NCBI RefSeq assembly: GCF_018499875.1
Contig: NZ_JAHBAY010000004.1
Span: forward strand, 1-64,000
DNA from: Kineosporia corallincola
GTDB lineage: Bacteria > Actinomycetota > Actinomycetes > Actinomycetales > Kineosporiaceae
Direction of reading: 5' to 3'
DNA length: 64,000 nucleotides
Below, piece after piece: positions 1 to 64,000 of this stretch (within the stretch, counting starts at the first letter, position 1; each line of letters starts with the position of its first letter). The notes under the pieces are model-generated. The model was not told where the DNA came from, did not search any database, and saw nothing but the letters and a program-made list of their open reading frames with translations. The position numbers and the translations under genes were made by a program.

Positions 1-100
1 GCAGTGGATGCCGCCGGTCAACACCACCGAATCGCGTTCCGGAATGCCACCTCTGACATGGGTGCGCCCCACGGCGGAGGTCCGACGGTGGGCAGCCGGG

Positions 101-454
101 TCAGCCGGCGTCCGGGGTTCCCTCGGGGTCGTAGGTGTCGCCGAATTGCTGTGCGGAACGCGCGATCTCGTTCAGGTAGGCGATGTGCTGGGTGAGGGCG
201 GCCCGGCCGGCCGGGCCGAGCCGGAGCCAGGTGCGCGGGCGCTTGCCGACGTAGCCTTTGTGCACCTCGACGTAGCCGGCCTTCGTCAGGTGGGACGCCT
301 GCTTCGACAGGGCCGAGTCGCTGAGGCCCAGGGAGTCGCGCACGAACGCGAACTCCGCCCAGCGGGTGGCGGCCAGCAACGAGACGATGGCGAAGCGGGT
401 CGGGTCCATCAGCGCCGGCTCGAGACCCGCTGCGGGAAGCGCGGGATCAGCCAA
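101..454 (-). CDS. Winged-helix (MarR/ArsR-like) transcriptional regulator
   Basis: A 117-residue single-domain DNA-binding protein. Residues about 12-100 form a winged helix: a DPTRFAIVSLLA first helix, a SDSALSKQASHL recognition helix and a wing around GYVGKRPRTWLRL. This is the pattern of the short actinobacterial 'winged helix DNA-binding domain' repressors. It has no ligand domain or metal-binding cysteines. The TTG start overlaps the end of the upstream membrane-protein gene by 8 bases, so the two are translationally coupled and share a promoter. Inferred role: autorepressor of this two-gene unit, probably acting at the repeated TACTTGCC elements upstream of its partner. Confidence 0.85.
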   Translation of the reverse strand: MADPALPAAGLEPALMDPTRFAIVSLLAATRWAEFAFVRDSLGLSDSALSKQASHLTKAGYVEVHKGYVGKRPRTWLRLGPAGRAALTQHIAYLNEIARSAQQFGDTYDPEGTPDAG

Positions 455-926
455 GGCTGACCTCGCTGTTGAAGAGCCGCCGCACCGCCGGCCACAGGCT
501 GCCGATCACCACCGCGCCCCCGGTCCAGGCGATCGTGCCGCTCGCCGCCACGTCGAGCGTGTTCTGCACGACGAGCACCCCCACGATCACGGCCAGCACG
601 ACCAGGATGCCAAGCACCCGCAGGGCGTTCTTGCGGGGTGACGCCGGTCCCCAGCCGCCCTGGTTGCCCGGCGCCACCCGGAACCCCAGGTGCGACCCGA
701 TCCAGCGGTTCTGCGCGGCGAGGGTGATCAGCCAGGGCAGCAGGAAGATCCAGCTGACCCAGGTGTCGTCACCCCAAATATCCTGCACCACACCGCAGAC
801 CACCATCAGGCCGCACATCAGGAACCAGACCCAGGCCGGGTAGGCTGCACCTTGCAGGGCCCGCTGGCGTTCCTCGTTCTCCCGCAGCATGCGCACGGCC
901 TGCTGCGGCGTCGGGTGGTTGGTCAC
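447..926 (-). CDS. Small four-helix membrane protein paired with a winged-helix regulator
   Basis: A 159-residue protein with a charged cytoplasmic start (about 25 residues) and two pairs of hydrophobic segments (about 29-48, 55-70, 104-124, 130-146). GTG start preceded by an AGGAGG ribosome binding site (about 930-936). I do not recognise the family beyond the common pairing of a small membrane protein with a MarR/ArsR-like regulator, where the membrane protein is often a sensor or the regulated target. It is the first gene of the pair, and the promoter region at 927-1010 holds a cluster of inverted repeats. Function unknown. Confidence 0.8.
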   Translation of the reverse strand: MTNHPTPQQAVRMLRENEERQRALQGAAYPAWVWFLMCGLMVVCGVVQDIWGDDTWVSWIFLLPWLITLAAQNRWIGSHLGFRVAPGNQGGWGPASPRKNALRVLGILVVLAVIVGVLVVQNTLDVAASGTIAWTGGAVVIGSLWPAVRRLFNSEVSLG

Positions 927-950
927 GGCCCCTCCTGGTCAACGGCGAAC

Positions 951-1004
951 TACTTGCCTGCCAGGAAAGTACCTACACACTTTCTCTTCAGGCAAGTACT
1001 TGCC
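951..1004. promoter_or_regulatory. Cluster of TACTTGCC operator-like repeats
   Basis: TACTTGCCTG at 951-960 is mirrored by CAGGAAAGTA at 962-971 (one base apart, 9 of 10 matching) and by CAGGCAAGTA at 989-998 (perfect). GGCAAGTACTTGCC at 991-1004 is a perfect 14-base palindrome that spans the last codons of the methyltransferase gene. The cluster sits directly upstream of the membrane protein/regulator pair, so it is the best candidate binding site for the winged-helix regulator. This is inferred from position and symmetry only. Confidence 0.6.
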
Positions 1005-1833
1005 CGGAAGCGATCCAGGCCCGGCGGCTGCTGCGGACGACCAGGTCGGTGCGGTTCTCCAGGCGGTGGGGGCCGGTCTCGGCGAGGAGGGCGTCGAGGG
1101 TCGTTCTGTCGTCGTCCGACAATTGGGCGCCCAGACCCTGACGGAGGCGGCTCAGGGTGACCCGGGCATACCGGGTGGCCACGGCGGAGAGCGGGGCCGG
1201 GACGTCGATCCCGAACGTGCGCTCCTCGTGCACCGTGAAGCCGCTCTCGGCCAGCCGCGCGCCCCAGTCGGAATTGACCGTGGGGTGCTGGCTTTCGCGC
1301 ATCCGGTCGGCGAGCGCGTTGCAGCGTTCCTCCAGACCCGGTGTGCCGAGGCCGAAGTCGTCGGGCAGGAAGCGCGGGAAGGTCTCGAACTCGATCATCG
1401 CGAACAGCCCGCCCGGTGTCAGGCCGGTCCGGATGTCGGCGAGAACCCGCTCGGGGTGGGCCATGTGGTGCATCGAGGCGGAGGCCCAGGTGAGGTCGGC
1501 GGGCTCGGTGTCCAGGTGGCCGGTGTCCAGGTCGGCCTGCCGGGTGGTGACCCGATGGTCCACCCCGTGGTGTTTCGCCCGGTGTGTCAGATGCGCCAGC
1601 ATGTCGGCCGAGGCGTCCACGGCCGTCACCTCGGCGTCACCGAAACGTCCCAGCAGGGCGAAGGTTCCGGTGCCGGTTCCGGCCCCGAGGTCGACGATGT
1701 GGTGGACGGGGTGGTCGCCGAGGTGCCCGGCGATCCAGCCGGTGACGGCGGACAGGTGGTCGGCCAGCACCTCGCCGTCCAGGTCGAGGAGCTCGGTCGA
1801 GTAGGAGCCGTGCTGATGGTCTGCCATGACCAA
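988..1833 (-). CDS. Class I SAM-dependent methyltransferase
   Basis: A 281-residue Rossmann-type methyltransferase. Motif I is DLGAGTGTG (residues 48-56), the acidic residue ending strand 2 is in VTAVDAS, and the later strand reads LTWASASMHHM. The substrate cannot be told. A second ATG two codons in (1827) is an equally good start. It is divergent from the XRE-cupin regulator gene with about 40 bases between them, which suggests the regulator controls it. Its last codons overlap the palindrome that lies upstream of the next operon. Confidence 0.85.
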   Translation of the reverse strand: MVMADHQHGSYSTELLDLDGEVLADHLSAVTGWIAGHLGDHPVHHIVDLGAGTGTGTFALLGRFGDAEVTAVDASADMLAHLTHRAKHHGVDHRVTTRQADLDTGHLDTEPADLTWASASMHHMAHPERVLADIRTGLTPGGLFAMIEFETFPRFLPDDFGLGTPGLEERCNALADRMRESQHPTVNSDWGARLAESGFTVHEERTFGIDVPAPLSAVATRYARVTLSRLRQGLGAQLSDDDRTTLDALLAETGPHRLENRTDLVVRSSRRAWIASGQVLA

Positions 1834-1864
1834 GACCCTACGAGAGCTTGCGGCCCAGGCATAC

Positions 1865-1890
1865 CATCTTGCGTATGAAGCAAGAAGATG
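1865..1890. promoter_or_regulatory. Inverted repeat over the start of the XRE-cupin gene
   Basis: CATCTTGC (1865-1872) is mirrored by GCAAGAAGATG (1880-1890) with two extra bases in the second arm. The repeat surrounds the ATG at 1875, between two divergent genes. That location suits an autoregulatory operator for the XRE regulator, but the imperfect arms leave chance possible. Confidence 0.35.
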
Positions 1891-2453
1891 AGGTCGACCG
1901 TCTGGTGCGCGCCCGCATCCGGGGGCTGCGGCTGGCGATGGGCTGGTCGCTCGACGAGCTGGCGGGCCGCTGCTACCTCAGTCCGTCCACCCTGAGCCGG
2001 ATCGAGACCGGCCACCGGCGCATCGGTCTCGATCAGCTCACCGCGATCGCCAGGGCCCTCGGGGCGAGCCTGGACGTGCTGGTGGAGGCGGCGGGGGACG
2101 ACGACGTGGTGATCCGGCCGTACCACGACGAGGACCGCGGGCGGACGTACTGGACGCTGAACCGGCAGGACGGTCCCCAGGGCATGACGGTGGCCCGGAT
2201 CCGGATGACCCGCCCGGCGCCGCGCGGCGCCGACGCGCAGAAGGTGCATCCAGGCCGGGACTGGTTCACGGTGCTGTCCGGAACGGTCGAGCTGCTGCTG
2301 GGGGAGCGGACCGTCATCGTGGAGTCGGGACAGGCGGCGTCGTTCTCGACCATGGTTCCGCACGCCTTCGGCGCGGTCGACGGGCCCGCCGAGCTACTGG
2401 CCATCCTCGATCACGACGGGCAGCGCACCCATCTGGACGTGGAGGGGAGTTAG
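1875..2453 (+). CDS. XRE-family regulator with C-terminal cupin
   Basis: A 192-residue protein with an N-terminal helix-turn-helix (about residues 8-65, including LAGRCYLSPSTLSRIETGHR) and a C-terminal cupin (about 105-185, including HPGRDWFTVLSGTVELLLGE). This two-domain layout is typical of regulators that sense a small molecule. An upstream TTG at 1848 keeps the frame open, but the ATG at 1875 starts right at the domain and fits the divergent promoter. The last 4 bases overlap the end of the convergent three-helix-bundle gene. Likely controls itself and the adjacent methyltransferase. Confidence 0.9.
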   Translation: MKQEDEVDRLVRARIRGLRLAMGWSLDELAGRCYLSPSTLSRIETGHRRIGLDQLTAIARALGASLDVLVEAAGDDDVVIRPYHDEDRGRTYWTLNRQDGPQGMTVARIRMTRPAPRGADAQKVHPGRDWFTVLSGTVELLLGERTVIVESGQAASFSTMVPHAFGAVDGPAELLAILDHDGQRTHLDVEGS

Positions 2454-2773
2454 CGGGCCGGGATCAGGGCCGGGTCGCGCAGGTCGAGTGCCTGGATCCG
2501 GTCCAGCTCGTGCAGCGTGGCCTCGACCCCGCGGCGCACGAGAATCGGCACGTAGGTGGTGATCCGGGCATCGGCGTAGCGGGCGCTCTCGCGCTGCACC
2601 CATCGCTTGATGGTGGCCGGCGCAAAAAGTGGGAACCTGGCGGACAGCTCGGCCACAAGGGCCTCGATCTCCGGCTCTGGCATGAGCTCGATCACTTTCT
2701 CGACGGCGCGGCGACACGGCAGCGTTGCCGCGCATTCACCCAGTTCTAACACGCGAACTCGGGCCCCTGACAA
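2450..2773 (-). CDS. Small protein with three-helix-bundle dimerisation domain
   Basis: A 107-residue protein whose residues about 32-100 resemble the short actinobacterial three-helix-bundle dimerisation domain: an EIEALVAELSARFP first helix, a middle helix, and TYVPILVRRGVEATL. Such proteins are small, abundant and of unknown role. The true start is uncertain: TTG at 2773, GTG at 2752 and later starts are all in frame. It converges on the XRE-cupin gene and overlaps it by 4 bases. Confidence 0.7.
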   Translation of the reverse strand: MSGARVRVLELGECAATLPCRRAVEKVIELMPEPEIEALVAELSARFPLFAPATIKRWVQRESARYADARITTYVPILVRRGVEATLHELDRIQALDLRDPALIPAR

Positions 2774-2884
2774 GGTCCCTGCCAGGTTCAGGGGTAGGTC
2801 ACATCGAGGCGTGACCAGATCGTTGCGTGGCGCTGTCGTGACAACCGGATTTCAGGCGTGGAAACACGCCCGTGCCTCAGCGGC

Positions 2885-3583
2885 TCAGGAGAGGCGGCGG
2901 ACCGCCTCGGCGACGGCCGGGTGCGTCAGCAGGCCCTCGTGGGTCGTGTCGAGGCGCTCCCAGGTCATCCGGGGCAGCACCGCCCGCCCGGCCTCCACCG
3001 CCGCGTCGGTGAGGAACTCCGCGGCGTCCGGCCCGGTGCCGTGCGCGGCGGCGATCAGGTGCACGGGCATCGTCAGGCCGGCCAGCAGCCCCAGCCGGGT
3101 GGGCAGGGTCAGGCAGTTCACCGCGTCGCGCGGCGCCCGGAACGACAACCGCCCCCGGGCCTGAAGCGTGGCCACGGTGAACAGGGTGCGCACCACCAGG
3201 GGCCGGGTGGCGAGCGACGCCTCCGGGGTGGGCCCGCCGTCGAGCAGCAGCACGCCGCGCACGGTGTGCCCGGTATCGGCCAGGCGCCGCACCACCAGAG
3301 GGGCCAGGAAAGCGCCCATCGAGTGCCCGGCCACCACCGTGTCGCCCCAGTCCGAGCGGGCCGCCAGATCGAGGACGACGTCGGCCAGTCCCGGCATGCC
3401 CGGGCGGGCCGGCACGTCGCGGGACCCGCCCCGGCCCGGCAGGTCGGGGGCCACGAAACGGCGCCCGGCCAGCCGGGACTCGAGGTCGCGCCAGACCTCG
3501 GCGGTGCTGCTCATGCCGTGCAGGGCCAGAACGGCCGGACCGGCGCCGGGCCGGTCACGCACCACCAGATCGCGGCTGCTCAT
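2885..3583 (-). CDS. Alpha/beta-fold hydrolase
   Basis: A 232-residue hydrolase of the HPD/esterase type. The nucleophile elbow is GHSMG (Ser near residue 95), the oxyanion segment is LHGM near the N-terminus, and the likely catalytic His is in DTTHEGLLTHP near the C-terminus. No lid or signal peptide is visible, so it is cytoplasmic. It lies 44 bases downstream of the 293-residue unknown gene and may be the last gene of the pncB operon. Substrate unknown. Confidence 0.88.
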   Translation of the reverse strand: MSSRDLVVRDRPGAGPAVLALHGMSSTAEVWRDLESRLAGRRFVAPDLPGRGGSRDVPARPGMPGLADVVLDLAARSDWGDTVVAGHSMGAFLAPLVVRRLADTGHTVRGVLLLDGGPTPEASLATRPLVVRTLFTVATLQARGRLSFRAPRDAVNCLTLPTRLGLLAGLTMPVHLIAAAHGTGPDAAEFLTDAAVEAGRAVLPRMTWERLDTTHEGLLTHPAVAEAVRRLS

Positions 3584-3627
3584 GGCCTCACGCTAGAGGG
3601 ACGGGAGGCGCTGCGGCGGGAACCGGC

Positions 3628-4509
3628 TCAGGCGGCGTCCGGCTCGATCAGTCCCTCGGCCTCCAGGGCCGTCACGATCTCGCGGATCGACGGCGGCACC
3701 ACCGAGGGCAGGAACGCCCGGGCGGTGGCGGCGTCGGCCTCGCTCATCCGGCGCACCGCGGCGGCCAGCGGCTCGACGTCGGTCTCGGCCAGGATCGCGG
3801 CCATCTCCGGGGCCTCGGCCCCGTTCAGCGCGGCCCGGGTGGCGCACAGCACGTTGAGCAGGCCGTATCCGTCGGCGTCGGTGACCAGGCCGCTGACGCC
3901 CGCGGTCACCGCGTAGGGCAGATCCCGGTCGATCAGCGCGCGCATGCTGCCCGCGCCCACCTCCGGCGAACCGGTCAGGTGCAGCGCGACGCTCTCCGCG
4001 CCGTCGGCGGCGAGCACGTCGAACGCCGGCTCCCAGCCCGGTTCACCCGGCACCACGAACCAGGCCGGAACGGTGAAGTCGAGCGAGTCCAGCATGATGC
4101 GGGCACGCTCGGCTACCGGACCGGCGTCGGCCCCGGCGAACGGCAGCTCCACCCCGGTCAGCTCGACGCGATGGTTGTCGAGCAGCTGGAAGCGGGCCCG
4201 GCGCAGGTTCTCCAGCATCGCCATGTCGTCGCCGTCCGGCGACGGCGAGGCGACCAGCAGCACCGGCAGGCCGGCGTCGGAGGTGTGCAGCGCGTAGATG
4301 ACCTGCTCGGTGGCCGGGACCGGCACGCGCAACGCGCCCACCAGGTCGCCGTACCAGGCGCGGCGGTGGTCGCGGTGCACGGTCAGCGCCTCTTCGGCGG
4401 AACCGGTGACGATGTCAGCGAGCAGTCCGTCGAGCAGGGGCTCGACCACCGGGCCGGTGCCCGGGTGGTCGCTGCCCGGCAGGCCGGGGAGGCCGGAGAC
4501 TTCAGTCAT
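3628..4509 (-). CDS. Unknown protein in the NAD-salvage operon
   Basis: A 293-residue soluble protein. No catalytic motif, signal peptide or membrane segment was seen. The sequence is acidic, begins with a Gly/Pro-rich tail and ends in a helical region (SIREIVTALEAEGLIEPD). Parts such as VIYALHTSDAGLPVLLVASPSPDG loosely recall SseB-like or SUKH-like folds, but I cannot assign a family. It overlaps pncA by 4 bases (ATGA) and is therefore co-translated with nicotinamidase, which is the only clue to function. Confidence 0.75.
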   Translation of the reverse strand: MTEVSGLPGLPGSDHPGTGPVVEPLLDGLLADIVTGSAEEALTVHRDHRRAWYGDLVGALRVPVPATEQVIYALHTSDAGLPVLLVASPSPDGDDMAMLENLRRARFQLLDNHRVELTGVELPFAGADAGPVAERARIMLDSLDFTVPAWFVVPGEPGWEPAFDVLAADGAESVALHLTGSPEVGAGSMRALIDRDLPYAVTAGVSGLVTDADGYGLLNVLCATRAALNGAEAPEMAAILAETDVEPLAAAVRRMSEADAATARAFLPSVVPPSIREIVTALEAEGLIEPDAA

Positions 4510-5114
4510 GACTCCAACTTAGGGGACGACACCTGCCCGACGAGCTCCGCCCCGGCCGCGTCCAGCTGCTCCAGCGCCGCCCGCGTGGTCTGCTCCGACA
4601 CCCCGGCGGTGAGGTGCAGCAGCACCCGCGTGCCGAAGCCCTCCGCCACAGCGTCCAGGGCGGTGGCGCGCACGCAGTGGTCGGTGGCGATGCCGACCAC
4701 GTCGACCGCGGTGATCCCGCGCTCGCGCAGCCACTCGGCCAGCGAGGCGTCGCCGTCGGCGGCGTGCCCCTCGAAACCCGAGTAGGCGGCGGCGTGTTCG
4801 CCCTTGTGGAACCAGGTCTGCACCAGCGAGACGTCCAGCGCCGGGTGGGAGGCCGAGCCGGCCGTGCCGACCTCGCAGTGCCGGGGCCAGGTGTCCACGT
4901 AGTCCGGGGTGTCGCTGAAGTGCGTGCCCGGGTCGATGTGCCAGTCGCGGGTTCCGGCCACCGCCGCGTAGCTCTGCCCCGCGGCCGAGCGGAGATACGC
5001 CGTCACCCCCTCGGCCACCGCGGTGCCGCCGGCCACGGCCAGCGAACCGCCCTCGCAGAAGTCGTTCTGCACATCGACGACGATCAGGGCGGTGCGTCGA
5101 GCGTCCGTGCTCAT
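4506..5114 (-). CDS. pncA: Nicotinamidase
   Basis: A 202-residue isochorismatase-fold amidohydrolase converting nicotinamide to nicotinate. The catalytic triad is visible: Asp14 (VVDVQNDFCEGGSLAV), Lys104 (FHKGEHAAAYSGFEG) and Cys147 (GIATDHCVRATALDA). The metal site is probably Asp57, His59 and His65 (DWHIDPGTHF). It overlaps pncB upstream by 4 bases and the unknown gene downstream by 4 bases, so all three are one operon. Together with PncB it forms the two-step route from nicotinamide to nicotinate mononucleotide. Confidence 0.97.
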   Translation of the reverse strand: MSTDARRTALIVVDVQNDFCEGGSLAVAGGTAVAEGVTAYLRSAAGQSYAAVAGTRDWHIDPGTHFSDTPDYVDTWPRHCEVGTAGSASHPALDVSLVQTWFHKGEHAAAYSGFEGHAADGDASLAEWLRERGITAVDVVGIATDHCVRATALDAVAEGFGTRVLLHLTAGVSEQTTRAALEQLDAAGAELVGQVSSPKLES

Positions 5115-6421
5115 CGGGCGTCCTCCTGGGCGAATCGGGTCGGGACGGCGGCCTCGCCGCGGGACAGCTGCCGGGCGGTCACCGGCAGCTCGGCCCGGGA
5201 GAGCTCGTGCAGGGCGCGGGCCCCCTCCACCGTCGGGGTCTCGACGATCTCCCCGTCGGTGACGAAAACCCGCTGGAGCGAACGGTACTCGTCACCCTCG
5301 GGGGCGGGTGCGGAACCGGTGCCGATCAGCTCCAGATCGGCCACGCCGTGCGCGTCGCGCCGGCGCACGGCCCACTTGCGGCCCCCGACACTCTCTTTCG
5401 AGGTGCTCTTCTTGGCCACCGGAACCATCTGGCCGCCCCGGCCCTCACGGGCCACCAGCTTGTACACCATGCCGGCGGTGGGAGCACCGGATCCGGTGAC
5501 GAGTTGTGTTCCCACGCCGTAGGAATCGACCGGGGCCGCGGCCAGCGCGGCGATCGCGAACTCGTCCAGGTCGCTGGTCACCACGATCCGGGTGTTCCGC
5601 GCGCCCAGCCGGTCCAGCTGCGCCCGCACGGCGTGCGCCTGCACCACCAGGTCGCCCGAGTCCAGGCGCACCGCACCGAGTTCCGTGCCGCCGGCCTTGA
5701 TCGCGTTCTCCACGCCGGTGGTCACGTCGTAGGTGTCCACCAGCAGCGTGGTGCCGGAGCCGAGCGTGGCCACCTGCGCGGCGAAGGCCTCCAGTTCGCT
5801 GTCGTGCAGCAGGGTGAAGGCGTGCGCCGCGGTGCCGATGGTCGGGATGCCGTAGCGGGCACCGGCGGCCAGCACGCTGCTGCCGGCGAAACCGGCGATG
5901 TAGGCGGCCCGGGCCGCGGCCACGCCCGCCTCCTCGTGGGTGCGCCGGGCGCCCATCTCCAGGCAGGGCCGGCCGTCGGCGGCGGCCGTCATCCGGCTGG
6001 CGGCGGCGGCGATGGCGCTGTCGTGGTTGAGCACCGAGAGCACGAACGTCTCCAGCAGCACCGCCTCGGCGAAGCTGCCCTCCACGGTCAGCACCGGCGA
6101 GCCCGGCAGATAGCACTCGCCCTCGCCGTAGCCGGTGATGTCGCCGCTGAACCGGTAGTCGGCCAGCCAGCGCAGCGTGTCCGCGCCGACCACCTGACGA
6201 CGTTCCAGATCGGCCAGTTCCGCGTCGCCGAAACGGAAGCCGGCCAGCTGCTCGAGCAGGCGGCCGGTGCCGGCCAGCACCCCGTAGCGGCGGCCGTCGG
6301 GCAGCCGCCGGGCGAACACCTCGAACACGCACCGCCGCTGCGCCGCACCGCTCGCCAGTGCGGCCTCGACCATGGTCAGCTCGTACTGGTCGGTGAGCAT
6401 GCTGGGCTTGAGATCGATCAT
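5111..6421 (-). CDS. pncB: Nicotinate phosphoribosyltransferase
   Basis: A 436-residue cytoplasmic enzyme joining nicotinate to PRPP to give nicotinate mononucleotide. Length matches the family. Diagnostic stretches are MLTDQYELTM at the N-terminus, MGARRTHEEAGVAAARAAY in the middle, and VRLDSGDL plus VTSDLDEF in the PRPP-binding half. It is the first gene of the operon pncB-pncA-unknown(-hydrolase). The same gene lies beside clpS in mycobacteria (pncB1 next to Rv1331), so the neighbourhood is conserved. Short CGTCA/TGACG repeats in its upstream region may be regulatory. Confidence 0.97.
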   Translation of the reverse strand: MIDLKPSMLTDQYELTMVEAALASGAAQRRCVFEVFARRLPDGRRYGVLAGTGRLLEQLAGFRFGDAELADLERRQVVGADTLRWLADYRFSGDITGYGEGECYLPGSPVLTVEGSFAEAVLLETFVLSVLNHDSAIAAAASRMTAAADGRPCLEMGARRTHEEAGVAAARAAYIAGFAGSSVLAAGARYGIPTIGTAAHAFTLLHDSELEAFAAQVATLGSGTTLLVDTYDVTTGVENAIKAGGTELGAVRLDSGDLVVQAHAVRAQLDRLGARNTRIVVTSDLDEFAIAALAAAPVDSYGVGTQLVTGSGAPTAGMVYKLVAREGRGGQMVPVAKKSTSKESVGGRKWAVRRRDAHGVADLELIGTGSAPAPEGDEYRSLQRVFVTDGEIVETPTVEGARALHELSRAELPVTARQLSRGEAAVPTRFAQEDAR

Positions 6422-6530
6422 CGGACGCTCATTTCGTCAATCTGACGCTTTGGAATGACAGGACCCTAGGCCTGCCGCCTCCTTATCGTCAAGACGACGA
6501 AAGTAGGTTCTCGCGTCGTCCACCGGCGGT
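6422..6530. promoter_or_regulatory. pncB upstream region with CGTC/GACG inverted repeats
   Basis: This 109-base gap holds the end of the clpS-DUF2017 unit and the promoter of pncB. CGTCA-ATC-TGACG (6435-6447) and TCGTC-AAGAC-GACGA (6486-6500) are two short inverted repeats sharing the half-site GACG. They could bind a NAD-related repressor, but five-base arms are weak evidence. Confidence 0.3.
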
Positions 6531-7115
6531 TCAGCGCTTCTTCGAGACCGCCGTGACCAGGTGCTCCTGCCAGGCCGTGAGCACCTCGTAGATGGACGCC
6601 GTGGCCAGCCAGGACTCCGCCTCGTCGCCCGCCCACAGCCGCTGGTGCAGTGACTCGGCGTCGTCGTCGGTCTTCAGTTCCAGCCGCTCGCCGAGCACCA
6701 GCCGGACGTCGGTGAACGCCTTGAGCAGCGACAGCGCCTCGGCCTGGTCGAGCACCACCGGCGCCGGGCGGTTCAGCGCCGTGGCCGCGGTGCGGGCCCC
6801 GGCACGCTTGCGCTCGCGCAGCCCGAACTCGGTCAGCCGGCGGTACTCGGACGCCGCCTCCGGGTCGTCGCGGTTGCCGTCGGGCAGCAGCCGGGCCAGT
6901 GCCGGGTCGTCCGGCCGGGCGGGCGGCGCGCCGTCGGTGGTGCCGCGCATGCCGACCAGCGCCTCCAGCGGATCCACCTGGTCGGGTGAGCGGCCGTCGT
7001 CGAGCAGCTCGTCGAGCTGGCCGAGCAGGTGCACGAGGATCTCGCGCTCCTGGTCGTCCAGATTCACCTGGACGCCCGCGCGGGTGGAGCGGAAGGGAGC
7101 CTTGCTGAAAGCCAT
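6531..7115 (-). CDS. DUF2017 protein
   Basis: A 194-residue, mostly helical cytoplasmic protein of the DUF2017 family, which is almost always found next to clpS in actinobacteria. The frame stays open upstream, but the ATG at 7115 is chosen because its A is shared with the clpS stop codon (TGATG). The C-terminal half (from PVVLDQAEALSLLKAFTD) and the ending WLATASIYEVLTAWQEHL are the conserved parts. The function is unknown; constant linkage to clpS suggests a part in regulated proteolysis. Confidence 0.9.
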   Translation of the reverse strand: MAFSKAPFRSTRAGVQVNLDDQEREILVHLLGQLDELLDDGRSPDQVDPLEALVGMRGTTDGAPPARPDDPALARLLPDGNRDDPEAASEYRRLTEFGLRERKRAGARTAATALNRPAPVVLDQAEALSLLKAFTDVRLVLGERLELKTDDDAESLHQRLWAGDEAESWLATASIYEVLTAWQEHLVTAVSKKR

Positions 7116-7405
7116 CAGTCGTCCTTGCGGAAGGTTGCCCACAGGCCGAACTCGTGCATGGCCTCGGTATCGCGTTCCATCTCCTCGCGGCTGCCGTTCG
7201 ACACCACCGCGCGCCCCTTCTCGTGCACGTCGCGCATCAGCTTCTCGGCCTTGCCGTGCGAGTAGCCGAAGTAGGACTGGAAGACGTATGTCACGTAAGA
7301 CATGGTGTTCACGGGGTCGTTCCAGACGAGCGTGATCCACGGGACGTCGGCGGACGGACTCTCGACCGTGTCCGGCTGCTCGAGTTCCACGGGGGCGATC
7401 GACAC
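7115..7405 (-). CDS. clpS: ATP-dependent Clp protease adaptor ClpS
   Basis: A 96-residue adaptor that passes N-degron substrates to the ClpC/ClpP machine. The conserved core is [20 protein letters not shown] followed by the [18 protein letters not shown] helix; the Asn-Asp and downstream His line the N-degron pocket in the family. The flexible N-terminal tail is present (about 20 residues). It is co-transcribed with DUF2017 and divergent from the MBL-fold gene over a 144-base promoter region. Confidence 0.96.
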
Positions 7406-7549
7406 CGGGCAAGTCTACTGACCATCGCCGGGCGCGCCCGAAGAGGCGGGCGTCACGCGCCGTTGCGATGGGAAACCCCGCAGGTCCACCGTAGGCTCGA
7501 TGTTCATGACCGGTGTCGACGGCGCGCTGAGAATGACGGGAGGGCCGCG

Positions 7550-8344
7550 ATGAGGCTCACGATCATCGGGTGTTCGGGCTCGTTCCCCGGGCCGCACTCG
7601 CCCGCCTCCAGCTATCTGCTCGAGACGGAGCAGGACGGGCGCACCTGGCGCATCGTCGTCGATCTCGGCAGCGGTGCCCTCGGCTCCCTGCAACGTTTCG
7701 CCGACCTGGGCACGCTCGACGCGGTGCTGATCTCGCACCTGCATCCCGACCACTTCATGGACCTGTGCGGGCTCTACGTGGCCCGGCACTACGACCCGGC
7801 CGGTGCCGCCTCGACGCCGCTGCCGGTCTACGGTCCGGCCGGCACGGCCGAGCGGGTGCTCGCCGCCTACGGCCCCGACGCCGTCGGTGACCTGCCGTCG
7901 GTGTTCGACGTGCGGCCGTTCACCGACGGCGGTGTGTTCCGGATCGGCCCGTTCACCGTCACCAGCCGCTCGGTCAACCACCCGGTGCCGGCGTTCGGTG
8001 TGCGGGTCGAGCACGACGGCGTGGCCATCGCCTACTCCGGCGACACCGACTCCTGCGCGAACCTGGTCGAACTGGCCCGGGGGGCAGACCTGTTCCTCTC
8101 CGAGGCCTCGTTCGTCGAGGGCCGCGACGACGCCCGCGGGGTGCACCTCACCGGCCGTCGCGCCGGGGAGGCCGCCACCGAGGCCGACGCCCGCCGTCTC
8201 GTGCTCACCCACGTCCCGGTCTGGACCGACCCCGACACCGTGGTGGCCGAGGCCCGGCGCTCGTACCTGGGTCCGGTCGAGGCGGCGAAGGTGGGCGCGT
8301 CGTACCTGCTGGAGAAGGCCCACGCGGGTCAGGGGTCCAATTGA
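7550..8344 (+). CDS. MBL-fold phosphodiesterase, Rv1339-like
   Basis: A 264-residue metallo-beta-lactamase-fold hydrolase with the metal motif HLHPDH (residues 63-68), a later His in SVNHPVPAFG, Asp in YSGDTDSC and a final His in LTHVPVW. The ATG at 7550 follows an AGGG site, and longer in-frame extensions cover the clpS promoter and are rejected. Its place just upstream of rph and rdgB matches mycobacterial Rv1339, which has been described as an atypical cAMP phosphodiesterase. That activity is inferred from synteny here; a general cyclic-nucleotide or RNA phosphodiesterase remains possible. Confidence 0.88.
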   Translation: MRLTIIGCSGSFPGPHSPASSYLLETEQDGRTWRIVVDLGSGALGSLQRFADLGTLDAVLISHLHPDHFMDLCGLYVARHYDPAGAASTPLPVYGPAGTAERVLAAYGPDAVGDLPSVFDVRPFTDGGVFRIGPFTVTSRSVNHPVPAFGVRVEHDGVAIAYSGDTDSCANLVELARGADLFLSEASFVEGRDDARGVHLTGRRAGEAATEADARRLVLTHVPVWTDPDTVVAEARRSYLGPVEAAKVGASYLLEKAHAGQGSN

Positions 8345-8374
8345 GGACGACGACGAGCCCGTAGGCTCGTCGTC

Positions 8375-9118
8375 ATGTCAACGACCACCACCGGCGTCCG
8401 CGTCGACGGCCGCGCGGACAACCAGCTGCGCGACATCAAGATCACCCGGAACTGGCTCGACCACGCCGAGGGCAGTGTCCTGGTGGAATTCGGCAAGACC
8501 CGGGTGCTGTGCGCCGCCTCGTTCACCGAGGGGGTGCCGCGCTGGCGCAAGGGCAGCGGGCAGGGCTGGGTCACCGCCGAGTACGCCATGCTGCCGCGAG
8601 CCACGAACACCCGCGGTGACCGGGAATCGGTCAAGGGCAAGATCGGCGGCCGCACCCACGAGATCTCCCGGCTGATCGGGCGCAGCCTGCGCGCGGTGAT
8701 CGACACCCGGGAGCTCGGCGAGAACACCATCGTGCTGGACTGCGACGTGCTCCAGGCCGACGGCGGCACCCGCACCGCCGCGATCACCGGCGCCTACGTG
8801 GCCCTGGCCGACGCCGTCGAGTTCGCCCGCGGCAAGCGGCTGCTGCGCTCCGGCAACGCCAAGCCGCTGCGGGACTCGGTGGCCGCGGTCAGCGTCGGCA
8901 TCGTCGGCGGCCGCCCGGTACTGGATCTCTGCTACGAGGAGGACGTCACCGCCGGCACCGACATGAACATCGTCTGCACCGGCGACGGCCGCTTCGTCGA
9001 GGTGCAGGGCACCGCCGAGGGCACGCCGTTCGACCGGGACGAGCTGAACTCCCTGCTCGACCTGGGCGCGGCCGGGTGCGCCGAGCTGACGCTGCTCCAG
9101 CAGGCGGCCCTGGCGTGA
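8375..9118 (+). CDS. rph: Ribonuclease PH
   Basis: A 247-residue phosphate-dependent 3'-5' exoribonuclease that trims tRNA 3' ends. The start ([19 protein letters not shown]) and the core [41 protein letters not shown]-like and [20 protein letters not shown] segments are family hallmarks, including the arginine that binds phosphate. The stop overlaps the rdgB start (GTGA). Full length, no defects. Confidence 0.97.
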
Positions 9119-9717
9119 CCCAGCTGGTTCTGGCCACCCACAACGCGGGCAAGGTCGTCGAGCTGCGGCAGATCCTGGGCGAGGCGGGGGTCGAGGCCGA
9201 GCTGCTCGGCATGGACTCCTTCCCCGACGTGGCCGACGTGGTCGAGACCGGCGTGACGTTCGCCGAGAACGCCCTGCTGAAGGCGCACGCGGTGGCCCGG
9301 GCCACCGGGCTGCCGGCGATCGCCGACGACTCCGGCCTGGCCGTGGACGTGCTCGGCGGCTCGCCCGGCGTGTTCAGCGCCCGCTGGTCCGGCCGGCACG
9401 GTGACGACCTGGCCAACCTGAACCTGCTGCTCGCCCAGCTCGGCGACGTGCCGGACGGGCACCGTCAGGCGCACTTCGCCTGTGCCGCCGCCCTGGCGCT
9501 GCCGGACGGCACGGAGAAGGTCTGGCACGGCCGGATGCCCGGCACCCTGCTGCGGGAACCGCGCGGCGGCAACGGTTTCGGCTACGACCCGATCCTGCTG
9601 CCGGACGGCGTAACCCGGTCCGCCGCCGAGCTGAGTGCGCAGGAGAAGAACGCGATCAGTCACCGTGGCCAGGCGTTCCGGCTGCTGGCGGCCGAGCTGC
9701 CGGCCTTCCTGCGCTGA
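9115..9717 (+). CDS. rdgB: XTP/dITP diphosphatase (HAM1/RdgB)
   Basis: A 200-residue house-cleaning pyrophosphatase that removes ITP/XTP before they enter nucleic acid. Motifs: [10 protein letters not shown] at the start, [30 protein letters not shown] and SHRGQAF. The GTG at 9115 is used because it overlaps the rph stop and begins directly at the conserved [10 protein letters not shown] strand. Forms a unit with rph and the upstream phosphodiesterase. Confidence 0.97.
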
Positions 9718-9733
9718 GCCGCCTCTCCGTGGT

Positions 9734-9774
9734 CGTGCGCGAGAATCCTTCGGACAGGGGATGATTCGCGCACG
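9734..9774. terminator. Bidirectional terminator hairpin
   Basis: CGTGCGCGAGAATCC (9734-9748) pairs with GGATGATTCGCGCACG (9759-9774), one base bulged, between the convergent ends of rdgB and the phospholipase-hydrolase gene. No T-tract on the forward side. Confidence 0.6.
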
Positions 9775-9775
9775 G

Positions 9776-11677
9776 TCACGAGGGGGAGCACGAGTGCAGC
9801 CGGAGCAGTTCGCACCAGGCGGTGGCGGTCTCCCGGCCGTAGCGGTGGCCGTGTCCGGCCGGGGCGTTCTCGGCCGCGATCACGTCCGCCGTGATCCGCA
9901 GGAACGCCACCGGTGAGGGCCTGAGGGTCCAGTCCGGCACCGGGTCGTCGGGGTGGTTGAACGTGGCCCGGCCCGGTCCGGTGACCGAGAGTCCCCGGGG
10001 CACACCGGTGAGCAGGGCTGCGTCGACGTCGTCGGTGGCCGGGCCGGCCGGGCCGGTCAGGCTGGGCAGGGCGCCCCAGGCGCCCAGGCTCTCGCCGTAG
10101 ACCAGCAGGTCGGGCCGGTGCTGCGGGGGCAGCCGGTCGATCCGCTCCCGCGCGGCGTGGATCAGGGCCGCGGCGCTCTCGCGCACCCCGTCACCGCCCC
10201 GCAGGTAGGCCAGCCAGCTGGGGGTGGCCGAGTACTGCACGGCCACGGTGGTCAGGTCGCCGTCGTAGAGCTGCTCCAGGGTGCCGACCACCCGGCCGTT
10301 CACCCATCCCGACCCGGTCGGCACCACGATCAGCACGGCCGCCGACCCCAGGCCACCGGCCCGCTCGGTCTCGGCCACCGCGAGATCGGCCCGGGCGGAG
10401 GCGTTTCGGGCCTCGTCGCGGGTCACGTAGACGCGGTGCGGGGCCACGGCGGGCCGGCCGGTGACCGCGCCGATCTGCGCTGCGGACCGCGCCCCGGCGA
10501 GGAACTCGGCCCGCTTGGTCGCCAGGGCCCCGGCACCGGCCGGAACCGGGCGGGCCGAGGCCAGGGCCCACACCAGCACCGGCAGTGAGGCCGTGAGAAT
10601 CAGCCTGCGCCGCGGGATCCGGCGCGACATCCGGTGCAGACCGACGGCCAGCAGCGCGATCGAGGTGGCCAGCAACACCGCGCCGCCGACCGCGGCGAAG
10701 GCCTGCCAGGCCGGGGGAGCGGGCTCGCCGAGCCGGCCGGTGAGCAGGGTGCCGCGGTGCTGGGTGCGCAGCACGGTCAGGGCGAGAACCGCCGGTGCCA
10801 GGGCGATCGGGGCCCGGGCGATCGGCGCCCGGGCGGGCCGCGGTGGCGCCGGCCGTACCCGGCTCAGCAGGCGCCCGGCCGCAACCGCCGCGCCGTGGCC
10901 GAGCAGCAGGGTGAGTGCCCCCACGGCGATGTCGACCGGCAGTGGGTGGGGCAGCATGCGCGGTGGCAGAACCAGGGCCAGCAGACCGGTCGCGGACACC
11001 GTGGGCCAGTGCGTGAGTGGGTTCACCGGCCTCCGTCGTGGGTCACGAGATCGGGCGAACTTCCAGCGTGTTCGGGCGAACTTCCAGTGTGACCCGGAAT
11101 GCCGCCCCTGGGCGAGCAGTAGACCGGCACCCACCAGCACCCCGGCGAGCACCGGGCCGGCCAGCGCCACAGGGCTCTCCGGGGCAGGCACGCCCTGGCC
11201 CTGCCGCCAGGAGTTGAGACGCACCGCGCCGGAGTAGAGCCCGGCCGTCGCCCGGCAGCCCGGCCCGTCGCAGCCCGCCCGCATCTGCCGGGCGAACTCC
11301 GCGTCGATCGCCCGGCGCGCCCACGGCCCCAGCGGCTGACCCTGCGTCTGGGCGAACCGCAGCAGGTCGTAGCCCAGGTCGTGCTCCCGGCAGGCGTCCG
11401 AGAACCCGTACGGCGAGCCACCGATCGGCGAGGTGCAACCGCCGTGCGGGGCCACCGCCCGCAGGTCGCCGGACGGCAGCCGCACCACCTCCGGCCGGTA
11501 GCTGCGGACCGTCTCGAACCCGCTGGGCAGTACCACCTCGCCACCGTTCACCAGGGCACGTACCGCGGCCTCGGCCGCGGGGTGCCCGGGGCTTTCGTCG
11601 TCCACCGTCGAGCCCCAGCCGCCGACGCCGAAAACCACCAGCACACCGGCAAGAACAGCAAGTACACGCCCGATCAC
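9776..11677 (-). CDS. Phospholipase A2 domain fused to membrane alpha/beta hydrolase
   Basis: A 633-residue protein joining two lipid-active-looking domains. After an N-terminal membrane anchor (residues 2-20), residues about 78-155 match the bacterial phospholipase A2 family: CREHDLGY carries the His99-Asp100 catalytic pair, with paired cysteines and a C-terminal LYSGAVRL. Several membrane segments follow (about 168-390). The last 200 residues are the Abhydrolase_9 type (PF10081): TGSGWVN, DGDLTTVAVQYSATPSW and the elbow GESLG (Ser near 530). The GTG at 11677 follows a GGGGGA site. Short repeats KFARTRWKFARS and RAPIARAPIALAP lie in the linker. A membrane lipase or wax-ester enzyme is inferred; no substrate is known. 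Confidence 0.85.
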   Translation of the reverse strand: MIGRVLAVLAGVLVVFGVGGWGSTVDDESPGHPAAEAAVRALVNGGEVVLPSGFETVRSYRPEVVRLPSGDLRAVAPHGGCTSPIGGSPYGFSDACREHDLGYDLLRFAQTQGQPLGPWARRAIDAEFARQMRAGCDGPGCRATAGLYSGAVRLNSWRQGQGVPAPESPVALAGPVLAGVLVGAGLLLAQGRHSGSHWKFARTRWKFARSRDPRRRPVNPLTHWPTVSATGLLALVLPPRMLPHPLPVDIAVGALTLLLGHGAAVAAGRLLSRVRPAPPRPARAPIARAPIALAPAVLALTVLRTQHRGTLLTGRLGEPAPPAWQAFAAVGGAVLLATSIALLAVGLHRMSRRIPRRRLILTASLPVLVWALASARPVPAGAGALATKRAEFLAGARSAAQIGAVTGRPAVAPHRVYVTRDEARNASARADLAVAETERAGGLGSAAVLIVVPTGSGWVNGRVVGTLEQLYDGDLTTVAVQYSATPSWLAYLRGGDGVRESAAALIHAARERIDRLPPQHRPDLLVYGESLGAWGALPSLTGPAGPATDDVDAALLTGVPRGLSVTGPGRATFNHPDDPVPDWTLRPSPVAFLRITADVIAAENAPAGHGHRYGRETATAWCELLRLHSCSPS

Positions 11678-11854
11678 CGATCCCCCAGACCCTCCGCCGC
11701 CGGACGGTCCGGCAGCGGGGCAGGCCGGGAAGGTAGGAAGCGGACGGGGGCCGGATCGTCGTGCCTGGGAGCCAGATCGCACCCCCTACCGCAGAGGGAG
11801 GAAGTAGCTCCGCAGAGGGACGACGGGCCGGCCGTGCCCGCCTAGGGTCGGGGT

Positions 11855-13078
11855 ATGCGCCTGAACCCGTTCCCCCCGCTCGCCCGGGGCCTCGCGGCGC
11901 TCACCGATCCGCTGCTGGACCGGCTGGTGGACTCCGGCAGGCGCCCGGCCCGGCGATGGCAGCTGCGTCTGGTGCTGCTGGTGACGGTGGCGCTGTACTG
12001 GATCGCCTTCGGCACCGCCCAGCTCACCTACGACACCCGGGTGGCGGGCACCGGGCCGATGTTCTTCGTCGCCCTGGTGATCGCCCTGCCGTTCGCCTTC
12101 GTGCTGACCCGGCCGATGCCCGCGCTGCTGTTCAGCGTGGCCTCGGCGTTCGTGCTCGCCCTGGTGCTGCCGCAGGAGCAGCGCGCGGTCTGGCCCTGGG
12201 AGGTGGTGCAGGGGCTGATCGTGTTCGTGCTGCTGTTCGCCACCGGCGTCACCCGCACCGTGCGTGAGGGCGCCGTGGCCTGGCTGCTCACCTCGGCGCT
12301 GTTCTGGTGGGGACTGCCGCCGGGTGAGCGCGGTGGCTGGGCCGTGGGACTGGGCGCCATCCTGCTGATCGGCGTGCTGACCGGCCGGCTGCTGCGCACC
12401 CGGCAGGACCTGCGCCGGCAGACCGAGGTCAGCGAGGTGGAGCGGGACCGGCGCATCGTGCTGGAGGAACGCGCCCGGCTGGCCCGCGATCTGCACGACA
12501 TCGTGGCCCACCACATGTCCCTGGTGGTGGTGCAGGCCGAGACCGCCCCCTACCGGGTGCCGGAGATCGGCGACGCCGCCCGGGACGAGCTGTTGTCGAT
12601 CTCCGGCACCGCCCGCTCGGCGCTGGCCGAGACCCGCGCGCTGCTGGCGGTGCTGCGCCAGGAGAACGTGGAGGCCGAGGACGCCCCGCAACCCGGCCTG
12701 CACCGGCTCGGCGAGCTGATCGAGACCACCCGCCGGGCCGGGGTACGGCTCGACGTCGACATCTCCGGTGATCTCGACGGACTGCGAGAAGGCCGGTCCC
12801 TGGCCGGTTTCCGGATCGCCCAGGAGGCCCTGGCCAACGCCGCCCGGCACGCCCCCGGCACACCGGTGCGCCTTCGGGCGCGGGGCGACGGGCGCGGGGT
12901 GGAGCTCACGGTGGTCAGTCTCAGCGGGCCGGGCGGCGCCCCGGCCGAGCCCGGGCACGGGATCGTCGGGATGCGGGAACGCGCGGTGGCGGCGGGCGGG
13001 AGGATCGAGGTGGGGCCGACGGCCGAGGGTTTCGCCGTGCACCTGGTCCTGCCCGCCGACGCGGAAGGACAGGCATGA
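11855..13078 (+). CDS. NarL-type sensor histidine kinase
   Basis: A 407-residue membrane kinase. Four to five membrane helices fill residues 38-180. The HisKA_3 dimerisation helix carries the phospho-acceptor His214 in ARLARDLHDIVAHH. The HATPase domain (about 300-405) has FRIAQEALANAARHA (N box) and GHGIVGMRERA (G box). No extracellular sensor domain is present, so the signal is probably sensed in the membrane. The stop overlaps the regulator start (ATGA), fixing the pair as one two-component system. Confidence 0.95.
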   Translation: MRLNPFPPLARGLAALTDPLLDRLVDSGRRPARRWQLRLVLLVTVALYWIAFGTAQLTYDTRVAGTGPMFFVALVIALPFAFVLTRPMPALLFSVASAFVLALVLPQEQRAVWPWEVVQGLIVFVLLFATGVTRTVREGAVAWLLTSALFWWGLPPGERGGWAVGLGAILLIGVLTGRLLRTRQDLRRQTEVSEVERDRRIVLEERARLARDLHDIVAHHMSLVVVQAETAPYRVPEIGDAARDELLSISGTARSALAETRALLAVLRQENVEAEDAPQPGLHRLGELIETTRRAGVRLDVDISGDLDGLREGRSLAGFRIAQEALANAARHAPGTPVRLRARGDGRGVELTVVSLSGPGGAPAEPGHGIVGMRERAVAAGGRIEVGPTAEGFAVHLVLPADAEGQA

Positions 13079-13737
13079 CGAGGGTCGTGGTCGTGGACGA
13101 CCAGGCGATGGTGCGTGAGGGGTTCTCCGCGCTGCTCGCCGCCCAGCCCGATCTGGACGTGGTCGGCGCGGCCGCCGACGGGCTGGAGGCGGTGCACGTG
13201 ACCCGCACGATGGAGCCCGACGTGGTGCTGATGGACGTGCGCATGCCGAACCTCAACGGCATCGAGGCCACCCGGCGGATCATGGACCTGCCCGGCTCCC
13301 GGCATCCCCGGGTGCTCATCCTGACCACGTTCGACCTCGACGACTACGTGTTCGAGGCGCTGCGGGCCGGGGCCAGCGGGTTCCTGCTGAAGGACGCGCG
13401 CAGCGCCGACCTGGTGCAGGCCGTGCGGGTGGTGGCCTCCGGCGAGGGACTGCTCGCGCCGACCGTGACCCGGCGGCTGATCGAGCAGTTCGCCCGGCGC
13501 CCCGCCGCCGACACCCGCCCGGCACAGAACCTGCGGGCCCTGACACCCCGGGAGACCGAGGTGCTCACCCTGATCGCCGCCGGGCTGTCGAACGGCGAGA
13601 TCGCCACCGCGCTGGTACTCGGCGAGCAGACCGTGAAGACGCACGTCGGCCGGATCCTGGGCAAGCTGGCCCTGCGTGACCGGGCACAGGCCGTGGTGCT
13701 GGCCTACGAGAGCGGGCTGGTGCGGCCGGGCGGCTGA
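13075..13737 (+). CDS. LuxR/NarL-family response regulator
   Basis: A 220-residue regulator with a receiver domain (1-120; acidic pocket Asp8-Asp9, phosphorylation at Asp54 in VVLMDVRMPN, conserved Lys in GFLLKDA) and a LuxR helix-turn-helix (about 152-215: LTPRETEVLTLIAAGLSNGE, then TVKTHVGRILGKL). Partner of the overlapping kinase gene. The following molybdopterin oxidoreductase gene starts 41 bases downstream and may be co-transcribed or a target. Confidence 0.97.
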   Translation: MTRVVVVDDQAMVREGFSALLAAQPDLDVVGAAADGLEAVHVTRTMEPDVVLMDVRMPNLNGIEATRRIMDLPGSRHPRVLILTTFDLDDYVFEALRAGASGFLLKDARSADLVQAVRVVASGEGLLAPTVTRRLIEQFARRPAADTRPAQNLRALTPRETEVLTLIAAGLSNGEIATALVLGEQTVKTHVGRILGKLALRDRAQAVVLAYESGLVRPGG

Positions 13738-13778
13738 CAGGTGTCTTTCACAGCGGCACAGGGCATGCTCGACGCACG

Positions 13779-15311
13779 ATGAGAACCCGTCTGCTCGCCC
13801 CCTGCGCCGGTCTGGTCTCCGGTGTCTTCGCCCTCGGCCTGGCCGAGGTGATCGCCGGTGTGGTGTCACCGGCCTCCGCGCCGGTGATCGCGCTCGGCGA
13901 CGTGGTGGTGGCCAACGTGCCGCCGTGGCTGAAGGACTTCGCGATCAGCGCCTTCGGCACCCACGACAAGCAGGTGCTGCTCGGCACCGCCTACCTGATC
14001 GCCGCCGCGCTCTCCGCGCTCGCCGGCGTCCTCACGGTGCGCGGCCGGGGCGCCGGGATCTGGTTGGTCCTCGGGCTGGGCACGCTGGCCGCGCTGGCCG
14101 CCGCCACCCGCCCGGAGGCCAGCCTGCTGTCCGCCCTGCCGAGTCTGCTGGGCGCGGCGGCCGGCATGTTCGTGCTGACCCACCTCGCGCGGGCGATCCG
14201 CGAGCACGCCGCCGCCGCGCCGCGGACCGTGGCCGGGGAACTGGCCGGGCGCCGGGCGGTGCTCGGGCTCGGCGCCGTCCTCGCGCTCGGGGTGGCCGCC
14301 GGGGGCCTCGGCAACTGGCTGGGAGCCCGCCTGCGCGGGGCGCAGTCGTCGCGCGAGGCGCTCACCTTGCCGACGCCCGCCGATCCGGCCCCGGCACTGC
14401 CCTCCGGTGTGGAGGTCGGGGTGGACGGGATGGAGCCGTTCCTCACCCCGAACGCCGACTTCTACCGGATCGACACGGCTCTCAGCGTGCCGCTGCTGAC
14501 GGCCGAGGACTGGTCGCTGCGCATCCACGGCCTGGTGGACCGCGAGGTCACGCTGACCTGGGACCAGCTGGTCGCCGGTGACCTGGTGGAGCGCGACCTC
14601 ACGCTGATGTGCGTGTCCAACGAGGTGGGCGGCGACCTGACCAGTACCGCCCGCTGGATCGGGCTGCCGGTCAAGCCGCTGCTGGAGCGGGCCGGGGTGG
14701 GCGCCGACGCCGACATGGTGCTGTCGAAGAGCTCGGACGGCTGGACGGCGTCGACACCGCTGGAGACCCTGACCGACGGCCGGGACGCGATCCTGGCGAT
14801 CGGGATGAACGGCGAGCCGCTGCCGCTGGAGCACGGGTTCCCGGTGCGGATGGTGGTGCCCGGCCTGTACGGGTACGTGTCCGCCACCAAGTGGGTGGTC
14901 GACCTCGAGGTCACCCGTTTCGACCGGGCGCAGGGTTACTGGACGCCGAGGGGCTGGTCGGAACGCGGCCCGGTGAAGACCGGTTCGCGCATCGACGTGC
15001 CGGCGAACGGCGAAACGGTGGACGGCGGAAAGACCGTGCTGGCGGGTGTCGCCTGGGCCGAGCACCGGGGCATCGGCAAGGTCGAGGTGCGGATCGGCGA
15101 GGGCGCCTGGCAGGAGGCGACGCTCGGCACGGAAGACACCGTGGACACCTGGCGGCAGTGGTACCTGCCGTGGTCCGGCGCCCCGGCCGGGCGGCACACC
15201 GTGCAGGTCAGGGCGACGGACGGGGACGGCGCGGTGCAGACCGCCGACGTCGCCCCACCGGCCCCGGACGGAGCTACCGGCTGGCACACGATCCAGGTGA
15301 CCGTTGGCTGA
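13779..15311 (+). CDS. Membrane-anchored molybdopterin oxidoreductase (sulfite-oxidase fold)
   Basis: A 510-residue protein with five or so membrane helices in residues 1-190, then an extracytoplasmic molybdopterin domain (about 205-400) and an Ig-like C-terminal domain (about 410-510). The molybdenum-ligating Cys is in TLMCVSNEVGG (near residue 278), and the family segments LVDREVTLTWDQL and EHGFPVRMVVPGLYGYVSAT are clear. It resembles the YedY/sulfite oxidase group with its own membrane anchor; no partner haem protein is next to it. The N-terminal hydrophobic part differs from MsrP, so the substrate is open. Confidence 0.92.
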   Translation: MRTRLLAPCAGLVSGVFALGLAEVIAGVVSPASAPVIALGDVVVANVPPWLKDFAISAFGTHDKQVLLGTAYLIAAALSALAGVLTVRGRGAGIWLVLGLGTLAALAAATRPEASLLSALPSLLGAAAGMFVLTHLARAIREHAAAAPRTVAGELAGRRAVLGLGAVLALGVAAGGLGNWLGARLRGAQSSREALTLPTPADPAPALPSGVEVGVDGMEPFLTPNADFYRIDTALSVPLLTAEDWSLRIHGLVDREVTLTWDQLVAGDLVERDLTLMCVSNEVGGDLTSTARWIGLPVKPLLERAGVGADADMVLSKSSDGWTASTPLETLTDGRDAILAIGMNGEPLPLEHGFPVRMVVPGLYGYVSATKWVVDLEVTRFDRAQGYWTPRGWSERGPVKTGSRIDVPANGETVDGGKTVLAGVAWAEHRGIGKVEVRIGEGAWQEATLGTEDTVDTWRQWYLPWSGAPAGRHTVQVRATDGDGAVQTADVAPPAPDGATGWHTIQVTVG

Positions 15312-15417
15312 TTGCACCCAAACGGGCACTCCCCGTGCCCGCCTTGGCTAGAGTTCCTTCATTGAGAAACCGTCACGCTTCCTTCACACGCCCCGGTGGG
15401 CCGCCGATGCAATCCGC

Positions 15418-17715
15418 ATGCAGCAGGTGGCGGCGGGCCACCCGGGCGCGGGCCGTCCGGGCGACCGGAGTGGCGACGCCACGGGGCACCCTGCGCTGAT
15501 CCCGCTGCTCGTGGCCGGTGCCCTCGGTGCGCTCGGCTGCGTGCTGCTCGGCCTGCTCGCACCGGATTCCCTCACCGACGAGTTCGGGCTGTGGAGCTCG
15601 GGTCTCAGCGCCGTCGCCTCCGGCGGACTGGTCGCGGCCCTGAGCAGCGGCCGGGTGCCGGGCCGGCCGTACGAGACGTTCCGCCTGCTGCTCGGCTGCG
15701 CGGTGCTGCTGTGGGGCGCCGGTGAGGTGGTGCTGGCCCTCGATCTGCTCGACGGCGTGCTCGCCTACCCCGCACCCGGCGACGCGATCTCCGCCCTCGG
15801 CGCGCCGATCGGCGTGATCGCGCTGATCCGGGCACCCCGCAGCTCCAGCTCGGACTGGCCCGGCGTCCGCCTCGGCCTCGACGCCCTGATGCTGGCCTGC
15901 GGCATCACCCTGCTGTTCTGGCGCACACTGCTGGTCGGGCCCGGCGACGCGATCACCTCGGCCACCGTGATCAACGGTGCGATCTGCTTCGGCGACTGTG
16001 CGATCTTCGGCATCGTGCTGCTGGTCTGCCTGCGCGACACCGGCTGCCGCCTGTGGCCCGCCGTGCCCGGGGTGGCCTGCCACGCACTGGCCGACCTGAC
16101 CGGGATGTTCCTGCCGATGGACGAGGACGGGGTGCGGCTCCTGCACTGGGAGTCGATGGCCCTGTGGACGCTGGCCTGGCCGCTGATCGCGCTCGGCCTG
16201 ATCCGCTACCGCCGTTCCAACCCGACCGCCGACTCGGACAGCACCCGCGACCGGCAGGAGGTGGTGGCCGCGCAGGTCACCGTGGTCCTGACCGCCCTCA
16301 CCGTGCTGGCCGCCATGGTGCTCGGCCGGACCAGCGGCACCGACGCCCGGGCCCGCGGCGGGCTGGCACTGTTCGCCGTGCTCGGCTGCCTGATCCTGGT
16401 GCGCGAGCTGATCAGCGCCTACCTGCGGCAACGGCTCACCGAGCGGCTGCGCGCCCAGGCCTTCCGCGACGCGCTGACCGGCCTGCCCAACCGCCGTGCG
16501 CTGATCGACCGGATGGCCGAGCTGCACCACAGCCCCCGCCCCTGGGCCGTGCTCACCCTCGATCTGGACCGGTTCAAGGAGATCAACGAGCTGCTCGGCC
16601 AGGGCGGGGGAGACCGGCTGCTGGTGGCCGCCGCCCACGCGCTGCGCGAGTTCGCCACGGCCGACGTGCTGGTGGCGCGGATCGGGGCGGACGAGTTCGC
16701 CGTGCTCACCCCGGGCGGTCTGGCCGACGGCGCGGCGCTCGCCGAACGGCTGCGGTCCGCCGTGGGTGCGGCCCTGGAACGGGAGACGCCGGGCAGCCGG
16801 ATGTCGGCCAGCGTCGGGGTGGGCCGTCTCGACCTGGCCGAGTCGGCGGCGGCCCTGGCCGCGGCCAAGGAGGCGGGCCGCGCCTGCGTCGAGGTGTACA
16901 CCGGCCCGGTGGCGGCCATGCGGGAACGTCGTCTGCGGCTGGAGCACCGGCTGCGCCTGGCCATCACCAACGGGTCGGTGCGCACCGTGGGCCAGCCGAT
17001 CGTCGACCTGGCCACCGGGCGGCTCACCGGGTTCGAGTCACTGGCCCGCTGGACCGACGAGGAACTCGGCCCGATCTCGCCGGAGGAGTTCATCCCAGTG
17101 GCGGAGCAGACCGGGATGGTGGTGGCGCTCGGCGAGCAGCTGCTCAGCGAGACACTGACCGAGGCGTCGCGGGCCGGGGTGTTCGCCGCCGGGCTGAGCG
17201 TCGCGGTCAACGCTTCGCCGATCCAGCTGCGGGTGCCCGGTTTCGTCGAGCTGATGCGGCATCACCTGGTGCGGCTGGCGGTGCCGCCCGGCCTGGTGGT
17301 GGTCGAGATCACCGAGGCGATCCTGGTGGACGAGGACGACCCGGCGATGGCGGCCCTGGCCGAGCTGCGGGCGCTGGGTGTGGAGCTGGCCATCGACGAC
17401 TTCGGCACCGGCTACTCGGCCCTGGGCTACCTGCGGCGGCTGCCGGTGCAGGTACTGAAGATCGACAAGTCGCTGACCCAGAGCCTGGGCACCGAGCCGA
17501 AGACCCTGGCCATCGTGGACGGGGTGGTCCGGATGTCGCACCGGCTGGGGATCCGGGTGGTGATGGAGGGGATCGAGGTGGAGCACGAGGCCGGGCTGTG
17601 CCGGTCCGTGGGCGCCGACCGCGGTCAGGGCTGGCTGTACGGCCGGCCCACACCGTGGAGCCAGATCACCGCCGTCCCGGATCACGCGGTGCCGCCCGGG
17701 GGCGGCACCGCGTGA
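15418..17715 (+). CDS. GGDEF-EAL cyclic-di-GMP protein with membrane sensor
   Basis: A 765-residue protein: about ten membrane helices (residues 28-320), a GGDEF domain (about 345-500) and an EAL domain (about 515-755). The GGDEF signature is changed to GADEF (near residue 422), which may weaken or abolish cyclase activity. The EAL domain keeps the residues needed for hydrolysis: FESLARW in place of the EAL triad, VNASPIQ, EITEAIL, DDFGTGYS, KIDKSL and GIEVEHE. I therefore infer a phosphodiesterase, perhaps gated by GTP binding to the altered GGDEF. The stop codon sits inside a terminator hairpin. Confidence 0.93.
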   Translation: MQQVAAGHPGAGRPGDRSGDATGHPALIPLLVAGALGALGCVLLGLLAPDSLTDEFGLWSSGLSAVASGGLVAALSSGRVPGRPYETFRLLLGCAVLLWGAGEVVLALDLLDGVLAYPAPGDAISALGAPIGVIALIRAPRSSSSDWPGVRLGLDALMLACGITLLFWRTLLVGPGDAITSATVINGAICFGDCAIFGIVLLVCLRDTGCRLWPAVPGVACHALADLTGMFLPMDEDGVRLLHWESMALWTLAWPLIALGLIRYRRSNPTADSDSTRDRQEVVAAQVTVVLTALTVLAAMVLGRTSGTDARARGGLALFAVLGCLILVRELISAYLRQRLTERLRAQAFRDALTGLPNRRALIDRMAELHHSPRPWAVLTLDLDRFKEINELLGQGGGDRLLVAAAHALREFATADVLVARIGADEFAVLTPGGLADGAALAERLRSAVGAALERETPGSRMSASVGVGRLDLAESAAALAAAKEAGRACVEVYTGPVAAMRERRLRLEHRLRLAITNGSVRTVGQPIVDLATGRLTGFESLARWTDEELGPISPEEFIPVAEQTGMVVALGEQLLSETLTEASRAGVFAAGLSVAVNASPIQLRVPGFVELMRHHLVRLAVPPGLVVVEITEAILVDEDDPAMAALAELRALGVELAIDDFGTGYSALGYLRRLPVQVLKIDKSLTQSLGTEPKTLAIVDGVVRMSHRLGIRVVMEGIEVEHEAGLCRSVGADRGQGWLYGRPTPWSQITAVPDHAVPPGGGTA

Positions 17716-17716
17716 T
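17681..17716 (+). terminator. Terminator built into the end of the GGDEF-EAL gene
   Basis: ATCACGCGGTGCCGCC (17681-17696) and GGCGGCACCGCGTGAT (17701-17716) are perfect 16-base arms around a CGGG loop. The TGA stop is part of the second arm. Works on both strands between two convergent genes; no T-tract. Confidence 0.7.
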
Positions 17717-17738
17717 CAGCGGTGACCGAGAAGCCTGA

Positions 17739-19241
17739 TCAGAAGCCGCATTCGGAGCCGGTGTCGACCGGGTTGGTGGCGCCCCAGGTGGACCAGGACG
17801 GTGCCGGGCGGTCGTCGTTCGCGGGCGTCCAGGCGCCGTCGATCTGCGTGTACTCGATCTTCTCGCCCTCGGTGACCAGGGTGCGCACGGCGTGGACCAG
17901 GCGCTCCACGTCGTCGCTGCGCGAGCCCAGGCCGAGGCTGGCGCGCAGGGCGCCGCCGGTGACGTCGAGACGGGCCAGCAGCGGGTGGGCGCAGAACTTG
18001 CCGTCGCGCACGCCGACGCCGTGCTCGGCCGACAGGTACACGGCGACCCGGGCGGCCTCGTGGCCCTCCACGGTGAAGCCGACCACGCCGACCCGGTCGG
18101 CGCTGTCCGACCAGACCCGCAGCACGCGCACGCCCGGGATCTGCTCCAGACCCTCGAGAAGCCGCGCCGACAGGGCGGCCTCGTGCTCCTCGACCGCGCC
18201 CTCGGGCAGCTCGTCGATCGCCCGACAGGCCGCGGCCAGCGCCGCGGCGCCGATCACGTTCGGGGTGCCGCCCTCGTGCCGCGCCACGCCGGTGGTCCAG
18301 ACGGCCTGGCCGTCGGTGCCGACCGAGCGCACCGCGCCGCCGCCCTTCTGGTGCGGCTGCGCGGCGTCGAGCCAGTCGGACCGGCCGATCAGCACGCCGG
18401 AACCGAACGGCGCGTAGAGCTTGTGGCCGGAGAAGGCCAGGTAGTCCACGTCGAGCGCGGTGATGTCGACCCGGCGGTGGGGCACCAGCTGGGCGCCGTC
18501 CACCACGACGCGCGCGCCGTGGGCGTGGGCGATCCGGGCGATCTCGCCGACCGGCAGGATCTCGCCGGTCACGTTGCTGCACCCGGTGACGGCGACCAGC
18601 GCGGCCGGGCGCTCGGCGAGCGTGGCCTCCAGCGCGGCGACGGTCTCGGCGATCGTGCCCGCGGTCGGGATCAGCCGGTGCCGGCGGCTGGTCCAGGGCA
18701 GCAGGTTGGCGTGGTGCTCGACGTCCAGCACCACCACCTCGCCGTCGTCCGGCACGGCGCCGGCCAGCAGGTTCAGGGCGTCGGTGGTGTTGCGGGTGAA
18801 CACGGTCAGGTCGCCGGGCCGGGCGCCGACGAACTTCGCCACGGTCTGCCGCGCGCTCTCGTACAGCGCCGTGCTGACCTGGGACGCGTAACCGGCGCCG
18901 CGGTGCACGCTGGCGTAGTAGGGCAGCACCTCGGTGACGTGGTCGGCCACGGCCTGGAGGGCGGGGGCGCTGGCGGCGTAGTCCAGGTTGACGGCGCGGG
19001 CGGTGCGGCCGCCGCCGGCCAGCGGGGCGGCCAGGTTGCCGCCGACCACCGGCAGCAGCGGGCCGATCGGCAGCCGGGCGGGGGTCAGGGCCGGGGCGCT
19101 GCCGGTGGTGTTGCTGTCGGCGGGGGCGCTGGCGCGGGCCACCTCGGGCGAGGCGAAGGTGGAGATGCCGCTGGCCGGGGTGGCCACACCCTGGTGGGCC
19201 TGGCGGTAGCGGCTGTGACGGAACGACGGCGAAGCAGACAT
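17739..19241 (-). CDS. Class-V aminotransferase / cysteine desulfurase-like protein
   Basis: A 500-residue PLP enzyme of the SufS/CsdB group. The domain starts near residue 75 (NLDYAASAPALQAV). Key parts are the His stacking on PLP in DVEHHANLLPW, the Asp in VVDGAQLVPH and the Schiff-base Lys near 274 in FSGHKLYAPFG. The usual catalytic Cys loop is not obvious; GVRDGKFCAHPLL near residue 410 offers a candidate. The first 75 residues are a low-complexity extension unusual for SufS. GAGGAG lies just upstream of the ATG. Expression is under a SAM-IV riboswitch, which ties it to sulfur or methionine metabolism rather than to Fe-S assembly; no suf genes are adjacent. Confidence 0.92.
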   Translation of the reverse strand: MSASPSFRHSRYRQAHQGVATPASGISTFASPEVARASAPADSNTTGSAPALTPARLPIGPLLPVVGGNLAAPLAGGGRTARAVNLDYAASAPALQAVADHVTEVLPYYASVHRGAGYASQVSTALYESARQTVAKFVGARPGDLTVFTRNTTDALNLLAGAVPDDGEVVVLDVEHHANLLPWTSRRHRLIPTAGTIAETVAALEATLAERPAALVAVTGCSNVTGEILPVGEIARIAHAHGARVVVDGAQLVPHRRVDITALDVDYLAFSGHKLYAPFGSGVLIGRSDWLDAAQPHQKGGGAVRSVGTDGQAVWTTGVARHEGGTPNVIGAAALAAACRAIDELPEGAVEEHEAALSARLLEGLEQIPGVRVLRVWSDSADRVGVVGFTVEGHEAARVAVYLSAEHGVGVRDGKFCAHPLLARLDVTGGALRASLGLGSRSDDVERLVHAVRTLVTEGEKIEYTQIDGAWTPANDDRPAPSWSTWGATNPVDTGSECGF

Positions 19242-19255
19242 GACGGAGCTCTCCT

Positions 19256-19283
19256 CGGGTCTGGGACCCGACGTGCACGGGTC
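19256..19283 (-). promoter_or_regulatory. Candidate riboswitch expression platform (mutually exclusive hairpins)
   Basis: In the mRNA sense the order is GACCCG (19283-19278), CGGGTC (19270-19265), GACCCG (19261-19256) and then the AGGAG ribosome binding site. The middle element can pair with either flank but not both. Pairing with the second flank puts a stem directly against the ribosome binding site. This is the arrangement expected for a translational switch. Confidence 0.55.
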
Positions 19284-19397
19284 CGCGCTTGCAGCGGGCC
19301 GGGATCGGCCGCCGCCAGGTCTTCACCCGGAGCACCCCACCGCGGAGGAGGGTTGCCGGCCAGCGAGCCGGGGCTTGGCGCTGGCACTCATGACCTG
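19284..19397 (-). ncRNA. SAM-IV riboswitch
   Basis: In the mRNA sense the leader begins GGTCATGAGTGCCAGCG, continues through GGCTCGCTGGCCGGCAACC and reaches GGTGGGGTGCTCCGGGTGAA then GACC, which pairs back with the opening GGTC. This matches my memory of the actinobacterial SAM-IV class, including its GCCGGCAACC core and closing helix (19391-19395 with 19318-19321). It lies in the 5' leader of the class-V aminotransferase gene. Class is recognised by eye; a covariance search would confirm it. Confidence 0.85.
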
Positions 19398-19403
19398 CCG
19401 TCC

Positions 19404-19432
19404 ACGTTAGGTGAGGTTTTGAAAACGCTCAA
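19404..19432 (-). promoter_or_regulatory. Promoter of the riboswitch-controlled gene
   Basis: TTGAGC (19432-19427) and TAACGT (19409-19404) are separated by exactly 17 bases, placing the transcription start at about 19397, right at the first base of the riboswitch. The spacer contains the palindrome GTTTTGAAAAC (plus-strand reading). Confidence 0.6.
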
Positions 19433-19532
19433 GAGGTGACTCACCCGGTCTCGCACTCCGAGACGGGTGTCGTGAGCCTAGCCAAAGGGGTTGTCAAAGG
19501 GGCGCTTTGGGACGGCCCAACGTCGTCCATGA

Positions 19533-19564
19533 TTTGCCCTGTGGTGCACGTCACGAAGGGCAAA
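19533..19564 (-). terminator. Terminator-like hairpin after tRNA-Leu
   Basis: TTTGCCCT (19533-19540) and AGGGCAAA (19557-19564) form perfect 8-base arms, 14 bases beyond the tRNA 3' end on the minus strand. Confidence 0.5.
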
Positions 19565-19577
19565 CGGGACGGAACGG

Positions 19578-19659
19578 TGCGCGAGGGGGGATTCGAACCC
19601 CCACGCCCGAAGGCACAGGAACCTAAATCCTGCGTGGCTGCCAGTTACACCACTCGCGC
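19578..19659 (-). tRNA. tRNA-Leu (anticodon UAG)
   Basis: An 82-base class-II tRNA. The acceptor arms GCGCGAG/CTCGCGC, the five-pair T-stem GGGGG/CCCCC around TTCGAAT, the anticodon loop TTTAGGT (anticodon TAG) and the long variable arm GTGCCTTCGGGCGTG all fold. CCA is not encoded (ACCG follows). It reads the rare CUA codon. Confidence 0.96.
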
Positions 19660-19704
19660 GCTGGGGCTCAGCCTAGGGGGTCGCCGACCCGCCCCGCACC
19701 GGTG

Positions 19705-19759
19705 GTGGCACGCCGGTGGCACATCAGTGGCACATCAGTGGCACATCGGTGACACGCCC
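19705..19759. repeat. Five in-register 11-base tandem repeats
   Basis: Units are GTGGCACGCCG, GTGGCACATCA, GTGGCACATCA, GTGGCACATCG and GTGACACGCCC with no gaps. The array ends 53 bases before the secreted propeller gene. An 11-base period is close to one helical turn, so it could be a phased regulator-binding array; it does not lie in a plausible coding frame. Confidence 0.8.
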
Positions 19760-19812
19760 TCTGTGGTGTACCGGCGCTGTGGGGGCGCCGGTGGACGATC
19801 CGAGGAGAACAC

Positions 19813-20922
19813 ATGTCATTGCCCCGAACCACCGGAAGATCGTGGTGGAGGCGTTCGGCCCTGGTGGTGGCCCTGGTCGTGACGGCCGGGCTGACCGCGC
19901 AGGGAGCCCAGGCGGCGGCCCCGCGGGCGAGCGGGAGCCGGGTCGCGGCGCTGCCGGAGTCGTCGTACATCCACATCTCGTTCGTCGGCGCGAACCGGCA
20001 GCTGCGGGTGCTGGCCGCGGGCGAGAGCCAGATGCCCGGCTTCACCGTGGCGGAGAACAGTCGCACCGCCACGTTCCGGCTGAAGAATCTCCAGCGCAGC
20101 GACACGGCGTTCGTCAACGCCGCCGACAACCGGATCTGGGTGCACCGGTCGAACGGCGTCGACCGTCAGGTGGCCCCCGGCTACCCGGTGCAGCCGGGAA
20201 CCAGCCCGTCGATCACGTCGTACGACGACCTGAACCCGATCATCGCCTTCCAGGACGCCCGCACGCACGACCTGATCTGGGTGGACGGGAGCGGGGTGCC
20301 GCACGACACCGGTTTCGAGATGATGCCCGGGGCCAGCCCCTCGATCACCCGCAACGGGCTGAACATCGTGATCGTGTTCCAGCGCTCGGCCGACGAACTG
20401 TTGTGGCGCTACGAGTTCCAGGGCACCGACCCGTCGAGGGACTTTCTCACCTACGCCGGCATCGCCGGGCTCGGCATCCAGCCCGGAACCAACCCGTCGG
20501 CCAGCGGGTACGCCTTCTCGCCGGCCCAGATCGCCTTCAACGGCGGCAATGTCGAGCCGCACCTGTGGTGGATCGGGACCGACAACATCGGCCACGACAG
20601 CGGCATCCCGATCGAGCGGGACAGCAGCCCGGCGATGGTCACCACGTCGAGGAACGAGCACTGGATCGCCTTCAAGCGGGCGACCGACCACGCGCTCTGG
20701 GGGCTGAACACCGACACCGGCCAGCTGCGGTACATCGGCAACGGCCTCGGCGTGGCGCCCGGCACCAGCCCGGCGGCTGCCGCACCGCTCGGACTGGGCA
20801 CGTTCTACACGGCTTTCCAGGCCGCCGGGGTGAACACGCTCTGGACGGTGGACGGTTCGAACACCAATCACGATCTGGGCATCAACATGATGCCCGGCAC
20901 CAGCCCGAGCATCGCGGGCTGA
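19813..20922 (+). CDS. Secreted repeat protein, probable beta-propeller
   Basis: A 369-residue exported protein. The signal peptide covers about residues 1-36 (RSWWRRSALVVALVVTAG, cut near AQAAA). The mature part holds about six repeats of roughly 45-50 residues, each ending in a PGTSPSI-like turn (QPGTSPSITS, MPGASPSITR, QPGTNPSASG, APGTSPAAAA, MPGTSPSIAG) with a Trp-containing strand (IWVH, LIWVD, LLWRY, LWWIG, ALWGL, TLWTVD). This resembles PLL-like or tachylectin-like propellers that bind sugars. No catalytic residues seen. It is followed by two related small secreted proteins. Function inferred only from fold resemblance. Confidence 0.82.
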   Translation: MSLPRTTGRSWWRRSALVVALVVTAGLTAQGAQAAAPRASGSRVAALPESSYIHISFVGANRQLRVLAAGESQMPGFTVAENSRTATFRLKNLQRSDTAFVNAADNRIWVHRSNGVDRQVAPGYPVQPGTSPSITSYDDLNPIIAFQDARTHDLIWVDGSGVPHDTGFEMMPGASPSITRNGLNIVIVFQRSADELLWRYEFQGTDPSRDFLTYAGIAGLGIQPGTNPSASGYAFSPAQIAFNGGNVEPHLWWIGTDNIGHDSGIPIERDSSPAMVTTSRNEHWIAFKRATDHALWGLNTDTGQLRYIGNGLGVAPGTSPAAAAPLGLGTFYTAFQAAGVNTLWTVDGSNTNHDLGINMMPGTSPSIAG

Positions 20923-20938
20923 GGAAGAGGGGACGACG

Positions 20939-21424
20939 ATGGCGAGAAATCCGGTCAGGAAAGTGATTCTGGCACTGTTGGCGGCGGCCGTGCTGATGGT
21001 GGCGCTGCCGGGCACGTCGTTCGCGGCGACCTCGGCGCGGGAACGCGACTTCGTCGCCGTGAACCCTTACGACGCCGAGAAGGTGGCGACGGTGGGCGAG
21101 GCCTGGGTGGTGGGCAACTGCACCGCCGACGCGGGAGCGCGGGTCGAGCTCGTCCAGTTCGGGAACTACCTGGCGATCACCGTGGACATGGTGTCGAGCA
21201 CCAGCAAGCCCACCGACACCTGGGCCAGCGAGCTCATCCTCCGGACCTCCGGCGGGATCGAGCTGGTGCACACCTCGTCGCGGTACGACGATCCGGTGCT
21301 GTCGAGCGCGGACATGACGACGAAGAACGCGAAGTACCGCACCCGTGTCGGCTGGACCACGGCGTTCGATCCGGGACTCTTCCCGTTCATTCACGACGTG
21401 CGGTGGCTGGTGGACTGCTCATGA
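20939..21424 (+). CDS. Small secreted protein, first of a tandem pair
   Basis: A 161-residue protein with a signal peptide (about residues 1-29, ending LPGTSFAA). The mature domain is about 130 residues, likely all-beta, with two cysteines (near residue 60 and at the C-terminus) that could form a disulfide. It shares its signal sequence, a DTWASELILRT-like strand and a terminal Cys with the next gene, so the two arose by duplication. No known domain recognised. Starts 16 bases after the propeller gene and overlaps the next gene by 4 bases. Confidence 0.85.
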   Translation: MARNPVRKVILALLAAAVLMVALPGTSFAATSARERDFVAVNPYDAEKVATVGEAWVVGNCTADAGARVELVQFGNYLAITVDMVSSTSKPTDTWASELILRTSGGIELVHTSSRYDDPVLSSADMTTKNAKYRTRVGWTTAFDPGLFPFIHDVRWLVDCS

Positions 21425-21888
21425 TGCCGAGAAGCCCTGTGGTGAAGGTCGTTCTGGCGGTCGTGGCGGCCCTGGCACTGATGGTGGCGCTGCCCGGCAC
21501 GTCGTTCGCGGCGTCGTCGGGGCACGACCGCACGCTGGTCGACGCGCCGAACGGCTATCCGCGCAAGGTGGCGGTCGTGGCGGAGTACTGGGACGTGGGG
21601 GACTGCATCGCCCGGCCCGGTGCGCAGGTCGTCGTCGAGCAGGCGGACGACTGGGTGGTGGTCGAGGTGGACCTGACCTCCTACTCGACCGACACCAACG
21701 ACACCTGGGTCAGCGAGCTCGAGTTCCGCACGGCCGCCGGCACCCTCCTGCTCACCACCGGCCCGCTGGTCGGCACCAAGATGGTGAAGAGCTACCAGGA
21801 CTACGTCACCAAGGTCAGCTGGTCCGGCCGGCTCGAGCCGGAGTTCTTCCCCTACCTGCGGGAGGCCCACTGGAAGTCGAGCTGCTGA
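21421..21888 (+). CDS. Small secreted protein, second of a tandem pair
   Basis: A 155-residue exported protein beginning MMPRSPVVKVVLAVVA. The ATG at 21421 overlaps the upstream stop (ATGA); an adjacent ATG at 21424 is possible. The signal ends LPGTSFAA, identical to the upstream paralogue. Shared features are VGDC near residue 60, DTWVSELEFRT and a C-terminal Cys. Sequence between these anchors has diverged strongly, while the signal region is nearly unchanged. Function unknown; a perfect terminator palindrome follows 8 bases after the stop. Confidence 0.85.
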   Translation: MMPRSPVVKVVLAVVAALALMVALPGTSFAASSGHDRTLVDAPNGYPRKVAVVAEYWDVGDCIARPGAQVVVEQADDWVVVEVDLTSYSTDTNDTWVSELEFRTAAGTLLLTTGPLVGTKMVKSYQDYVTKVSWSGRLEPEFFPYLREAHWKSSC

Positions 21889-21895
21889 ACCGACG

Positions 21896-21927
21896 CAGGG
21901 CCCGTTCCCGGCCGGGAACGGGCCCTG
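21896..21927 (+). terminator. Perfect 32-base palindromic terminator
   Basis: CAGGGCCCGTTCCCGG followed at once by its reverse complement, 8 bases after the secreted-protein operon. Folds as a 14-pair stem with a four-base loop; no T-tract. Confidence 0.75.
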
Positions 21928-22031
21928 CCCGTTCTGGTTGCCCGGACGATGTATCCGCCGGGCGCCGCCGGGGCTCTCCTGATGCGCGAGTTGTCTGCGA
22001 AGACGATGGGCGGCGGAGGGGGAACCGGTCG

Positions 22032-23960
22032 ATGGACGGTGCGGCTCGGCTCGTGTCCCGGGCAGGGACGGTGCCGGTGCGGGCGGGGGCGGCGGGGTTG
22101 CTGGCGGGTGCCGGGCAGGCCCTGCACCAGGACGGTGACCTGGCGCGCAGTCGGCGGGAGCACCTGTCCGCGCTGATCTTGGCCCGGGCGGAGGGGGACG
22201 CCCGGCTGACCGCGGAGGCGGCGCTCGGGCTGGGCGGTCTGTGGGTGCACGAGCACCGCACCCTGTCGGCCGCCGCCGAGGTGCGGGCCCGGCAGCAGGA
22301 GGCCCTGGCCGGCCTGTCGCTGCACGATCCCCGGGCTCTGCGGCTGCGGATCCGGCTGGCGGCCGAGGCGGACTACGCCGCGGGCGAGGCGCGCAACGTG
22401 ATCGCGCTGGTCGAGCAGGCCCGTGCCGAGGGCGATCCGGTGGCCCTGGCCGAGGCCCTGAGCCTGGCCCACCACTGCCTGCTCGGCCCGGCCCACGGGG
22501 CGCAGCGACGCCGGCTGGCCGCCCGGCTGATCGACGTGGCCGCCGCCACCGGCCGCCGCTCCGACCTGATCATGGGGGTGCTCTGGCACTGCGTCGACCT
22601 TTTCCTGGCCGCCGACCCGAACGCCGGCCGCAACCTCTCCGAGCTGCGTGACCTGCTGGCCGGAAAGGACCATCCGGCGGCCCGTTTCGTGCAGCAGGCG
22701 ATCGAGACCACACTGCTGGTGCGGGCCGGCCGCCTGGCCGACGCCGAACGCGCAGCGCAGGAGTGCGCCGAGACCGGCGTCCGGGCCGGGGACGCCGACG
22801 CCGAGGGCTGGTACGTGCACCAGATGATCGCGATCCGCTGGTTCCAGGGCCGGGTCGGCGAGCTGCTGCCGCTGGTGCGCGCGACCGCCGACTCCCCGAC
22901 CGTCGGCGTCCTCGACGGCTCGCACTTCGCCGCCCTGGCGGTGGCCGCGGCCGGCGCCGGTGACCGGGTGCTGACCGCCGGGGCGCTGGCCCGTCTGGGT
23001 GACCCGGAGGACCTGCCCGACAACAGCACCCGGCTGCTCACCCTGCACCACGCGATCCGCGCCGGTCAGTGGGTGGACGACTGCGACCTGGTGGCCCGAT
23101 GCGCCGCCGAGCTCACCCCGCACGCCCGGCTGCCGGTGATGGCCTCGCTCGCCGTGGCCTGTTTCGGCTCGGCCTCCGACGTGCTCGGTGCCGCCGCACT
23201 GCACGCCCAGGACGCCGACCGGGCCATCGACCACCTGCACGACGCGGTCTGCGACAACCTCGCCCTCGGTCACCGCCCGGCCCTGGCCCTGACCCGGTGG
23301 CGGCTCGCGGCCGCGCTGGAGGCCCGGGGCCGGCCCTACGACCTGTACGAGGCCGGGGTGCACCGGGAGCGGGCCACGGCGCTGGCCGACGAGCTCGGGA
23401 TCCCGCTGCCCGCCGACAATCTCGCCGGTGCTCCGCTCGGGATGCCGGCGCGCACGGTGAAATACCGCAGAAAGGGCCGGTTCTGGCGGCTGGAGCTGGG
23501 CGAGGCGGTGGTCGAGGTGGAGAACTCGGTGGGCATGGCACATCTCGCGGTGCTGTTCGACAACCCGGGGCGGCCGGTTCCGGCGGTGCGGCTGGCCGGG
23601 GCCGCCCCCGAGGAGGCCGGTCAGACGGTGCTCGATCCGCAGGCCCGCGAGCAGTACCGGCGCCGGCTGGCCGAGCTGGACACCCAGATCGCCCGGGCCA
23701 CCGACGCCGCCCGGACCGCCGAGGCCGACCGGGCACGGGACGAGCGGGAGTGGCTGATCGCCGAGCTGGCCGCGGCCACCGGTCTGGGCGGTCGCCCGCG
23801 GGAGTTCGCCGGGGCCGCCGAACGGGCCCGCACCGCCGTGGCGAAGGCGATCCGCCGGGCGCTGGACCGGATCGAGGCCCAGCACGCCGAACTCGGGGGC
23901 AGGCTGCGCCGGGAGGTCCGGACCGGGACGTCGTGCTGCTATCAACCGGGGTCCCGGTAG
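22032..23960 (+). CDS. Large helical-repeat protein, unknown function
   Basis: A 642-residue Ala/Arg/Leu-rich cytoplasmic protein. Residues about 10-470 look like TPR-type helical hairpins. A short beta-rich segment follows (TVKYRRKGRFWRLELGEAVV then VENSVGMAHLAVLF), and the C-terminal 130 residues are a long coiled helix (LAELDTQIARATDAARTAEA) ending with ERARTAVAKAIRRALDRIEA. The C-terminal layout recalls the tail of actinobacterial transcriptional activators and LuxR/AfsR-type ATPases that lack their DNA-binding part here. The ATG at 22032 follows GGAGGGGG. The frame is open upstream through other genes and that extension is rejected. Confidence 0.75.
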   Translation: MDGAARLVSRAGTVPVRAGAAGLLAGAGQALHQDGDLARSRREHLSALILARAEGDARLTAEAALGLGGLWVHEHRTLSAAAEVRARQQEALAGLSLHDPRALRLRIRLAAEADYAAGEARNVIALVEQARAEGDPVALAEALSLAHHCLLGPAHGAQRRRLAARLIDVAAATGRRSDLIMGVLWHCVDLFLAADPNAGRNLSELRDLLAGKDHPAARFVQQAIETTLLVRAGRLADAERAAQECAETGVRAGDADAEGWYVHQMIAIRWFQGRVGELLPLVRATADSPTVGVLDGSHFAALAVAAAGAGDRVLTAGALARLGDPEDLPDNSTRLLTLHHAIRAGQWVDDCDLVARCAAELTPHARLPVMASLAVACFGSASDVLGAAALHAQDADRAIDHLHDAVCDNLALGHRPALALTRWRLAAALEARGRPYDLYEAGVHRERATALADELGIPLPADNLAGAPLGMPARTVKYRRKGRFWRLELGEAVVEVENSVGMAHLAVLFDNPGRPVPAVRLAGAAPEEAGQTVLDPQAREQYRRRLAELDTQIARATDAARTAEADRARDEREWLIAELAAATGLGGRPREFAGAAERARTAVAKAIRRALDRIEAQHAELGGRLRREVRTGTSCCYQPGSR

Positions 23961-24010
23961 GCTGGCCACACACCTGAACAGATCGCCGATCAGCTACAGA
24001 GGAGTTCCGC

Positions 24011-24475
24011 GTGGCCAAGCTCGAGGTCGGCGACGCCGCGCCGGCGTTCACGCTGACCGCGGCCGACGAGTCGACCGTCTCGCTGACCGACTTCGCCGGG
24101 CAGCGCGTCATCGTCTACTTCTACCCGGCCGCGATGACCCCGGGCTGCACCAAGCAGGCCTGCGACTTCCGCGACAGCCTCGCCGCGCTCCAGGCCGAGG
24201 GGTTCGTGGTGGTCGGCGTCTCGCCCGACCAGCCGGCCAAACTGGCCAAGTTCGTCGAGCGCGACGCCATCACCTTCCCGCTGCTGTCCGACCCGGAGCA
24301 CGAGGTGCTCGAGTCCTACGGCGCCTGGGGCGAGAAGAGCCTGTACGGCAAGAAGGTCGTGGGGGTCATCCGGTCCACCGTCGTGGTCGACGCCGACGGC
24401 AAGATCGAGCTGGCCAGATACAACGTGAAGGCCACCGGGCACGTCGCGTCCCTGCGCAAGGCCCTGAAGGTCTGA
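24011..24475 (+). CDS. bcp: Thioredoxin-dependent peroxiredoxin (BCP type)
   Basis: A 154-residue peroxidase that reduces hydrogen and organic peroxides. The peroxidatic and resolving cysteines are spaced as in atypical 2-Cys BCP proteins: TPGCTKQACDFRDS. The active-site Pro/Thr precede the first Cys in YFYPAAMTPGC. GTG start with a GAGGAG site. First gene of a cluster bcp-DUF3618-GroES-like-P450 with gaps of 1-11 bases. Confidence 0.96.
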   Translation: MAKLEVGDAAPAFTLTAADESTVSLTDFAGQRVIVYFYPAAMTPGCTKQACDFRDSLAALQAEGFVVVGVSPDQPAKLAKFVERDAITFPLLSDPEHEVLESYGAWGEKSLYGKKVVGVIRSTVVVDADGKIELARYNVKATGHVASLRKALKV

Positions 24476-24486
24476 GAGAGGCTGCC

Positions 24487-24756
24487 ATGAGCGACGAAGC
24501 GATCTCCGGTTCGCCCTCCGAGCTGGAGAAAGAGATCCAGGCACGCCGCGAGCGCCTGGCCGCCACCATCGACGAGCTGTCCGGCCGGGCCCAGCCCAAG
24601 GAGATCGCCCGGCGCGGTGCCGCGGCGCTGTCCGAGCGGCTCCAGACGGTCACGCACACCCCCGAGGGCGAACTGCGCACCGAGCGGCTGGCCGCCGTGG
24701 CCGGGGCGTTCGTCGTGATCGCCGGGGTGCTGGTCTTCGTCCGCGGCCGGGGCTGA
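24487..24756 (+). CDS. DUF3618 membrane-anchored protein
   Basis: An 89-residue protein: an N-terminal helix (SELEKEIQARRERLAATIDEL) characteristic of DUF3618, and a C-terminal membrane helix (LAAVAGAFVVIAGVLVFV). Function unknown. DUF3618 genes commonly sit beside bcp in actinobacteria, as here (11 bases downstream). Confidence 0.9.
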   Translation: MSDEAISGSPSELEKEIQARRERLAATIDELSGRAQPKEIARRGAAALSERLQTVTHTPEGELRTERLAAVAGAFVVIAGVLVFVRGRG

Positions 24757-24757
24757 G

Positions 24758-25099
24758 GTGTCCGCCTTCCCCACCGACGACCCGGCCAAGCTGCCGATCC
24801 GCATGCTGCACGACCGGCTCCTCGTCTCGGTCGACCAAGACGCCGGGGAGCGCCGTTCCAGCGCCGGCATCGTGATTCCCGCCACCGCTTCGGTCGGCCG
24901 CCGGCTCGCCTGGTCGGAGGTGGTGGCCATCGGTCAGCACGTGCGCCAGGTGCAGGTCGGCGACCGGGTGCTCTACGACCCGGAAGACCTGGCCGAGGTG
25001 GAGCTGCACGGCAAGGCCTACATCTTGCTGCGCGAGCGCGACATCCACGCCGTGGCCGCGCCGCGGGTGGAGGACGACCGCACGGGGTTGTATCTCTGA
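24758..25099 (+). CDS. Divergent GroES-family co-chaperonin
   Basis: A 113-residue protein with the GroES beta-barrel pattern: IRMLHDRLLVSVDQ, then a shortened mobile loop region (AGERRSSAGIVIP), VVAIGQHVRQVQVGDRVLYD and a closing YILLRERDIHAVA strand. The loop lacks the usual GGI-type contact exactly as in classical GroES and the C-terminus carries an extra 12 residues. No groEL is next to it, so it may serve a different partner. GTG start one base after the DUF3618 stop. Confidence 0.85.
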   Translation: MSAFPTDDPAKLPIRMLHDRLLVSVDQDAGERRSSAGIVIPATASVGRRLAWSEVVAIGQHVRQVQVGDRVLYDPEDLAEVELHGKAYILLRERDIHAVAAPRVEDDRTGLYL

Positions 25100-25100
25100 G

Positions 25101-26510
25101 TTGAGTTCCGCACCCACGCCGCCGTTCTCGCCCCGTCGCAATGCCAAATACACGATTTTGGACGCCGACGGGCCGCTACCGCTCGACATGATCCGCGGCG
25201 TCCCCGCGATCATGCGCAACCCGCTGGCCTGGCTGGAGCGCGTCGTCGACCGGCACGGCGACCTGGTCGCGTTCCCCATGCCGACCAGCTCGGTGCTGCT
25301 GGTGAACACGCCCGCCGGTGCGCGTCACGTGCTCCAGCGCAACCACCGCAACTACAGCAAGGCCACGATCCAGTACGGCGCCCTGTCGCTCGTCACCGGC
25401 TCGGGGCTGCTCACCTCGGACGGCGAGGTGTGGCGCCGGCACCGCCGCACCCTCCAGCCGGCGTTCCACCACGGCGGTCTCGACCAGGTCGCGGTGTCGA
25501 CCGTGGCCGCCGGTGAGCAGCTGCGCGCGGCCTGGGACCGGGTGCCGCCCTACGCGCCGATCGACGCCGAGGCGGCGATCATGCAGGCCATGCTCACGGT
25601 GGTCGGCAGAACCCTGTTCGCCGACGACCTCTCCTCCGCCGGTGAGGAACTCGTGCACGCCGTCGACCGGGCCCTGCGCCAGGTGATCGCCCGGGCCACC
25701 AACCCGCTCGCCGTCGGCCCGCTGTCCCGGCTGCCCACCCCGTCCGCGCTCCGGATGCGTTCCGCCGTGGCCACTCTCGACCGGATCACGGCCGACATCG
25801 TGGCCCGCCGCCGGGCCCAGGGGGTGGGGGAGGACGACGCGGACCTGCTCGCCGTGCTGCTGCGGGCGGGGGCGGACGAGTCGGGCGCCGCCTGGATGAC
25901 CGAGCGCGAGATCCGCGACGAGCTGGTCACCCTGGTCATCGCCGGGCACGAGACGGTCGCCTCCAGCCTGGTCTGGACGCTGCACCTGCTGGCCGACGCC
26001 CCGCAGGTGCAGGAGAGGCTGTACGCCGAGCTCGACCAGGTGCTCGCCGGGCGCCCACCGGCCTGGGGCGACGTGCCCGCCCTGCGCTACACCCGGGCGG
26101 TGGTCGACGAGGCGCTGCGCCTGTACCCGCCGGCCTGGGTGATCACCCGCCGGGCCACCGGGCCGGACACGGTCGACGGGGTGGACGTGCCCGAGGGCAC
26201 CCTGATCATCGTGAGTCCCTGGCTGCTGCACCGCAGCGCCGCGAACTGGCCCGAGCCGGAGCGTTTCGACCCGGAGCGATTCCTCGGCGTGGACCGCAAT
26301 CCGGCCTACCTGCCCTTCGGCGCCGGCCCCCGGCTCTGCATCGGCCGGGACTTCGCGCTGGTCGAGTCGGTGCTGCTGCTGGCGACCCTGCTGCGTGACC
26401 GGGCCGTGCGCCGTCCGGCCGGGGTCCGGCCACCCCGGCTGGAGGCGCTCGTCACGCTGAGGCCGAAGCGTGGGCTGCCCATGGCGCTGGTCCCGCGCAT
26501 CCCGTCCTGA
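25101..26510 (+). CDS. Cytochrome P450
   Basis: A 469-residue P450. The I-helix oxygen motif is AGHETVAS, the ExxR motif is EALR, and the haem loop is FGAGPRLCIGRD (Cys near residue 413). The N-terminus has no membrane anchor, so it is a soluble bacterial enzyme. Its length and PERFDPERFL segment resemble the CYP102/CYP4-like fatty-acid group more than the short class I enzymes; a reductase is not adjacent. TTG start one base after the GroES-like stop, so translation is coupled. Substrate unknown. Confidence 0.95.
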   Translation: MSSAPTPPFSPRRNAKYTILDADGPLPLDMIRGVPAIMRNPLAWLERVVDRHGDLVAFPMPTSSVLLVNTPAGARHVLQRNHRNYSKATIQYGALSLVTGSGLLTSDGEVWRRHRRTLQPAFHHGGLDQVAVSTVAAGEQLRAAWDRVPPYAPIDAEAAIMQAMLTVVGRTLFADDLSSAGEELVHAVDRALRQVIARATNPLAVGPLSRLPTPSALRMRSAVATLDRITADIVARRRAQGVGEDDADLLAVLLRAGADESGAAWMTEREIRDELVTLVIAGHETVASSLVWTLHLLADAPQVQERLYAELDQVLAGRPPAWGDVPALRYTRAVVDEALRLYPPAWVITRRATGPDTVDGVDVPEGTLIIVSPWLLHRSAANWPEPERFDPERFLGVDRNPAYLPFGAGPRLCIGRDFALVESVLLLATLLRDRAVRRPAGVRPPRLEALVTLRPKRGLPMALVPRIPS

Positions 26511-26795
26511 ATGGATATTCCCGAGCCATGAAAAGGTGTCAGTAATTCGGGGTGATTAAGGCCGCTTCGGTAGGTGACGGAATGTTTTCTGAGCGCGATT
26601 CTGTTTCAGGCCCGGCGTTCTGGGCGGTGATCGCTACGTCACGGATTGACAACTTCTGTGCCTTTATCGGCAAGTCCGTTGCCGAGAGAGGCGCTCATGG
26701 TGGAGGCTTTCTCTTGCCTCGCCGGGAGCAAATGCGGGCTGCGTGTCAGGGACGCAGCGCGGGTTTATCCCGGCGGGGTCTTTGTCTGCCCGGGC
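26511..26795. other. AT-richer convergent gap with several hairpins
   Basis: This 285-base gap between convergent genes has more A/T than its neighbours and no convincing ORF. It contains hairpins CGGCAA-GTCCG-TTGCCG (26668-26684), GAGGC/GCCTC (26703-26720), GCCGGG/CCCGGC (26721-26774) enclosing GCTGCGT/ACGCAGC (26738-26758), and a TTGACA at 26646-26651. It may be a terminator zone or a structured RNA on the plus strand; no known class was matched. Confidence 0.45.
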
Positions 26796-27977
26796 TCAGT
26801 CCTTCGTCCAGGCGATCAGTTCGTCGGGCCCCCAGGTGTTGATCACCCGGTCGGCGCCCACCCCGCACTCCGCCGCCCGCGACGTCCCGATGATCTGCCA
26901 GTCCAGCTGGCCCGGGGCATGGGCGTCGGTGTCGATCGCGAACACGCACCCGGCCTGCACCGCCTGGCGCAGCAGCCGGCGCGGCGGGTCGAGACGCTCC
27001 GGGCGGCTGTTGATCTCGACCGCGGTGGAGTGCTCCTGGCAGGCGGCGAACACGGCGGCGGCGTCGAACTCCGACTCGGCCCGGCCCTTCGGGTTGCGGC
27101 CCTCGCGCGGCCGCACCATCCGGCCGGTGCAGTGCCCGAGCACGTCGGTGTGCGGGTTCTCGATCGCCGTGAGCATGCGCCGCGTCATGGCTTTCGCCGG
27201 CATCGCCAGTTTGGAGTGCACGCTCGCCACCACCAGGTCGAGCCGGGCGAGCAGCTCCGGGTCCTGGTCCAGCGTGCCGTCGTCGAGGATGTCCACCTCG
27301 ATGCCGGTGAGCACCCGGAACGGTGCCAGCTGCTGGTTGATCACCTCGATGATGTCGAGCTGGCGGCGCAACCGCTCCGCGCTCAGGCCGTTGGCCACCT
27401 TCAGCCGTGGTGAGTGGTCGGTGAGCACCAGGTAGTCGTGCCCGAGTTCCTTCGCACTCCAGGCCATCTCGGCCGGTGGTGAGCCACCGTCGGACCAGTC
27501 GGAGTGGCTGTGACAGTCGCCCCGCAGCGCCGCCCGCAGCTCCTCGCCGCCGGTGGCCAGGGGCTCCAGCGCCTCCTGCTCCAGGTTGGCCAGGTAGTCC
27601 GGCACCTGCCCGGCCAGCGACTGCGCGATCACCGCCGCGGTCTTGTCGCCCACCCCCTTGAGCGACGTCAGTTCCCCGTTCCCCGCCGCCCGCGCGATCT
27701 GTCCCGGCTCCAGGGCGAGCAGGGCCGTCGCGGCCCCGCGGAAGGCCTTGACCCGGTACGACGAGGCCAGCGAACGCTCCAGCAGGAAGGCGATCCGGCG
27801 CAGGTCCGTCACCGGGTCACGGGCTGTGCCGTCTGCCGAGCCGCGCGCCGTGCCGTCCACTGTGCTGCCGGCTTTCCGGTCTGCCTGGCCGCCCGTTCGG
27901 CCGCCGGCTGCCTGCCCGCCTGCCTGCCCACCTGCCCGGCCGCCCGCCTTCTCGCCGCCCGAACGACTCGTCGCCAT
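26796..27977 (-). CDS. PHP-domain protein with helix-hairpin-helix N-terminus
   Basis: A 393-residue protein. Residues 1-50 are a Gly/Gln/Arg/Ala low-complexity tail. Residues about 55-145 are the HhH region seen in family X DNA polymerases (YRVKAFRGAA, LKGVGDKTAAVI). Residues about 150-390 are a PHP phosphoesterase with metal ligands in GDCHSHSDWSDG, LTDHS, GIEVDI, SVHSK, DVLGHCTGR and DTDAH. It thus equals the C-terminal part of bacterial PolX without the polymerase palm, a known stand-alone form. Likely a metal-dependent phosphoesterase or DNA-end processing enzyme. Confidence 0.92.
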   Translation of the reverse strand: MATSRSGGEKAGGRAGGQAGGQAAGGRTGGQADRKAGSTVDGTARGSADGTARDPVTDLRRIAFLLERSLASSYRVKAFRGAATALLALEPGQIARAAGNGELTSLKGVGDKTAAVIAQSLAGQVPDYLANLEQEALEPLATGGEELRAALRGDCHSHSDWSDGGSPPAEMAWSAKELGHDYLVLTDHSPRLKVANGLSAERLRRQLDIIEVINQQLAPFRVLTGIEVDILDDGTLDQDPELLARLDLVVASVHSKLAMPAKAMTRRMLTAIENPHTDVLGHCTGRMVRPREGRNPKGRAESEFDAAAVFAACQEHSTAVEINSRPERLDPPRRLLRQAVQAGCVFAIDTDAHAPGQLDWQIIGTSRAAECGVGADRVINTWGPDELIAWTKD

Positions 27978-28115
27978 CGCTGCCCTCTCGCGCCGGAACC
28001 TCTGCCGTCCGGGCCATCCTGCCGGAAGGGCGCCGCCCGCCGGGCCGACCTACAGTGGGTCCGTGTTCCAGGGTTCCGATCGAGGCCAAAGCGGGCAACG
28101 GGGAGCGGGCGCGGC

Positions 28116-29000
28116 ATGACCGACGGCACGGACGACGGCACGGACGGCGGCACGAACGGCGAGATCACGATCCCGGGCGATCCGCTCGTGGCGCTGGAGG
28201 TGGTCCGCGACGGGCCGGTGGCCGAGGTGACGCTCGTCGGCCCGGGCCGCGGAAACCTGCTGGGGCCGGACCTCTGGACCGAGCTGCCGCGGGTGTTCCG
28301 GGCGCTCGACCGCGACGAGTCGGTGCGCGCCGTGGTGTTCACCGGGTCGGGCGGCAACTTCTCCTACGGCCTCGACCTGGTCGCCTTCGGGCAGCGCTGG
28401 CAGGGCCTGTTCAGCGGGGAGCCCGGGCTGGCCGGCCCGCGCACCCGGCTGCACGACGAGATCCGGGCCATGCAGGACGCGGTCACCACCGTCGCCGACT
28501 GCCGTAAACCGGTGGCCGCCGCGGTGAGTGGCTGGTGCGTGGGCGGCGGTGTCGACCTGATCGCCGCCTGTGACGTGCGTTACGCCAGTGCCGAGGCAAT
28601 GTTCAGCCTGCGTGAGGTGCGGATGGCGATCGTCGCGGATCTCGGCAGCCTGCACCGGCTCCCGGCCATCATCGGCGACGGGCACTTCCGCGAACTGGCC
28701 CTGACCGGCAAGGACGTCGACGCGGCCTGGGCCGCGCGGATCGGTCTGGTGAACCGGGTGCTCGACGACCCGCGGGAGGCCCTGGCCACGGCCCGCGAGT
28801 TCGCCCACGAGGTGGCGGCCAACCCGCCCCTGACGGTTCAGGGCGTGAAGCGGGTTCTCGACGCGGAACGGGCGAGTAGGGTGCAGAACGGTCTCAAACA
28901 CGTGGCGGCCTGGAACGCGGCGTTCATGTCCTCGGAAGACCTGGTCGAGGCGGTCACCGCGTTCGCGCAGCGTCGCAGCCCAGAGTTCAACGGCGGATGA
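28116..29000 (+). CDS. Crotonase, dienoyl-CoA isomerase-like
   Basis: A 294-residue crotonase-fold enzyme. The catalytic region AACDVRYASAEAMFSLREV then VADLGSLHRLPAIIG aligns with eukaryotic delta3,5-delta2,4-dienoyl-CoA isomerase (ECH1), keeping the three acidic residues: Asp of ACDVRY, Glu of LREV and Asp of VADLG. The end, VQGVKRVLDAERA followed by AAWNAAFMSSEDL, also matches ECH1. Begins with an acidic DGTDDGTDGG repeat. The ATG at 28116 is chosen over a long upstream extension that covers another gene. Role: reposition double bonds during oxidation of polyunsaturated fatty acids (inferred). Confidence 0.85.
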   Translation: MTDGTDDGTDGGTNGEITIPGDPLVALEVVRDGPVAEVTLVGPGRGNLLGPDLWTELPRVFRALDRDESVRAVVFTGSGGNFSYGLDLVAFGQRWQGLFSGEPGLAGPRTRLHDEIRAMQDAVTTVADCRKPVAAAVSGWCVGGGVDLIAACDVRYASAEAMFSLREVRMAIVADLGSLHRLPAIIGDGHFRELALTGKDVDAAWAARIGLVNRVLDDPREALATAREFAHEVAANPPLTVQGVKRVLDAERASRVQNGLKHVAAWNAAFMSSEDLVEAVTAFAQRRSPEFNGG

Positions 29001-29015
29001 GGAGAAGCCCCGACC

Positions 29016-29705
29016 ATGCCCAGTGTGACCCGGACCGGCGACGTCTTCGTGCTCGACCTCGGCGACGGTGAGAACCGCTTCACCCCGGACTGGATGACCG
29101 TGGTGAGCGGGGTGCTCGAAGACGTGGCCCACACCGAGGGGCCCAGGGCGCTGGTGACCACGGCCACCGGCAAGTTCTGGTCCAACGGGCTCGACCTGGA
29201 GTGGCTGAACGAGCAGGGCGAGCAGCAGTTCGCCGACTACGTCATCGCCGCCCACGAACTGTTCGCCAAACTGCTCGAGCTACCGGTCCCGACGGTGGCC
29301 GCGGTGCAGGGGCACGCGTTCGCGGCCGGGGGCATGCTCACGCTGGCCCACGACTTCCGGGTGATGCGGGCCGACCGCGGCTTCTTCTGCCTGCCCGAGG
29401 TGGATCTCGGTATCCCGTTCACCGGCGGCATGACGGCGCTGATTCTCGGCCGCCTGGCACCGCGCACGGCGCACGAGGCGATGACGACGGGCCGGCGCTA
29501 CGGCGGCACCGACGCTCTGGCCGCCGGCATCGTCGACCTCGCCGTGGCCGAGGATCAGGTGCTTCCGGCGGCCGTGAAGCAGGCGAGTGACCTGGCGGGC
29601 AAGGCCGGCCCCACCCTCGGCCTGATCAAGCAGCGCATGTACGCGCCCGCCCTGGCCCGGCTGCGCGACACCGAGAGCGACGACCTCACGCGGCACAGCC
29701 GGTAA
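29016..29705 (+). CDS. Crotonase, enoyl-CoA delta-isomerase-like
   Basis: A 229-residue crotonase resembling plant-type delta3-delta2-enoyl-CoA isomerases: WSNGLDLEWL oxyanion strand, VQGHAFAAGGMLTLAHDFRV, and MRADRGFFCLPEVDLG, where the Glu is the single catalytic acid. The glutamate used by hydratases to activate water is not in its usual place. It starts 15 bases after the dienoyl-CoA isomerase-like gene. The two would form a set of auxiliary enzymes for unsaturated fatty acyl-CoA. Short for a crotonase but complete. Confidence 0.85.
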   Translation: MPSVTRTGDVFVLDLGDGENRFTPDWMTVVSGVLEDVAHTEGPRALVTTATGKFWSNGLDLEWLNEQGEQQFADYVIAAHELFAKLLELPVPTVAAVQGHAFAAGGMLTLAHDFRVMRADRGFFCLPEVDLGIPFTGGMTALILGRLAPRTAHEAMTTGRRYGGTDALAAGIVDLAVAEDQVLPAAVKQASDLAGKAGPTLGLIKQRMYAPALARLRDTESDDLTRHSR

Positions 29706-29760
29706 CGACACGCCGGAGGTGCAGCGTCGGGGCGCAAGGCACCGCCAAGCCTGTGTTAAG

Positions 29761-29810
29761 CCTCGTCGGAACACCGCAGGTGACGAGGTCAGAGGCCGAT
29801 TGGCCATTTT
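29761..29810 (+). terminator. Terminator-like hairpins after the crotonase pair
   Basis: CCTCGTC (29761-29767) pairs with GACGAGG (29782-29788); GGCC-GATT-GGCC (29794-29805) then runs into ATTTT. Short stems. Confidence 0.4.
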
Positions 29811-29883
29811 CGCCGGACCGGCCCGGTGCTAGCTTTCGAGGCAGATAGCAGCCGCCGCGAGCAGTCTCGGGAGTCTTGTCCTC

Positions 29884-30867
29884 ATGCACAGCCAGTCAAC
29901 GAACTGGACGCGGAACACCATCCTCGTCCTGGCTCCGCTGACCCTGATCGCGCTCGTGGCGGTATTTCTCGGGCCGAAGCTGTTCGGGTCGTCGGAGTCC
30001 GACACCAAGCTCGCCTCCGCCAATTTCAGCACCGGTGACAGCACGCCCACCTCGTCGTCCACTGTTTCCCCCACCACCACACCGCAGGCCGCCAAGGCCG
30101 CCGGCGCGCCGAAAGACCTCGGCACGGTGAAGGGCACCTACACGGTCAAGGGCCCGGCCAAGGTGAAGGCCGGCAGCCTGGTGGTTTTCGTGGTCGACGG
30201 CAAGAAGCGGCTCGTGATCAAAGACGAAAAGGCGCCCTACGCGCTGAAACTCAAGACCGGCTCGCTGCCCAACGGCAAATACACGGTCAGCGTGCTCACC
30301 TCCAGCGCCGGTAAGACCGCCACCGTCTCCACCAGCACGTTCACGGTGAGCAACCCGAAGAAGACGGCCAAGCCCACCACCACGGCCACGCCGAGCAAGA
30401 CCACCACCAGCAAACCGAGCACCACGTCGAGCAGCAAGCCCAGCACCACCGCGCCGACGAGTGACACGGGCAGCGGCAGTGGCAGTGGCAAGGCCGCCAC
30501 CTACGCCCAGAAGGTCCTGGAGATCACCAACGACGAGCGCGCGGCCGCCGGCTGCAAGGCGCTCAAGCTGAACTCCAAACTGACCAAGGCCGCGCAGCTG
30601 CACAGCGAAGACATGAACGAGAACAACTACTTCAGCCACGACAGCCAGGACGGCCGCAGTCCGTTCGACCGGATGTCCGACGCCGGCTACAACTTCAGCG
30701 CCGCCGCCGAGAACATCGCCCAGGGTCAGACCTCCCCGGCCTCGGTGATGGACGCCTGGATGAACTCCGAGGGCCACAAGGCGAACATCCTCAACTGCAC
30801 CTACACCGAGATGGGCCTGGGCTGGGACAACAACTACTGGACCCAGACCTTCGGCAAGCCGGCCTGA
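29884..30867 (+). CDS. CAP-domain secreted protein with Ig-like region
   Basis: A 327-residue exported protein. An N-terminal membrane/signal segment (NTILVLAPLTLIALVAVFL, residues about 14-32) leads into a Ser/Thr/Pro stretch, an Ig-like beta domain (about 78-155), a long Thr/Ser/Lys linker (about 158-198) and a C-terminal CAP/SCP domain (about 200-327). The CAP metal residues are in LHSEDMNENNYFSHD, AENIAQG and NSEGHKANIL. Cell-wall location is likely. CAP function in bacteria is unsettled. A strong terminator follows. Confidence 0.93.
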   Translation: MHSQSTNWTRNTILVLAPLTLIALVAVFLGPKLFGSSESDTKLASANFSTGDSTPTSSSTVSPTTTPQAAKAAGAPKDLGTVKGTYTVKGPAKVKAGSLVVFVVDGKKRLVIKDEKAPYALKLKTGSLPNGKYTVSVLTSSAGKTATVSTSTFTVSNPKKTAKPTTTATPSKTTTSKPSTTSSSKPSTTAPTSDTGSGSGSGKAATYAQKVLEITNDERAAAGCKALKLNSKLTKAAQLHSEDMNENNYFSHDSQDGRSPFDRMSDAGYNFSAAAENIAQGQTSPASVMDAWMNSEGHKANILNCTYTEMGLGWDNNYWTQTFGKPA

Positions 30868-30880
30868 CCGGCGCAGCCAG

Positions 30881-30919
30881 GGGTGGGGCCGGGGCGGATC
30901 GTCCCGGCCCCACCCGTTT
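30881..30919 (+). terminator. Rho-independent terminator
   Basis: Perfect 13-base arms, GGGTGGGGCCGGG (30881-30893) and CCCGGCCCCACCC (30903-30915), followed by GTTTT. Confidence 0.88.
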
Positions 30920-31197
30920 TGCCCCGCCTGTTGCGCGGATCTCATCCGGCCCGGCCTGACGCCCGCAAAGCTCACGCCCCGGGAGGCTCGTCGCGGCCCT
31001 GGCTCGGGCGGGAGCGATCGCAGGTATTGCGCCGCGTGAGTGTCTCTCAGGCTGCTCTCAGGGCATATCTGGCAGACGGCCGACAAGGGTAGTGTTGGCT
31101 TGCGTAAACTGACCCGTCGCGGCTGGTGAACGGTGCCGCGCTCCCAGTGCCGTTCGGCCTGGTTGAACTGACATGGCGAACGGTGCGAAGGGGAGAG
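30920..31197 (+). other. Gap upstream of the MerR gene
   Basis: No ORF with coding character. TAAACT near 31102-31107 could be a -10 box, leaving a leader of about 85 bases before the MerR start. Nothing else identified. Confidence 0.3.
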
Positions 31198-31602
31198 ATG
31201 TCGGAGCCCACGATGCACATCGGCGAGGTGGCCGAGCGTGTCGGACTCTCCCTGCGCACGATCCGGTACTACGAAGAGGTCGGCCTGATCGCGCCCTCGG
31301 CGCGCAGCCAGGGCGGTTTCCGGCTCTACCTGGAGGCCGACGTGGCGCGGCTCCAGCTGGTCAAAGACATGAAGCCGCTGGGCTTCAGCCTCGACGAGAT
31401 GCGTGACCTGCTGGGCGTGCTCGACAAACTCGACGACGACACCTCGGGCGACGACCACGAGCAGACCGTGGAACGCCTGGCCATGTACCGGGTGGCCGCC
31501 GACGCCCGGTGCGACGCCCTGCGGGGTCAGCTCCGCATCGCGGAGTCGTTCGCCGGAACCCTGCGCAACCGTCTCGCCACCCACCGCGAACGCAGCAGCT
31601 GA
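31198..31602 (+). CDS. MerR-family transcriptional regulator
   Basis: A 134-residue regulator. The winged helix is MHIGEVAERVGLSLRTIRYYEEVGLIAP, followed by GGFRLYLEADVARLQLVKDMKPLGFSLDEM split across the second DNA-contact helix, and a dimerisation coiled coil to about residue 125. There are no metal-binding cysteines at the coil end except one at RCDALRG, so it is not a typical metal sensor. ATG preceded by GGGGAGAG. Its target promoter is unknown; the convergent DUF1707 gene ends 12 bases away. Confidence 0.93.
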   Translation: MSEPTMHIGEVAERVGLSLRTIRYYEEVGLIAPSARSQGGFRLYLEADVARLQLVKDMKPLGFSLDEMRDLLGVLDKLDDDTSGDDHEQTVERLAMYRVAADARCDALRGQLRIAESFAGTLRNRLATHRERSS

Positions 31603-31614
31603 TCGGCGGTCGGC

Positions 31615-32136
31615 TCAGTCCCGGTCGCGCTTGCGTCCCTTGTCGCGCTGACGCTTCCGGGCCGCCTCCGGACCCGTGTCCGGGCGTCCCTCCGGGCCGT
31701 AGACCAGCAGCGCCACGATCGGGATGGCCAGGAACCACAGCCAGGTGCCGGTGACGAAGAACAGGATCACCGCGAGGATCGGCGTGATCGACACCACCGT
31801 GGTTGCGTACGGCTCCGGGAGCTTCAGCACGCTGCGGTCGGTGGTGTCGGGAATCCCCGGCGCGGCAACGGGTTCCGGGGTGGCGGTGATCGGCCCGGCC
31901 GGCGGCGTGTGCCCGGGGGACGACGCCGGCAGGTCGGTGAACAGCGCGTCCAGCTCGTGCTGCGCCCGCGCCGCGAGCGCCCGGTCCGAACGCTCCCGGT
32001 ACTCCTCGTCGTCGAGCCGCCCGGCCTCGTGGTGCCGCTTCAGGGCGGTGACCGCGGACTCCCGCTCGGCGTGCCCGATCCGGGTGCCGGGGGTCGAGGG
32101 CGAGGGATCGGGAACGGCGTCACTCATGACGCTCAT
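31615..32136 (-). CDS. DUF1707 protein with C-terminal membrane anchor
   Basis: A 173-residue protein. The DUF1707 module (about residues 18-70: RIGHAERESAVTALKRHHEA, YRERSDRALAARAQHELDAL) is followed by a Pro-rich linker and one or two membrane helices (about 116-148), then a basic tail (ARKRQRDKGRKRDRD). DUF1707 is common in actinobacteria and of unknown role. It lies 18 bases downstream of the c-di-GMP protein gene, so it could be co-transcribed with it. Confidence 0.9.
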   Translation of the reverse strand: MSVMSDAVPDPSPSTPGTRIGHAERESAVTALKRHHEAGRLDDEEYRERSDRALAARAQHELDALFTDLPASSPGHTPPAGPITATPEPVAAPGIPDTTDRSVLKLPEPYATTVVSITPILAVILFFVTGTWLWFLAIPIVALLVYGPEGRPDTGPEAARKRQRDKGRKRDRD

Positions 32137-32154
32137 CCTGACACTTCCGGCGCT

Positions 32155-34242
32155 CTACTGCTGGGGCGGCTGATCCCCGCTCTGCGTCGGGTCGTTGGCC
32201 GGTGTGCGGGCCCCGATCCAGTCCATGATCTCGGTGGCGGGCAACGGCGGCGTGAAGAAGTACCCCTGCACGCCGTTGACGCCCAGCTCGTTCAGGGCGG
32301 CCAGGATCTCCGCCGTCTCCACACCCTCGGCCACCACCTCGAGATTCAGGTTGTGCCCGAGCTCCACCACCGACCGCACGATCGCGGTGTCGTTCGGGCT
32401 CTCCAGCATGTCCTTCACGAAGATCCGGTCGATCTTCAGCTCGTTCAGCGGTAGCTCGGCCAGGTGACTGAGGCTGGTGAAGCCCTCGCCGAAGTCGTCG
32501 AGGCTGAGCCGGACCCCGGCCCCGGACAGGTGCTGCATGACCACCCCGGCCCGCTCCTGGTCGGCCACCAGCGCGGCCTCGGTGATCTCCAGCAGCAGGG
32601 ACGCCGGCGGCACGCCGGTCTCGGTCAGCGCGTCGAACACCATCTGCGGCAGGTCGAGGTGGTTCATGCTGCGCTCGGAGATGTTCACGGCCACGCTCAG
32701 GTCGTCGCGCACCCGGCGCCACACGCTGAGCTGGCGCAGCGCGGTGGTGAGCACCCAGCGGGTCAGGTCGTCGATCAGCCCGGTCTGCTCGGCGAGTGGC
32801 ACGAACTGGTCGGGGGAGAGCAGCCCGCGGTCCGGGTGCTGCCAGCGCACCAGCGCCTCCACGCAGGTCACGTGGCCGTCCGGCTGGTCCACCTTGGGCA
32901 GGTAGTGCAGCCGCAGTTCCTCGTTGGTGATGGCGTCGCGCAGCTGCCCGATCATCGCCAGCCGGTCCGGGCTGTAGTTGTTCTGCTCGTCGTCGTAACA
33001 GACCAGCTTGCTGTGCGAGGTCTTGGCCACGTGCAGGGCCACGTCGGCGCGGTCGAGCAGCACCTCGGCGTTCGTGCCGTTCTTCGGCATGAACACCACA
33101 CCCATGCTGCCGGACACCCGCACCGGCACGTCGAACGCGTCCAGCACGATGTCCTCCTCCACGTTCCGGTTGATCCGGGCCGCGGCCGCCTCGATCTGGT
33201 CCTGCTTCTCCACCCCGGCCAGGATCAGCCCGTACAGGTCGCCGCCCAGGCCGGCCACGGTGTCCACGGCGCGCACCGTGTTGCGCAGCCGCTCGGCCAC
33301 GGTGGTCAGTACCACGTCGCCGTTGACCGGGCCGATCGCCTCGTTGATGTCGCGGAACCCGTCCAGGTTGAACAGCACCACGGCCGCCCCGCCCCCGCGC
33401 CGGCCGGGGCCCAGGTGGATGCCGCCGCCGCGTTCCACCAGGGTCGCGGTCTGCGAGATCCGGTCCGAGAACAGCGCCTTGTTGGGCAGATCGGTGAGCG
33501 TGTCGTGCAGCGCCTGGTGCTCGAACTTGGCTGCCGCCCGGGCCAGTTCGCGGGTGAACCACCAGACCAGGGCGGCCAGCACCAGGTAGAGGGTGAGCAG
33601 TCCGGTGCCCAGCGCGAAGTACAGCTGGTGCAGGCCGGCGTTCATCTGCGCCGCGATCGGCCCGTAGGGCACCTCGACCTGGAGCACCCCCATGAGGGCG
33701 TGCGAGCGCACGTTGTAGAGCGGGGCGAAGGCCTCGACCACCTCGGAGCCGCCGGACTCCACGATGGACGCGACCGCCTCGCCGTCCAGGGCCGTGAGCA
33801 CGTCGGAGGCGGACTGGCCGTCCAGCTCGGTACTGTCACCGACCGCCGGGCCGTACCGCAGACCCGAGCCGTCCGAGCTGTAGATGATGCGCAGGTCGGG
33901 GCCGCGCAGCCGGAACCGGCTGATGATGCCGCTGTCCACCTGGGTGTCGGCCAGCCGGTCCAGCCGGGTGCGCTCGACGTTGTTGATGCCGTTCTTCAGC
34001 GTCACCTGCTCCAGCAGGTTGTCGGTGATCAGCCGGGAGATCAGTGCCGCCTGGAGCCGCCCCTGCGCCACCCCGCGGTCACGTGACTCGGTGCGGTACT
34101 GCGTCGCCATCACGGTGCCCAGCGCCAGCACCGGAACCAGGCTGATCACCGCGAGCGTCACGAAGAACCGGGCTCCCGCGTGCAGCCCCCACCATTGCCG
34201 TAGCCGCAGCCACTTCGCCCCCATGGCAGTGGTCATCGGCAT
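32155..34242 (-). CDS. Sensor GGDEF-EAL cyclic-di-GMP phosphodiesterase
   Basis: A 695-residue membrane protein. A membrane helix (about 25-48), an extracytoplasmic Cache-like sensor (about 50-200), a second helix (about 205-230), a GGDEF domain (about 240-420) and an EAL domain (about 430-685). The GGDEF motif has decayed to GGDLY, so cyclase activity is unlikely. The EAL domain is intact: CVEALVRW, VNISERS, EITEAAL, DDFGEGF, KIDRIFV and EGVETAE. A phosphodiesterase controlled by an external ligand is inferred. Confidence 0.94.
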   Translation of the reverse strand: MPMTTAMGAKWLRLRQWWGLHAGARFFVTLAVISLVPVLALGTVMATQYRTESRDRGVAQGRLQAALISRLITDNLLEQVTLKNGINNVERTRLDRLADTQVDSGIISRFRLRGPDLRIIYSSDGSGLRYGPAVGDSTELDGQSASDVLTALDGEAVASIVESGGSEVVEAFAPLYNVRSHALMGVLQVEVPYGPIAAQMNAGLHQLYFALGTGLLTLYLVLAALVWWFTRELARAAAKFEHQALHDTLTDLPNKALFSDRISQTATLVERGGGIHLGPGRRGGGAAVVLFNLDGFRDINEAIGPVNGDVVLTTVAERLRNTVRAVDTVAGLGGDLYGLILAGVEKQDQIEAAAARINRNVEEDIVLDAFDVPVRVSGSMGVVFMPKNGTNAEVLLDRADVALHVAKTSHSKLVCYDDEQNNYSPDRLAMIGQLRDAITNEELRLHYLPKVDQPDGHVTCVEALVRWQHPDRGLLSPDQFVPLAEQTGLIDDLTRWVLTTALRQLSVWRRVRDDLSVAVNISERSMNHLDLPQMVFDALTETGVPPASLLLEITEAALVADQERAGVVMQHLSGAGVRLSLDDFGEGFTSLSHLAELPLNELKIDRIFVKDMLESPNDTAIVRSVVELGHNLNLEVVAEGVETAEILAALNELGVNGVQGYFFTPPLPATEIMDWIGARTPANDPTQSGDQPPQQ

Positions 34243-34259
34243 GCAGCCATCCGACTGAA

Positions 34260-35018
34260 CTAGTTGTAGTCGGTGATGTTCACCCGCGACGGCACGGTGA
34301 TGCAGCCGGCCTTCTTACCCACCTTCACCAGGCCCTGGAGATCGCCCGCGGCGTAGCCGTTCGGCGACTTCGCGGTCAGGTCCGGGTACATCTGCTGGGC
34401 CTTGCTGCGCACGTGGTCCAGCCCGGCGGCGTGGGCCATCTCGTGCAGGATCACGTTGCCCTGCGTGTTGCCGCCCCCGAAACCGGCTTTCAGCTTGTTC
34501 ATCCCGGCCGGGATCAGCACGGCGTAACCGCGCACCACGGCCGCCCCCTCGCCGTCACCGCCGTACCAGGTCGCCCACAGCACGCCGCCGTAGCCCAGCG
34601 AGTTCTCGGTGAAGGAGAAATTGGTGGTCTTCGGGTTGATCACGGCCACCACGATGTCGGCGGGGGCCGACACCAGGTTCTCCTGCCGGGGCGTGAACGT
34701 GGTGGTGCCGGCGTAGCGGTAGGTCATCCCGGTCACCTTGGACACCTTGGTCACGGCCGCGGTGATCTGCTTGAGCATCGCCGAGCGTTTGGACGCCGGC
34801 CAGCCCGACATGTTCACCTGCCAGGTGATGGCCTGCTGGCACGGGTTCCAGCGCGCCGTGGTGGAGGCGCCGCTGGCGAGCTGCGCGCTACGCAGCGTGT
34901 AGTTGGTGCCCAGTGCCGTCTTCTGGCCGGTGAAGTTCCAGGCGATCATCGGCGTGACCATGACGAGGCACAGCAGCAGCACTGCCAGCACGAACTTGAG
35001 AGCGCGTGGAGTCGTCAC
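34260..35018 (-). CDS. Secreted matrixin-like zinc metalloprotease
   Basis: A 252-residue exported protein with an N-terminal signal/anchor (residues about 8-28). The zinc site is HEMAHAAGLDH, the metzincin pattern HExxHxxGxxH, and MYPDL shortly after may be the Met-turn. The domain opening WNPCQQAITWQVNMSG and two cysteines suggest a disulfide-linked fold. It ends 17 bases upstream of the GGDEF-EAL gene start, so the genes could be co-transcribed. Substrate unknown. Confidence 0.9.
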   Translation of the reverse strand: MTTPRALKFVLAVLLLCLVMVTPMIAWNFTGQKTALGTNYTLRSAQLASGASTTARWNPCQQAITWQVNMSGWPASKRSAMLKQITAAVTKVSKVTGMTYRYAGTTTFTPRQENLVSAPADIVVAVINPKTTNFSFTENSLGYGGVLWATWYGGDGEGAAVVRGYAVLIPAGMNKLKAGFGGGNTQGNVILHEMAHAAGLDHVRSKAQQMYPDLTAKSPNGYAAGDLQGLVKVGKKAGCITVPSRVNITDYN

Positions 35019-35065
35019 GTCCTCTCATCGTGCGCACCCCGGCTCTTCTCAAGCCTCCGGACGGG

Positions 35066-35608
35066 TCAGCCGGGGTCGCCCAGGGTGAACACGTCGAGGG
35101 TGCGCCAGGAGTCCGGGGCGTCCGACCCGGCGATCAGGTGCACCGCGCCGACGGTCGCGTCGACCGGCAGCCGCGCGGTCACCTCGTCGGCCGCCTGCCG
35201 CAGCACCTCGACAGGCAGACCGTGCCCGATCGTCAGGTGGGGGTTGTCCCCGTCGTGCTCGCCCGCGTACGGCGGGGTGTCCGGGAAATGGCCCCAGACG
35301 GCGGCGGTGAGCCGGCGGAACGCGTCGTTCGGTTCGGGTGCCAGCCAGGTCACCGCGTCGCCGAACCAGCGCACCTCGCGGAAGGAGACCTCGAACGGCG
35401 AGTGTGTGGCGAAAAGGTCACGCAGTGTGGTGCGTACGTCGTCATCAATCATGGACGGCGAGAGGAACGGGTAGAGCACCGTCACGTGTGCCGGCACGCC
35501 CTTGGCCGCGTTCGCGTCCATCGTGGCGCGGTACGGCCCGACCACCGGCTCGGTCTCCGGGACGGGCACGATCAGGGCGGACTGCTCAGGCACTGGTGAC
35601 GCTGACAT
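35066..35608 (-). CDS. 2'-5' RNA ligase-like 2H phosphoesterase
   Basis: A 180-residue protein with the two catalytic HxTx motifs of the 2H superfamily: HVTVLYPF near residue 39 and HLTIGHG near 128. Members are phosphodiesterases acting on 2'-5' or cyclic phosphate bonds. The start is followed by a short acidic stretch. It lies 12 bases downstream of the unknown 232-residue gene, suggesting one operon. Confidence 0.9.
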   Translation of the reverse strand: MSASPVPEQSALIVPVPETEPVVGPYRATMDANAAKGVPAHVTVLYPFLSPSMIDDDVRTTLRDLFATHSPFEVSFREVRWFGDAVTWLAPEPNDAFRRLTAAVWGHFPDTPPYAGEHDGDNPHLTIGHGLPVEVLRQAADEVTARLPVDATVGAVHLIAGSDAPDSWRTLDVFTLGDPG

Positions 35609-35620
35609 GCGTCCCAGTAT

Positions 35621-36319
35621 CTATCGCTGGGTGCTGCCCTGCCTGATCCGTCGCTGCCAGAAGGCGAGCCGGCCCGAGCTGAAGCCGGAGCGGGTGAAGC
35701 CCTCCTCCATCAGCAGCTTGCCCGGTGCGGACGCCGGGTCGTCGGGGCCCTCGAACTGCCGTTCGTCCTGCGACCACTGCATGATCGGCTTGGTCAGGTA
35801 CTTGAACCACTCGGCCGCCGCCATCAGCTCGGTCGCCGACACCTTCTCCTTCTCTTCCAGGCTGGCCCGGATGGTCCACAGCCCGAGCAGGGAGAAGTCG
35901 ATGCCGGCCAGGGTCAGCCGGGCGGCGAAACCGTTGACGTTGCGCCAGGTGTAGTCCGAGGTGCTCGGCGGTGCGGCCCAGTTCCAGGCCTCGCGCATCT
36001 GCGCGTTGAGCAGCGGCAGGCCGGTCCACAGCACCTGGCCCCAGATGATGTGCGGGTTGGAGGCGTCCGGCTTGATGCCGCGGTCGCGCAGCGCCACCAC
36101 CAGATCGACCAGGCGGGTCTGGTCCTCGGGCGCGCGGATGCTGGCCTGCCGGATCATCTCGCCCCAGGCCGTCCACAGCCGGTCCTGCGAGTTGGTCCCC
36201 TTCTCCACCGGGGTGGCGAAGGCATGGACCGTCCCGGCGAGGTCGGGGTTCGCCGTCGACTGGTACGACCGCAGCAGGGCGCGGTAATACCCGGTCAGTG
36301 GGGGCTGGACGGTGCTCAT
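35621..36319 (-). CDS. Unknown protein, possibly DUF3632-like
   Basis: A 232-residue, Trp-rich, helical cytoplasmic protein. The pattern LWTAWGEMIRQASIRAPEDQ, RLVDLVVALRDRGI, WGQVLWTGLPLL and MREAWNWAAP recalls the DUF3632 family, which I know mainly from fungi; this assignment is tentative. No catalytic motif visible. It ends 12 bases upstream of the 2H phosphoesterase start. Function unknown. Confidence 0.75.
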   Translation of the reverse strand: MSTVQPPLTGYYRALLRSYQSTANPDLAGTVHAFATPVEKGTNSQDRLWTAWGEMIRQASIRAPEDQTRLVDLVVALRDRGIKPDASNPHIIWGQVLWTGLPLLNAQMREAWNWAAPPSTSDYTWRNVNGFAARLTLAGIDFSLLGLWTIRASLEEKEKVSATELMAAAEWFKYLTKPIMQWSQDERQFEGPDDPASAPGKLLMEEGFTRSGFSSGRLAFWQRRIRQGSTQR

Positions 36320-36446
36320 CGATCAGATCATCGCAGCCCCGGGAGACTGCTTCCGCCTCGAATGCCCCTTCCGGCCCCGGTTGTCGCGGAGTGAGATCGA
36401 AGCGTTACCGGAGCCGGACGGGGGTGTACCCGGACGGGCGGGCCTG

Positions 36447-37436
36447 TCAGTCGCCGGTGCCGACGGAGAGCAGCGCGTCTTGCACAATGCGTTGCGCCGC
36501 CATGGCGTCCTGCCGGTCCTGGGCCTCCAGCAGGGCAGGCACGTCCAGCCGGTCCAGCGCCCGGTGCAGGGCCTTGAGCGTGCGGAGCGACGTCTTCACG
36601 GCGTCGACCGGGTCCTCGCGGAACGGGAACTGGTCGAGCTGCCAGACGCCGTCCCAGTTGTTCTGCCGCAGCACGTGGAAGAACTCCAGGATCTCGATCA
36701 GGTGCACCGACCCGACCACCAGGTCGTCGTCCCAGCCCCGCAGGTTGTCGTTCACGTCCATCCCGTACAGGCGGCCGTGGTCGATGATCAACTGCGCGGC
36801 GTCCGCCGGCGACTCCCCGCCGTACAGCGAGTGACCGAAATCGAGCAGCACCCCGACGTTGTCGAGACCGATCTGCTCGATGCCGAGCAGGGTGCGGGCG
36901 GCCGAGTCCCAGGTCATCTTCACCCGCGGCTCACGTGGCTTGTACTCGATGGCGAACCGCAGGTCCGGGTGCGCGCCGGCCAGCTCGCGCATGCCGTCGA
37001 CGGCCAGCGCCCACAGCTGCTGATGGTTCACCTGGAACGGGTAGTCCCAGCCGTCCTGCCCCGGCCAGATCTTGACGTAGTCCGCCCCGAGTTCCCGCAC
37101 CACGCCCGCCGCCTCGTGCATCAGATCGAGTGCGGAAGCCCGCGCCGCCGGGTCCGGATTGGTGAACGCCCCGCGAGAATGCCTGCGCAGATAGATCTCC
37201 GGGGTGATGCCGATGGCCGTCAGGCCGGCCGCCTTGAGCGCGTCCTTCACCTCCTCCAGCGTCACCCCCGGCGTGAACGGGTAGTTCAGGTCGACCACCG
37301 ACAGCTCGCCCACCGACCCGGCCAGCCCGATCGCCTCCAGCGTGGTGCGAGGCGGCCCGTAGCCGTCCACGGCGTACCGGTCGAGGTAGGAGGCGAAGTG
37401 CCACAGGCCGGCTCCGAAACGCGGATACTCGCTCAT
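36447..37436 (-). CDS. TIM-barrel sugar isomerase/epimerase
   Basis: A 329-residue xylose-isomerase-like TIM barrel (PF01261). Metal and acid ligands are suggested by [35 protein letters not shown] and [12 protein letters not shown]. Starts at the ATG whose first bases overlap the kinase stop; longer in-frame starts lie inside the kinase gene and are rejected. It is the last gene of the sugar operon, next to an FGGY kinase and split transketolase. In the known D-apiose pathway a PF01261 isomerase makes apulose; that role is inferred here. Confidence 0.92.
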
Positions 37437-38890
37437 CGTTGCACCTTTCGAGATTGATGGACGGCGTTCAGCCAGGCCTCGCGCAGCGCCGTCCGGTCTT
37501 GTCGGGGCATGAAATCGTCGTAGCTCAGCGGACCGACCCGCCCCCACCGCGCCCGCGCGGCCAGCAGCCCCGCACCGACCGCCGAGAGGTCGCGCTCGCG
37601 GGCTCTCCGGACCGGTACGCCGCTGATGTCGGCCTGGAGCTGCATGAGCAGGTCGCTGGCACTGGCTCCGCCGTCGGCCAGGATCGCGCCGGCGCTGGGC
37701 ATCGAGCGGACCACGGCGTCCACCTGCAACGCCACAGATTCCACTGCTGCCCGGGCCAGCTGCGGCAACCGGGTGCCCAGGGAGACCCCGCTGATCAGAC
37801 CCTGCGCCGAGTCGTCCCACCAGGGCGCGGCCAGCCCACCGAAGGCGGGCACGATGTGCACCCCCTCACTCTTCCCGGTTTCCCCTGCCAGCCGGACGAT
37901 CTGCTCCGGCGTGGTGCCGAAGAGCTCGGCCAGCCAGGTCAGGGTGGCGCCGCTGGAGCGGATGTTCCCCTCCAGCGCCACCTGTGGCTCGGGATCGGCC
38001 CAGGCGATGGTGCGGCAGACCGCCTCCGTGCCGAGCGCCGCGGCGTCTCCCGTGCCCCGGCCTGCCGTCCGCATGACCGAAGAACCCGTGCCGTAGGTGA
38101 CTTTCGCCGCTGAATGTGACCCCGCACGATCACCCACCCCCTTCTCGCCCGCCCCGTGCGCGTACAGCGCCGCATGGGAATCCCCCAGAACGGCCCGCAC
38201 CTGGCCACCCGCCAACGGCCCGGCGGTCACCGTCCCCAGCTTTCCCTCCGATGAAACAATAACGGGCAGAACGGCTTCCGGAACCTCAAATATCTGCAAA
38301 AGCTCCGCATTCCACTGTCCGGTGCACAGGTCGAGAAGCTGTGTGCGCGAGGCGTTCCCGGCCTCCATCACGTGCTGCCCGGTCAGGGCGAACATCAGCC
38401 AGGAGTCCACCGTGCCGGCCGCCAGCCGCCCGGCCCGGCTCAGCCGCCGGTCCGGGTCGTGCCGGTCCAGCAGCCAGGTCAGCTTGGCGGCGCTGAACAT
38501 CGGGTCGAGCGGCAGCCCGGTGATCCGCCGGATCTCGTTCCGGTACGGCCGGAGTCGCTCGCACACCCCGGCCGCCCGCTGGTCCTGCCAGCCGAGCAAG
38601 GCGTCGACCGGCCTGCCCGTGGCCCGGTCCCAGAGCAGGGCCGACTCGCGCTGGGTGCTGAGCCCGATGCCGGCCAGGTCCCCGGCCGCGAGACCGTCCA
38701 GAACGGTGGCGGTCGCGGCCAGAACGCTCCCGGCGACGTCCTCAGGTCTTTGTTCCACCCAGCCGGGACGCGGGTAACCGATCCCGACCGGCGCCGAGGC
38801 GGAGCGCACCACCCGCCCGGACCGGTCGAGCAGCAGGCACTTGGTGGCGCTGGTGCCCTGGTCCACGGCCAGCACCAGATCGCCCGGCAT
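37433..38890 (-). CDS. FGGY-family sugar kinase
   Basis: A 485-residue carbohydrate kinase. The ATP/phosphate loop is [17 protein letters not shown], the sugar-binding region is near [10 protein letters not shown], and the second phosphate loop is [10 protein letters not shown], with [18 protein letters not shown] at the C-terminal FGGY-type adenine site. It resembles glycerol and xylulose kinases about equally. It is translationally coupled to the transketolase C subunit (TGATG overlap) and to the isomerase (ATGA overlap). In an apiose-type pathway it would phosphorylate apulose; xylulose, erythrulose or ribulose are alternatives. Confidence 0.95.
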
Positions 38891-39840
38891 CAGGCCAGCT
38901 CGGCGGCGGCCGCCGCGATGTGCCCGGCGGTCAGGCCGAAATGCTCCAGCAGATAAGCGGTGTCACCGGTCGGGGCGAACTCCCGGCGCGACCCCAGCAT
39001 CCGCATCGGCACCGGCCGGGCCTGCCGCAGGTTCACCTCGCCGACCGCGGCCCCCAGGCCTCCGGTGATCGTGGCCTCCTCCACGGTCACGATGCCGCGG
39101 GTCTGCCCGGCCGCCCGGCGCACGCACTCCTCGTCCAGCGGGGCCACGGTGGCCATGTTGATCACCCGGGCCTGGATTCCGCGCACCGCCAGCAGCTCGG
39201 CGGCGGACAGGGCACGCGACACCGTCGAGCCGATCGCGACGATGCTGACGTCGTCACCCGGCCGCAGTTCCTGGGCCACGCCGAACTCGAACCGGGTGCC
39301 CGGGGGAGTCACCGACGGCACCCTGAACCGGCCCACCCGCAGAAACACCGGCGTGGCCGCGGAGGCCGCCCAGCGCACGGCCTCCCGGGTCTGCTCCGGG
39401 TCGGCCGGCACCACCACCCCCAGCCCGGCCACGGCCCGCAACCAGGACAGGTCCTCGATCGAGTGGTGGGTCGGGCCGAGCTCGCCGTAGGCCAGGCCCG
39501 GGCTCATCCCGCACAGCACCACCGGTGCCTGGCCGTAGGCCACGTCGGCCTTGATCTGCTCCAGGGCCCGCCCGGTGAGGAAAGGGGCGGCCCCGCAGAC
39601 GAACGGCACGTAGCCGCTGAGCGCCAGACCGGCCCCGACCCCGACCATGTCCTGCTCGGCGATGCCCACGTTGATCAGCCGGTCGGGAAACCGGTCGCGG
39701 AACGCCACCAGATTGCTGGAGCCCACCGAGTCGTTGCAGACGGCCACGATCCGCTCGTCCCGTTCCGCCAGGGCGATCAGCTCGTCGGCGAAAGCGACCC
39801 GGCAGTCGTGCGTCTCGGGCGTTCTGACGGTGGTGCTCAT
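38890..39840 (-). CDS. Transketolase C-terminal subunit
   Basis: A 316-residue protein equal to the pyrimidine-binding and C-terminal domains of transketolase. NVGIAEQDMVGVGAGLALSG carries the Glu that activates TPP, and GPTHHSIEDLSWLRAV and RVGRFRVP follow in the usual order. The ATG at 39840 overlaps the stop of the N-terminal subunit by 4 bases. The split form and its neighbours match the two-subunit apulose-4-phosphate transketolase (AptA/AptB) described for apiose use; the exact substrate is inferred. Confidence 0.93.
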   Translation of the reverse strand: MSTTVRTPETHDCRVAFADELIALAERDERIVAVCNDSVGSSNLVAFRDRFPDRLINVGIAEQDMVGVGAGLALSGYVPFVCGAAPFLTGRALEQIKADVAYGQAPVVLCGMSPGLAYGELGPTHHSIEDLSWLRAVAGLGVVVPADPEQTREAVRWAASAATPVFLRVGRFRVPSVTPPGTRFEFGVAQELRPGDDVSIVAIGSTVSRALSAAELLAVRGIQARVINMATVAPLDEECVRRAAGQTRGIVTVEEATITGGLGAAVGEVNLRQARPVPMRMLGSRREFAPTGDTAYLLEHFGLTAGHIAAAAAELA

Positions 39841-40724
39841 ACCTGCTGCTCCTCCAGCTCGTGCAGGGCGGTGGCCACCTGCTCGCCGCTCGGGACCTTG
39901 TGGTGCCACTCCACCCGGTCCTCCATGAACGAGATGCCCTTGCCCTTGACCGTTCTCGCGATCACACAGGTCGGGAGCGGGTACCGGGTGCCGAGCGCCT
40001 CGTACAGGGCCAGGTGGTCGTGGCCGTCCAGCTCGATCACGTTCCAGCCGAACGCGGCCCACTTGTCCGCCAGTGGTTCCAGCGTCACGGTGTCCTCGGT
40101 GCGGGCGCCCTGCTGCAACCGGTTGCGGTCGACGATCGCGGTCAGGTTGCCCAGTTTCCGGTGCCCGGCCGTCATCGCGGCCTCCCAGTTGCTGCCCTCC
40201 TGGAGCTCCCCGTCGCCGAGCACCACGAACACCCGCCGCGCCGAGCCGGCCAGCACCCCGGCCACCGCCATCCCCACCGCGACCGGCAGACCGTGCCCGA
40301 GCGGACCCGTGTTGGTCTCCACCCCAGGGACTTTCACCCGGTTCGGATGGCCGTTCAGGGCCGACAGCGGCTGGGCGAAGGTGTCCAGCTCCGCCTCGGC
40401 GAAGAATCCGGCGGCGGCCAGAGTGGCGTAGAGCGCCCCGGCGCTGTGTCCCTTGCTCAGCACCAGCCGGTCCCGGTCGGGCAGATCGGGACGTTCCGGG
40501 TCGATCGCCAGCACCCCGAACACCAGCGTGGTGAGGATGTCGAGCACCGACATGTCACCGCCGACGTGCCCGAGCCCGGCCCGGTTGATCATGCGGATGT
40601 CGTTGGCCCGCAGGCGGTCCGCCCGAACGGACAGCAGTCGGGCCCGGCCTGGTCGGTCGGCGGCGGCCAGTTCCTCGCGGAACCGGCGCCAGGCCGCAGC
40701 GCCGGTGGGATCGGCGACCAGCAT
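39837..40724 (-). CDS. Transketolase N-terminal subunit
   Basis: A 295-residue TPP-binding half of a split transketolase. The TPP/metal motif is VLGDGELQEGSNWEAAM with the metal-ligating Asn in IVDRNRLQQGA; GHVGGDMSVLDILTTL and LVLSKGHSAGALYA are the diphosphate-binding His regions. Complete and paired with the downstream C-terminal subunit. It lies 28 bases after the substrate-binding protein gene, in the same operon. Confidence 0.94.
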   Translation of the reverse strand: MLVADPTGAAAWRRFREELAAADRPGRARLLSVRADRLRANDIRMINRAGLGHVGGDMSVLDILTTLVFGVLAIDPERPDLPDRDRLVLSKGHSAGALYATLAAAGFFAEAELDTFAQPLSALNGHPNRVKVPGVETNTGPLGHGLPVAVGMAVAGVLAGSARRVFVVLGDGELQEGSNWEAAMTAGHRKLGNLTAIVDRNRLQQGARTEDTVTLEPLADKWAAFGWNVIELDGHDHLALYEALGTRYPLPTCVIARTVKGKGISFMEDRVEWHHKVPSGEQVATALHELEEQQV

Positions 40725-40752
40725 CTCCAGATGCCTCCTTCTCGTCGGTGAC

Positions 40753-41790
<1,038 letters not shown>

Positions 41791-42870
41791 TCAGAGCGCC
41801 CGTTCGGCCAGAGATGTCTGTAGGCGCTGCTGGGCGTGCTCGGTGATCACGGCGAACACGATGACGGCCCCCTTCACCACGGACTGCCAGAAGGTCGAGA
41901 CCCCGACCAGCACCAGCCCGTCGGCCAGGAACCCGATCACGAAGGCGCCCAGCACCGTGCCGATGATCGTGCCGCGCCCGCCGGACAGCGCGGTGCCGCC
42001 GAGCACCGCCGCGGCGATCGCGTTCAGCTCGTAGGTGGTCGCGGTGTCCGGGTAGGCCGCACCCAGTTCCGAGGTCAGCAGCAACCCGGCCAGGGCGGCG
42101 CAGGCCCCGCTGATCGCGTACACCGCGATCTTGATCCGGGCGGTGCGGATGCCCGCCAGCTCGGCGGCCCGCTCGTTGCCGCCGACCGCGTACACCCGGC
42201 GGCCGAACGGGGTGCGGGTGGTGACGACGACGGCCAGTACGGCCACCGCCACCATGATCCAGACCGCGACCGGGATGCCCAGCCACCGGTCCACGCCGAT
42301 CACGTGGAAGCCGGTGTTGCCCCGTTCCGGCGTGCCGGCCAGGTTCGGGTAGGTGCCGCCATTGCTCCGCAGTTGGGCGAAACCCCTTGCCACGTAGAGC
42401 ATGCCGAGCGTCGCGATGAACGGAGCCACCCTGAACCGGGTGATCACCACGCCGTTCACCCAGCCGACCAGGGCGCCGAGGGCGATGCCGGCCAGGATCA
42501 CCGCACCGACGGAGAGGAACAGTGTGCCGTCGCCCGGCAGCGCCAGGCCGGTGAACAGCAGCCCGCCGCAGATCATGCCGGCCAGCCCGGCGATCGAGCC
42601 GACCGACAGATCGATGCCCCCGGTCAGGATCACGAAGGTGACGCCGATGGCCAGGATCGCGTTGATGGCCACGTGCTTGGTCATCAGGATCAGGTTGCTG
42701 GAGCTCAGGTACTCGCCGGAGATCGACCCGAAGAGGACCATCAGCAGCACCAGCACCACCACGGTGCGGCCCCGCAACAGCAGCAGCGCCACCCGGGCCG
42801 CGGAACCGGGCGGGCTGCTTGGGCTGGGCGGGCGGGTGCTGACGGCGGTGGCGACCTCGGTGTCGCTCAT
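41791..42870 (-). CDS. Sugar ABC transporter permease (RbsC type)
   Basis: A 359-residue membrane protein with about ten helices. LTGGIDLSVGSIAGLAGMIC and NGVVITRFRVAPFIATLGML are RbsC hallmarks, and the cytoplasmic coupling segment is RRVYAVGGNERAAELAGI. The stop of the ATPase gene overlaps its start by 4 bases. An N-terminal Pro/Ser tail of about 30 residues precedes the first helix. Confidence 0.95.
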   Translation of the reverse strand: MSDTEVATAVSTRPPSPSSPPGSAARVALLLLRGRTVVVLVLLMVLFGSISGEYLSSSNLILMTKHVAINAILAIGVTFVILTGGIDLSVGSIAGLAGMICGGLLFTGLALPGDGTLFLSVGAVILAGIALGALVGWVNGVVITRFRVAPFIATLGMLYVARGFAQLRSNGGTYPNLAGTPERGNTGFHVIGVDRWLGIPVAVWIMVAVAVLAVVVTTRTPFGRRVYAVGGNERAAELAGIRTARIKIAVYAISGACAALAGLLLTSELGAAYPDTATTYELNAIAAAVLGGTALSGGRGTIIGTVLGAFVIGFLADGLVLVGVSTFWQSVVKGAVIVFAVITEHAQQRLQTSLAERAL

Positions 42871-44399
42871 GACTGGACCTCCGGGACGGTGTGCAGGGCC
42901 TGCTCCGACGCCGACGCGGCGACCAGGGCCTCTTCGGTCAGTTCACCGGCGCCGAACTCGGCGGTCAGCCGGCCGGCGGCCATCACCAGCACCCGGTCGG
43001 CGATCGCGGTGACCTCGGCCAGCTCGGACGAGATGAACAGCACGCCGAACCCGGCCTGGGCCAGACCCGCCATCAGCTCGGCGATCTGGCTCTTCGCCCC
43101 CACGTCCACACCCCGGGTCGGCTCGTCGAGCAGCAGCACCACCGGGTCGGTGAGCATGGCCCGGGCCAGCACCACCTTCTGCTGGTTGCCACCGCTCAGC
43201 GAGGTGACGGGCAGCCCGAGATCGCCTGACCTGATGGCCAGTTCGTCCACCTTGGCGCGCGCGGTGTCGCGCTGCGCGCCACGCCGGAACAGCCCGCCGC
43301 GGGTGAGCCGCCCGAGGGTGGAGAGCACGATGTTGTCGCGCACCGACATGCTCTGCACCAGGCCGTCACGCTGCCGGTCCTCCGGCACCAGGGCGAGACC
43401 GGCGGCCAGCCGGGCGCGCACCGTGCCCTTCGGTTCCAGGTGCCCCTTCACCCGCACGGTGCCGGAGGCGGTGGGCCGCAGACCGATCAGCGCCTCCATC
43501 AGCTCGGTGCGTCCTGCCCCCATCAGGCCGTAGATGCCGACCACCTCACCCGCCCGCACCCGGAAGCTCACGTCGTCCACCCGCGGTCGGCTGGGACCGG
43601 CCACGGTGAGATGGTCCACCTCCAGCAGGGTTTCGCCGGTTGCGGAGCCGTTGCGGGTGAACAGGCTGTCCGGGTCGCGGCCCACCATCTGCCGCACGAT
43701 CCAAGCGGTGTCGGTGTTGCGCATCGTCTCGTGGGCCACCAGCCGGCCGTCACGCAGCACCGTGACGTGGTCGCCGATCCGGCGGAACTCATCGAGCTTG
43801 TGCGAGATGTAGATGATCGTCACGTCGTCGGCGAGCAGGTCACCCATCACCGAGAACAGCACGTCCACCTCGTGACTGGACAACGCGGAGGTGGGCTCGT
43901 CCATGATCAGGATGCGCACGTCCTCCAGTAGCACCCGGGCGATCTCGACGAGTTGCTGCTGACCGATGGGCAGTTCACCGACCAGCCGGTCCGGGTTCAG
44001 GCGTGCCTGGCCGAGCCGCTCCAGCACCACGCGGGCCCGCTCGCGCTGGGCCTTCAGGTCGCTGAGGCCACGGCTGCGCAGTTCCCTTCCGGCGAAGAGG
44101 TTCTCGGCGATCGAGAGGTTCGGGAACAGGCTGAGTTCCTGGTGGATGATGCCGATCCCGAGTCGCATGGCGGTGCGCGGGCCGTCGATCGCCACCGGCT
44201 CGCCGTCCAGCAGAACGCGTCCGGCACTGGGGCGTTCGGCGCCGCAGAGGATCCTCATCAGCGTGGACTTGCCCGCGCCGTTCTCGCCCACCAGCACGTT
44301 GACCGCGCCGCGGTAGGCGTGGAAGGTGACCTCGCGCAGTGCGTGCACCCCGCCGTAGTTCTTGCTCACCGACTCGGCGGTGAGCACCGCGCGGCTCAC
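42867..44399 (-). CDS. Sugar ABC transporter ATP-binding protein (RbsA type)
   Basis: A 510-residue double ABC ATPase. The first domain has the Walker A GENGAGKST, signature LPIGQQQLVEIARV and Walker B ILIMDEPTSAL. The second has the altered Walker A GLMGAGRTEL usual for RbsA/XylG, signature LSGGNQQKVVLARA and Walker B LLLDEPTRGVD. It overlaps both the permease and the DUF2291 gene by 4 bases. Confidence 0.96.
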   Translation of the reverse strand: MSRAVLTAESVSKNYGGVHALREVTFHAYRGAVNVLVGENGAGKSTLMRILCGAERPSAGRVLLDGEPVAIDGPRTAMRLGIGIIHQELSLFPNLSIAENLFAGRELRSRGLSDLKAQRERARVVLERLGQARLNPDRLVGELPIGQQQLVEIARVLLEDVRILIMDEPTSALSSHEVDVLFSVMGDLLADDVTIIYISHKLDEFRRIGDHVTVLRDGRLVAHETMRNTDTAWIVRQMVGRDPDSLFTRNGSATGETLLEVDHLTVAGPSRPRVDDVSFRVRAGEVVGIYGLMGAGRTELMEALIGLRPTASGTVRVKGHLEPKGTVRARLAAGLALVPEDRQRDGLVQSMSVRDNIVLSTLGRLTRGGLFRRGAQRDTARAKVDELAIRSGDLGLPVTSLSGGNQQKVVLARAMLTDPVVLLLDEPTRGVDVGAKSQIAELMAGLAQAGFGVLFISSELAEVTAIADRVLVMAAGRLTAEFGAGELTEEALVAASASEQALHTVPEVQS

Positions 44400-45097
44400 G
44401 CCCCCACCTCCAGACTGACCGGAACGATCATCACCGTTCCCGGGACCAGTGACGAGAACGCGCCGCTGAAGCTGACTTCCGCGCCCTCCAGGTCGGCCGG
44501 GTCGTCCGGCAGCCGAGCGAGGACGTCCGTGCGCACCCGGTCGTTCAGCCGGGTGGCCACGTCGGCGTAGTCGAGCTGGTTCGCGAAGTCGCTGAAACCG
44601 ATGAAGCCCACCGCGTCTCGCAGGGCGGTGCCGGCGATCACCTGACCGGTGCCGATGCTCACGTCGTCCGTGGTTCCCTCGAGACGCACGGTGAGCGGTC
44701 GCGAGGGTGAGTCGGCATCGACCGCGGTGACCGTGCCGGATCCCTTGATCAGGTAGGAGAACGCCCCGCCGACCCCCGCCCGGTGGCCGTACTGCTCGCC
44801 CGCCGCGTCCGGGTCGGCGTCGATCGCGGCCAGCAGGGTGTTCGCGTCGACCGCCTGATCCTGAACCGCCGGAAGCACTTTCGAGTCCCAGACCTGGTCG
44901 ACGTAGACGGCCGGGTCGAAGGTCCCACGACCGGCCGCGGCCTGTGCGTCGCTCCCGCTCTCGATCGTGTAGATGCCGGGGACGTGCGAGCAGGCACCGG
45001 TGAGGACGAGGACCGCGACGACCGTGGCAGCGGTCAGAAGTCGCCGTGCGGGTCGGCTCACAGCAAAGTGAATATCCATTCGGCGCTGATTGGACAT
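44396..45097 (-). CDS. DUF2291 lipoprotein
   Basis: A 233-residue lipoprotein (lipobox LVLTGACS) of the DUF2291 family, known as a companion of RbsA/B/C-type importers. The mature part carries FDPAVYVDQVWDSKVLPAV, which is the family's conserved opening. First gene of the operon. The start is uncertain: ATG at 45097 or 45079; neither has a good ribosome binding site, and both place the operator-like repeat 45071-45082 inside or at the start of the coding region. Likely extracytoplasmic helper of the transporter; mechanism unknown. Confidence 0.88.
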   Translation of the reverse strand: MSNQRRMDIHFAVSRPARRLLTAATVVAVLVLTGACSHVPGIYTIESGSDAQAAAGRGTFDPAVYVDQVWDSKVLPAVQDQAVDANTLLAAIDADPDAAGEQYGHRAGVGGAFSYLIKGSGTVTAVDADSPSRPLTVRLEGTTDDVSIGTGQVIAGTALRDAVGFIGFSDFANQLDYADVATRLNDRVRTDVLARLPDDPADLEGAEVSFSGAFSSLVPGTVMIVPVSLEVGA

Positions 45098-45194
45098 AGC
45101 CCGATCATGAATCCGGGCAACCCGGATGTCAATGGGTGTTCCGGACCTCGACGCAGTGTCATGCTGAATAACTCGCCGATGTCGAATGGATATG
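45071..45194. promoter_or_regulatory. Divergent control region with facing operator-like repeats
   Basis: AATATCCATTCG (45071-45082) and CGAATGGATATG (45183-45194) are inverted copies (11 of 12 bases) 112 bases apart, flanking the promoters of the DUF2291-led operon and the SorC-type regulator. Spacing and symmetry suit a regulator that loops DNA or represses both directions. Inferred. Confidence 0.6.
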
Positions 45195-45202
45195 TGCCTG
45201 AC

Positions 45203-46180
45203 ATGACCGAAGCGTCGCCACGTCTGTCCGCCGGCCAGGTCCGGCTCCTCACCAAGGTGGCCCGGATGTATCACGAGCGAGGGCTGCGGCAGCCGGAAAT
45301 AGCCACCAGTCTCCATATTTCGCAACCCCGGGTGTCTCGTCTGCTGAAGCGTGCCGTCGAGCTGGGCATCGTGCGCACCATCGTGATCTCGCCGCGCGGC
45401 GTCTACGCCGACCTGGAGGAGGCGGTCGAGCGTAGGTACGGCGTGAGCGAGGTGGTGGTCGCCGACACCGGTGACGAGACCGACGAGCAGCGCATCCTGC
45501 CGGCCCTGGCCTCGGCCGCCGCCGTCTACCTGGAGACGACGCTGACCGGCGGCGAACGGGTGGGCATCTCGTCGTGGAGCTCCACCCTGCTGGCCGCGGT
45601 GGAGGCGATGCAGCCGCGCCCGGTACGGGCCACCGACGAGGTGGTGCAGGTGCTGGGAGGCATGGGGGTGGTCACGGCCCAGGCCACGGCCACCCGGCTG
45701 ACCGGCCGGCTGGCGCAGGTGACCGGCGGCAACGCCGTGTACCTGCCGGCCCCCGGGCTGGTCGCGTCCTCCCTCACCCGCGACGGGCTGGTCGCCGACC
45801 AGGCCATAGCCGACGTGCTGCGCGCCTGGCGGCACCTCACCCTGCTGCTGGCCGGCATCGGCAGTCTGGAGCCCTCACCGTTGCTGCGACAGAGCGGAAA
45901 CGCCATCGCCGAGACCGAAATGGGCCATCTGCGGCGTCTCGGCGCGGTCGGTGACGTGTGCCTGCGCTTCTTCGACGAGCACGGGGCGCACATCACCACA
46001 CCGTTCGAGGACCGTCTCGTCGGCATCGGCGCCGACGTGTTGCGGCGTGTTCCCCGCCGGGTCGGGGTGGCCGGTGGGGAACGCAAGTACAACGCGATCC
46101 GGGCAGCCTTGCTCGGTGGCTGGGTGAACGTGCTGATCACCGACCACCGGGTGGCGGAACGCCTGGCCGCGGAGGGCTGA
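45203..46180 (+). CDS. SorC/DeoR-type sugar-binding transcriptional regulator
   Basis: A 325-residue regulator. The N-terminal helix-turn-helix (residues about 8-60) includes RGLRQPEIATSLHISQPRVS, and the C-terminal sugar-binding domain begins VSEVVVADTGDETDEQRILP with GGERVGISSWSSTLLAAVEA (phosphosugar loop) and LLLAGIGSLEPSPLLRQSG. In-frame ATGs at 45179 and 45161 are possible starts. It is divergent from the transporter/enzyme operon and is the natural controller of it, responding to the phosphorylated sugar. Confidence 0.93.
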   Translation: MTEASPRLSAGQVRLLTKVARMYHERGLRQPEIATSLHISQPRVSRLLKRAVELGIVRTIVISPRGVYADLEEAVERRYGVSEVVVADTGDETDEQRILPALASAAAVYLETTLTGGERVGISSWSSTLLAAVEAMQPRPVRATDEVVQVLGGMGVVTAQATATRLTGRLAQVTGGNAVYLPAPGLVASSLTRDGLVADQAIADVLRAWRHLTLLLAGIGSLEPSPLLRQSGNAIAETEMGHLRRLGAVGDVCLRFFDEHGAHITTPFEDRLVGIGADVLRRVPRRVGVAGGERKYNAIRAALLGGWVNVLITDHRVAERLAAEG

Positions 46181-46249
46181 AACGCCAAGACTGTCGGACC
46201 GCGCGGTTAGAGTGTGCCCCGAACGCACTCAGGGTTTCGGGGGAATCTG

Positions 46250-47254
46250 ATGAAGCGTCAGGCGTGCTGGGCCATGGCTCTCGCCGTTGTGCTGATGGCC
46301 GTGGGGGTTCCGGCCCGCGCCGGGCAGGTCACGGGATCGTCGTCGTCCACGGTTCGAAGTGCGGCGTACCAGCCGATCGACACCGGTGACCGGGCGGCCG
46401 TGCGCCGTGCTGTGCTCAAACGGCTGCGCCCCGCGCTGGCGGTGAAGGTGAAGTGGGACGGGTCGGTCGCGCACTGCCGGTCCGGCAGACCGTCGGTCGC
46501 CACACAGCGCGCCACCCTGAAGGCGGTCAACTTCTTCCGGGCGATGAGCGGGCTGGCCCCGATCACGTTCGACGCGAAACTGTCGGCCGGGGCGCAGAAA
46601 GCGGCGCTGATCATGGACGCCGAGAGCTCGCTCAGCCACTTCCCGCCGCGCTCGTGGAACTGCTGGAGCAAGGCCGGGGCCGAGGCGGCGGGCCGTTCCA
46701 ACCTCTGTCTGGGCTGCACCGGTGCGGAGTCGATCCTCGAATACATGGACGATCCCGGGCCCGGCAACAAGGCGGCCGGCCATCGGCGGTGGCTGCTGTA
46801 CCCCTACGTGAAGACCATGGGCAGTGGCGTCACCAGCGGTGCCAGTGCCCTGCGGGTCATCCCGAGCGCCCGGGTCCAGGTCAAGGCCCCGAAATGGGTT
46901 TCCTGGCCCACGCCAGGCTATTTCCCCAACGAGCTGGAGCCCGGCGGCCGCTGGTCGCTGAGTTCGTCCAACGACCACGCCGACTTCTCCGCGGCCAGGG
47001 TCGCGGTCCGCACGGCGAAGGGCACCCGGCTCAAGGTCGTGCTGCACCGGCCGGTCGAGCACGGCGCACCCGACTACGGTTCACCCGGACTGGTCTGGGA
47101 GATCGGTGATCTCGCTCTCCCCACGGGGGCGAAGGGCCGCCGCATCGACGTCACGGTCTCGGGCATCCGGGTCTGGAACGCCACCGACACCGCGCTGACC
47201 AAGAAGAAGGTCACCCATCGGTACTCGGTCCGGTTCTTCAATCCGGACGCGTGA
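46250..47254 (+). CDS. Secreted CAP-superfamily protein
   Basis: A 334-residue exported protein. Signal peptide about 1-25 (CWAMALAVVLMAVGVPARAG). A CAP/SCP-like core lies at about 75-210: RATLKAVNFFRAMSGLAPIT, AALIMDAESSLSHFPP, GAESILEYMDDPGPGN and GHRRWLLYPYVKTMGSG. Three closely spaced cysteines (NCWSK, SNLCLGCTG) suggest disulfides. A C-terminal beta domain of about 100 residues follows. It is a more distant CAP relative than the 29.9 kb protein. The last 17 bases overlap the convergent gene. Confidence 0.88.
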   Translation: MKRQACWAMALAVVLMAVGVPARAGQVTGSSSSTVRSAAYQPIDTGDRAAVRRAVLKRLRPALAVKVKWDGSVAHCRSGRPSVATQRATLKAVNFFRAMSGLAPITFDAKLSAGAQKAALIMDAESSLSHFPPRSWNCWSKAGAEAAGRSNLCLGCTGAESILEYMDDPGPGNKAAGHRRWLLYPYVKTMGSGVTSGASALRVIPSARVQVKAPKWVSWPTPGYFPNELEPGGRWSLSSSNDHADFSAARVAVRTAKGTRLKVVLHRPVEHGAPDYGSPGLVWEIGDLALPTGAKGRRIDVTVSGIRVWNATDTALTKKKVTHRYSVRFFNPDA

Positions 47255-48404
47255 CCAGCTCGTCCAGCTGGGCCGGGGTGAGCGGCCGCTGGTAGGCCTT
47301 GCGCAGCACGCGGTTCCGGGTTTCGTCGTCGGCGGTGTCGGCCAGTGCCACCCACCAGTCCACGCCGGCCGGGTAGGCCCACAGGTACGAACGCAGCAGC
47401 GGATCGGCGCCGCGTTCCGACAGCACGTCGCTGATCGTGGCGTTCGTCCACCAGGGCACCCGGGCCCGGGCGTGATTCGCGCACTCCATCAACGGAATTC
47501 CGGAGTTCACGGCCAGATGCAGCTCCGCGCGCACCAGTTGCAGGTAGTGGGTCAGTCGCAGCCGGGCGATCAGCGGGGCGTCGTCGGGGGCCAGAAACAA
47601 GGGCAGGGTCTGGGCCAGCCCTTCCAGCATCATCTGGTAGGGCAGGTTCACCGACAGCAGCCGCAGCCAGGGCACGTCCGGGTCGTCCGCGCACACCTGG
47701 GCGTACGAGGCCGACTGCAAGGCATGGCCGAGCAGCTCGTGCATCGCGAACTGGCGCACCTGCACGACGGTGAACGAGGAGTGCCGCCGGTTGAAGCGCA
47801 GCCGGGCCTGGCTCCCGGCGCCGTCCAGCCAGTAGCCCCAGTAGTCCTCGACGTCCACCATCTCGACCCGCACCGTGCAGGGGGCGCGGGTGCCCACCAG
47901 CGCACGGGTCCTCGGCTCCAGCTCCCGGGCGATCACCGGGATCTGCTCGGCCGCCTCCTCCGGGGTGAGTGGTTCCTCAGACTTCAGCAGCTGCCGGTTC
48001 AGGTCCGGGCCCCAGCCGATCCCGAGCTCCTCCACGGCCCGCACGGCCCGGTCCCGCACGCTCTGGATGTGCTCCTCGGGCCGGTCCGTGGCGTCGCAGC
48101 CCTGGGTGTCACGCAGATAGGTGTGCAGCGGATCGCGCCGCCCGAGCAGAGCGCCCGCGTAGGCCCGGTGCGCGCGCACCGCATCCCTGATGTCCCGCGC
48201 CCCGGCGCCGATCTCGGCCGCCTTTCCGGCGCACCGGGTGAGCTGCTGATACACGTCCAGGCGACTGCGCGCCGCCGGCACCGGCCGACGGTCGGGGGCG
48301 CAGTCGTAGTCGATCACCGCCTGCGCGCCACGGCTGAGCTCATAGGCGTGCCAGGACCGCACGATGCCCTCGACCCGGTCCCGCAACGCCGACACCTCAC
48401 CCAC
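47238..48404 (-). CDS. Unusual HELLGH zinc-metallohydrolase-like protein
   Basis: A 388-residue soluble protein. The central motif AMHELLGHALQS fits the HExxH zinc site, and the downstream YQMMLEGLAQTLPLFL could supply the third ligand Glu, the pattern of gluzincin peptidases and the DUF885 group. The N-terminal half is helical. No signal peptide, so cytoplasmic. I cannot name the family with confidence. It ends inside the 3' end of the CAP gene on the opposite strand. Confidence 0.82.
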   Translation of the reverse strand: MGEVSALRDRVEGIVRSWHAYELSRGAQAVIDYDCAPDRRPVPAARSRLDVYQQLTRCAGKAAEIGAGARDIRDAVRAHRAYAGALLGRRDPLHTYLRDTQGCDATDRPEEHIQSVRDRAVRAVEELGIGWGPDLNRQLLKSEEPLTPEEAAEQIPVIARELEPRTRALVGTRAPCTVRVEMVDVEDYWGYWLDGAGSQARLRFNRRHSSFTVVQVRQFAMHELLGHALQSASYAQVCADDPDVPWLRLLSVNLPYQMMLEGLAQTLPLFLAPDDAPLIARLRLTHYLQLVRAELHLAVNSGIPLMECANHARARVPWWTNATISDVLSERGADPLLRSYLWAYPAGVDWWVALADTADDETRNRVLRKAYQRPLTPAQLDELVTRPD

Positions 48405-48473
48405 CCGGCCAGGCTAAGGCGAGCGAGCGTGTCCGGTATGCCGGAATTGCTGCCGCTGGGCGCAGCGGCCGGT

Positions 48474-48755
48474 TCAGCTCTCGAAGCCCGAGGTCAGAGC
48501 GTCGTCCACGGCGTCGGGCGCATAGGTGCGGAAAGCCAGGTAGGTGCGCGTGGACACGACACCCTCGACCTTGCCCAGATGGTCGGCGATGATGTCGGCC
48601 AGGGCGTCCTGCTGCTCGACGCGCACGATGGCGACCAGGTCGACGTCACCGGTCACCGAGTACACCTCGCGCACCCCCTCGATGGCGGCGACCGTCGTCG
48701 CGACCTCGGGAATCCGGTCCGGCCTGGCTTGGAGCATCACGATCGCGGTGATCAC
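48474..48755 (-). CDS. Stand-alone RAM (Lrp/AsnC ligand-binding) domain protein
   Basis: A 93-residue protein made only of the Lrp/AsnC effector domain: ITAIVMLQARPDRIPEVA, GVREVYSVTGDVDLVAIVRV and VSTRTYLAFRTY. There is no DNA-binding domain. Such free RAM domains may oligomerise with full-length Lrp proteins or bind amino acids. No metabolic partner gene adjacent. Confidence 0.93.
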   Translation of the reverse strand: MITAIVMLQARPDRIPEVATTVAAIEGVREVYSVTGDVDLVAIVRVEQQDALADIIADHLGKVEGVVSTRTYLAFRTYAPDAVDDALTSGFES

Positions 48756-48908
48756 GCCGTCAGCCTAGTACCGGCCCGCTCGCACCCGCGCGGCGGGACC
48801 GAACCGCGGCTTTAGAGTAGGTACTCAGGGGTTTCCACCATTCATGTGCGTGTGTACCGGCTATTAGGTTTGTCGGGTCCTGGCGGATCGAACGGGAGCA
48901 CGCCGACG

Positions 48909-49757
48909 ATGACGACCCAGCCGCACGACCCGCAGGCCGACTCGATCGAGGTCGACTGGTCGTGGACGGACTCCGACGAGGACTGGATCCCCCCGGAGAT
49001 CGACACCTCCCGGCCCAGTGCCGCGCGGATGTACGACTACGCGATCGGCGGCAAGGACAACTACGAGGTCGACCGCCGGGCCGTGCACGAGGTGGGCCAG
49101 ATCCTGCCCGACTTCCAGGCCTGCGCCCATGCCAACCGGGGCTTTCTGGTACGGGCTGTCGAGGCCCTGGCCACACTGGGCGTGGACCAGTTCATCGATC
49201 TCGGCTCCGGAATCCCGACCTCGCCGAACGTGCACGAGGTGGCGCAGAAGGCGCAGCCGTCGGCGAAGGTGGTCTACGTCGACAACGACCCGATCGTGAT
49301 GACCTACAACCGGGCGCTGCGAGAGCCGCAGCCGGGCGTGCTCTCGCTGGATCACGACATGCGGCGGCCGCATGCGATCCTCGACGACCCGCGGCTGCGC
49401 GCCCATCTCGACCTGGACCGCCCGGTGGCGCTGTTGCTCGTCGCGGTGCTGCACTTCGTGCGCCGTGAGATGGCGGTGAAGGTGGTCGAGCAGTACGCCA
49501 GGCTGCTGCCCGCCGGCAGCTACATCGCGATCTCCGTGGTCTGCTCCGACGGGATGCAGCCGGCTCTGGTCGAGCGTCTGGAACAGGTCTACGAGGCCTC
49601 GGCCACGCCGTTCGTGGCCCGCACCGGTGCGCAGGTGGAGCAGTTGTTCGACGGCAAGCAGCTGATCGAGCCGGGCCTGACCGACGTCACCCGCTGGCGC
49701 AGCGACCAGGGGCCGCTGCCGATCCGCATTCTCGGTGGGGTCGCCCGCATCGGCTGA
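48909..49757 (+). CDS. DUF574 SAM-dependent methyltransferase
   Basis: A 282-residue protein of the actinobacterial DUF574 (PF04672) family. Hallmarks are SAARMYDYAIGGKDNYEVDR at the N-terminus, FIDLGSGIPTSPNVHEVA (SAM loop) and VVYVDNDPIVMTYNRAL. The ATG at 48909 starts just before the conserved region; an upstream GTG at 48846 is in frame. Substrate unknown. It belongs to the cluster with the HATPase, Scr1-type HTH and DUF397 genes, a grouping repeated in many actinobacterial genomes. Confidence 0.93.
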   Translation: MTTQPHDPQADSIEVDWSWTDSDEDWIPPEIDTSRPSAARMYDYAIGGKDNYEVDRRAVHEVGQILPDFQACAHANRGFLVRAVEALATLGVDQFIDLGSGIPTSPNVHEVAQKAQPSAKVVYVDNDPIVMTYNRALREPQPGVLSLDHDMRRPHAILDDPRLRAHLDLDRPVALLLVAVLHFVRREMAVKVVEQYARLLPAGSYIAISVVCSDGMQPALVERLEQVYEASATPFVARTGAQVEQLFDGKQLIEPGLTDVTRWRSDQGPLPIRILGGVARIG

Positions 49758-49798
49758 GTGCCGCGCGGTCGCGTGTCGTGGGGGTGGGCGTTGGGGGG

Positions 49799-49818
49799 CT
49801 GAGCGTGGTGCGGCTCAG
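49799..49818. terminator. Short hairpin between convergent genes
   Basis: CTGAGC (49799-49804) and GCTCAG (49813-49818) form a 6-pair stem between the DUF574 and HATPase genes; the second arm includes the HATPase stop codon. Confidence 0.35.
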
Positions 49819-50399
49819 GCCGCGCCCTGGATGCTGATCTGTGGGGCCGGCTTCTCGGCGGCCACCTTGGAGAACATGGCCCACACCGACTTGCCCGGCT
49901 GCCGCTGCCCGTCCTGCTCGTCGAGCAGCGTCCAGCCCCAGCAAAGGCTCAGCGACTCGACCAGTTGCAGTCCGCGGCCGCCGCCGGCGGCCAGGTCACG
50001 GGGGCGGCGCACCGGGGGTGTGGGGCTGGGGTCGGTCACCGAGAGGACGACGTGGGCACCGCTGCTCTTCAGGCTGATCCGCACACCGTCGGTGCGACGG
50101 CGGTGCAGCTCGTCCGACGCGGACTCCCGGGAGGCGGCGTCACGTACGCCGTGCGCCAGTGCGTTGGCCAGGAGCTCGGTGGCGACCAAGGCGATGTCAT
50201 CGGCCATCGACTCGGCGCCGAGGTGGGTGAGGCCACGCCTGACCATGGCCCGGCCGAGCGGGACGGCGTGCGGTGTCGAAGGCAGGAGGCAGGTCGCCGA
50301 CCCGGCCTCGAGCACGACGTCGTTCTCGGCAGCACCCTGTTTGGTGGACGGCGAGACGTCCACGGACTGCGGCTGTGCAATCACCACGACAGGCCCCAT
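49815..50399 (-). CDS. HATPase anti-sigma-like regulator (AbaA/RsbW type)
   Basis: A 194-residue single GHKL ATPase domain. The N box is DDIALVATELLANALAHG and the G box is RDLAAGGGRGLQLVESL, with the strand VLSVTDPSP between. The start at 50399 (ATG, preceded by GGAACGAGGT) is chosen over an upstream extension through the operator palindromes. In Streptomyces, proteins of this type pair with WhiJ-like HTH and DUF397 genes (the abaA arrangement). It is divergent from the Scr1-type HTH gene here. Confidence 0.9.
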   Translation of the reverse strand: MGPVVVIAQPQSVDVSPSTKQGAAENDVVLEAGSATCLLPSTPHAVPLGRAMVRRGLTHLGAESMADDIALVATELLANALAHGVRDAASRESASDELHRRRTDGVRISLKSSGAHVVLSVTDPSPTPPVRRPRDLAAGGGRGLQLVESLSLCWGWTLLDEQDGQRQPGKSVWAMFSKVAAEKPAPQISIQGAA

Positions 50400-50488
50400 A
50401 CCTCGTTCCCGACCCCGGGGAGGCTCGGCCGTTCGCCGGACCGGTCTCCCTGAGCCACGCGTTGTGCCGGTGCAAACGCTACCGCCAA

Positions 50489-50540
50489 ATGCACGTGCAT
50501 CTCGAGAGTATCCGATTGGTTCGTGCGGATGCACGTGCAT
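50489..50540. promoter_or_regulatory. Two identical ATGCACGTGCAT palindromes
   Basis: Perfect 12-base palindromes at 50489-50500 and 50529-50540, exactly 40 bases apart centre to centre (about four helical turns), in the 304-base gap between the divergent HATPase and Scr1-type HTH genes. Flanks also agree (ATGCACGTGCATC). Likely binding sites for the neighbouring HTH protein. The rest of the gap (to 50703) shows TTGACA-like TTTGACATC near 50678 and no ORF. Confidence 0.7.
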
Positions 50541-50703
50541 CAAGAGCAAATATGCGAGTCGCCCGAAATTGACTGAAAGTGGCTTCCGCTAGGACTTGAG
50601 CTCGGAGAGATGGCACACTGGCACGGGGTCGCGGCAATGGATACGAAGAGCCACGCTCATCGGCGATCGGATCCTCTTTGACATCATGTGAGGTGCACAC
50701 ACT

Positions 50704-51561
50704 GTGACGACGCCGGGTGGACCGACGGTCCGGCGCATTCTGGTGGGCGCCCAGCTGCGACGTCTGCGGGAGTCGAAGAACCTGACCCGTGAGGCAGCGG
50801 GCTACCGCATCCGCGCGTCCGAATCCAAGATAAGCCGTCTGGAGCTCGGCCGCGTCGGATTCAAGGACCGCGACATCGCCGATCTGCTGGAGTACTACGG
50901 CGTCGAGGACGAGGCGCAGCGTGAGGCCCTGGTGGCCCTGGCGCGCGAGGCCAACGCCCCCGGCTGGTGGCACAGCTATGACGACGTTCTCCCGAACTGG
51001 TTCGAGACGTTCGTCGGCCTCGAGGAAGCCGCCAGCCTGATCCGCAGTTACGAGATCCAGCTGCTGCCGGGCCTTCTCCAGACGGAGGCGTACGCGCGGG
51101 CCGTGGTCAGTGCCGGTGCGCCGACCGCCGCGGTGGCCGAGGTGGAGCGCCGGGTGAACTTCCGGGTGAAGCGCCAGGGCATCCTGCGGCGCGACGATCC
51201 GCCGCATTTCTGGGCCGTCATCGACGAGGCCACGCTGCACCGGCCGATCGGTGGGGCCAAGGTGATGCGCGAGCAGATCGAGCACCTGCTCGACCTGATG
51301 ACGTTGCCGAACGTGACCTTGCAGGTGATGCCGTTCCGGTTCGGCGGGCACGTCGGCGAGGCCGGCGCCTTCACCATCCTGCGCTTCCCCGAGCCGGAGC
51401 TGCCCGACACGGTCTATGTCGAGCACCTGACCAGCGCGCACTACCTGGACAAGCCGGATCACGTGGAGCGCTACGCGCAGACCATGGAACGGCTCACGGT
51501 CGACAGCCAACCGCCGGACATGACCCGGCGCACTCTTCAGAAGATTCTGGCGCAGGCCTAA
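50704..51561 (+). CDS. Scr1/WhiJ-type HTH regulator with DUF5753
   Basis: A 285-residue regulator. An N-terminal XRE helix-turn-helix (residues about 8-70; LRRLRESKNLTREAAGYRIR, SKISRLELGR) is followed by the DUF5753 domain: GLEEAASLIRSYEIQLLPGL, LLQTEAYARAVV, FWAVIDEATLHRPIG and VTLQVMPFRFGGH. GTG start. In this family the HTH protein usually works with an adjacent DUF397 protein, which here lies 267 bases downstream. Confidence 0.94.
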   Translation: MTTPGGPTVRRILVGAQLRRLRESKNLTREAAGYRIRASESKISRLELGRVGFKDRDIADLLEYYGVEDEAQREALVALAREANAPGWWHSYDDVLPNWFETFVGLEEAASLIRSYEIQLLPGLLQTEAYARAVVSAGAPTAAVAEVERRVNFRVKRQGILRRDDPPHFWAVIDEATLHRPIGGAKVMREQIEHLLDLMTLPNVTLQVMPFRFGGHVGEAGAFTILRFPEPELPDTVYVEHLTSAHYLDKPDHVERYAQTMERLTVDSQPPDMTRRTLQKILAQA

Positions 51562-51709
51562 TCAATCCGCGCTGAAAGGCGTCGGTAGACCCTACTTGGG
51601 TCCGATTCCGGGTGGAAACACTCTTGCGTGCACAACCCGCACTGACTCGCTGTGGCGAGACGTGAGCGGAGCGTGTAAATCCCTCTGGTCAGGTGCGCCG
51701 ACCTGCCCG

Positions 51710-51753
51710 TATAGTCCTGAACTGCCCCGCTGCCCGCGCAAATGCACGCGCAG
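51710..51753 (+). promoter_or_regulatory. Promoter and operator-like site upstream of the DUF397 gene
   Basis: TATAGT (51710-51715) is a good -10 box. ATGCACGCGCAG (51742-51753) matches the upstream palindrome at 10 of 12 positions and would lie just after the transcription start. The rest of the 267-base gap shows nothing further. Confidence 0.45.
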
Positions 51754-51828
51754 TAGAACGTGCAGAAGGACAGCCCAAGGTCTCAGCGACCTGACATGGA
51801 TGCCGTCTGCCCACATTCGGAGGTCGAG

Positions 51829-52062
51829 ATGTCGCACTTTCACAACGGGATGCCGGCAGAGCTGATCACGGCGGAGTGGAAGAAGTCCGCCCGCAGCAAC
51901 TCGCAGGGCCAGTGCGTCGAGATGGCGGCGCTCGAAGACGGCCAGGTGGCCGTGCGGAACTCGCGGTTCCCCGGCGGCCCGGCCCTGGTGTACACGCGTC
52001 CCGAGATCGAGGCGATGATCCTCGGGGCCAAGGACGGGGACTTCGACCACCTTCTGGGCTGA
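51829..52062 (+). CDS. DUF397 protein
   Basis: A 77-residue protein with the DUF397 core AEWKKSARSNSQGQCVEMA, VAVRNSRFPGGPALVYTR and a C-terminal helix. The ATG at 51829 follows CGGAGG at the right distance; longer in-frame starts are less likely. DUF397 proteins partner Scr1/WhiJ-type HTH regulators and have been likened to anti-repressors or toxin-antitoxin components. Confidence 0.94.
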   Translation: MSHFHNGMPAELITAEWKKSARSNSQGQCVEMAALEDGQVAVRNSRFPGGPALVYTRPEIEAMILGAKDGDFDHLLG

Positions 52063-52089
52063 GCCCGGAGGTGCCTCGCAGGGCCCGGG

Positions 52090-53277
52090 TCAGGCCTGGG
52101 TGAAGCCCGGCAGGAACCGGGCCCGCAGCCTGGAGAGCGTGGCGAGCATCGCGTACTCCGTGGTGGGGGCATCCGCGGACGCGGTGCCCCGGGCCATTCG
52201 CTCGCGCAGGAAGGCCAGTTCGCTGCCCAGCTCCTGGAACTCGCGCATGGCCCGGCGGGCTTCCGCCCCGCCGGTGCGCTGGGCCCAGTCCCGGGCCTCC
52301 CGCCGGGCGGGCAGGGAGGCCAGCATCGCCACCTCGGCCTGGGTGAGCCAGCCGGTGCGTCCGTAGATGTCGAGATGCTGGGCCACCAGCTTGCCCTCCC
52401 GGCCCCGGGCGAGCAGGGCCAGCGAGATGAAGGCGATGAACACGGGCAGCTGGAGCGCCACGTAGGCGGCGGCGAAACCGGCCATGCCGGACGAGGCCGA
52501 CCAGTTCCAGATGCCGTGCAGCGCAACGGCCACCAGGTAGCCGAGGACCGGGGCCCCGACCTTCAGCAGCGGGTTGCGGGCCCGCACCGCCACCCCGATG
52601 CCGACGCCGATCGCGGCGGTGAACAGCGGGTGCGCGAACGGCGATACCACGCAGCGCAGCAGGAACACGAAGACCGTTCCGCCGCCGCCGGTGTCGGCCA
52701 GGGTGCGGCCCAGGTAGAGCACGTTCTCCACGTAGGCGAAGCCGATGCCGGCCATGCCCGCGTAGACGATGCCGTCGACCACGCCGTCGAACTCCCGGCG
52801 GCGCATCAGCAGGATGAGCACCACGGCCAGGCCCTTGAACGCCTCCTCGACGAACGGTGCCACGAACACGGCGGTGTAGGTCATGTCCCGGCCCGCGTTG
52901 TGGATCGCGATCAGCGAGGCGGTGTTGATCACCAGAGCGCCGAACGTGGACACGCCGGCGCCCCAGGCGAAGGTGAGGGCCAGCAGGGACGGGGGCTCGG
53001 CCTCGTAGCGGTCCAGCCAGAGGAAGGTCGCGATCACCGGGAAGACCGGGACGGCGGCCAGCACCGAGCCGGTCACCAGGCCCATCACACCGGTCTCGCG
53101 GGTGATGGCGAGAACGGTGAGCAGGCCGGAGGCGACGAGGACGATGATCACCGCGACCCAGAGCAGCGTCGTGCGCATCCGGGGACGACGGGGCGCCGTC
53201 AGTGGCTGGTCGGCAGGCATGGGGAACGGCGCGCTCACGGCACCGAGATTAGCGGCGCGACGTACCCGGCGGTTCAT
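52090..53277 (-). CDS. PrsW-family intramembrane metalloprotease
   Basis: A 395-residue membrane protein with about eight helices (residues 35-290). The PrsW signature is [14 protein letters not shown] (EExxK), with [15 protein letters not shown] and [12 protein letters not shown] carrying further conserved acid/His residues. A cytoplasmic helical tail of about 100 residues follows. PrsW-type proteases cleave anti-sigma factors in other bacteria; a target is not identifiable here. Confidence 0.93.
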
Positions 53278-53317
53278 CCTTCACCCGCCGAACGGCTCGA
53301 AGCGTAGAGTACCGGCC

Positions 53318-53944
53318 GTGACATCGGAGAACAGCGAACGTTCGCAGGACCGCATCGTCTGGATCGACTGCGAGATGACCGGCCTCGATCTGGGGAAGGA
53401 CGCCCTCATCGAGGTCGCGGCGCTGGTCACCGACTCCCAGCTCAACGTGCTCGGTGAAGGCGTCGACGTCGTCATCCGGCCCCCGGACGGCGTGGTGGAC
53501 ACCATGGTCGACGTGGTGCGCACCATGCACACCACATCGGGCCTGCTGGAGGAGCTCGACAAGGGCATCACGCTCCAGGAGGCCCAGGAGCGCGTGCTCG
53601 AGTACATCAAGACCTGGGTGCCCGACCCACGCAAGGCGCCGCTGGCCGGCAACTCGGTCGGGACCGACCGGGCGTTCCTGGCCCGCGACATGGTCGAGCT
53701 CGAGCAGCACCTGCACTACCGGATCGTCGACGTCTCCTCGATCAAGGAGCTCGCCCGGCGCTGGTACCCCCGGGTGTATTTCGCCTCGCCGTCCAAGAAC
53801 GGCGGTCACCGGGCCCTCGCGGACATCCGGGAGAGCATCGAGGAGCTGAAGTACTACCGGGAGGTGCTCTTCGTGCCGCACCCGGGCCCGGACAGCGAGA
53901 CCGCTCGCGCCGCCGCCAAGAAGTACGTGCTGCCCCCGTCCTGA
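53318..53944 (+). CDS. orn: Oligoribonuclease
   Basis: A 208-residue DEDDh exonuclease that degrades 2-5-base RNAs. Active residues: [10 protein letters not shown] (Asp, Glu), [10 protein letters not shown] (Asp) and [12 protein letters not shown] (His, Asp). GTG start. It also clears pGpG, the product of the EAL phosphodiesterases found elsewhere in this window. Usual length, no defects. Confidence 0.97.
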
Positions 53945-54090
53945 TCCGGTGCCTTTGCCTGTCCGCATGGCGGTTTCGGCGCAGTGTGCCAGCTGTCACG
54001 CGGCGGGCGGGGTTACCGGTTTCGTAGTTCGGGTTGGTGCCTGGTAATGTTTTCAACGCAGCGAGGGGCCGCAAGGCACCGAGCAGCCGA

Positions 54091-54163
<73 letters not shown>

Positions 54164-54172
54164 CCTCAGGCG

Positions 54173-54198
54173 CAGGCCAGGTCTTCGGACCTGGCCTG
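54173..54198 (+). terminator. Terminator of tRNA-Lys
   Basis: Perfect 11-base arms CAGGCCAGGTC/GACCTGGCCTG around a TTCG loop, followed by TTCTGCTTT, 10 bases after the tRNA. Confidence 0.85.
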
Positions 54199-54288
54199 TT
54201 CTGCTTTGGTCAGTGGTTCTTCATGAGTCCCACCGGAACACGCGGATTCGGTCCACGCGAGCGCGGCCCTGCGGTCGAGGCCGCCCGC

Positions 54289-55161
54289 TCAGCCCTGACC
54301 CAGCCGCTCCGCCAGGGCCATGGCGTCGTACGGCGCATGCACCTTGGCGTCGTTGTCGAAGTAGACGAACACGTCCCGTCCGGCCCGGCTGGTGGGCAGG
54401 GTGGCGATGGTGTCCGGTGTCCTGCGGATCTCTCCCGAACGCCACCGGCGCACGCGCTCGGCCCAGCGGTCCAGGCCGGCCGCGTCGTACCCGCTCACGT
54501 AGAGCTCCTGGTCGCCGTGCAGCCGCACGTAGACGAAGCCGGCTGTGACGTCTTCCAGCACCGGGAACTTCCCGGCCGAGTCGGCCACCACCAGGGCCGC
54601 GTCGTGCTCTCGCAGCTGTTGCACGAAGGCCGGGTCGGCGAAGCTGGGGTGGCGCACCTCGAAGGCGTGGCGGACCGGCCGGTCGGCGTCCGTCTCGGTG
54701 AGCACGCGGTCGGCCGCCAGCCGCTCGTCATGCCTGCCGGCCAGATCGGCAGCCTGCTGGGTGGAGGTGGGCAGGCTGTTCAGAAACCGCTCGATCAACG
54801 CGCCGTCGTAGGGCATGGTGGGCGGGAGCTGCCAGAGCACCGGGCCGAGCTTCGGGCCCAGGGCGAGCAGGCCGCTGGCGAAGAAGGTGGCCAGCGGGGT
54901 GTCGATGTCGTTCAGGCGCTTCATGTGCGTGATGAAGCGGGAGCCCTTGACCGAGAACACGAAGTCGTCCGGCGTCTGCGCGGCCCACTGCCGGTAGCTC
55001 GAGGGGCGCTGGAGCGAGTAGAAGGATCCGTTGATCTCGATCGAGTTCAGCCGGGAGGCGGCGTGTTCCAGCTCCCGGGTCTGGGGCAGGCCCTTCGGGT
55101 AGAAGGTGCCCCGCCACGGCGGGTACCGCCAGCCGGAGATGCCGATCCGCAGGTCAGCCAT
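54289..55161 (-). CDS. DUF72 protein
   Basis: A 290-residue TIM-barrel-like protein of the DUF72 (YecE) family: IGISGWRYPPWRGTFYP at the N-terminus, LNSIEINGSFYSL and VFSVKGSRFITHMKRL, then FEVRHPSF and VYVRLHG. Function unknown. The stop lies 18 bases from the phosphodiesterase gene upstream, so both are probably one unit. Confidence 0.95.
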   Translation of the reverse strand: MADLRIGISGWRYPPWRGTFYPKGLPQTRELEHAASRLNSIEINGSFYSLQRPSSYRQWAAQTPDDFVFSVKGSRFITHMKRLNDIDTPLATFFASGLLALGPKLGPVLWQLPPTMPYDGALIERFLNSLPTSTQQAADLAGRHDERLAADRVLTETDADRPVRHAFEVRHPSFADPAFVQQLREHDAALVVADSAGKFPVLEDVTAGFVYVRLHGDQELYVSGYDAAGLDRWAERVRRWRSGEIRRTPDTIATLPTSRAGRDVFVYFDNDAKVHAPYDAMALAERLGQG

Positions 55162-55179
55162 GCCCGTGAGGCTAAGGCC

Positions 55180-55689
55180 CTACTGCCGGGGCGGCATCCG
55201 GCGAAGCACCACGTCGTGCAGCTCGCCGTCGTGCGCCGTCGCGGTCAGGTAGGTGTGGTCGGGCTGCTTGCGCCTGTCGGTGGGGGAACCGGGGTTCAGC
55301 AGCCGCATGCCATTCGGTGTGGTGGTGTCCCACGGGATGTGGCTGTGCCCGAACACCAGCACATCGGTGTCGGGGTAGGCCTTGTCGCAGCGCTTCTCGC
55401 GACCGTCCCTGGACCCGGTCTCGTGGGTCATGGCGAACCGGACCCCCTCCAGCTCCACCCGCGCGATCTCAGGCAGCCGCCTGCGCAGCCCCGGACCGTC
55501 GTTGTTGCCCCACACCCCGACCACCCGCTTCGCCCGGCTCTCCAGCCGGTCGAGCAGGGACTCGGCCACCCAGTCGCCGGCATGGAACACGACGTCGGCC
55601 TCCGCCACCGCGGCCCACACCTCGGCGGGCAGGTCGTGACCACGCTTGGGCAGGTGGGTGTCGGAGATGATCAGCAGCTTGACGGGCAC
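55180..55689 (-). CDS. YfcE/MJ0936-type metallophosphodiesterase
   Basis: A 169-residue calcineurin-like phosphoesterase. Metal motifs in order: ISDTHLP, FHAGDW, VWGNNDGP, THE and FGHSHIPW. The compact size matches YfcE/MJ0936, which hydrolyse phosphodiesters in vitro; natural substrate unknown. Divergent from the UbiA gene. Confidence 0.95.
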   Translation of the reverse strand: MPVKLLIISDTHLPKRGHDLPAEVWAAVAEADVVFHAGDWVAESLLDRLESRAKRVVGVWGNNDGPGLRRRLPEIARVELEGVRFAMTHETGSRDGREKRCDKAYPDTDVLVFGHSHIPWDTTTPNGMRLLNPGSPTDRRKQPDHTYLTATAHDGELHDVVLRRMPPRQ

Positions 55690-55769
55690 GACGCCGACAG
55701 TACGTGAGGCGGCCGGATCAGGTTGAATCGGGAGGAGTCGGTGAACCTTCTCGCGGAAGCGGTGATCTG

Positions 55770-56654
55770 GTGGGACGTGCGGTGCTGGGGCTGATCCAGG
55801 CCAGTCATCCGGTGCCGGCGGTCGCGGTGACGGTGTTCGCCACGGCGTATGCGGTCGCCGTCCAGAACGGTCTGATCATGGACGCTTTCGGGCCCGCCCT
55901 GCCGGTCGGGGCGGCGGTGTTCGCGGGACAGTTGTGTGTGGGGTGGTCCAACGACGCTCTCGACGCCGATCGAGACCTGGCCGCGCAGCGCGAGGAGAAG
56001 CCGATCAGCGCCGGACGGGTGGGGGCCGGAACCGTTGCCGCGGCTGCCTGTCTCGCGGCAGCCGCGGCGGTGGTGCTCTCGACCCGGCTTGAGGACGACG
56101 CAGGGCTGTACCACCTCATCGCCGTCCTCGGTGCCGTCGGATACAACGCCGGGCTGAAAAGCACGCGGCTCAGCCCAGTTCCGTACCTGCTCTCCTTCGG
56201 TCTGGTGCCGGTCATCGCCTCGCTGGCGGTGACCGGCGAGTGGCCCGCGACGTCGACCGTCGGGGCTGCTGCCCTGCTCGGAGCGGGAGCGCATTTCGCC
56301 AACACGGTGGGCGACACCGAGGCCGACGCGCTCACCGGCGTGAGAGGGCTGCCCCAGAGGATCGGGCCCACCCGCTCGCTGACGGTCATGGCGGTGCTGA
56401 TCGCGCTGGGCGCCGCCTGGTTGCTGACGGGAGTGGCGGCCACGGACGGAATCGGTTTCTTCCGAACGATTCTCGCCGTGGTTCTGCTGGTCGCGGGGGC
56501 GCTTCTGGGACTGGTGGGAGCCGTCGGGCGCGTCGGGGTCCCGGGCGGCGGACGGGGTCGTCGCCGCCTCGGACGGCCCGGCGGTCCGGTGGCCTTCCGC
56601 CTCACCCTGGTCGCGGTGGCCCTGGTGGTGGCCGGTGTGCTGCTGACGGCCTGA
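55770..56654 (+). CDS. UbiA-family prenyltransferase
   Basis: A 294-residue membrane enzyme with about eight helices. The two Asp-rich Mg/prenyl-diphosphate motifs are SNDALDADRD (near residue 70) and NTVGDTEADA (near 195). GTG start at 55770 with GGAAG upstream; GTG at 55704 would add 22 charged residues and overlap the divergent promoter. The acceptor cannot be told: quinone, decaprenyl-phosphate and chlorophyll-type enzymes share these motifs. No pathway genes adjacent. Confidence 0.9.
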   Translation: MGRAVLGLIQASHPVPAVAVTVFATAYAVAVQNGLIMDAFGPALPVGAAVFAGQLCVGWSNDALDADRDLAAQREEKPISAGRVGAGTVAAAACLAAAAAVVLSTRLEDDAGLYHLIAVLGAVGYNAGLKSTRLSPVPYLLSFGLVPVIASLAVTGEWPATSTVGAAALLGAGAHFANTVGDTEADALTGVRGLPQRIGPTRSLTVMAVLIALGAAWLLTGVAATDGIGFFRTILAVVLLVAGALLGLVGAVGRVGVPGGGRGRRRLGRPGGPVAFRLTLVAVALVVAGVLLTA

Positions 56655-56659
56655 GACGG

Positions 56660-57025
56660 TCAGCGTTCCCACGGCGGCGTGTCGTCCATCTTGGCGTAGT
56701 ACTTGGCGAGATGGCTCTTCGCCCGGTCGATGTCGTGGGCGGGCATGTCGATTCCGCCGTGGCTGCCCTGCATGATGGCCCCCGCTGCCATGACGCCGCG
56801 CGGCACGGCGACCAGCTTGCCGTCGACCACGTCGGCGATGAGCAGCTTGTAGGCCGTGAAGTTCTGCTTCTTCTCGCTGTCGTACCAGACGTGGGTGTTG
56901 CGGTATTTCTCGTTCGGTTCGTCGGTGGCGTCGGCCCACTGGCGCACGCGCTTCTCGGCGGCGGAACCGTTCCACTCCCGGTCGCGATCGGCCAGAGGAA
57001 GGTCCTGGAATGCCGTGACGGACAT
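56660..57025 (-). CDS. Small protein resembling phage-associated ORFs
   Basis: A 121-residue protein. YKLLIADVVDGKLVAVPRGV followed by GSHGGIDMPAHDIDRAK and HLAKYYAKMDDTPPW resembles segments found with HK97-type prohead proteases and related phage ORFs, by memory only. The ATG at 57025 with GGGAGCAG upstream is preferred to the ATG 16 codons earlier. No other phage gene is near. It converges on the UbiA gene with a 5-base gap. Function unknown. Confidence 0.7.
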   Translation of the reverse strand: MSVTAFQDLPLADRDREWNGSAAEKRVRQWADATDEPNEKYRNTHVWYDSEKKQNFTAYKLLIADVVDGKLVAVPRGVMAAGAIMQGSHGGIDMPAHDIDRAKSHLAKYYAKMDDTPPWER

Positions 57026-57152
57026 GTCGGCTGCTCCCTTGCTGCTCCGTGTTCTCTTCCGTTCGGTGGCCACTCTGCTCCTGAGCAGGGTCGGCGCATC
57101 TTCGGGCGGCCGGGCCTCAGGTCGGGCCTCAGGTCGGGATTCAGGTCGGGAT

Positions 57153-58223
57153 TCAGGCCGGGTCGAGGCGGGCCAGCGTCGCCTCGGCCCGTTTCAGTTC
57201 CTTGGACGTGTCTTTCAGGTGTCTCTCGTGCCGGCGGAGCTCACGTTCGGCCTGCGCGACCTGCCGATCACCCGTGTCGAGTCGGCGCCGGACCGACACC
57301 ACCTCTGCCTGGAGCTCGTCCAGCCGGGCCTGGAGCTGCGCCTGTTCCGACCGGGCGTCGTCGTGCTTCTGCCGCTTCTGCCGGAGCTCGTGCTCCGCCT
57401 CGGTCAGCTCGGCGCGCTTCTGCTCGACCAGTTGCCCGGCTCGCTGTTTCTCGTCGGCCTGTTGTTCCTGGTCGGCCTGTGTCTGGGTCCGGTGATCGGC
57501 TGCCGAGCTCGCTGTCGGCTGTGCCGACGGCCTTTCCACCAGCCGTGCTGCTGACCTCCGCACCGGCTGTGCCGCCTGATCTTTCGCCGGCCGTGCCAAT
57601 GACCTGGCTGATGACCTTCTCGCTGGCCTCGCCGCTTCCTTCGGCCCGTCGGCGCCTGACTCGTCGAGCTTCACGTCGGCGAGTTTGGTGGTGCGCCGGG
57701 GTCGCAGCGGGGTGGCCGTGGCCTCGGTGATGTCGACCTCGCCGAACCCCGCGTAGGTGAGCGCCCGGGTGAGACGACCGGACATCACCGCCATCGACGC
57801 CTGCTCGTCGGCGACAGCCGCCCCGAGCGTGTCTTCCAGCTCGCGACGGACGGCCGCGCTCACCCTCTGCCCGGCTGCGGCAGCCACTTCGTCGGCCCGG
57901 CCAACCAGTGCCGTGACGAGCTGATGCCGCTGCCGGGTGAGCTCACGCATACGAGGCGCGTCGAGCACGGCCTGCGCCTGACGGAGCTGCCCGCCCAGTT
58001 GCTCGAGCCGCTCCATCTCGCCCGCGGAGCCCTGTTCACCCCGGGCCAGCTGGTTGACCAGCCAGGCCGAGGTGGTGGGCCGTCGCAGCTCGCCGATGGC
58101 TCGGGCTGCGTCGGCGTCACCGGCCGCGCGGGCGTCACCCGCGAGGCGGGTGCGCTCGGCGGTGAACCGGCCCGGTTCGACCGCGTAGAGCTCACTCGCG
58201 GCCCCGTCGAGCGAAGAGCTCAC
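57153..58223 (-). CDS. Coiled-coil protein co-translated with an ECF sigma factor
   Basis: A 356-residue protein. An N-terminal globular part (residues 1-150: SLDGAASELYAVEPGRFTAE, TSAWLVNQLARGEQGSAGE) is followed by an Ala/Arg/Gln-rich linker and a long coiled coil (about 240-350: LVEQKRAELTEAEHELRQKR). GTG start shares bases with the sigma-factor stop (GTGA). No membrane segment. I know such proteins only as conserved actinobacterial hypotheticals. Coupling to a sigma factor raises a regulatory role, not shown. Confidence 0.82.
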   Translation of the reverse strand: MSSSLDGAASELYAVEPGRFTAERTRLAGDARAAGDADAARAIGELRRPTTSAWLVNQLARGEQGSAGEMERLEQLGGQLRQAQAVLDAPRMRELTRQRHQLVTALVGRADEVAAAAGQRVSAAVRRELEDTLGAAVADEQASMAVMSGRLTRALTYAGFGEVDITEATATPLRPRRTTKLADVKLDESGADGPKEAARPARRSSARSLARPAKDQAAQPVRRSAARLVERPSAQPTASSAADHRTQTQADQEQQADEKQRAGQLVEQKRAELTEAEHELRQKRQKHDDARSEQAQLQARLDELQAEVVSVRRRLDTGDRQVAQAERELRRHERHLKDTSKELKRAEATLARLDPA

Positions 58224-59263
58224 TCGTGCAGCCGATCCGGAAGACCGAAGTAGGGGAACAACATGGGTGTGCTGAGAAAGGTTGTCATCTCGGTGATCTG
58301 GCCATGAACCACCTGGAGCACCTGGAGGCTCCACGGCGACCAGCCCCCGTCGGCAGCGACCCGGTACTGCCCGAAGGCCGGCATGCCGTTGGCGGAGGTG
58401 GGCACCAGCCGGGAACCCCTGCACTCGTGGCCGGGACCGGTCATCCAGGCGACGATCTCTTGCGGACCGCTCAGCCAGAGGTCGAGCGGCGGCATCGACA
58501 TGGTCGCGTCTTCGTGCAGCAGCGCGACCAGGCCCTCCATGTCGTAGTTCTCGAAAACCTCCAGATAGCGCTGCAAGAGGGCGGCCGACTCGCCCTCGGC
58601 GGACCCGTCGGCGAGGGAACCCGCCCGGGCGCCCGCGGTGGCCCTGGCCATCGCCTCCTCCGGCGTGCTGCCGTCGGTGGCGAGGGTGGCTCGGGCCCGT
58701 TGCAGGGCGCTGTTGACCGAGGCCACGGAGGTGTCGAGCAGTTCGGCGACCTCGGAGGCGCGCCACTGGAGCACCTCACGCAGGATGAGCACCACCCGCT
58801 GACGGGGAGGCAGATTCTGGAGCAACGCGATGAAGGCCAGCTGGACGGTCTCCCGCCGGACCGCGGCCTCGGCCGGATCGGTGGTGCCCTCGAGGACCCG
58901 GCCGTCCGGGATCGGCTGGATCCAGGTGGCCTCGCCGAGCGGTTCGCCCAGCACCACCTCGGCGGTCTTCTGGGAGGGCCCGAGGTCCATCGGAAGAGCC
59001 CGGCGCTCGCGGCCTTTCAGCATGTCGAGGCAGACGTTGGTGGTGATGCGGTACATCCAGGAGCGCAGAGCCGAGCGGCCCTCGAACCGGTCGAGTCCGC
59101 GCCAGGCCCGGATCATCGCCTCCTGAACGGCGTCTTCGGCCTCGAACGCGGAGCCCAGCATCCGGTAGGCGTAGGCCGTGAGTTCGGTGCGGAACTGCTC
59201 CAGTTCGTGTGCCTCGTGCCCCTCCACCGCGAGAGTGTCTCTCGCGGTCCTGACCTCGCTCAT
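58220..59263 (-). CDS. SigX5/SigG-type ECF sigma factor with SnoaL-like tail
   Basis: A 347-residue sigma factor. Region 2 is YRMLGSAFEAEDAVQEAMIR, RSWMYRITTNVCLDML; region 4 is LPPRQRVVLILREVLQWRAS then EVAELLDTSVASVNSALQRA. The C-terminal third (about 225-345) is a SnoaL-like fold (LQRYLEVFENYDMEGLVALL, ATMSMPPLDLWLSGPQEIVA) that in this ECF group replaces a separate anti-sigma factor. The ATG at 59263 with GAGGGG upstream is chosen over a TTG 7 codons earlier. No anti-sigma gene adjacent. Confidence 0.94.
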   Translation of the reverse strand: MSEVRTARDTLAVEGHEAHELEQFRTELTAYAYRMLGSAFEAEDAVQEAMIRAWRGLDRFEGRSALRSWMYRITTNVCLDMLKGRERRALPMDLGPSQKTAEVVLGEPLGEATWIQPIPDGRVLEGTTDPAEAAVRRETVQLAFIALLQNLPPRQRVVLILREVLQWRASEVAELLDTSVASVNSALQRARATLATDGSTPEEAMARATAGARAGSLADGSAEGESAALLQRYLEVFENYDMEGLVALLHEDATMSMPPLDLWLSGPQEIVAWMTGPGHECRGSRLVPTSANGMPAFGQYRVAADGGWSPWSLQVLQVVHGQITEMTTFLSTPMLFPYFGLPDRLHE

Positions 59264-59534
59264 GCTGACGATCCCCTCGGTCAACGATCACGGTGCCGAT
59301 CTGTTCGCAAGCGTAGGGGTGGCCACCGACAATCTTCCGGAGACGAGGGCAGGTGTGGCGGGCCGGAGCTCCTCGTCGTCCAAAATTTGAGGGGAACCAC
59401 CCACCCGACCGGCACTGCCCCCACACCCGAAACACCATTGCCAGCCGCGCCCGCACCCGGCAGGGTTCGCGGTGGGGCTTGACCGCCCGGCCGACCCGGC
59501 GGCCCGGAACCGGGCCGATGCGGAGGTGTGCCGG

Positions 59535-60179
59535 ATGCCGGCGGAGACGATGGCCGAGATCACCACGGAGGCCGAGCTGCGGGCACTCGTCGGGGAACCG
59601 ATGCCCCTGGCGGCGAACAAGGTGCGTGCGCGGCTGGACCAGACGCATCGTGACTGGCTCGCGGCCTCGCCCTTTCTGCTGCTCGGGACCGCTGCCGACG
59701 ACGGGTCGTGCGACGTCTCGCCGAAGGGGGACCCCGCGGGGTTCGTCCATGTGCTCGACGACACCACGATCGCGATGCCCGAACGGGCCGGGAACCGGCG
59801 TGTCGACGGCTATCTCAACATTCTGCGCAACCCCCAGGTCGGCATGCTGTTCGTGATTCCCGGCCGCACCGACACGCTGCGCGTCAACGGGCACGCCCGG
59901 ATCGTCAGCGACGCGCCGTTCTTCGAGGAGATGGTGGTGAAGGGGCACCGGCCGGTGCTGGCGCTGGTGGTCTCGATCGACGAGGTCTTCTTCCACTGCG
60001 CCAAGGCGTTCATGCGCTCGGACCTGTGGAAGCCGAACACCTGGGACCCGGAGGCCCTGCCCTCGCGGGCGCAGCTCAACCACCGGGCGAGCAACACCGG
60101 CCAGAGCCTTGAGGCGCTGGAGGCCTACTACGCACCTGAGAATTGTGCGAAGGGTCTATACCCGGTGAACCAGGAGTGA
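59535..60179 (+). CDS. PPOX-class FMN-binding oxidoreductase-like protein
   Basis: A 214-residue split-barrel flavin protein of the pyridoxamine-phosphate-oxidase superfamily, like mycobacterial MSMEG_1061/DR2398 relatives: FLLLGTAADDGSCDVSPKGD, RRVDGYLNILRNPQVGMLF and RVNGHARIVSD. ATG at 59535 follows GGAGG; in-frame GTG/ATG sites further up are weaker. Cofactor and substrate not known. Divergent from the sigma-factor gene over about 270 bases. Confidence 0.9.
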   Translation: MPAETMAEITTEAELRALVGEPMPLAANKVRARLDQTHRDWLAASPFLLLGTAADDGSCDVSPKGDPAGFVHVLDDTTIAMPERAGNRRVDGYLNILRNPQVGMLFVIPGRTDTLRVNGHARIVSDAPFFEEMVVKGHRPVLALVVSIDEVFFHCAKAFMRSDLWKPNTWDPEALPSRAQLNHRASNTGQSLEALEAYYAPENCAKGLYPVNQE

Positions 60180-60185
60180 CGACGG

Positions 60186-60215
60186 TTGGTTCTGGGGTTC
60201 GTTCAGTGGTATAAA
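60186..60215 (+). promoter_or_regulatory. Candidate promoter upstream of the EAL gene
   Basis: TTGGTT (60186-60191) and TATAAA (60210-60215) are 18 bases apart. A further TAAAAT lies at 60352-60357. The rest of the 228-base gap shows nothing else. Confidence 0.4.
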
Positions 60216-60407
60216 TCACACTTGTTACAGGTGGGGTGGTTGGTGCTTTATGGCAGGATTCGGCGAGAAATCCTGTCACGGGTCCGGCGCGCAATCCGAT
60301 TGACCGAGCACGGCTGAAAAGCTTCGCCTGGGTCGGTCATGTTTGCTCCCGTAAAATCATGCTGGGTCGACGATCAGCGCGCCGATGTGCCGGGATGGGG
60401 CGAAACT

Positions 60408-61583
60408 GTGGAAAGCACCGAGACGGCATCCGCGCCGTCGTTTCCGCGGCCGCGAGTTTCCGGTGAAGACCTCGATATCCGGCGTCTGCTACGGCTGGCC
60501 CGGGTGCATCTGGGCATGGAGTTCGCGGCCCTGGTGGAGGTTCTCGAAGATCACGTTGCTCTGCGGGCGGTCGACTGCGGGCAGACCACACTGAGTTTCC
60601 TGCTCGACCGGCGTGTCCCGCTGGAGGGCACCTACGCCCAGCACATCCTGGCGGGCACCCTGCCCGAGCACCTGGCCGACACGCTCTGGCACCCGGTCAG
60701 CCGTGACCTGCTCTCGACCCGGCGCAACGGTGTGGGTTCCTACGCCGCCGCCCCGATCGGAACGGGCGCGCTGCTGGTCTGTGCCAGCGGCAGCAGCACG
60801 CCCGGGCTCGACGAGCGGGCCCCCCAGTTCCTCGCCCTGCTGGCCGAGGTGGTGGGGGAGCAGATGCGCCGCGCCCACATCGGCGAGCAGGGGCGCATCC
60901 ACGAGGCGCTCGACGGCGGCCGGTTCCGCATGGTCTACCAGCCGATCGTCGACCTGGCCCACGGCGCCGTGGTCGGTTACGAGGCGCTGGCGAGGTTCGA
61001 CGACCCCGGATTTCCCACTCCCGCACATGCTTTCGAGGCGGCAACCCGGGCCGGGCTGGGGGTCCAGCTGGAACTGCTCACGATGCGCTCGGCCCTCGAG
61101 CAACTGCCCGTGATGCCGGCCGGGGGGCGGCTCAGCGTCAACCTCTCGGCCGAGGCCCTGATGACGCCGAGCGTGGTCGAACTGCTGCTGCACCACGCGC
61201 ACTACCCGCTCAGCGTGGAGATCACCGAGCACACCCAGGTGCGTGACTACGGCCTACTCACCGAACCGCTGGCGCACCTGCGCCGCGCCGGGGTCGAGAT
61301 CGTCGTCGACGACGCCGGGGCCGGGTTCGCCAACTTCGCGCACCTGCTCAAGCTGCGGCCCTCCGTGATCAAGCTCGACATCGAGCTGGTCCGCGGCATC
61401 GATCAGGACCCGATGCGGCTCGCGCTGACCCGCAGCCTGGTGGCGTTCGCCGCCGAGGCCAAGGTGTCGCTGGTGGCCGAGGGCATCGAGACCGACAGCG
61501 AGCTCCAGACCCTGCGGTCGCTCGGGGTCGGGTTCGGGCAGGGGTTCATCTGCGGGCGGCCCGCCGCACTGCCCGTCGCCTGA
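60408..61583 (+). CDS. GAF-like/EAL cyclic-di-GMP phosphodiesterase
   Basis: A 391-residue soluble protein. Residues about 20-165 form a GAF-like sensor (LRLARVHLGMEFAALVEVLE); 170-390 are an EAL domain with YEALARF, VNLSAEAL, EITEHTQ, VDDAGAG, KLDIEL, EGIETDSE and GQGFICGRP. The second Asp of the usual DDFGTG is present (DDAG), and F/G are changed. GTG at 60408 chosen over an ATG at 60339 that lies in a promoter-like stretch. Ends 3 bases from the convergent diguanylate cyclase gene. Confidence 0.92.
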   Translation: MESTETASAPSFPRPRVSGEDLDIRRLLRLARVHLGMEFAALVEVLEDHVALRAVDCGQTTLSFLLDRRVPLEGTYAQHILAGTLPEHLADTLWHPVSRDLLSTRRNGVGSYAAAPIGTGALLVCASGSSTPGLDERAPQFLALLAEVVGEQMRRAHIGEQGRIHEALDGGRFRMVYQPIVDLAHGAVVGYEALARFDDPGFPTPAHAFEAATRAGLGVQLELLTMRSALEQLPVMPAGGRLSVNLSAEALMTPSVVELLLHHAHYPLSVEITEHTQVRDYGLLTEPLAHLRRAGVEIVVDDAGAGFANFAHLLKLRPSVIKLDIELVRGIDQDPMRLALTRSLVAFAAEAKVSLVAEGIETDSELQTLRSLGVGFGQGFICGRPAALPVA

Positions 61584-61586
61584 GTC

Positions 61587-62801
61587 TCAGCTCTCGATCG
61601 GCGACGTGGAGAGTACGGCGGTGCGGCTCCTGAGCCGTTTGGCCTCGTACTGAGCCTGGTCGGCGGCGCGGAACAGGTCCGTAGCGTCCAGGTGGGGCCA
61701 GGCCTGGGTGGTGCTGGCCACCCCGCACGACACACCGGCGCCGGCCGGCAACCCGGACGCGGCGGCGCAGAACGCGTCGGAGCAGGCGAGCACCGCGGGC
61801 ACCGAGTGATTCGGCACCAGCACCACGAACTCGTCGCCTCCGACCCGCGCGATCAGGCTGCCGATCAGCGGTGAGAAGTGCTGCACGAGTAGGCGTGCCA
61901 CCGAAGTGAGCAACTGGTCGCCCGCCGCGTGCCCGGTCGTGTCGTTGACCCGTTTCAGGCCGTTGACGTCGACGGCCACCGCGGAGACCCGCCTCGACGC
62001 GGCCTCGATCACCGACCGGTGACGCGCCCGCCCGTCCTGGTCGGGGAGGACCTCGGCGAGATGACCCGCCACGTCGGGGCGCGGTGAGCGGTACTGGAGA
62101 GCCACCGACGCCGCGTCGTCGAGAGCCCGCCGGTTCGCCAGGCCGGTGAGCGGGTCACGGAAGGCGAGCTGTTCGAGGGCCTCGAAATGGATGGCCCGGG
62201 ACAGCGCGCCCGCCAGGATCGCGCAGAGCGCCTCGGTGTAGGCGAGGTCGAGCACCGCGAACCGGTCGAGCCGGTAGTCGCGGGTGGCGTAGAACTCGCC
62301 CCACAGCTGTCCGTCGACGATCAGCGGGGCCGCGAGGGCCGTGCGTTTGTCGAGGCGGCGCAGCAGGGCCACCTCGTGCGGGTCGCTCAGCGGGTCTTCC
62401 ACCTCGGTGACCAGGGTCTGGAGCTCGGACAGCACCTGCCGGGCCTGGGGGTAGTCGTCGAAGTGGTAGGTCTCGTCGGTCGGCCAGCGCACCTCGTCGG
62501 GGGCCAGGTCACCGACGTTGATCAGGGTCTGGAGGGTGCTCGTGCCGGGCTGGAGGCGGCTGATCGAGATGCTGCTCGCTCCCAGGGCGTCGAGGGCGGA
62601 CTCGGCGGCAAGCTCCAGCATCTGGTCGAGGCGTACGGACAGCCCGAGGGCGCGCGCGACCGCGGCGAGGCTCTGGATCCTCGCGGTCGCCTCGTCTGAC
62701 CTGGCGATTGCTTCCTCGGATCGTGATGGCACGGTCGTGTCCGTCGTGATCGGCGGGGTGATTCGCCCCGAGTTCGGCACAGGAGGTGATGATGTCATCA
62801 T
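61587..62801 (-). CDS. GAF-GGDEF diguanylate cyclase
   Basis: A 404-residue soluble protein: N-terminal Thr/Ser/Pro tail, GAF domain (about 45-200) and GGDEF domain (about 220-395). The active site ARVGGDEFVVLV is intact, with DPLTGLANRRAL and VDVNGLKRVNDTTGH upstream. No RxxD inhibitory site directly before GGDEF was seen. It is the only protein in this window with a perfect GGDEF motif. Start near 62801 (ATG) has a second Met next to it. Confidence 0.95.
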   Translation of the reverse strand: MMTSSPPVPNSGRITPPITTDTTVPSRSEEAIARSDEATARIQSLAAVARALGLSVRLDQMLELAAESALDALGASSISISRLQPGTSTLQTLINVGDLAPDEVRWPTDETYHFDDYPQARQVLSELQTLVTEVEDPLSDPHEVALLRRLDKRTALAAPLIVDGQLWGEFYATRDYRLDRFAVLDLAYTEALCAILAGALSRAIHFEALEQLAFRDPLTGLANRRALDDAASVALQYRSPRPDVAGHLAEVLPDQDGRARHRSVIEAASRRVSAVAVDVNGLKRVNDTTGHAAGDQLLTSVARLLVQHFSPLIGSLIARVGGDEFVVLVPNHSVPAVLACSDAFCAAASGLPAGAGVSCGVASTTQAWPHLDATDLFRAADQAQYEAKRLRSRTAVLSTSPIES

Positions 62802-63003
62802 TCAGTGCCTGCTGACCTTGAGTCGCCGGTCAGTAACTGGTGGATCTTTCGCGTCGGGCGCCCTCCACGGCCGAGCAGGCAATGGAGAGTCGTCCGCGCC
62901 GGGCAAAAGGTTGCCCAGCGCGCGCGAGTGGATGCTCTGAGTAGGCGATGCGATGACCCGTGTGGGCGATGGCCGCCCGGGGGTTCGATGGAGGTGGAAC
63001 TGG

Positions 63004-63076
63004 TGCGCCCGGCAGGATTTGAACCTGCGACCGACAGATTAGAAGTCTGTTGCTCTATCCGCTGAGCTACGAGCGC
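63004..63076 (-). tRNA. tRNA-Arg (anticodon UCU)
   Basis: 73 bases: acceptor GCGCTCG/CGGGCGC, anticodon stem ACAGA/TCTGT around CTTCTAA (anticodon TCT), T-loop TTCAAAT with stem GCAGG/CCTGC. CCA not encoded. Confidence 0.95.
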
Positions 63077-63565
63077 TCGAGGGCTGGCTGGGCAGGACGC
63101 CGTTGCTCTCGACGCCCTGCTGGCTGACCCCCGTCCGCGATGATACCGGCGCGTCGGGTCTGGTGAAGGGAATATGGAATCACTGCATGGATGGGCGCCG
63201 GGAAAAAGGTGCGAACCGTACTTTTGCCTAGTCGCGGCCCTGTGGGAGATTGGCCCGCGCAATAGCGAACTCGTGACCAAGAGTATTTGAATGAATGCAA
63301 AGAGTTTATCTGATGCGCCGAAGTGCCTATTCATGCGGAATCGCCGTGACTCTGGTCTCGCCGGCTCCTGGAGTACGGCCATTCGAACGTTTCGGCGTGG
63401 ATGTGGCGTGTTCCGCCCGGCGAGGCAGTAAACATAGGGGCGGAGACCGGGTCGTTGCGGCTCTTCCTCGCGCAATGAACAATTAGTTATCTTTGATCGA
63501 CGGAACGTATTGCATTCGGTCGTCATGATGGCGGCCTGGCGGACTACAGGGAGGTGGACGGCGCT
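63077..63565. other. 489-base AT-richer gap beside tRNA-Arg
   Basis: No convincing gene. A 63-codon plus-strand frame (63295-63486) lacks a ribosome binding site and coding character. Base composition is lower in G+C than the neighbours from about 63170 to 63540. It holds the promoter of the truncated gene that follows and may be decayed sequence. Nothing else recognised. Confidence 0.45.
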
Positions 63566-64000
63566 GTGAGCCCGGCACGAGATGGCCGCCGTACAGAAGG
63601 CACCGGCGCCGATCGGCCCGCGGGCGCCCCGGCCTGGCCCGAGGCCGGCGGAATCGCCGACGGTTCCCGGTCGGCCGGACCGCCCGCCCAGGTCGTGGAC
63701 ATGGACAGGACCGGGAAGCCGGCCGACACCGGTGGGGTGGTGCGTGCCGGCGCCGGTGCTGTCGCCGCTCGCGCGGGTCAGATCGTGGCCGGGGCGCGGT
63801 CGGTGTTCTCCACCGATCAGACCGAGCCGGTTGTCGGCGAGCCGGTGCCCGGTGAAGATCCGGAAGCCACCGATCAGGCCGGACGGGCCAGGTTCGCCCC
63901 TCCGATCCAGTCCAGCACGCCGACCGGGGGGCCCGCTCGGGCCCGCTTCGCTTCTCCAGCACCTGTCGCCGCGGACGTCGCTCCCGAACCCCGGCCGCGT
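63566..64000 (+). CDS. N-terminal part of an unknown Pro/Ala-rich protein (cut by window end)
   Basis: The first 145 codons of a frame that stays open to the edge. GTG start with GGGAGG about 10 bases upstream. The sequence is low-complexity, rich in Ala, Pro, Gly and Asp, with a repeated GRARFAPP / ARARFASP motif. Such disordered leaders occur on LytR-CpsA-Psr proteins and on FtsK- or kinase-type proteins, but the domain that would tell is outside the window. Confidence 0.65.
   Translation, partial: MSPARDGRRTEGTGADRPAGAPAWPEAGGIADGSRSAGPPAQVVDMDRTGKPADTGGVVRAGAGAVAARAGQIVAGARSVFSTDQTEPVVGEPVPGEDPEATDQAGRARFAPPIQSSTPTGGPARARFASPAPVAADVAPEPRPR

What the first reader, a model, noticed from the sequence alone, without database searches (positions are those of the whole stretch)
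36447..46180. Candidate D-apiose-type branched-sugar operon
The sequence shows one leftward operon: DUF2291, RbsA, RbsC, RbsB-like importer, split transketolase (two subunits), FGGY kinase and a PF01261 isomerase, divergent from a SorC-type regulator. Isomerase plus FGGY kinase plus two-subunit transketolase is the enzyme set of the published non-oxidative D-apiose route (apiose, apulose, apulose-4-phosphate, then transketolase cleavage). Ordinary pentose operons do not need a dedicated split transketolase. The gene order and the SorC regulator may be a new actinobacterial version. The sugar remains inferred.
Basis: partly seen in the sequence, partly recalled or inferred. Interest (0 to 1): 0.75.

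Follow-up and report, generated by a model that had tools for sequence, protein, structure and literature searches.

The report
Plant-sugar apiose operon in Kineosporia
A soil actinobacterium carries a full set of genes that looks made to import and use apiose, a branched sugar of plants, and following its likely control switch across other bacteria points to an unrecognised kind of enzyme that may free this sugar.

Summary
In detail: eight overlapping or closely spaced minus-strand genes (DUF2291, RbsA, RbsC, binding protein, split transketolase, FGGY kinase, PF01261 isomerase), divergent from a SorC-type regulator. The D-apiose reading holds. The isomerase is 78% identical to PDB 3ktc, which is the isomerase of the Pectobacterium cluster that print calls the apiose cluster. 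The binding protein matches 5ibq at all 16 pocket positions compared. The kinase differs from glycerol kinases at two pocket positions as published apulose kinases do. The transketolase groups with apiose-cluster pairs. Novelty of the operon does not hold: gene set and SorC-type regulator are shared with Pectobacterium and, isomerase apart, E. coli SE15; only the order differs, and Actinoplanes relatives share it. So: a new member of a known kind. Beyond the finding, I infer an operator with one match (up to 2 mismatches) in the 8.2 Mb genome, at this operon. The motif marks apiose genes in Actinomycetota, Enterobacterales and one Deinococcus; in seven enterobacterial genomes all eight perfect sites lie at such genes. 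In actinobacteria, extra sites examined precede nucleoside-hydrolase-like genes (PF07632, PF01156): candidate apiosidases. This genome has no PF07632. Nothing was assayed.

The parts
36447..37436 (-). ApsI-type D-apiose isomerase (PF01261, 329 aa)
   Evidence: 78% identical over 322 aa to PDB 3ktc; 3ktc is 98.8-100% identical to the isomerase in seven Pectobacterium loci
37433..38890 (-). AplK-type FGGY kinase (apulose kinase, inferred), 485 aa
   Evidence: PF00370, PF02782; keeps R83/E84/W103/D245, has M and S at the GlpK positions Y135 and F270, motifs GDSHAALY and YGTGSSVM as in other cluster kinases incl. E. coli SE15 AplK (GlpK numbering recalled)
38890..39840 (-). AptB-type transketolase C half, 316 aa
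   Evidence: PF02779, PF02780; groups with apiose-cluster transketolases
39837..40724 (-). AptA-type transketolase N half (thiamine-diphosphate domain), 295 aa
   Evidence: PF00456; nearest solved relative is the N-terminal component of a split-chain transketolase, 6yak; tree
40753..41730 (-). CUT2 sugar-binding protein, 325 aa
   Evidence: best PDB hits 5ibq/4ry0, 395.7 and 394 bits; 16 of 16 compared pocket positions identical to 5ibq
41791..42870 (-). RbsC-type permease
   Evidence: PF02653
42867..44399 (-). RbsA-type double ATPase
   Evidence: two PF00005 stretches
44396..45061 (-). DUF2291 lipoprotein, probable transporter accessory; start at GTG 45061 or ATG 45097
   Evidence: PF10054; the ATG at 45097 belongs to the conserved operator stretch and in L031 the same ATG meets a stop after five codons (by eye), so 45061 is preferred
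45069..45093 (-). predicted operator of the SorC-type regulator (CCAATCAGCGCCGAATGGATATTCA)
   Evidence: only match with up to 2 mismatches in the 8.2 Mb genome, control 0; conserved in 14 of 14 aligned upstream regions; found beyond the phylum
45183..45193 (+). second copy of the operator half (CGAATGGATAT) before the regulator gene
   Evidence: inverted copy of 45072-45082; with up to one mismatch 3 matches in the window, 0.13 expected
45203..46180 (+). SorC/DeoR-type sugar-binding regulator, 325 aa, divergent
   Evidence: PF04198; relatives in the Actinoplanes, Pectobacterium and E. coli SE15 clusters

Best explanation
This is a D-apiose uptake and catabolism operon of a Kineosporia species. 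The binding protein, RbsC and RbsA (with the DUF2291 lipoprotein as an accessory of unknown role) import D-apiose. The isomerase makes D-apulose; the FGGY kinase makes apulose 4-phosphate; the two-subunit transketolase cleaves it to dihydroxyacetone phosphate and moves the two-carbon unit to glyceraldehyde 3-phosphate, giving xylulose 5-phosphate. The divergent SorC-type regulator, probably answering to a pathway intermediate, controls transcription at an operator overlapping the start of the operon. Shown here: genes, order, orthology, pocket residues, conservation of the motif. Inferred: substrate, enzyme activities, effector, operator binding. The chemistry of the pathway is recalled from the published apiose work (Carter et al. 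2018, not held).
For: Isomerase 78% to 3ktc; 3ktc is 100% to the P. betavasculorum and 99.4% to the P. carotovorum cluster isomerase. PMC13001218 (passages): the Pectobacterium cluster includes apsI, a D-apiose isomerase; P. carotovorum WPP14 and the cluster-positive E. coli and E. fergusonii strains tested grew on D-apiose, K-12 did not. Same gene set in P. carotovorum DSM 30168 and, isomerase apart, E. coli SE15. Binding-protein pocket identical to 5ibq at 16 of 16 positions, to E. coli RbsB at 11 of 16. Kinase pocket changes shared with SE15 and Pectobacterium kinases and absent from 3 of 3 GlpKs. Cluster transketolases lie in one clade at 100/98. Same operator motif in Enterobacterales and actinobacteria.
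Against: No activity was tested. The kinase is 36-39% identical to Pectobacterium and SE15 AplK, about as far as from a GlpK of its own genome (36%), and its tree leaves the deepest forks open. The transketolase clade also holds one long-branched outsider (L125). The E. coli SE15 binding protein, from a lineage that grows on apiose, has a quite different pocket, so the pocket is no universal apiose mark. By recall one of the two entries of the nearest solved binding protein holds ribose, so the importer may also take ribose. The genome has no match to the Pfam apiosidase family and no PF07632 gene, so the source of free apiose is unknown. That 3ktc is the assayed ApsI and that 5ibq holds apiose are recalled, not seen here.
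Confidence: 0.9

Rival explanations
1. It is a ribose or D-arabinose operon like that of Thermotoga maritima: a ribose-type importer, an isomerase, a ribulose kinase and a transketolase to process pentose phosphates.
For: T. maritima's ribose operon includes two predicted D-arabinose enzymes and transketolase and is induced by ribose and almost equally by xylose (PMC3750489, passages). A distant DUF2291 relative is T. maritima TM0957, solved as 2f4i (E 2e-6); that TM0957 lies in that operon is recalled. The binding-protein pocket keeps most ribose contacts.
Against: None of the nine window proteins is a ribokinase or RbsD. The isomerase is of the Pectobacterium ApsI type. The regulator is SorC-type, not LacI-type, and its operator motif is that of clusters of published apiose users.
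Confidence: 0.05
2. It handles another branched or unusual pentose or tetrose (for example erythrulose or a branched ketose), with the same enzyme types retuned.
For: Kinases and transketolases of this kind occur in clusters with oxidoreductases or an L-fucose/L-arabinose-isomerase-like gene in place of ApsI, so the core module may serve more than one entry sugar.
Against: The window has the ApsI entry enzyme at 78% identity to the Pectobacterium one, and the E. coli cluster type with two oxidoreductases is linked in print to growth on apiose.
Confidence: 0.04
3. The kinase is a glycerol kinase and the operon a patchwork without a single pathway.
For: The best NCBIfam match of the kinase is GlpK, 370.5 bits, below its cut-off of 590.35.
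Against: The genome has two GlpK-like genes elsewhere with the full glycerol pocket; the window kinase has M and S at the GlpK Y135 and F270 positions. Gene order is conserved across genera.
Confidence: 0.01

Closest known systems
D-apiose cluster of Pectobacterium (apsI, aplK, aptA, aptB, CUT2 importer); treated for P. carotovorum WPP14 in PMC13001218 (passages), original work recalled
   Same: Same nine gene kinds; against P. carotovorum DSM 30168 isomerase 78%, binding protein 63%, permease 52%, ATPase 47%, DUF2291 30%, transketolase halves 49% and 37%, kinase 36%, regulator 42%; same operator type
   Different: Order: there the binding protein comes first, then DUF2291, ATPase, permease, transketolases, kinase, isomerase, with the regulator at the far end on the other strand; here DUF2291 is first and the regulator divergent from it
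D-apiose cluster of E. coli SE15 (L004)
   Same: Kinase, AptA/AptB, CUT2 importer with DUF2291, regulator of the same family (40%), operator motif at two places
   Different: Two SDR oxidoreductases and no isomerase; binding-protein pocket differs
Asanoa, Actinoplanes, Paractinoplanes and Symbioplanes clusters (15 loci: L029-L032, L034, L035, L037-L042, L044-L046)
   Same: Same order and divergent regulator; isomerase 83-87%
   Different: In 11 of the 15 a PF07632 gene follows the isomerase, and in some another lies between regulator and DUF2291; the window genome has none
T. maritima ribose operon (PMC3750489, passages)
   Same: Ribose-type ABC importer, transketolase and two further sugar enzymes in one operon
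   Different: LacI-type regulator and ribokinase; published as ribose, its extra enzymes as D-arabinose enzymes

Membership tests
Non-oxidative D-apiose pathway (ApsI-AplK-AptAB) | ApsI-type isomerase | tested here: met
   78% over 322 aa to 3ktc, which is the Pectobacterium cluster isomerase
Non-oxidative D-apiose pathway (ApsI-AplK-AptAB) | Kinase in the AplK group with its substrate-pocket residues | tested here: inconclusive
   Pocket motifs shared, but in the tree window-type and Pectobacterium/SE15-type kinases are two clades with unresolved deep forks next to GlpK
Non-oxidative D-apiose pathway (ApsI-AplK-AptAB) | Two-subunit transketolase grouping with AptA/AptB | tested here: met
   38-row clade at 100/98 with Pectobacterium and SE15; it also holds one very long outlier, S. 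clavuligerus L125
Non-oxidative D-apiose pathway (ApsI-AplK-AptAB) | Apiose-binding importer | tested here: inconclusive
   Pocket identical to 5ibq; the ligand of 5ibq is recalled, not seen; SE15 pocket differs
Non-oxidative D-apiose pathway (ApsI-AplK-AptAB) | Enzyme activities and growth on D-apiose | not testable with these tools
   needs assays
Xylose isomerase operon | XylA/XylB equivalog scores | tested here: not met
   xylA_Arthro 68.6 bits against cut-off 447; XylB 166.6 against 380.25
Ribose/D-arabinose operon of the T. maritima type | Ribokinase and LacI-type RbsR in the operon | tested here: not met
   neither is among the nine proteins
Glycerol kinase | Full glycerol pocket (R83, E84, W103, Y135, D245, F270; recalled numbering) | tested here: not met
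   M at Y135 and S at F270; below the GlpK cut-off

The most novel reading that the evidence does not exclude
The SorC-type regulator of this operon defines one apiose regulon that reaches from Actinomycetota to Enterobacterales and Deinococcus, with operator ATTCA-N4-TGAAT-N2-ATATTCA. In actinobacteria this regulon includes an unrecognised class of apiosidases with the nucleoside-hydrolase fold: secreted PF07632 (DUF1593/Sde182-like) enzymes and intracellular PF01156-like enzymes, which cleave apiofuranosides much as nucleoside hydrolases cleave ribofuranosides.
Probability: 0.5. Interest if true: 0.72.

Novelty: new member of a known kind. Interest (0 to 1): 0.48.

Why it matters
Apiose caps plant compounds such as apiin and sits in the boron cross-link of rhamnogalacturonan II (recalled). 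The operon extends a confident apiose assignment to many actinobacteria whose genes score as ribose importer, xylose isomerase, glycerol kinase and transketolase. The shared motif gives a way to find scattered apiose genes: it tied isomerases without kinase or transketolase nearby, one of them on a plasmid, to regulator, importer and, in four of the seven genomes, transketolase genes elsewhere. It also points to protein families named for cellulose binding or nucleoside hydrolysis as candidate apiosidases, which a single enzyme assay could settle.

Tried and rejected
Apiosidase of the Pfam family PF13204 in this genome: none. PF07632 in this genome: none. A third near-match of the operator half in the window, at 26497-26520, lies across the stop codon of a P450 gene and was rejected as chance. 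Rooting the kinase tree on XylB and LyxK gave very long outgroup branches, so I do not use its deepest forks. The consensus was written after seeing the hits, so its 139-to-10 split is partly circular; the seven-genome search is the independent test, since the unlinked sites found there had not been used. One search failed by a script error and was mended. Paper searches (all ten allowed): no held paper has 'apulose' or DUF2291; three hold both 'apiose' and a word beginning 'sorc', none about this by its title; none of the eight listed for 5IBQ, 4RY0 or 3KTC was opened. Of 21 papers with any of DUF1593, PF07632, Sde182 or apiosidase none holds DUF1593 or PF07632, 20 hold apiosidase, and the one Sde182 match is the gene number Sde_1825; two of the 21 were searched for passages, the rest seen as a listing. 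The library holds few subscription papers. The seven other stretches of the window scanned for families beside the operon show no sugar gene.
Full report
Observation. Eight on the minus strand run DUF2291, ATPase, permease, binding protein, transketolase N half, transketolase C half, FGGY kinase, isomerase. Five neighbours overlap (4, 4, 4, 1 and 4 bp); the two gaps are 60 bp (permease to binding protein) and 28 bp (binding protein to N half). The regulator is divergent. The genome is 8.2 Mb in 53 contigs. The isomerase of Kineosporia rhizophila JCM 9960 is 97% identical, so I take the window to be from a Kineosporia.

Isomerase. The best PDB match is 3ktc at 590.7 bits; the next is a xylose isomerase at 69.1 bits. 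The 3ktc letters are 100% identical to the isomerase of P. betavasculorum (L061), 99.4% to P. carotovorum DSM 30168 (L058) and 78% to the window's. In the Pectobacterium loci the isomerase ends a cluster of binding protein, DUF2291, ATPase, permease, transketolase halves, kinase, isomerase, with the regulator on the other strand. PMC13001218 (passages) says the pathway was described before in P. carotovorum WPP14, that this cluster has apsI for a D-apiose isomerase, and that P. carotovorum and the cluster-positive Escherichia strains tested grew on D-apiose while K-12 did not. I recall, and could not check, that 3ktc is the assayed ApsI.

Kinase. Identity to SE15 AplK is 39%, to Pectobacterium 36%, to the two GlpKs of its own genome 35 and 36%, to E. 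coli GlpK 33%. In the tree, actinobacterial cluster kinases with that of Deinococcus form a 31-row clade (99/97), Pectobacterium and relatives with SE15 and Klebsiella a 6-row clade (89/96), GlpKs a 3-row clade (99/98); the order among these and three rhizobial rows is open. The pocket is clearer. At the glycerol contacts of E. coli GlpK (numbering recalled) all 19 cluster kinases compared, the window's included, keep R83, E84, W103 and D245 but have M or L for Y135 and S for F270; all three GlpKs keep every contact. A strict motif pair (GDSHAA and GTGSSxM) matches 64 of 76 kinase sequences; the 64 include three copies of the window gene and two of the K. rhizophila gene. The 12 misses are three GlpKs, XylB, LyxK, one other kinase-like hit (L024) and six cluster kinases: five with ADSHAALRG or ADSHSALYH, and L009, which has GDSHAALYG and GTGSSVM but fails the pattern before the second.

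Transketolase. The tree holds the window, cluster pairs, four split transketolases of other contexts (L121, L122, L124, L125) and two full-length ones: 43 rows. The cluster pairs together with L125, an outlier on a branch of 6.65, form a 38-row clade at 100/98; the other three fall outside. The window sits with K. rhizophila, Asanoa and Actinoplanes, then Streptomyces and Deinococcus.

Binding protein. At 16 positions around the E. coli RbsB sugar site (positions recalled), 23 of 60 rows, among them the window and 5ibq, read PNFFDDRSKNRWNFDQ; one of the 23 (L002) is the window's own gene again. Pectobacterium differs at one position. RbsB reads SNFFNDRSIARFNFDQ. SE15 reads NNYYDNRHNNRGNIDL, so the pattern is not a universal apiose mark. 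I recall that 5ibq was solved with apiose and 4ry0, the same protein, with ribose; reading the titles through a fold search failed.

Distribution. The scan of genome contigs gave 374 relatives and kept the best 80; the counts that follow refer to these 80. Kinase and both transketolase halves lie by the isomerase in 55, part of them in 3, none in 22; the 22 are all Enterobacterales. Of the 55, 49 also have the regulator, 40 the binding protein and 38 DUF2291; loci cut by contig ends count as misses. Seventeen of the 55 are Micromonosporaceae, and 15 of these have the window's order. In K. rhizophila the operon lies beside what looks by eye like the same CAP-type neighbour, but the SorC gene between them is absent; that genome has a 56% homologue elsewhere. 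Two further genomes of the genus (G002, G005) have no match to the regulator and no isomerase match above 31% identity.

Operator. I aligned regions upstream of DUF2291 from 14 loci, chosen from the 18 with this arrangement (15 Micromonosporaceae, three Kineosporia; L037, L039, L041 and L044 left out). TTGACA and, some 35 bp on, CCARTC-N6-GAATGGATAT are in 14 of 14. A weight matrix from these sites scored high in Pectobacterium, Pantoea, SE15 and Klebsiella too. With the consensus AWTCRNNNNYGAATNNATATKCA and up to two mismatches, 91 loci (1.78 Mb) hold 139 sites near the start of a cluster gene (60 inside to 350 before) and 10 elsewhere; the pattern read backwards gives 0 and 1; 76 of 91 loci have a site near a start, 15 do not, among them Rhizobium SL42 and Agrobacterium. 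Matches on both strands of one palindrome count apart and many loci are close relatives, so the sites are not independent, and the consensus was written.

Independent test. I searched seven whole enterobacterial genomes whose isomerase locus has no kinase or transketolase (in one, Pantoea coffeiphila, importer genes are there). Eight sites have no mismatch and all eight lie at apiose genes, seven of them at regulator, binding-protein or transketolase genes away from the isomerase. Of 29 sites with one mismatch, 22 were examined and 16 lie at such genes; several of these overlap a perfect site. The 95 with two mismatches were not examined; 132 sites in all, against 16 for the reversed pattern. 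In Pantoea sp. SOD02 the isomerase is on plasmid pSOD02, while regulator, binding protein and DUF2291 are on the 4.2 Mb contig; its transketolase was not located. In the window's genome there is one site with up to two mismatches, the one before this operon; control 0. In P. carotovorum there are 24, of which 4 at the cluster; the other 20 have two mismatches and were not examined. That the SorC-type protein binds the motif is inferred.

Nucleoside-hydrolase-like genes. In the sister genome G004 the search gave three sites, all without mismatch: this operon, and two others each at or just before the start of a PF07632 gene. In Actinoplanes subtropicus an extra pair of sites (one mismatch each) lies at a PF01156 gene followed by importer genes. 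Two further two-mismatch sites in Paractinoplanes toevensis were not examined. Of the ten 'elsewhere' sites seven, in six loci (L048, L052, L093, L100, L102, L108), lie 110 to 180 bp before the aligned part of a PF01156-like gene; those in L091, L106 and L004 remain unexplained. Among the 80 loci 26 carry such a gene at E up to 1e-20: 17 of PF07632 type, in 11 of them directly after the isomerase, and 9 of PF01156 type only.

Co-occurrence. In 394 genomes of the class, PF07632 is in 6 and the isomerase (E up to 1e-60) in 14, both in 4; hypergeometric P 1.5e-5, ignoring kinship. Three of the four are one family and, by their coordinates, the same genomes as L033, L036 and L047; the PF07632 match of the fourth, G025, is weak. 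In all four, both genes lie on one contig within about 20 kb. In 16 genomes, most chosen because their locus had a PF07632 gene, 14 have the family. Leaving out Pectobacterium, a Pantoea and the two without, 12 genomes have 24 matches over 100 bits; by my reading of the coordinates 20 lie within 20 kb of the isomerase and two more are those at the operator in G004. Against: P. carotovorum has one strong and one weak PF07632 match away from the cluster, with no operator match listed beside them; four Micromonosporaceae loci of the window's order (L032, L034, L044, L045) show none in the stretch held, and the window's genome has none.

Elsewhere, a Croceibacterium plasmid has a PF07632 gene about 30 bp after its isomerase; a Selenomonas plasmid has one between a beta-glucoside transporter and GH1, near an alpha-L-rhamnosidase; that of Croceicoccus lies among hexuronate genes, those of Adhaeribacter and Pantoea At-9b among genes without clear link (At-9b has an isomerase on another plasmid). 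The only solved relative found for a PF07632 protein is named a cellulose-binding protein (2yhg); those of the L108 PF01156-type protein are nucleoside hydrolases. By eye both PF07632 proteins of G004 begin with signal-peptide-like stretches and the Actinoplanes PF01156-type one does not. A furanoside-cleaving fold fits apiose, which plants hold as a furanoside (recalled). Hence the candidate apiosidase reading; no assay shows it.

Other entry modules. E. coli SE15, Agrobacterium H13-3, S. meliloti Rm41 and Deinococcus gobiensis have oxidoreductase genes in place of ApsI; a Klebsiella record has an L-fucose/L-arabinose isomerase family gene. SE15, Deinococcus and Klebsiella have the motif; Agrobacterium has none at this threshold and Rm41 one two-mismatch site.

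Verdict. D-apiose operon, 0.9; new member of a known kind. The most interesting part lies just outside it: a regulon that crosses phyla and a candidate apiosidase family.

Noticed in passing
window 45069-45093 and 45183-45193: Predicted SorC operator, also found at apiose genes in Enterobacterales and one Deinococcus; sole match with up to 2 mismatches in the 8.2 Mb genome.
   Followed up: yes
L198 4605-6163; L199 7401-9005; L029 10985-12517; L201 8923-10377: PF07632 (nucleoside-hydrolase-like) genes at the operator or next to the isomerase: candidate apiosidases.
   Followed up: partly
L093 5771, L108 1126, L048 14300, L100 7598, L052 4156, L102 3814: PF01156-like genes 110 to 180 bp after an operator site in apiose loci.
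   Followed up: partly
L069 and L157 (isomerase, on pSOD02); L143 (regulator, binding protein, DUF2291, on the 4.2 Mb contig) of Pantoea sp. SOD02: The isomerase is on a plasmid while regulator and importer genes are on another replicon, with the same operator motif.
   Followed up: partly
L092 1246-3108: K. rhizophila keeps operon and operator but has no SorC gene between DUF2291 and the CAP-type gene; a 56% homologue lies elsewhere (L134).
   Followed up: partly
L120 1-11645: A small Klebsiella record holds importer, DUF2291, regulator, split transketolase, FGGY kinase and an L-fucose/L-arabinose-isomerase-like gene in place of ApsI, with the same operator motif.
   Followed up: partly
Thermotoga maritima control genome; PMC3750489: T. 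maritima has a Pfam apiosidase match, and its published ribose operon contains transketolase and two further sugar enzymes; it may deserve a test on apiose.
   Followed up: no
L027 16676-17320; L119 3365-4006; L123 1-96: A ribB (3,4-dihydroxy-2-butanone-4-phosphate synthase) gene within about 10 kb of the transketolase cluster in three Rhizobiaceae; reason unknown.
   Followed up: no
window 44396-45061: A DUF2291 gene goes with the importer in 38 of 55 core loci, role unknown; only distant solved relative TM0957 (2f4i).
   Followed up: no
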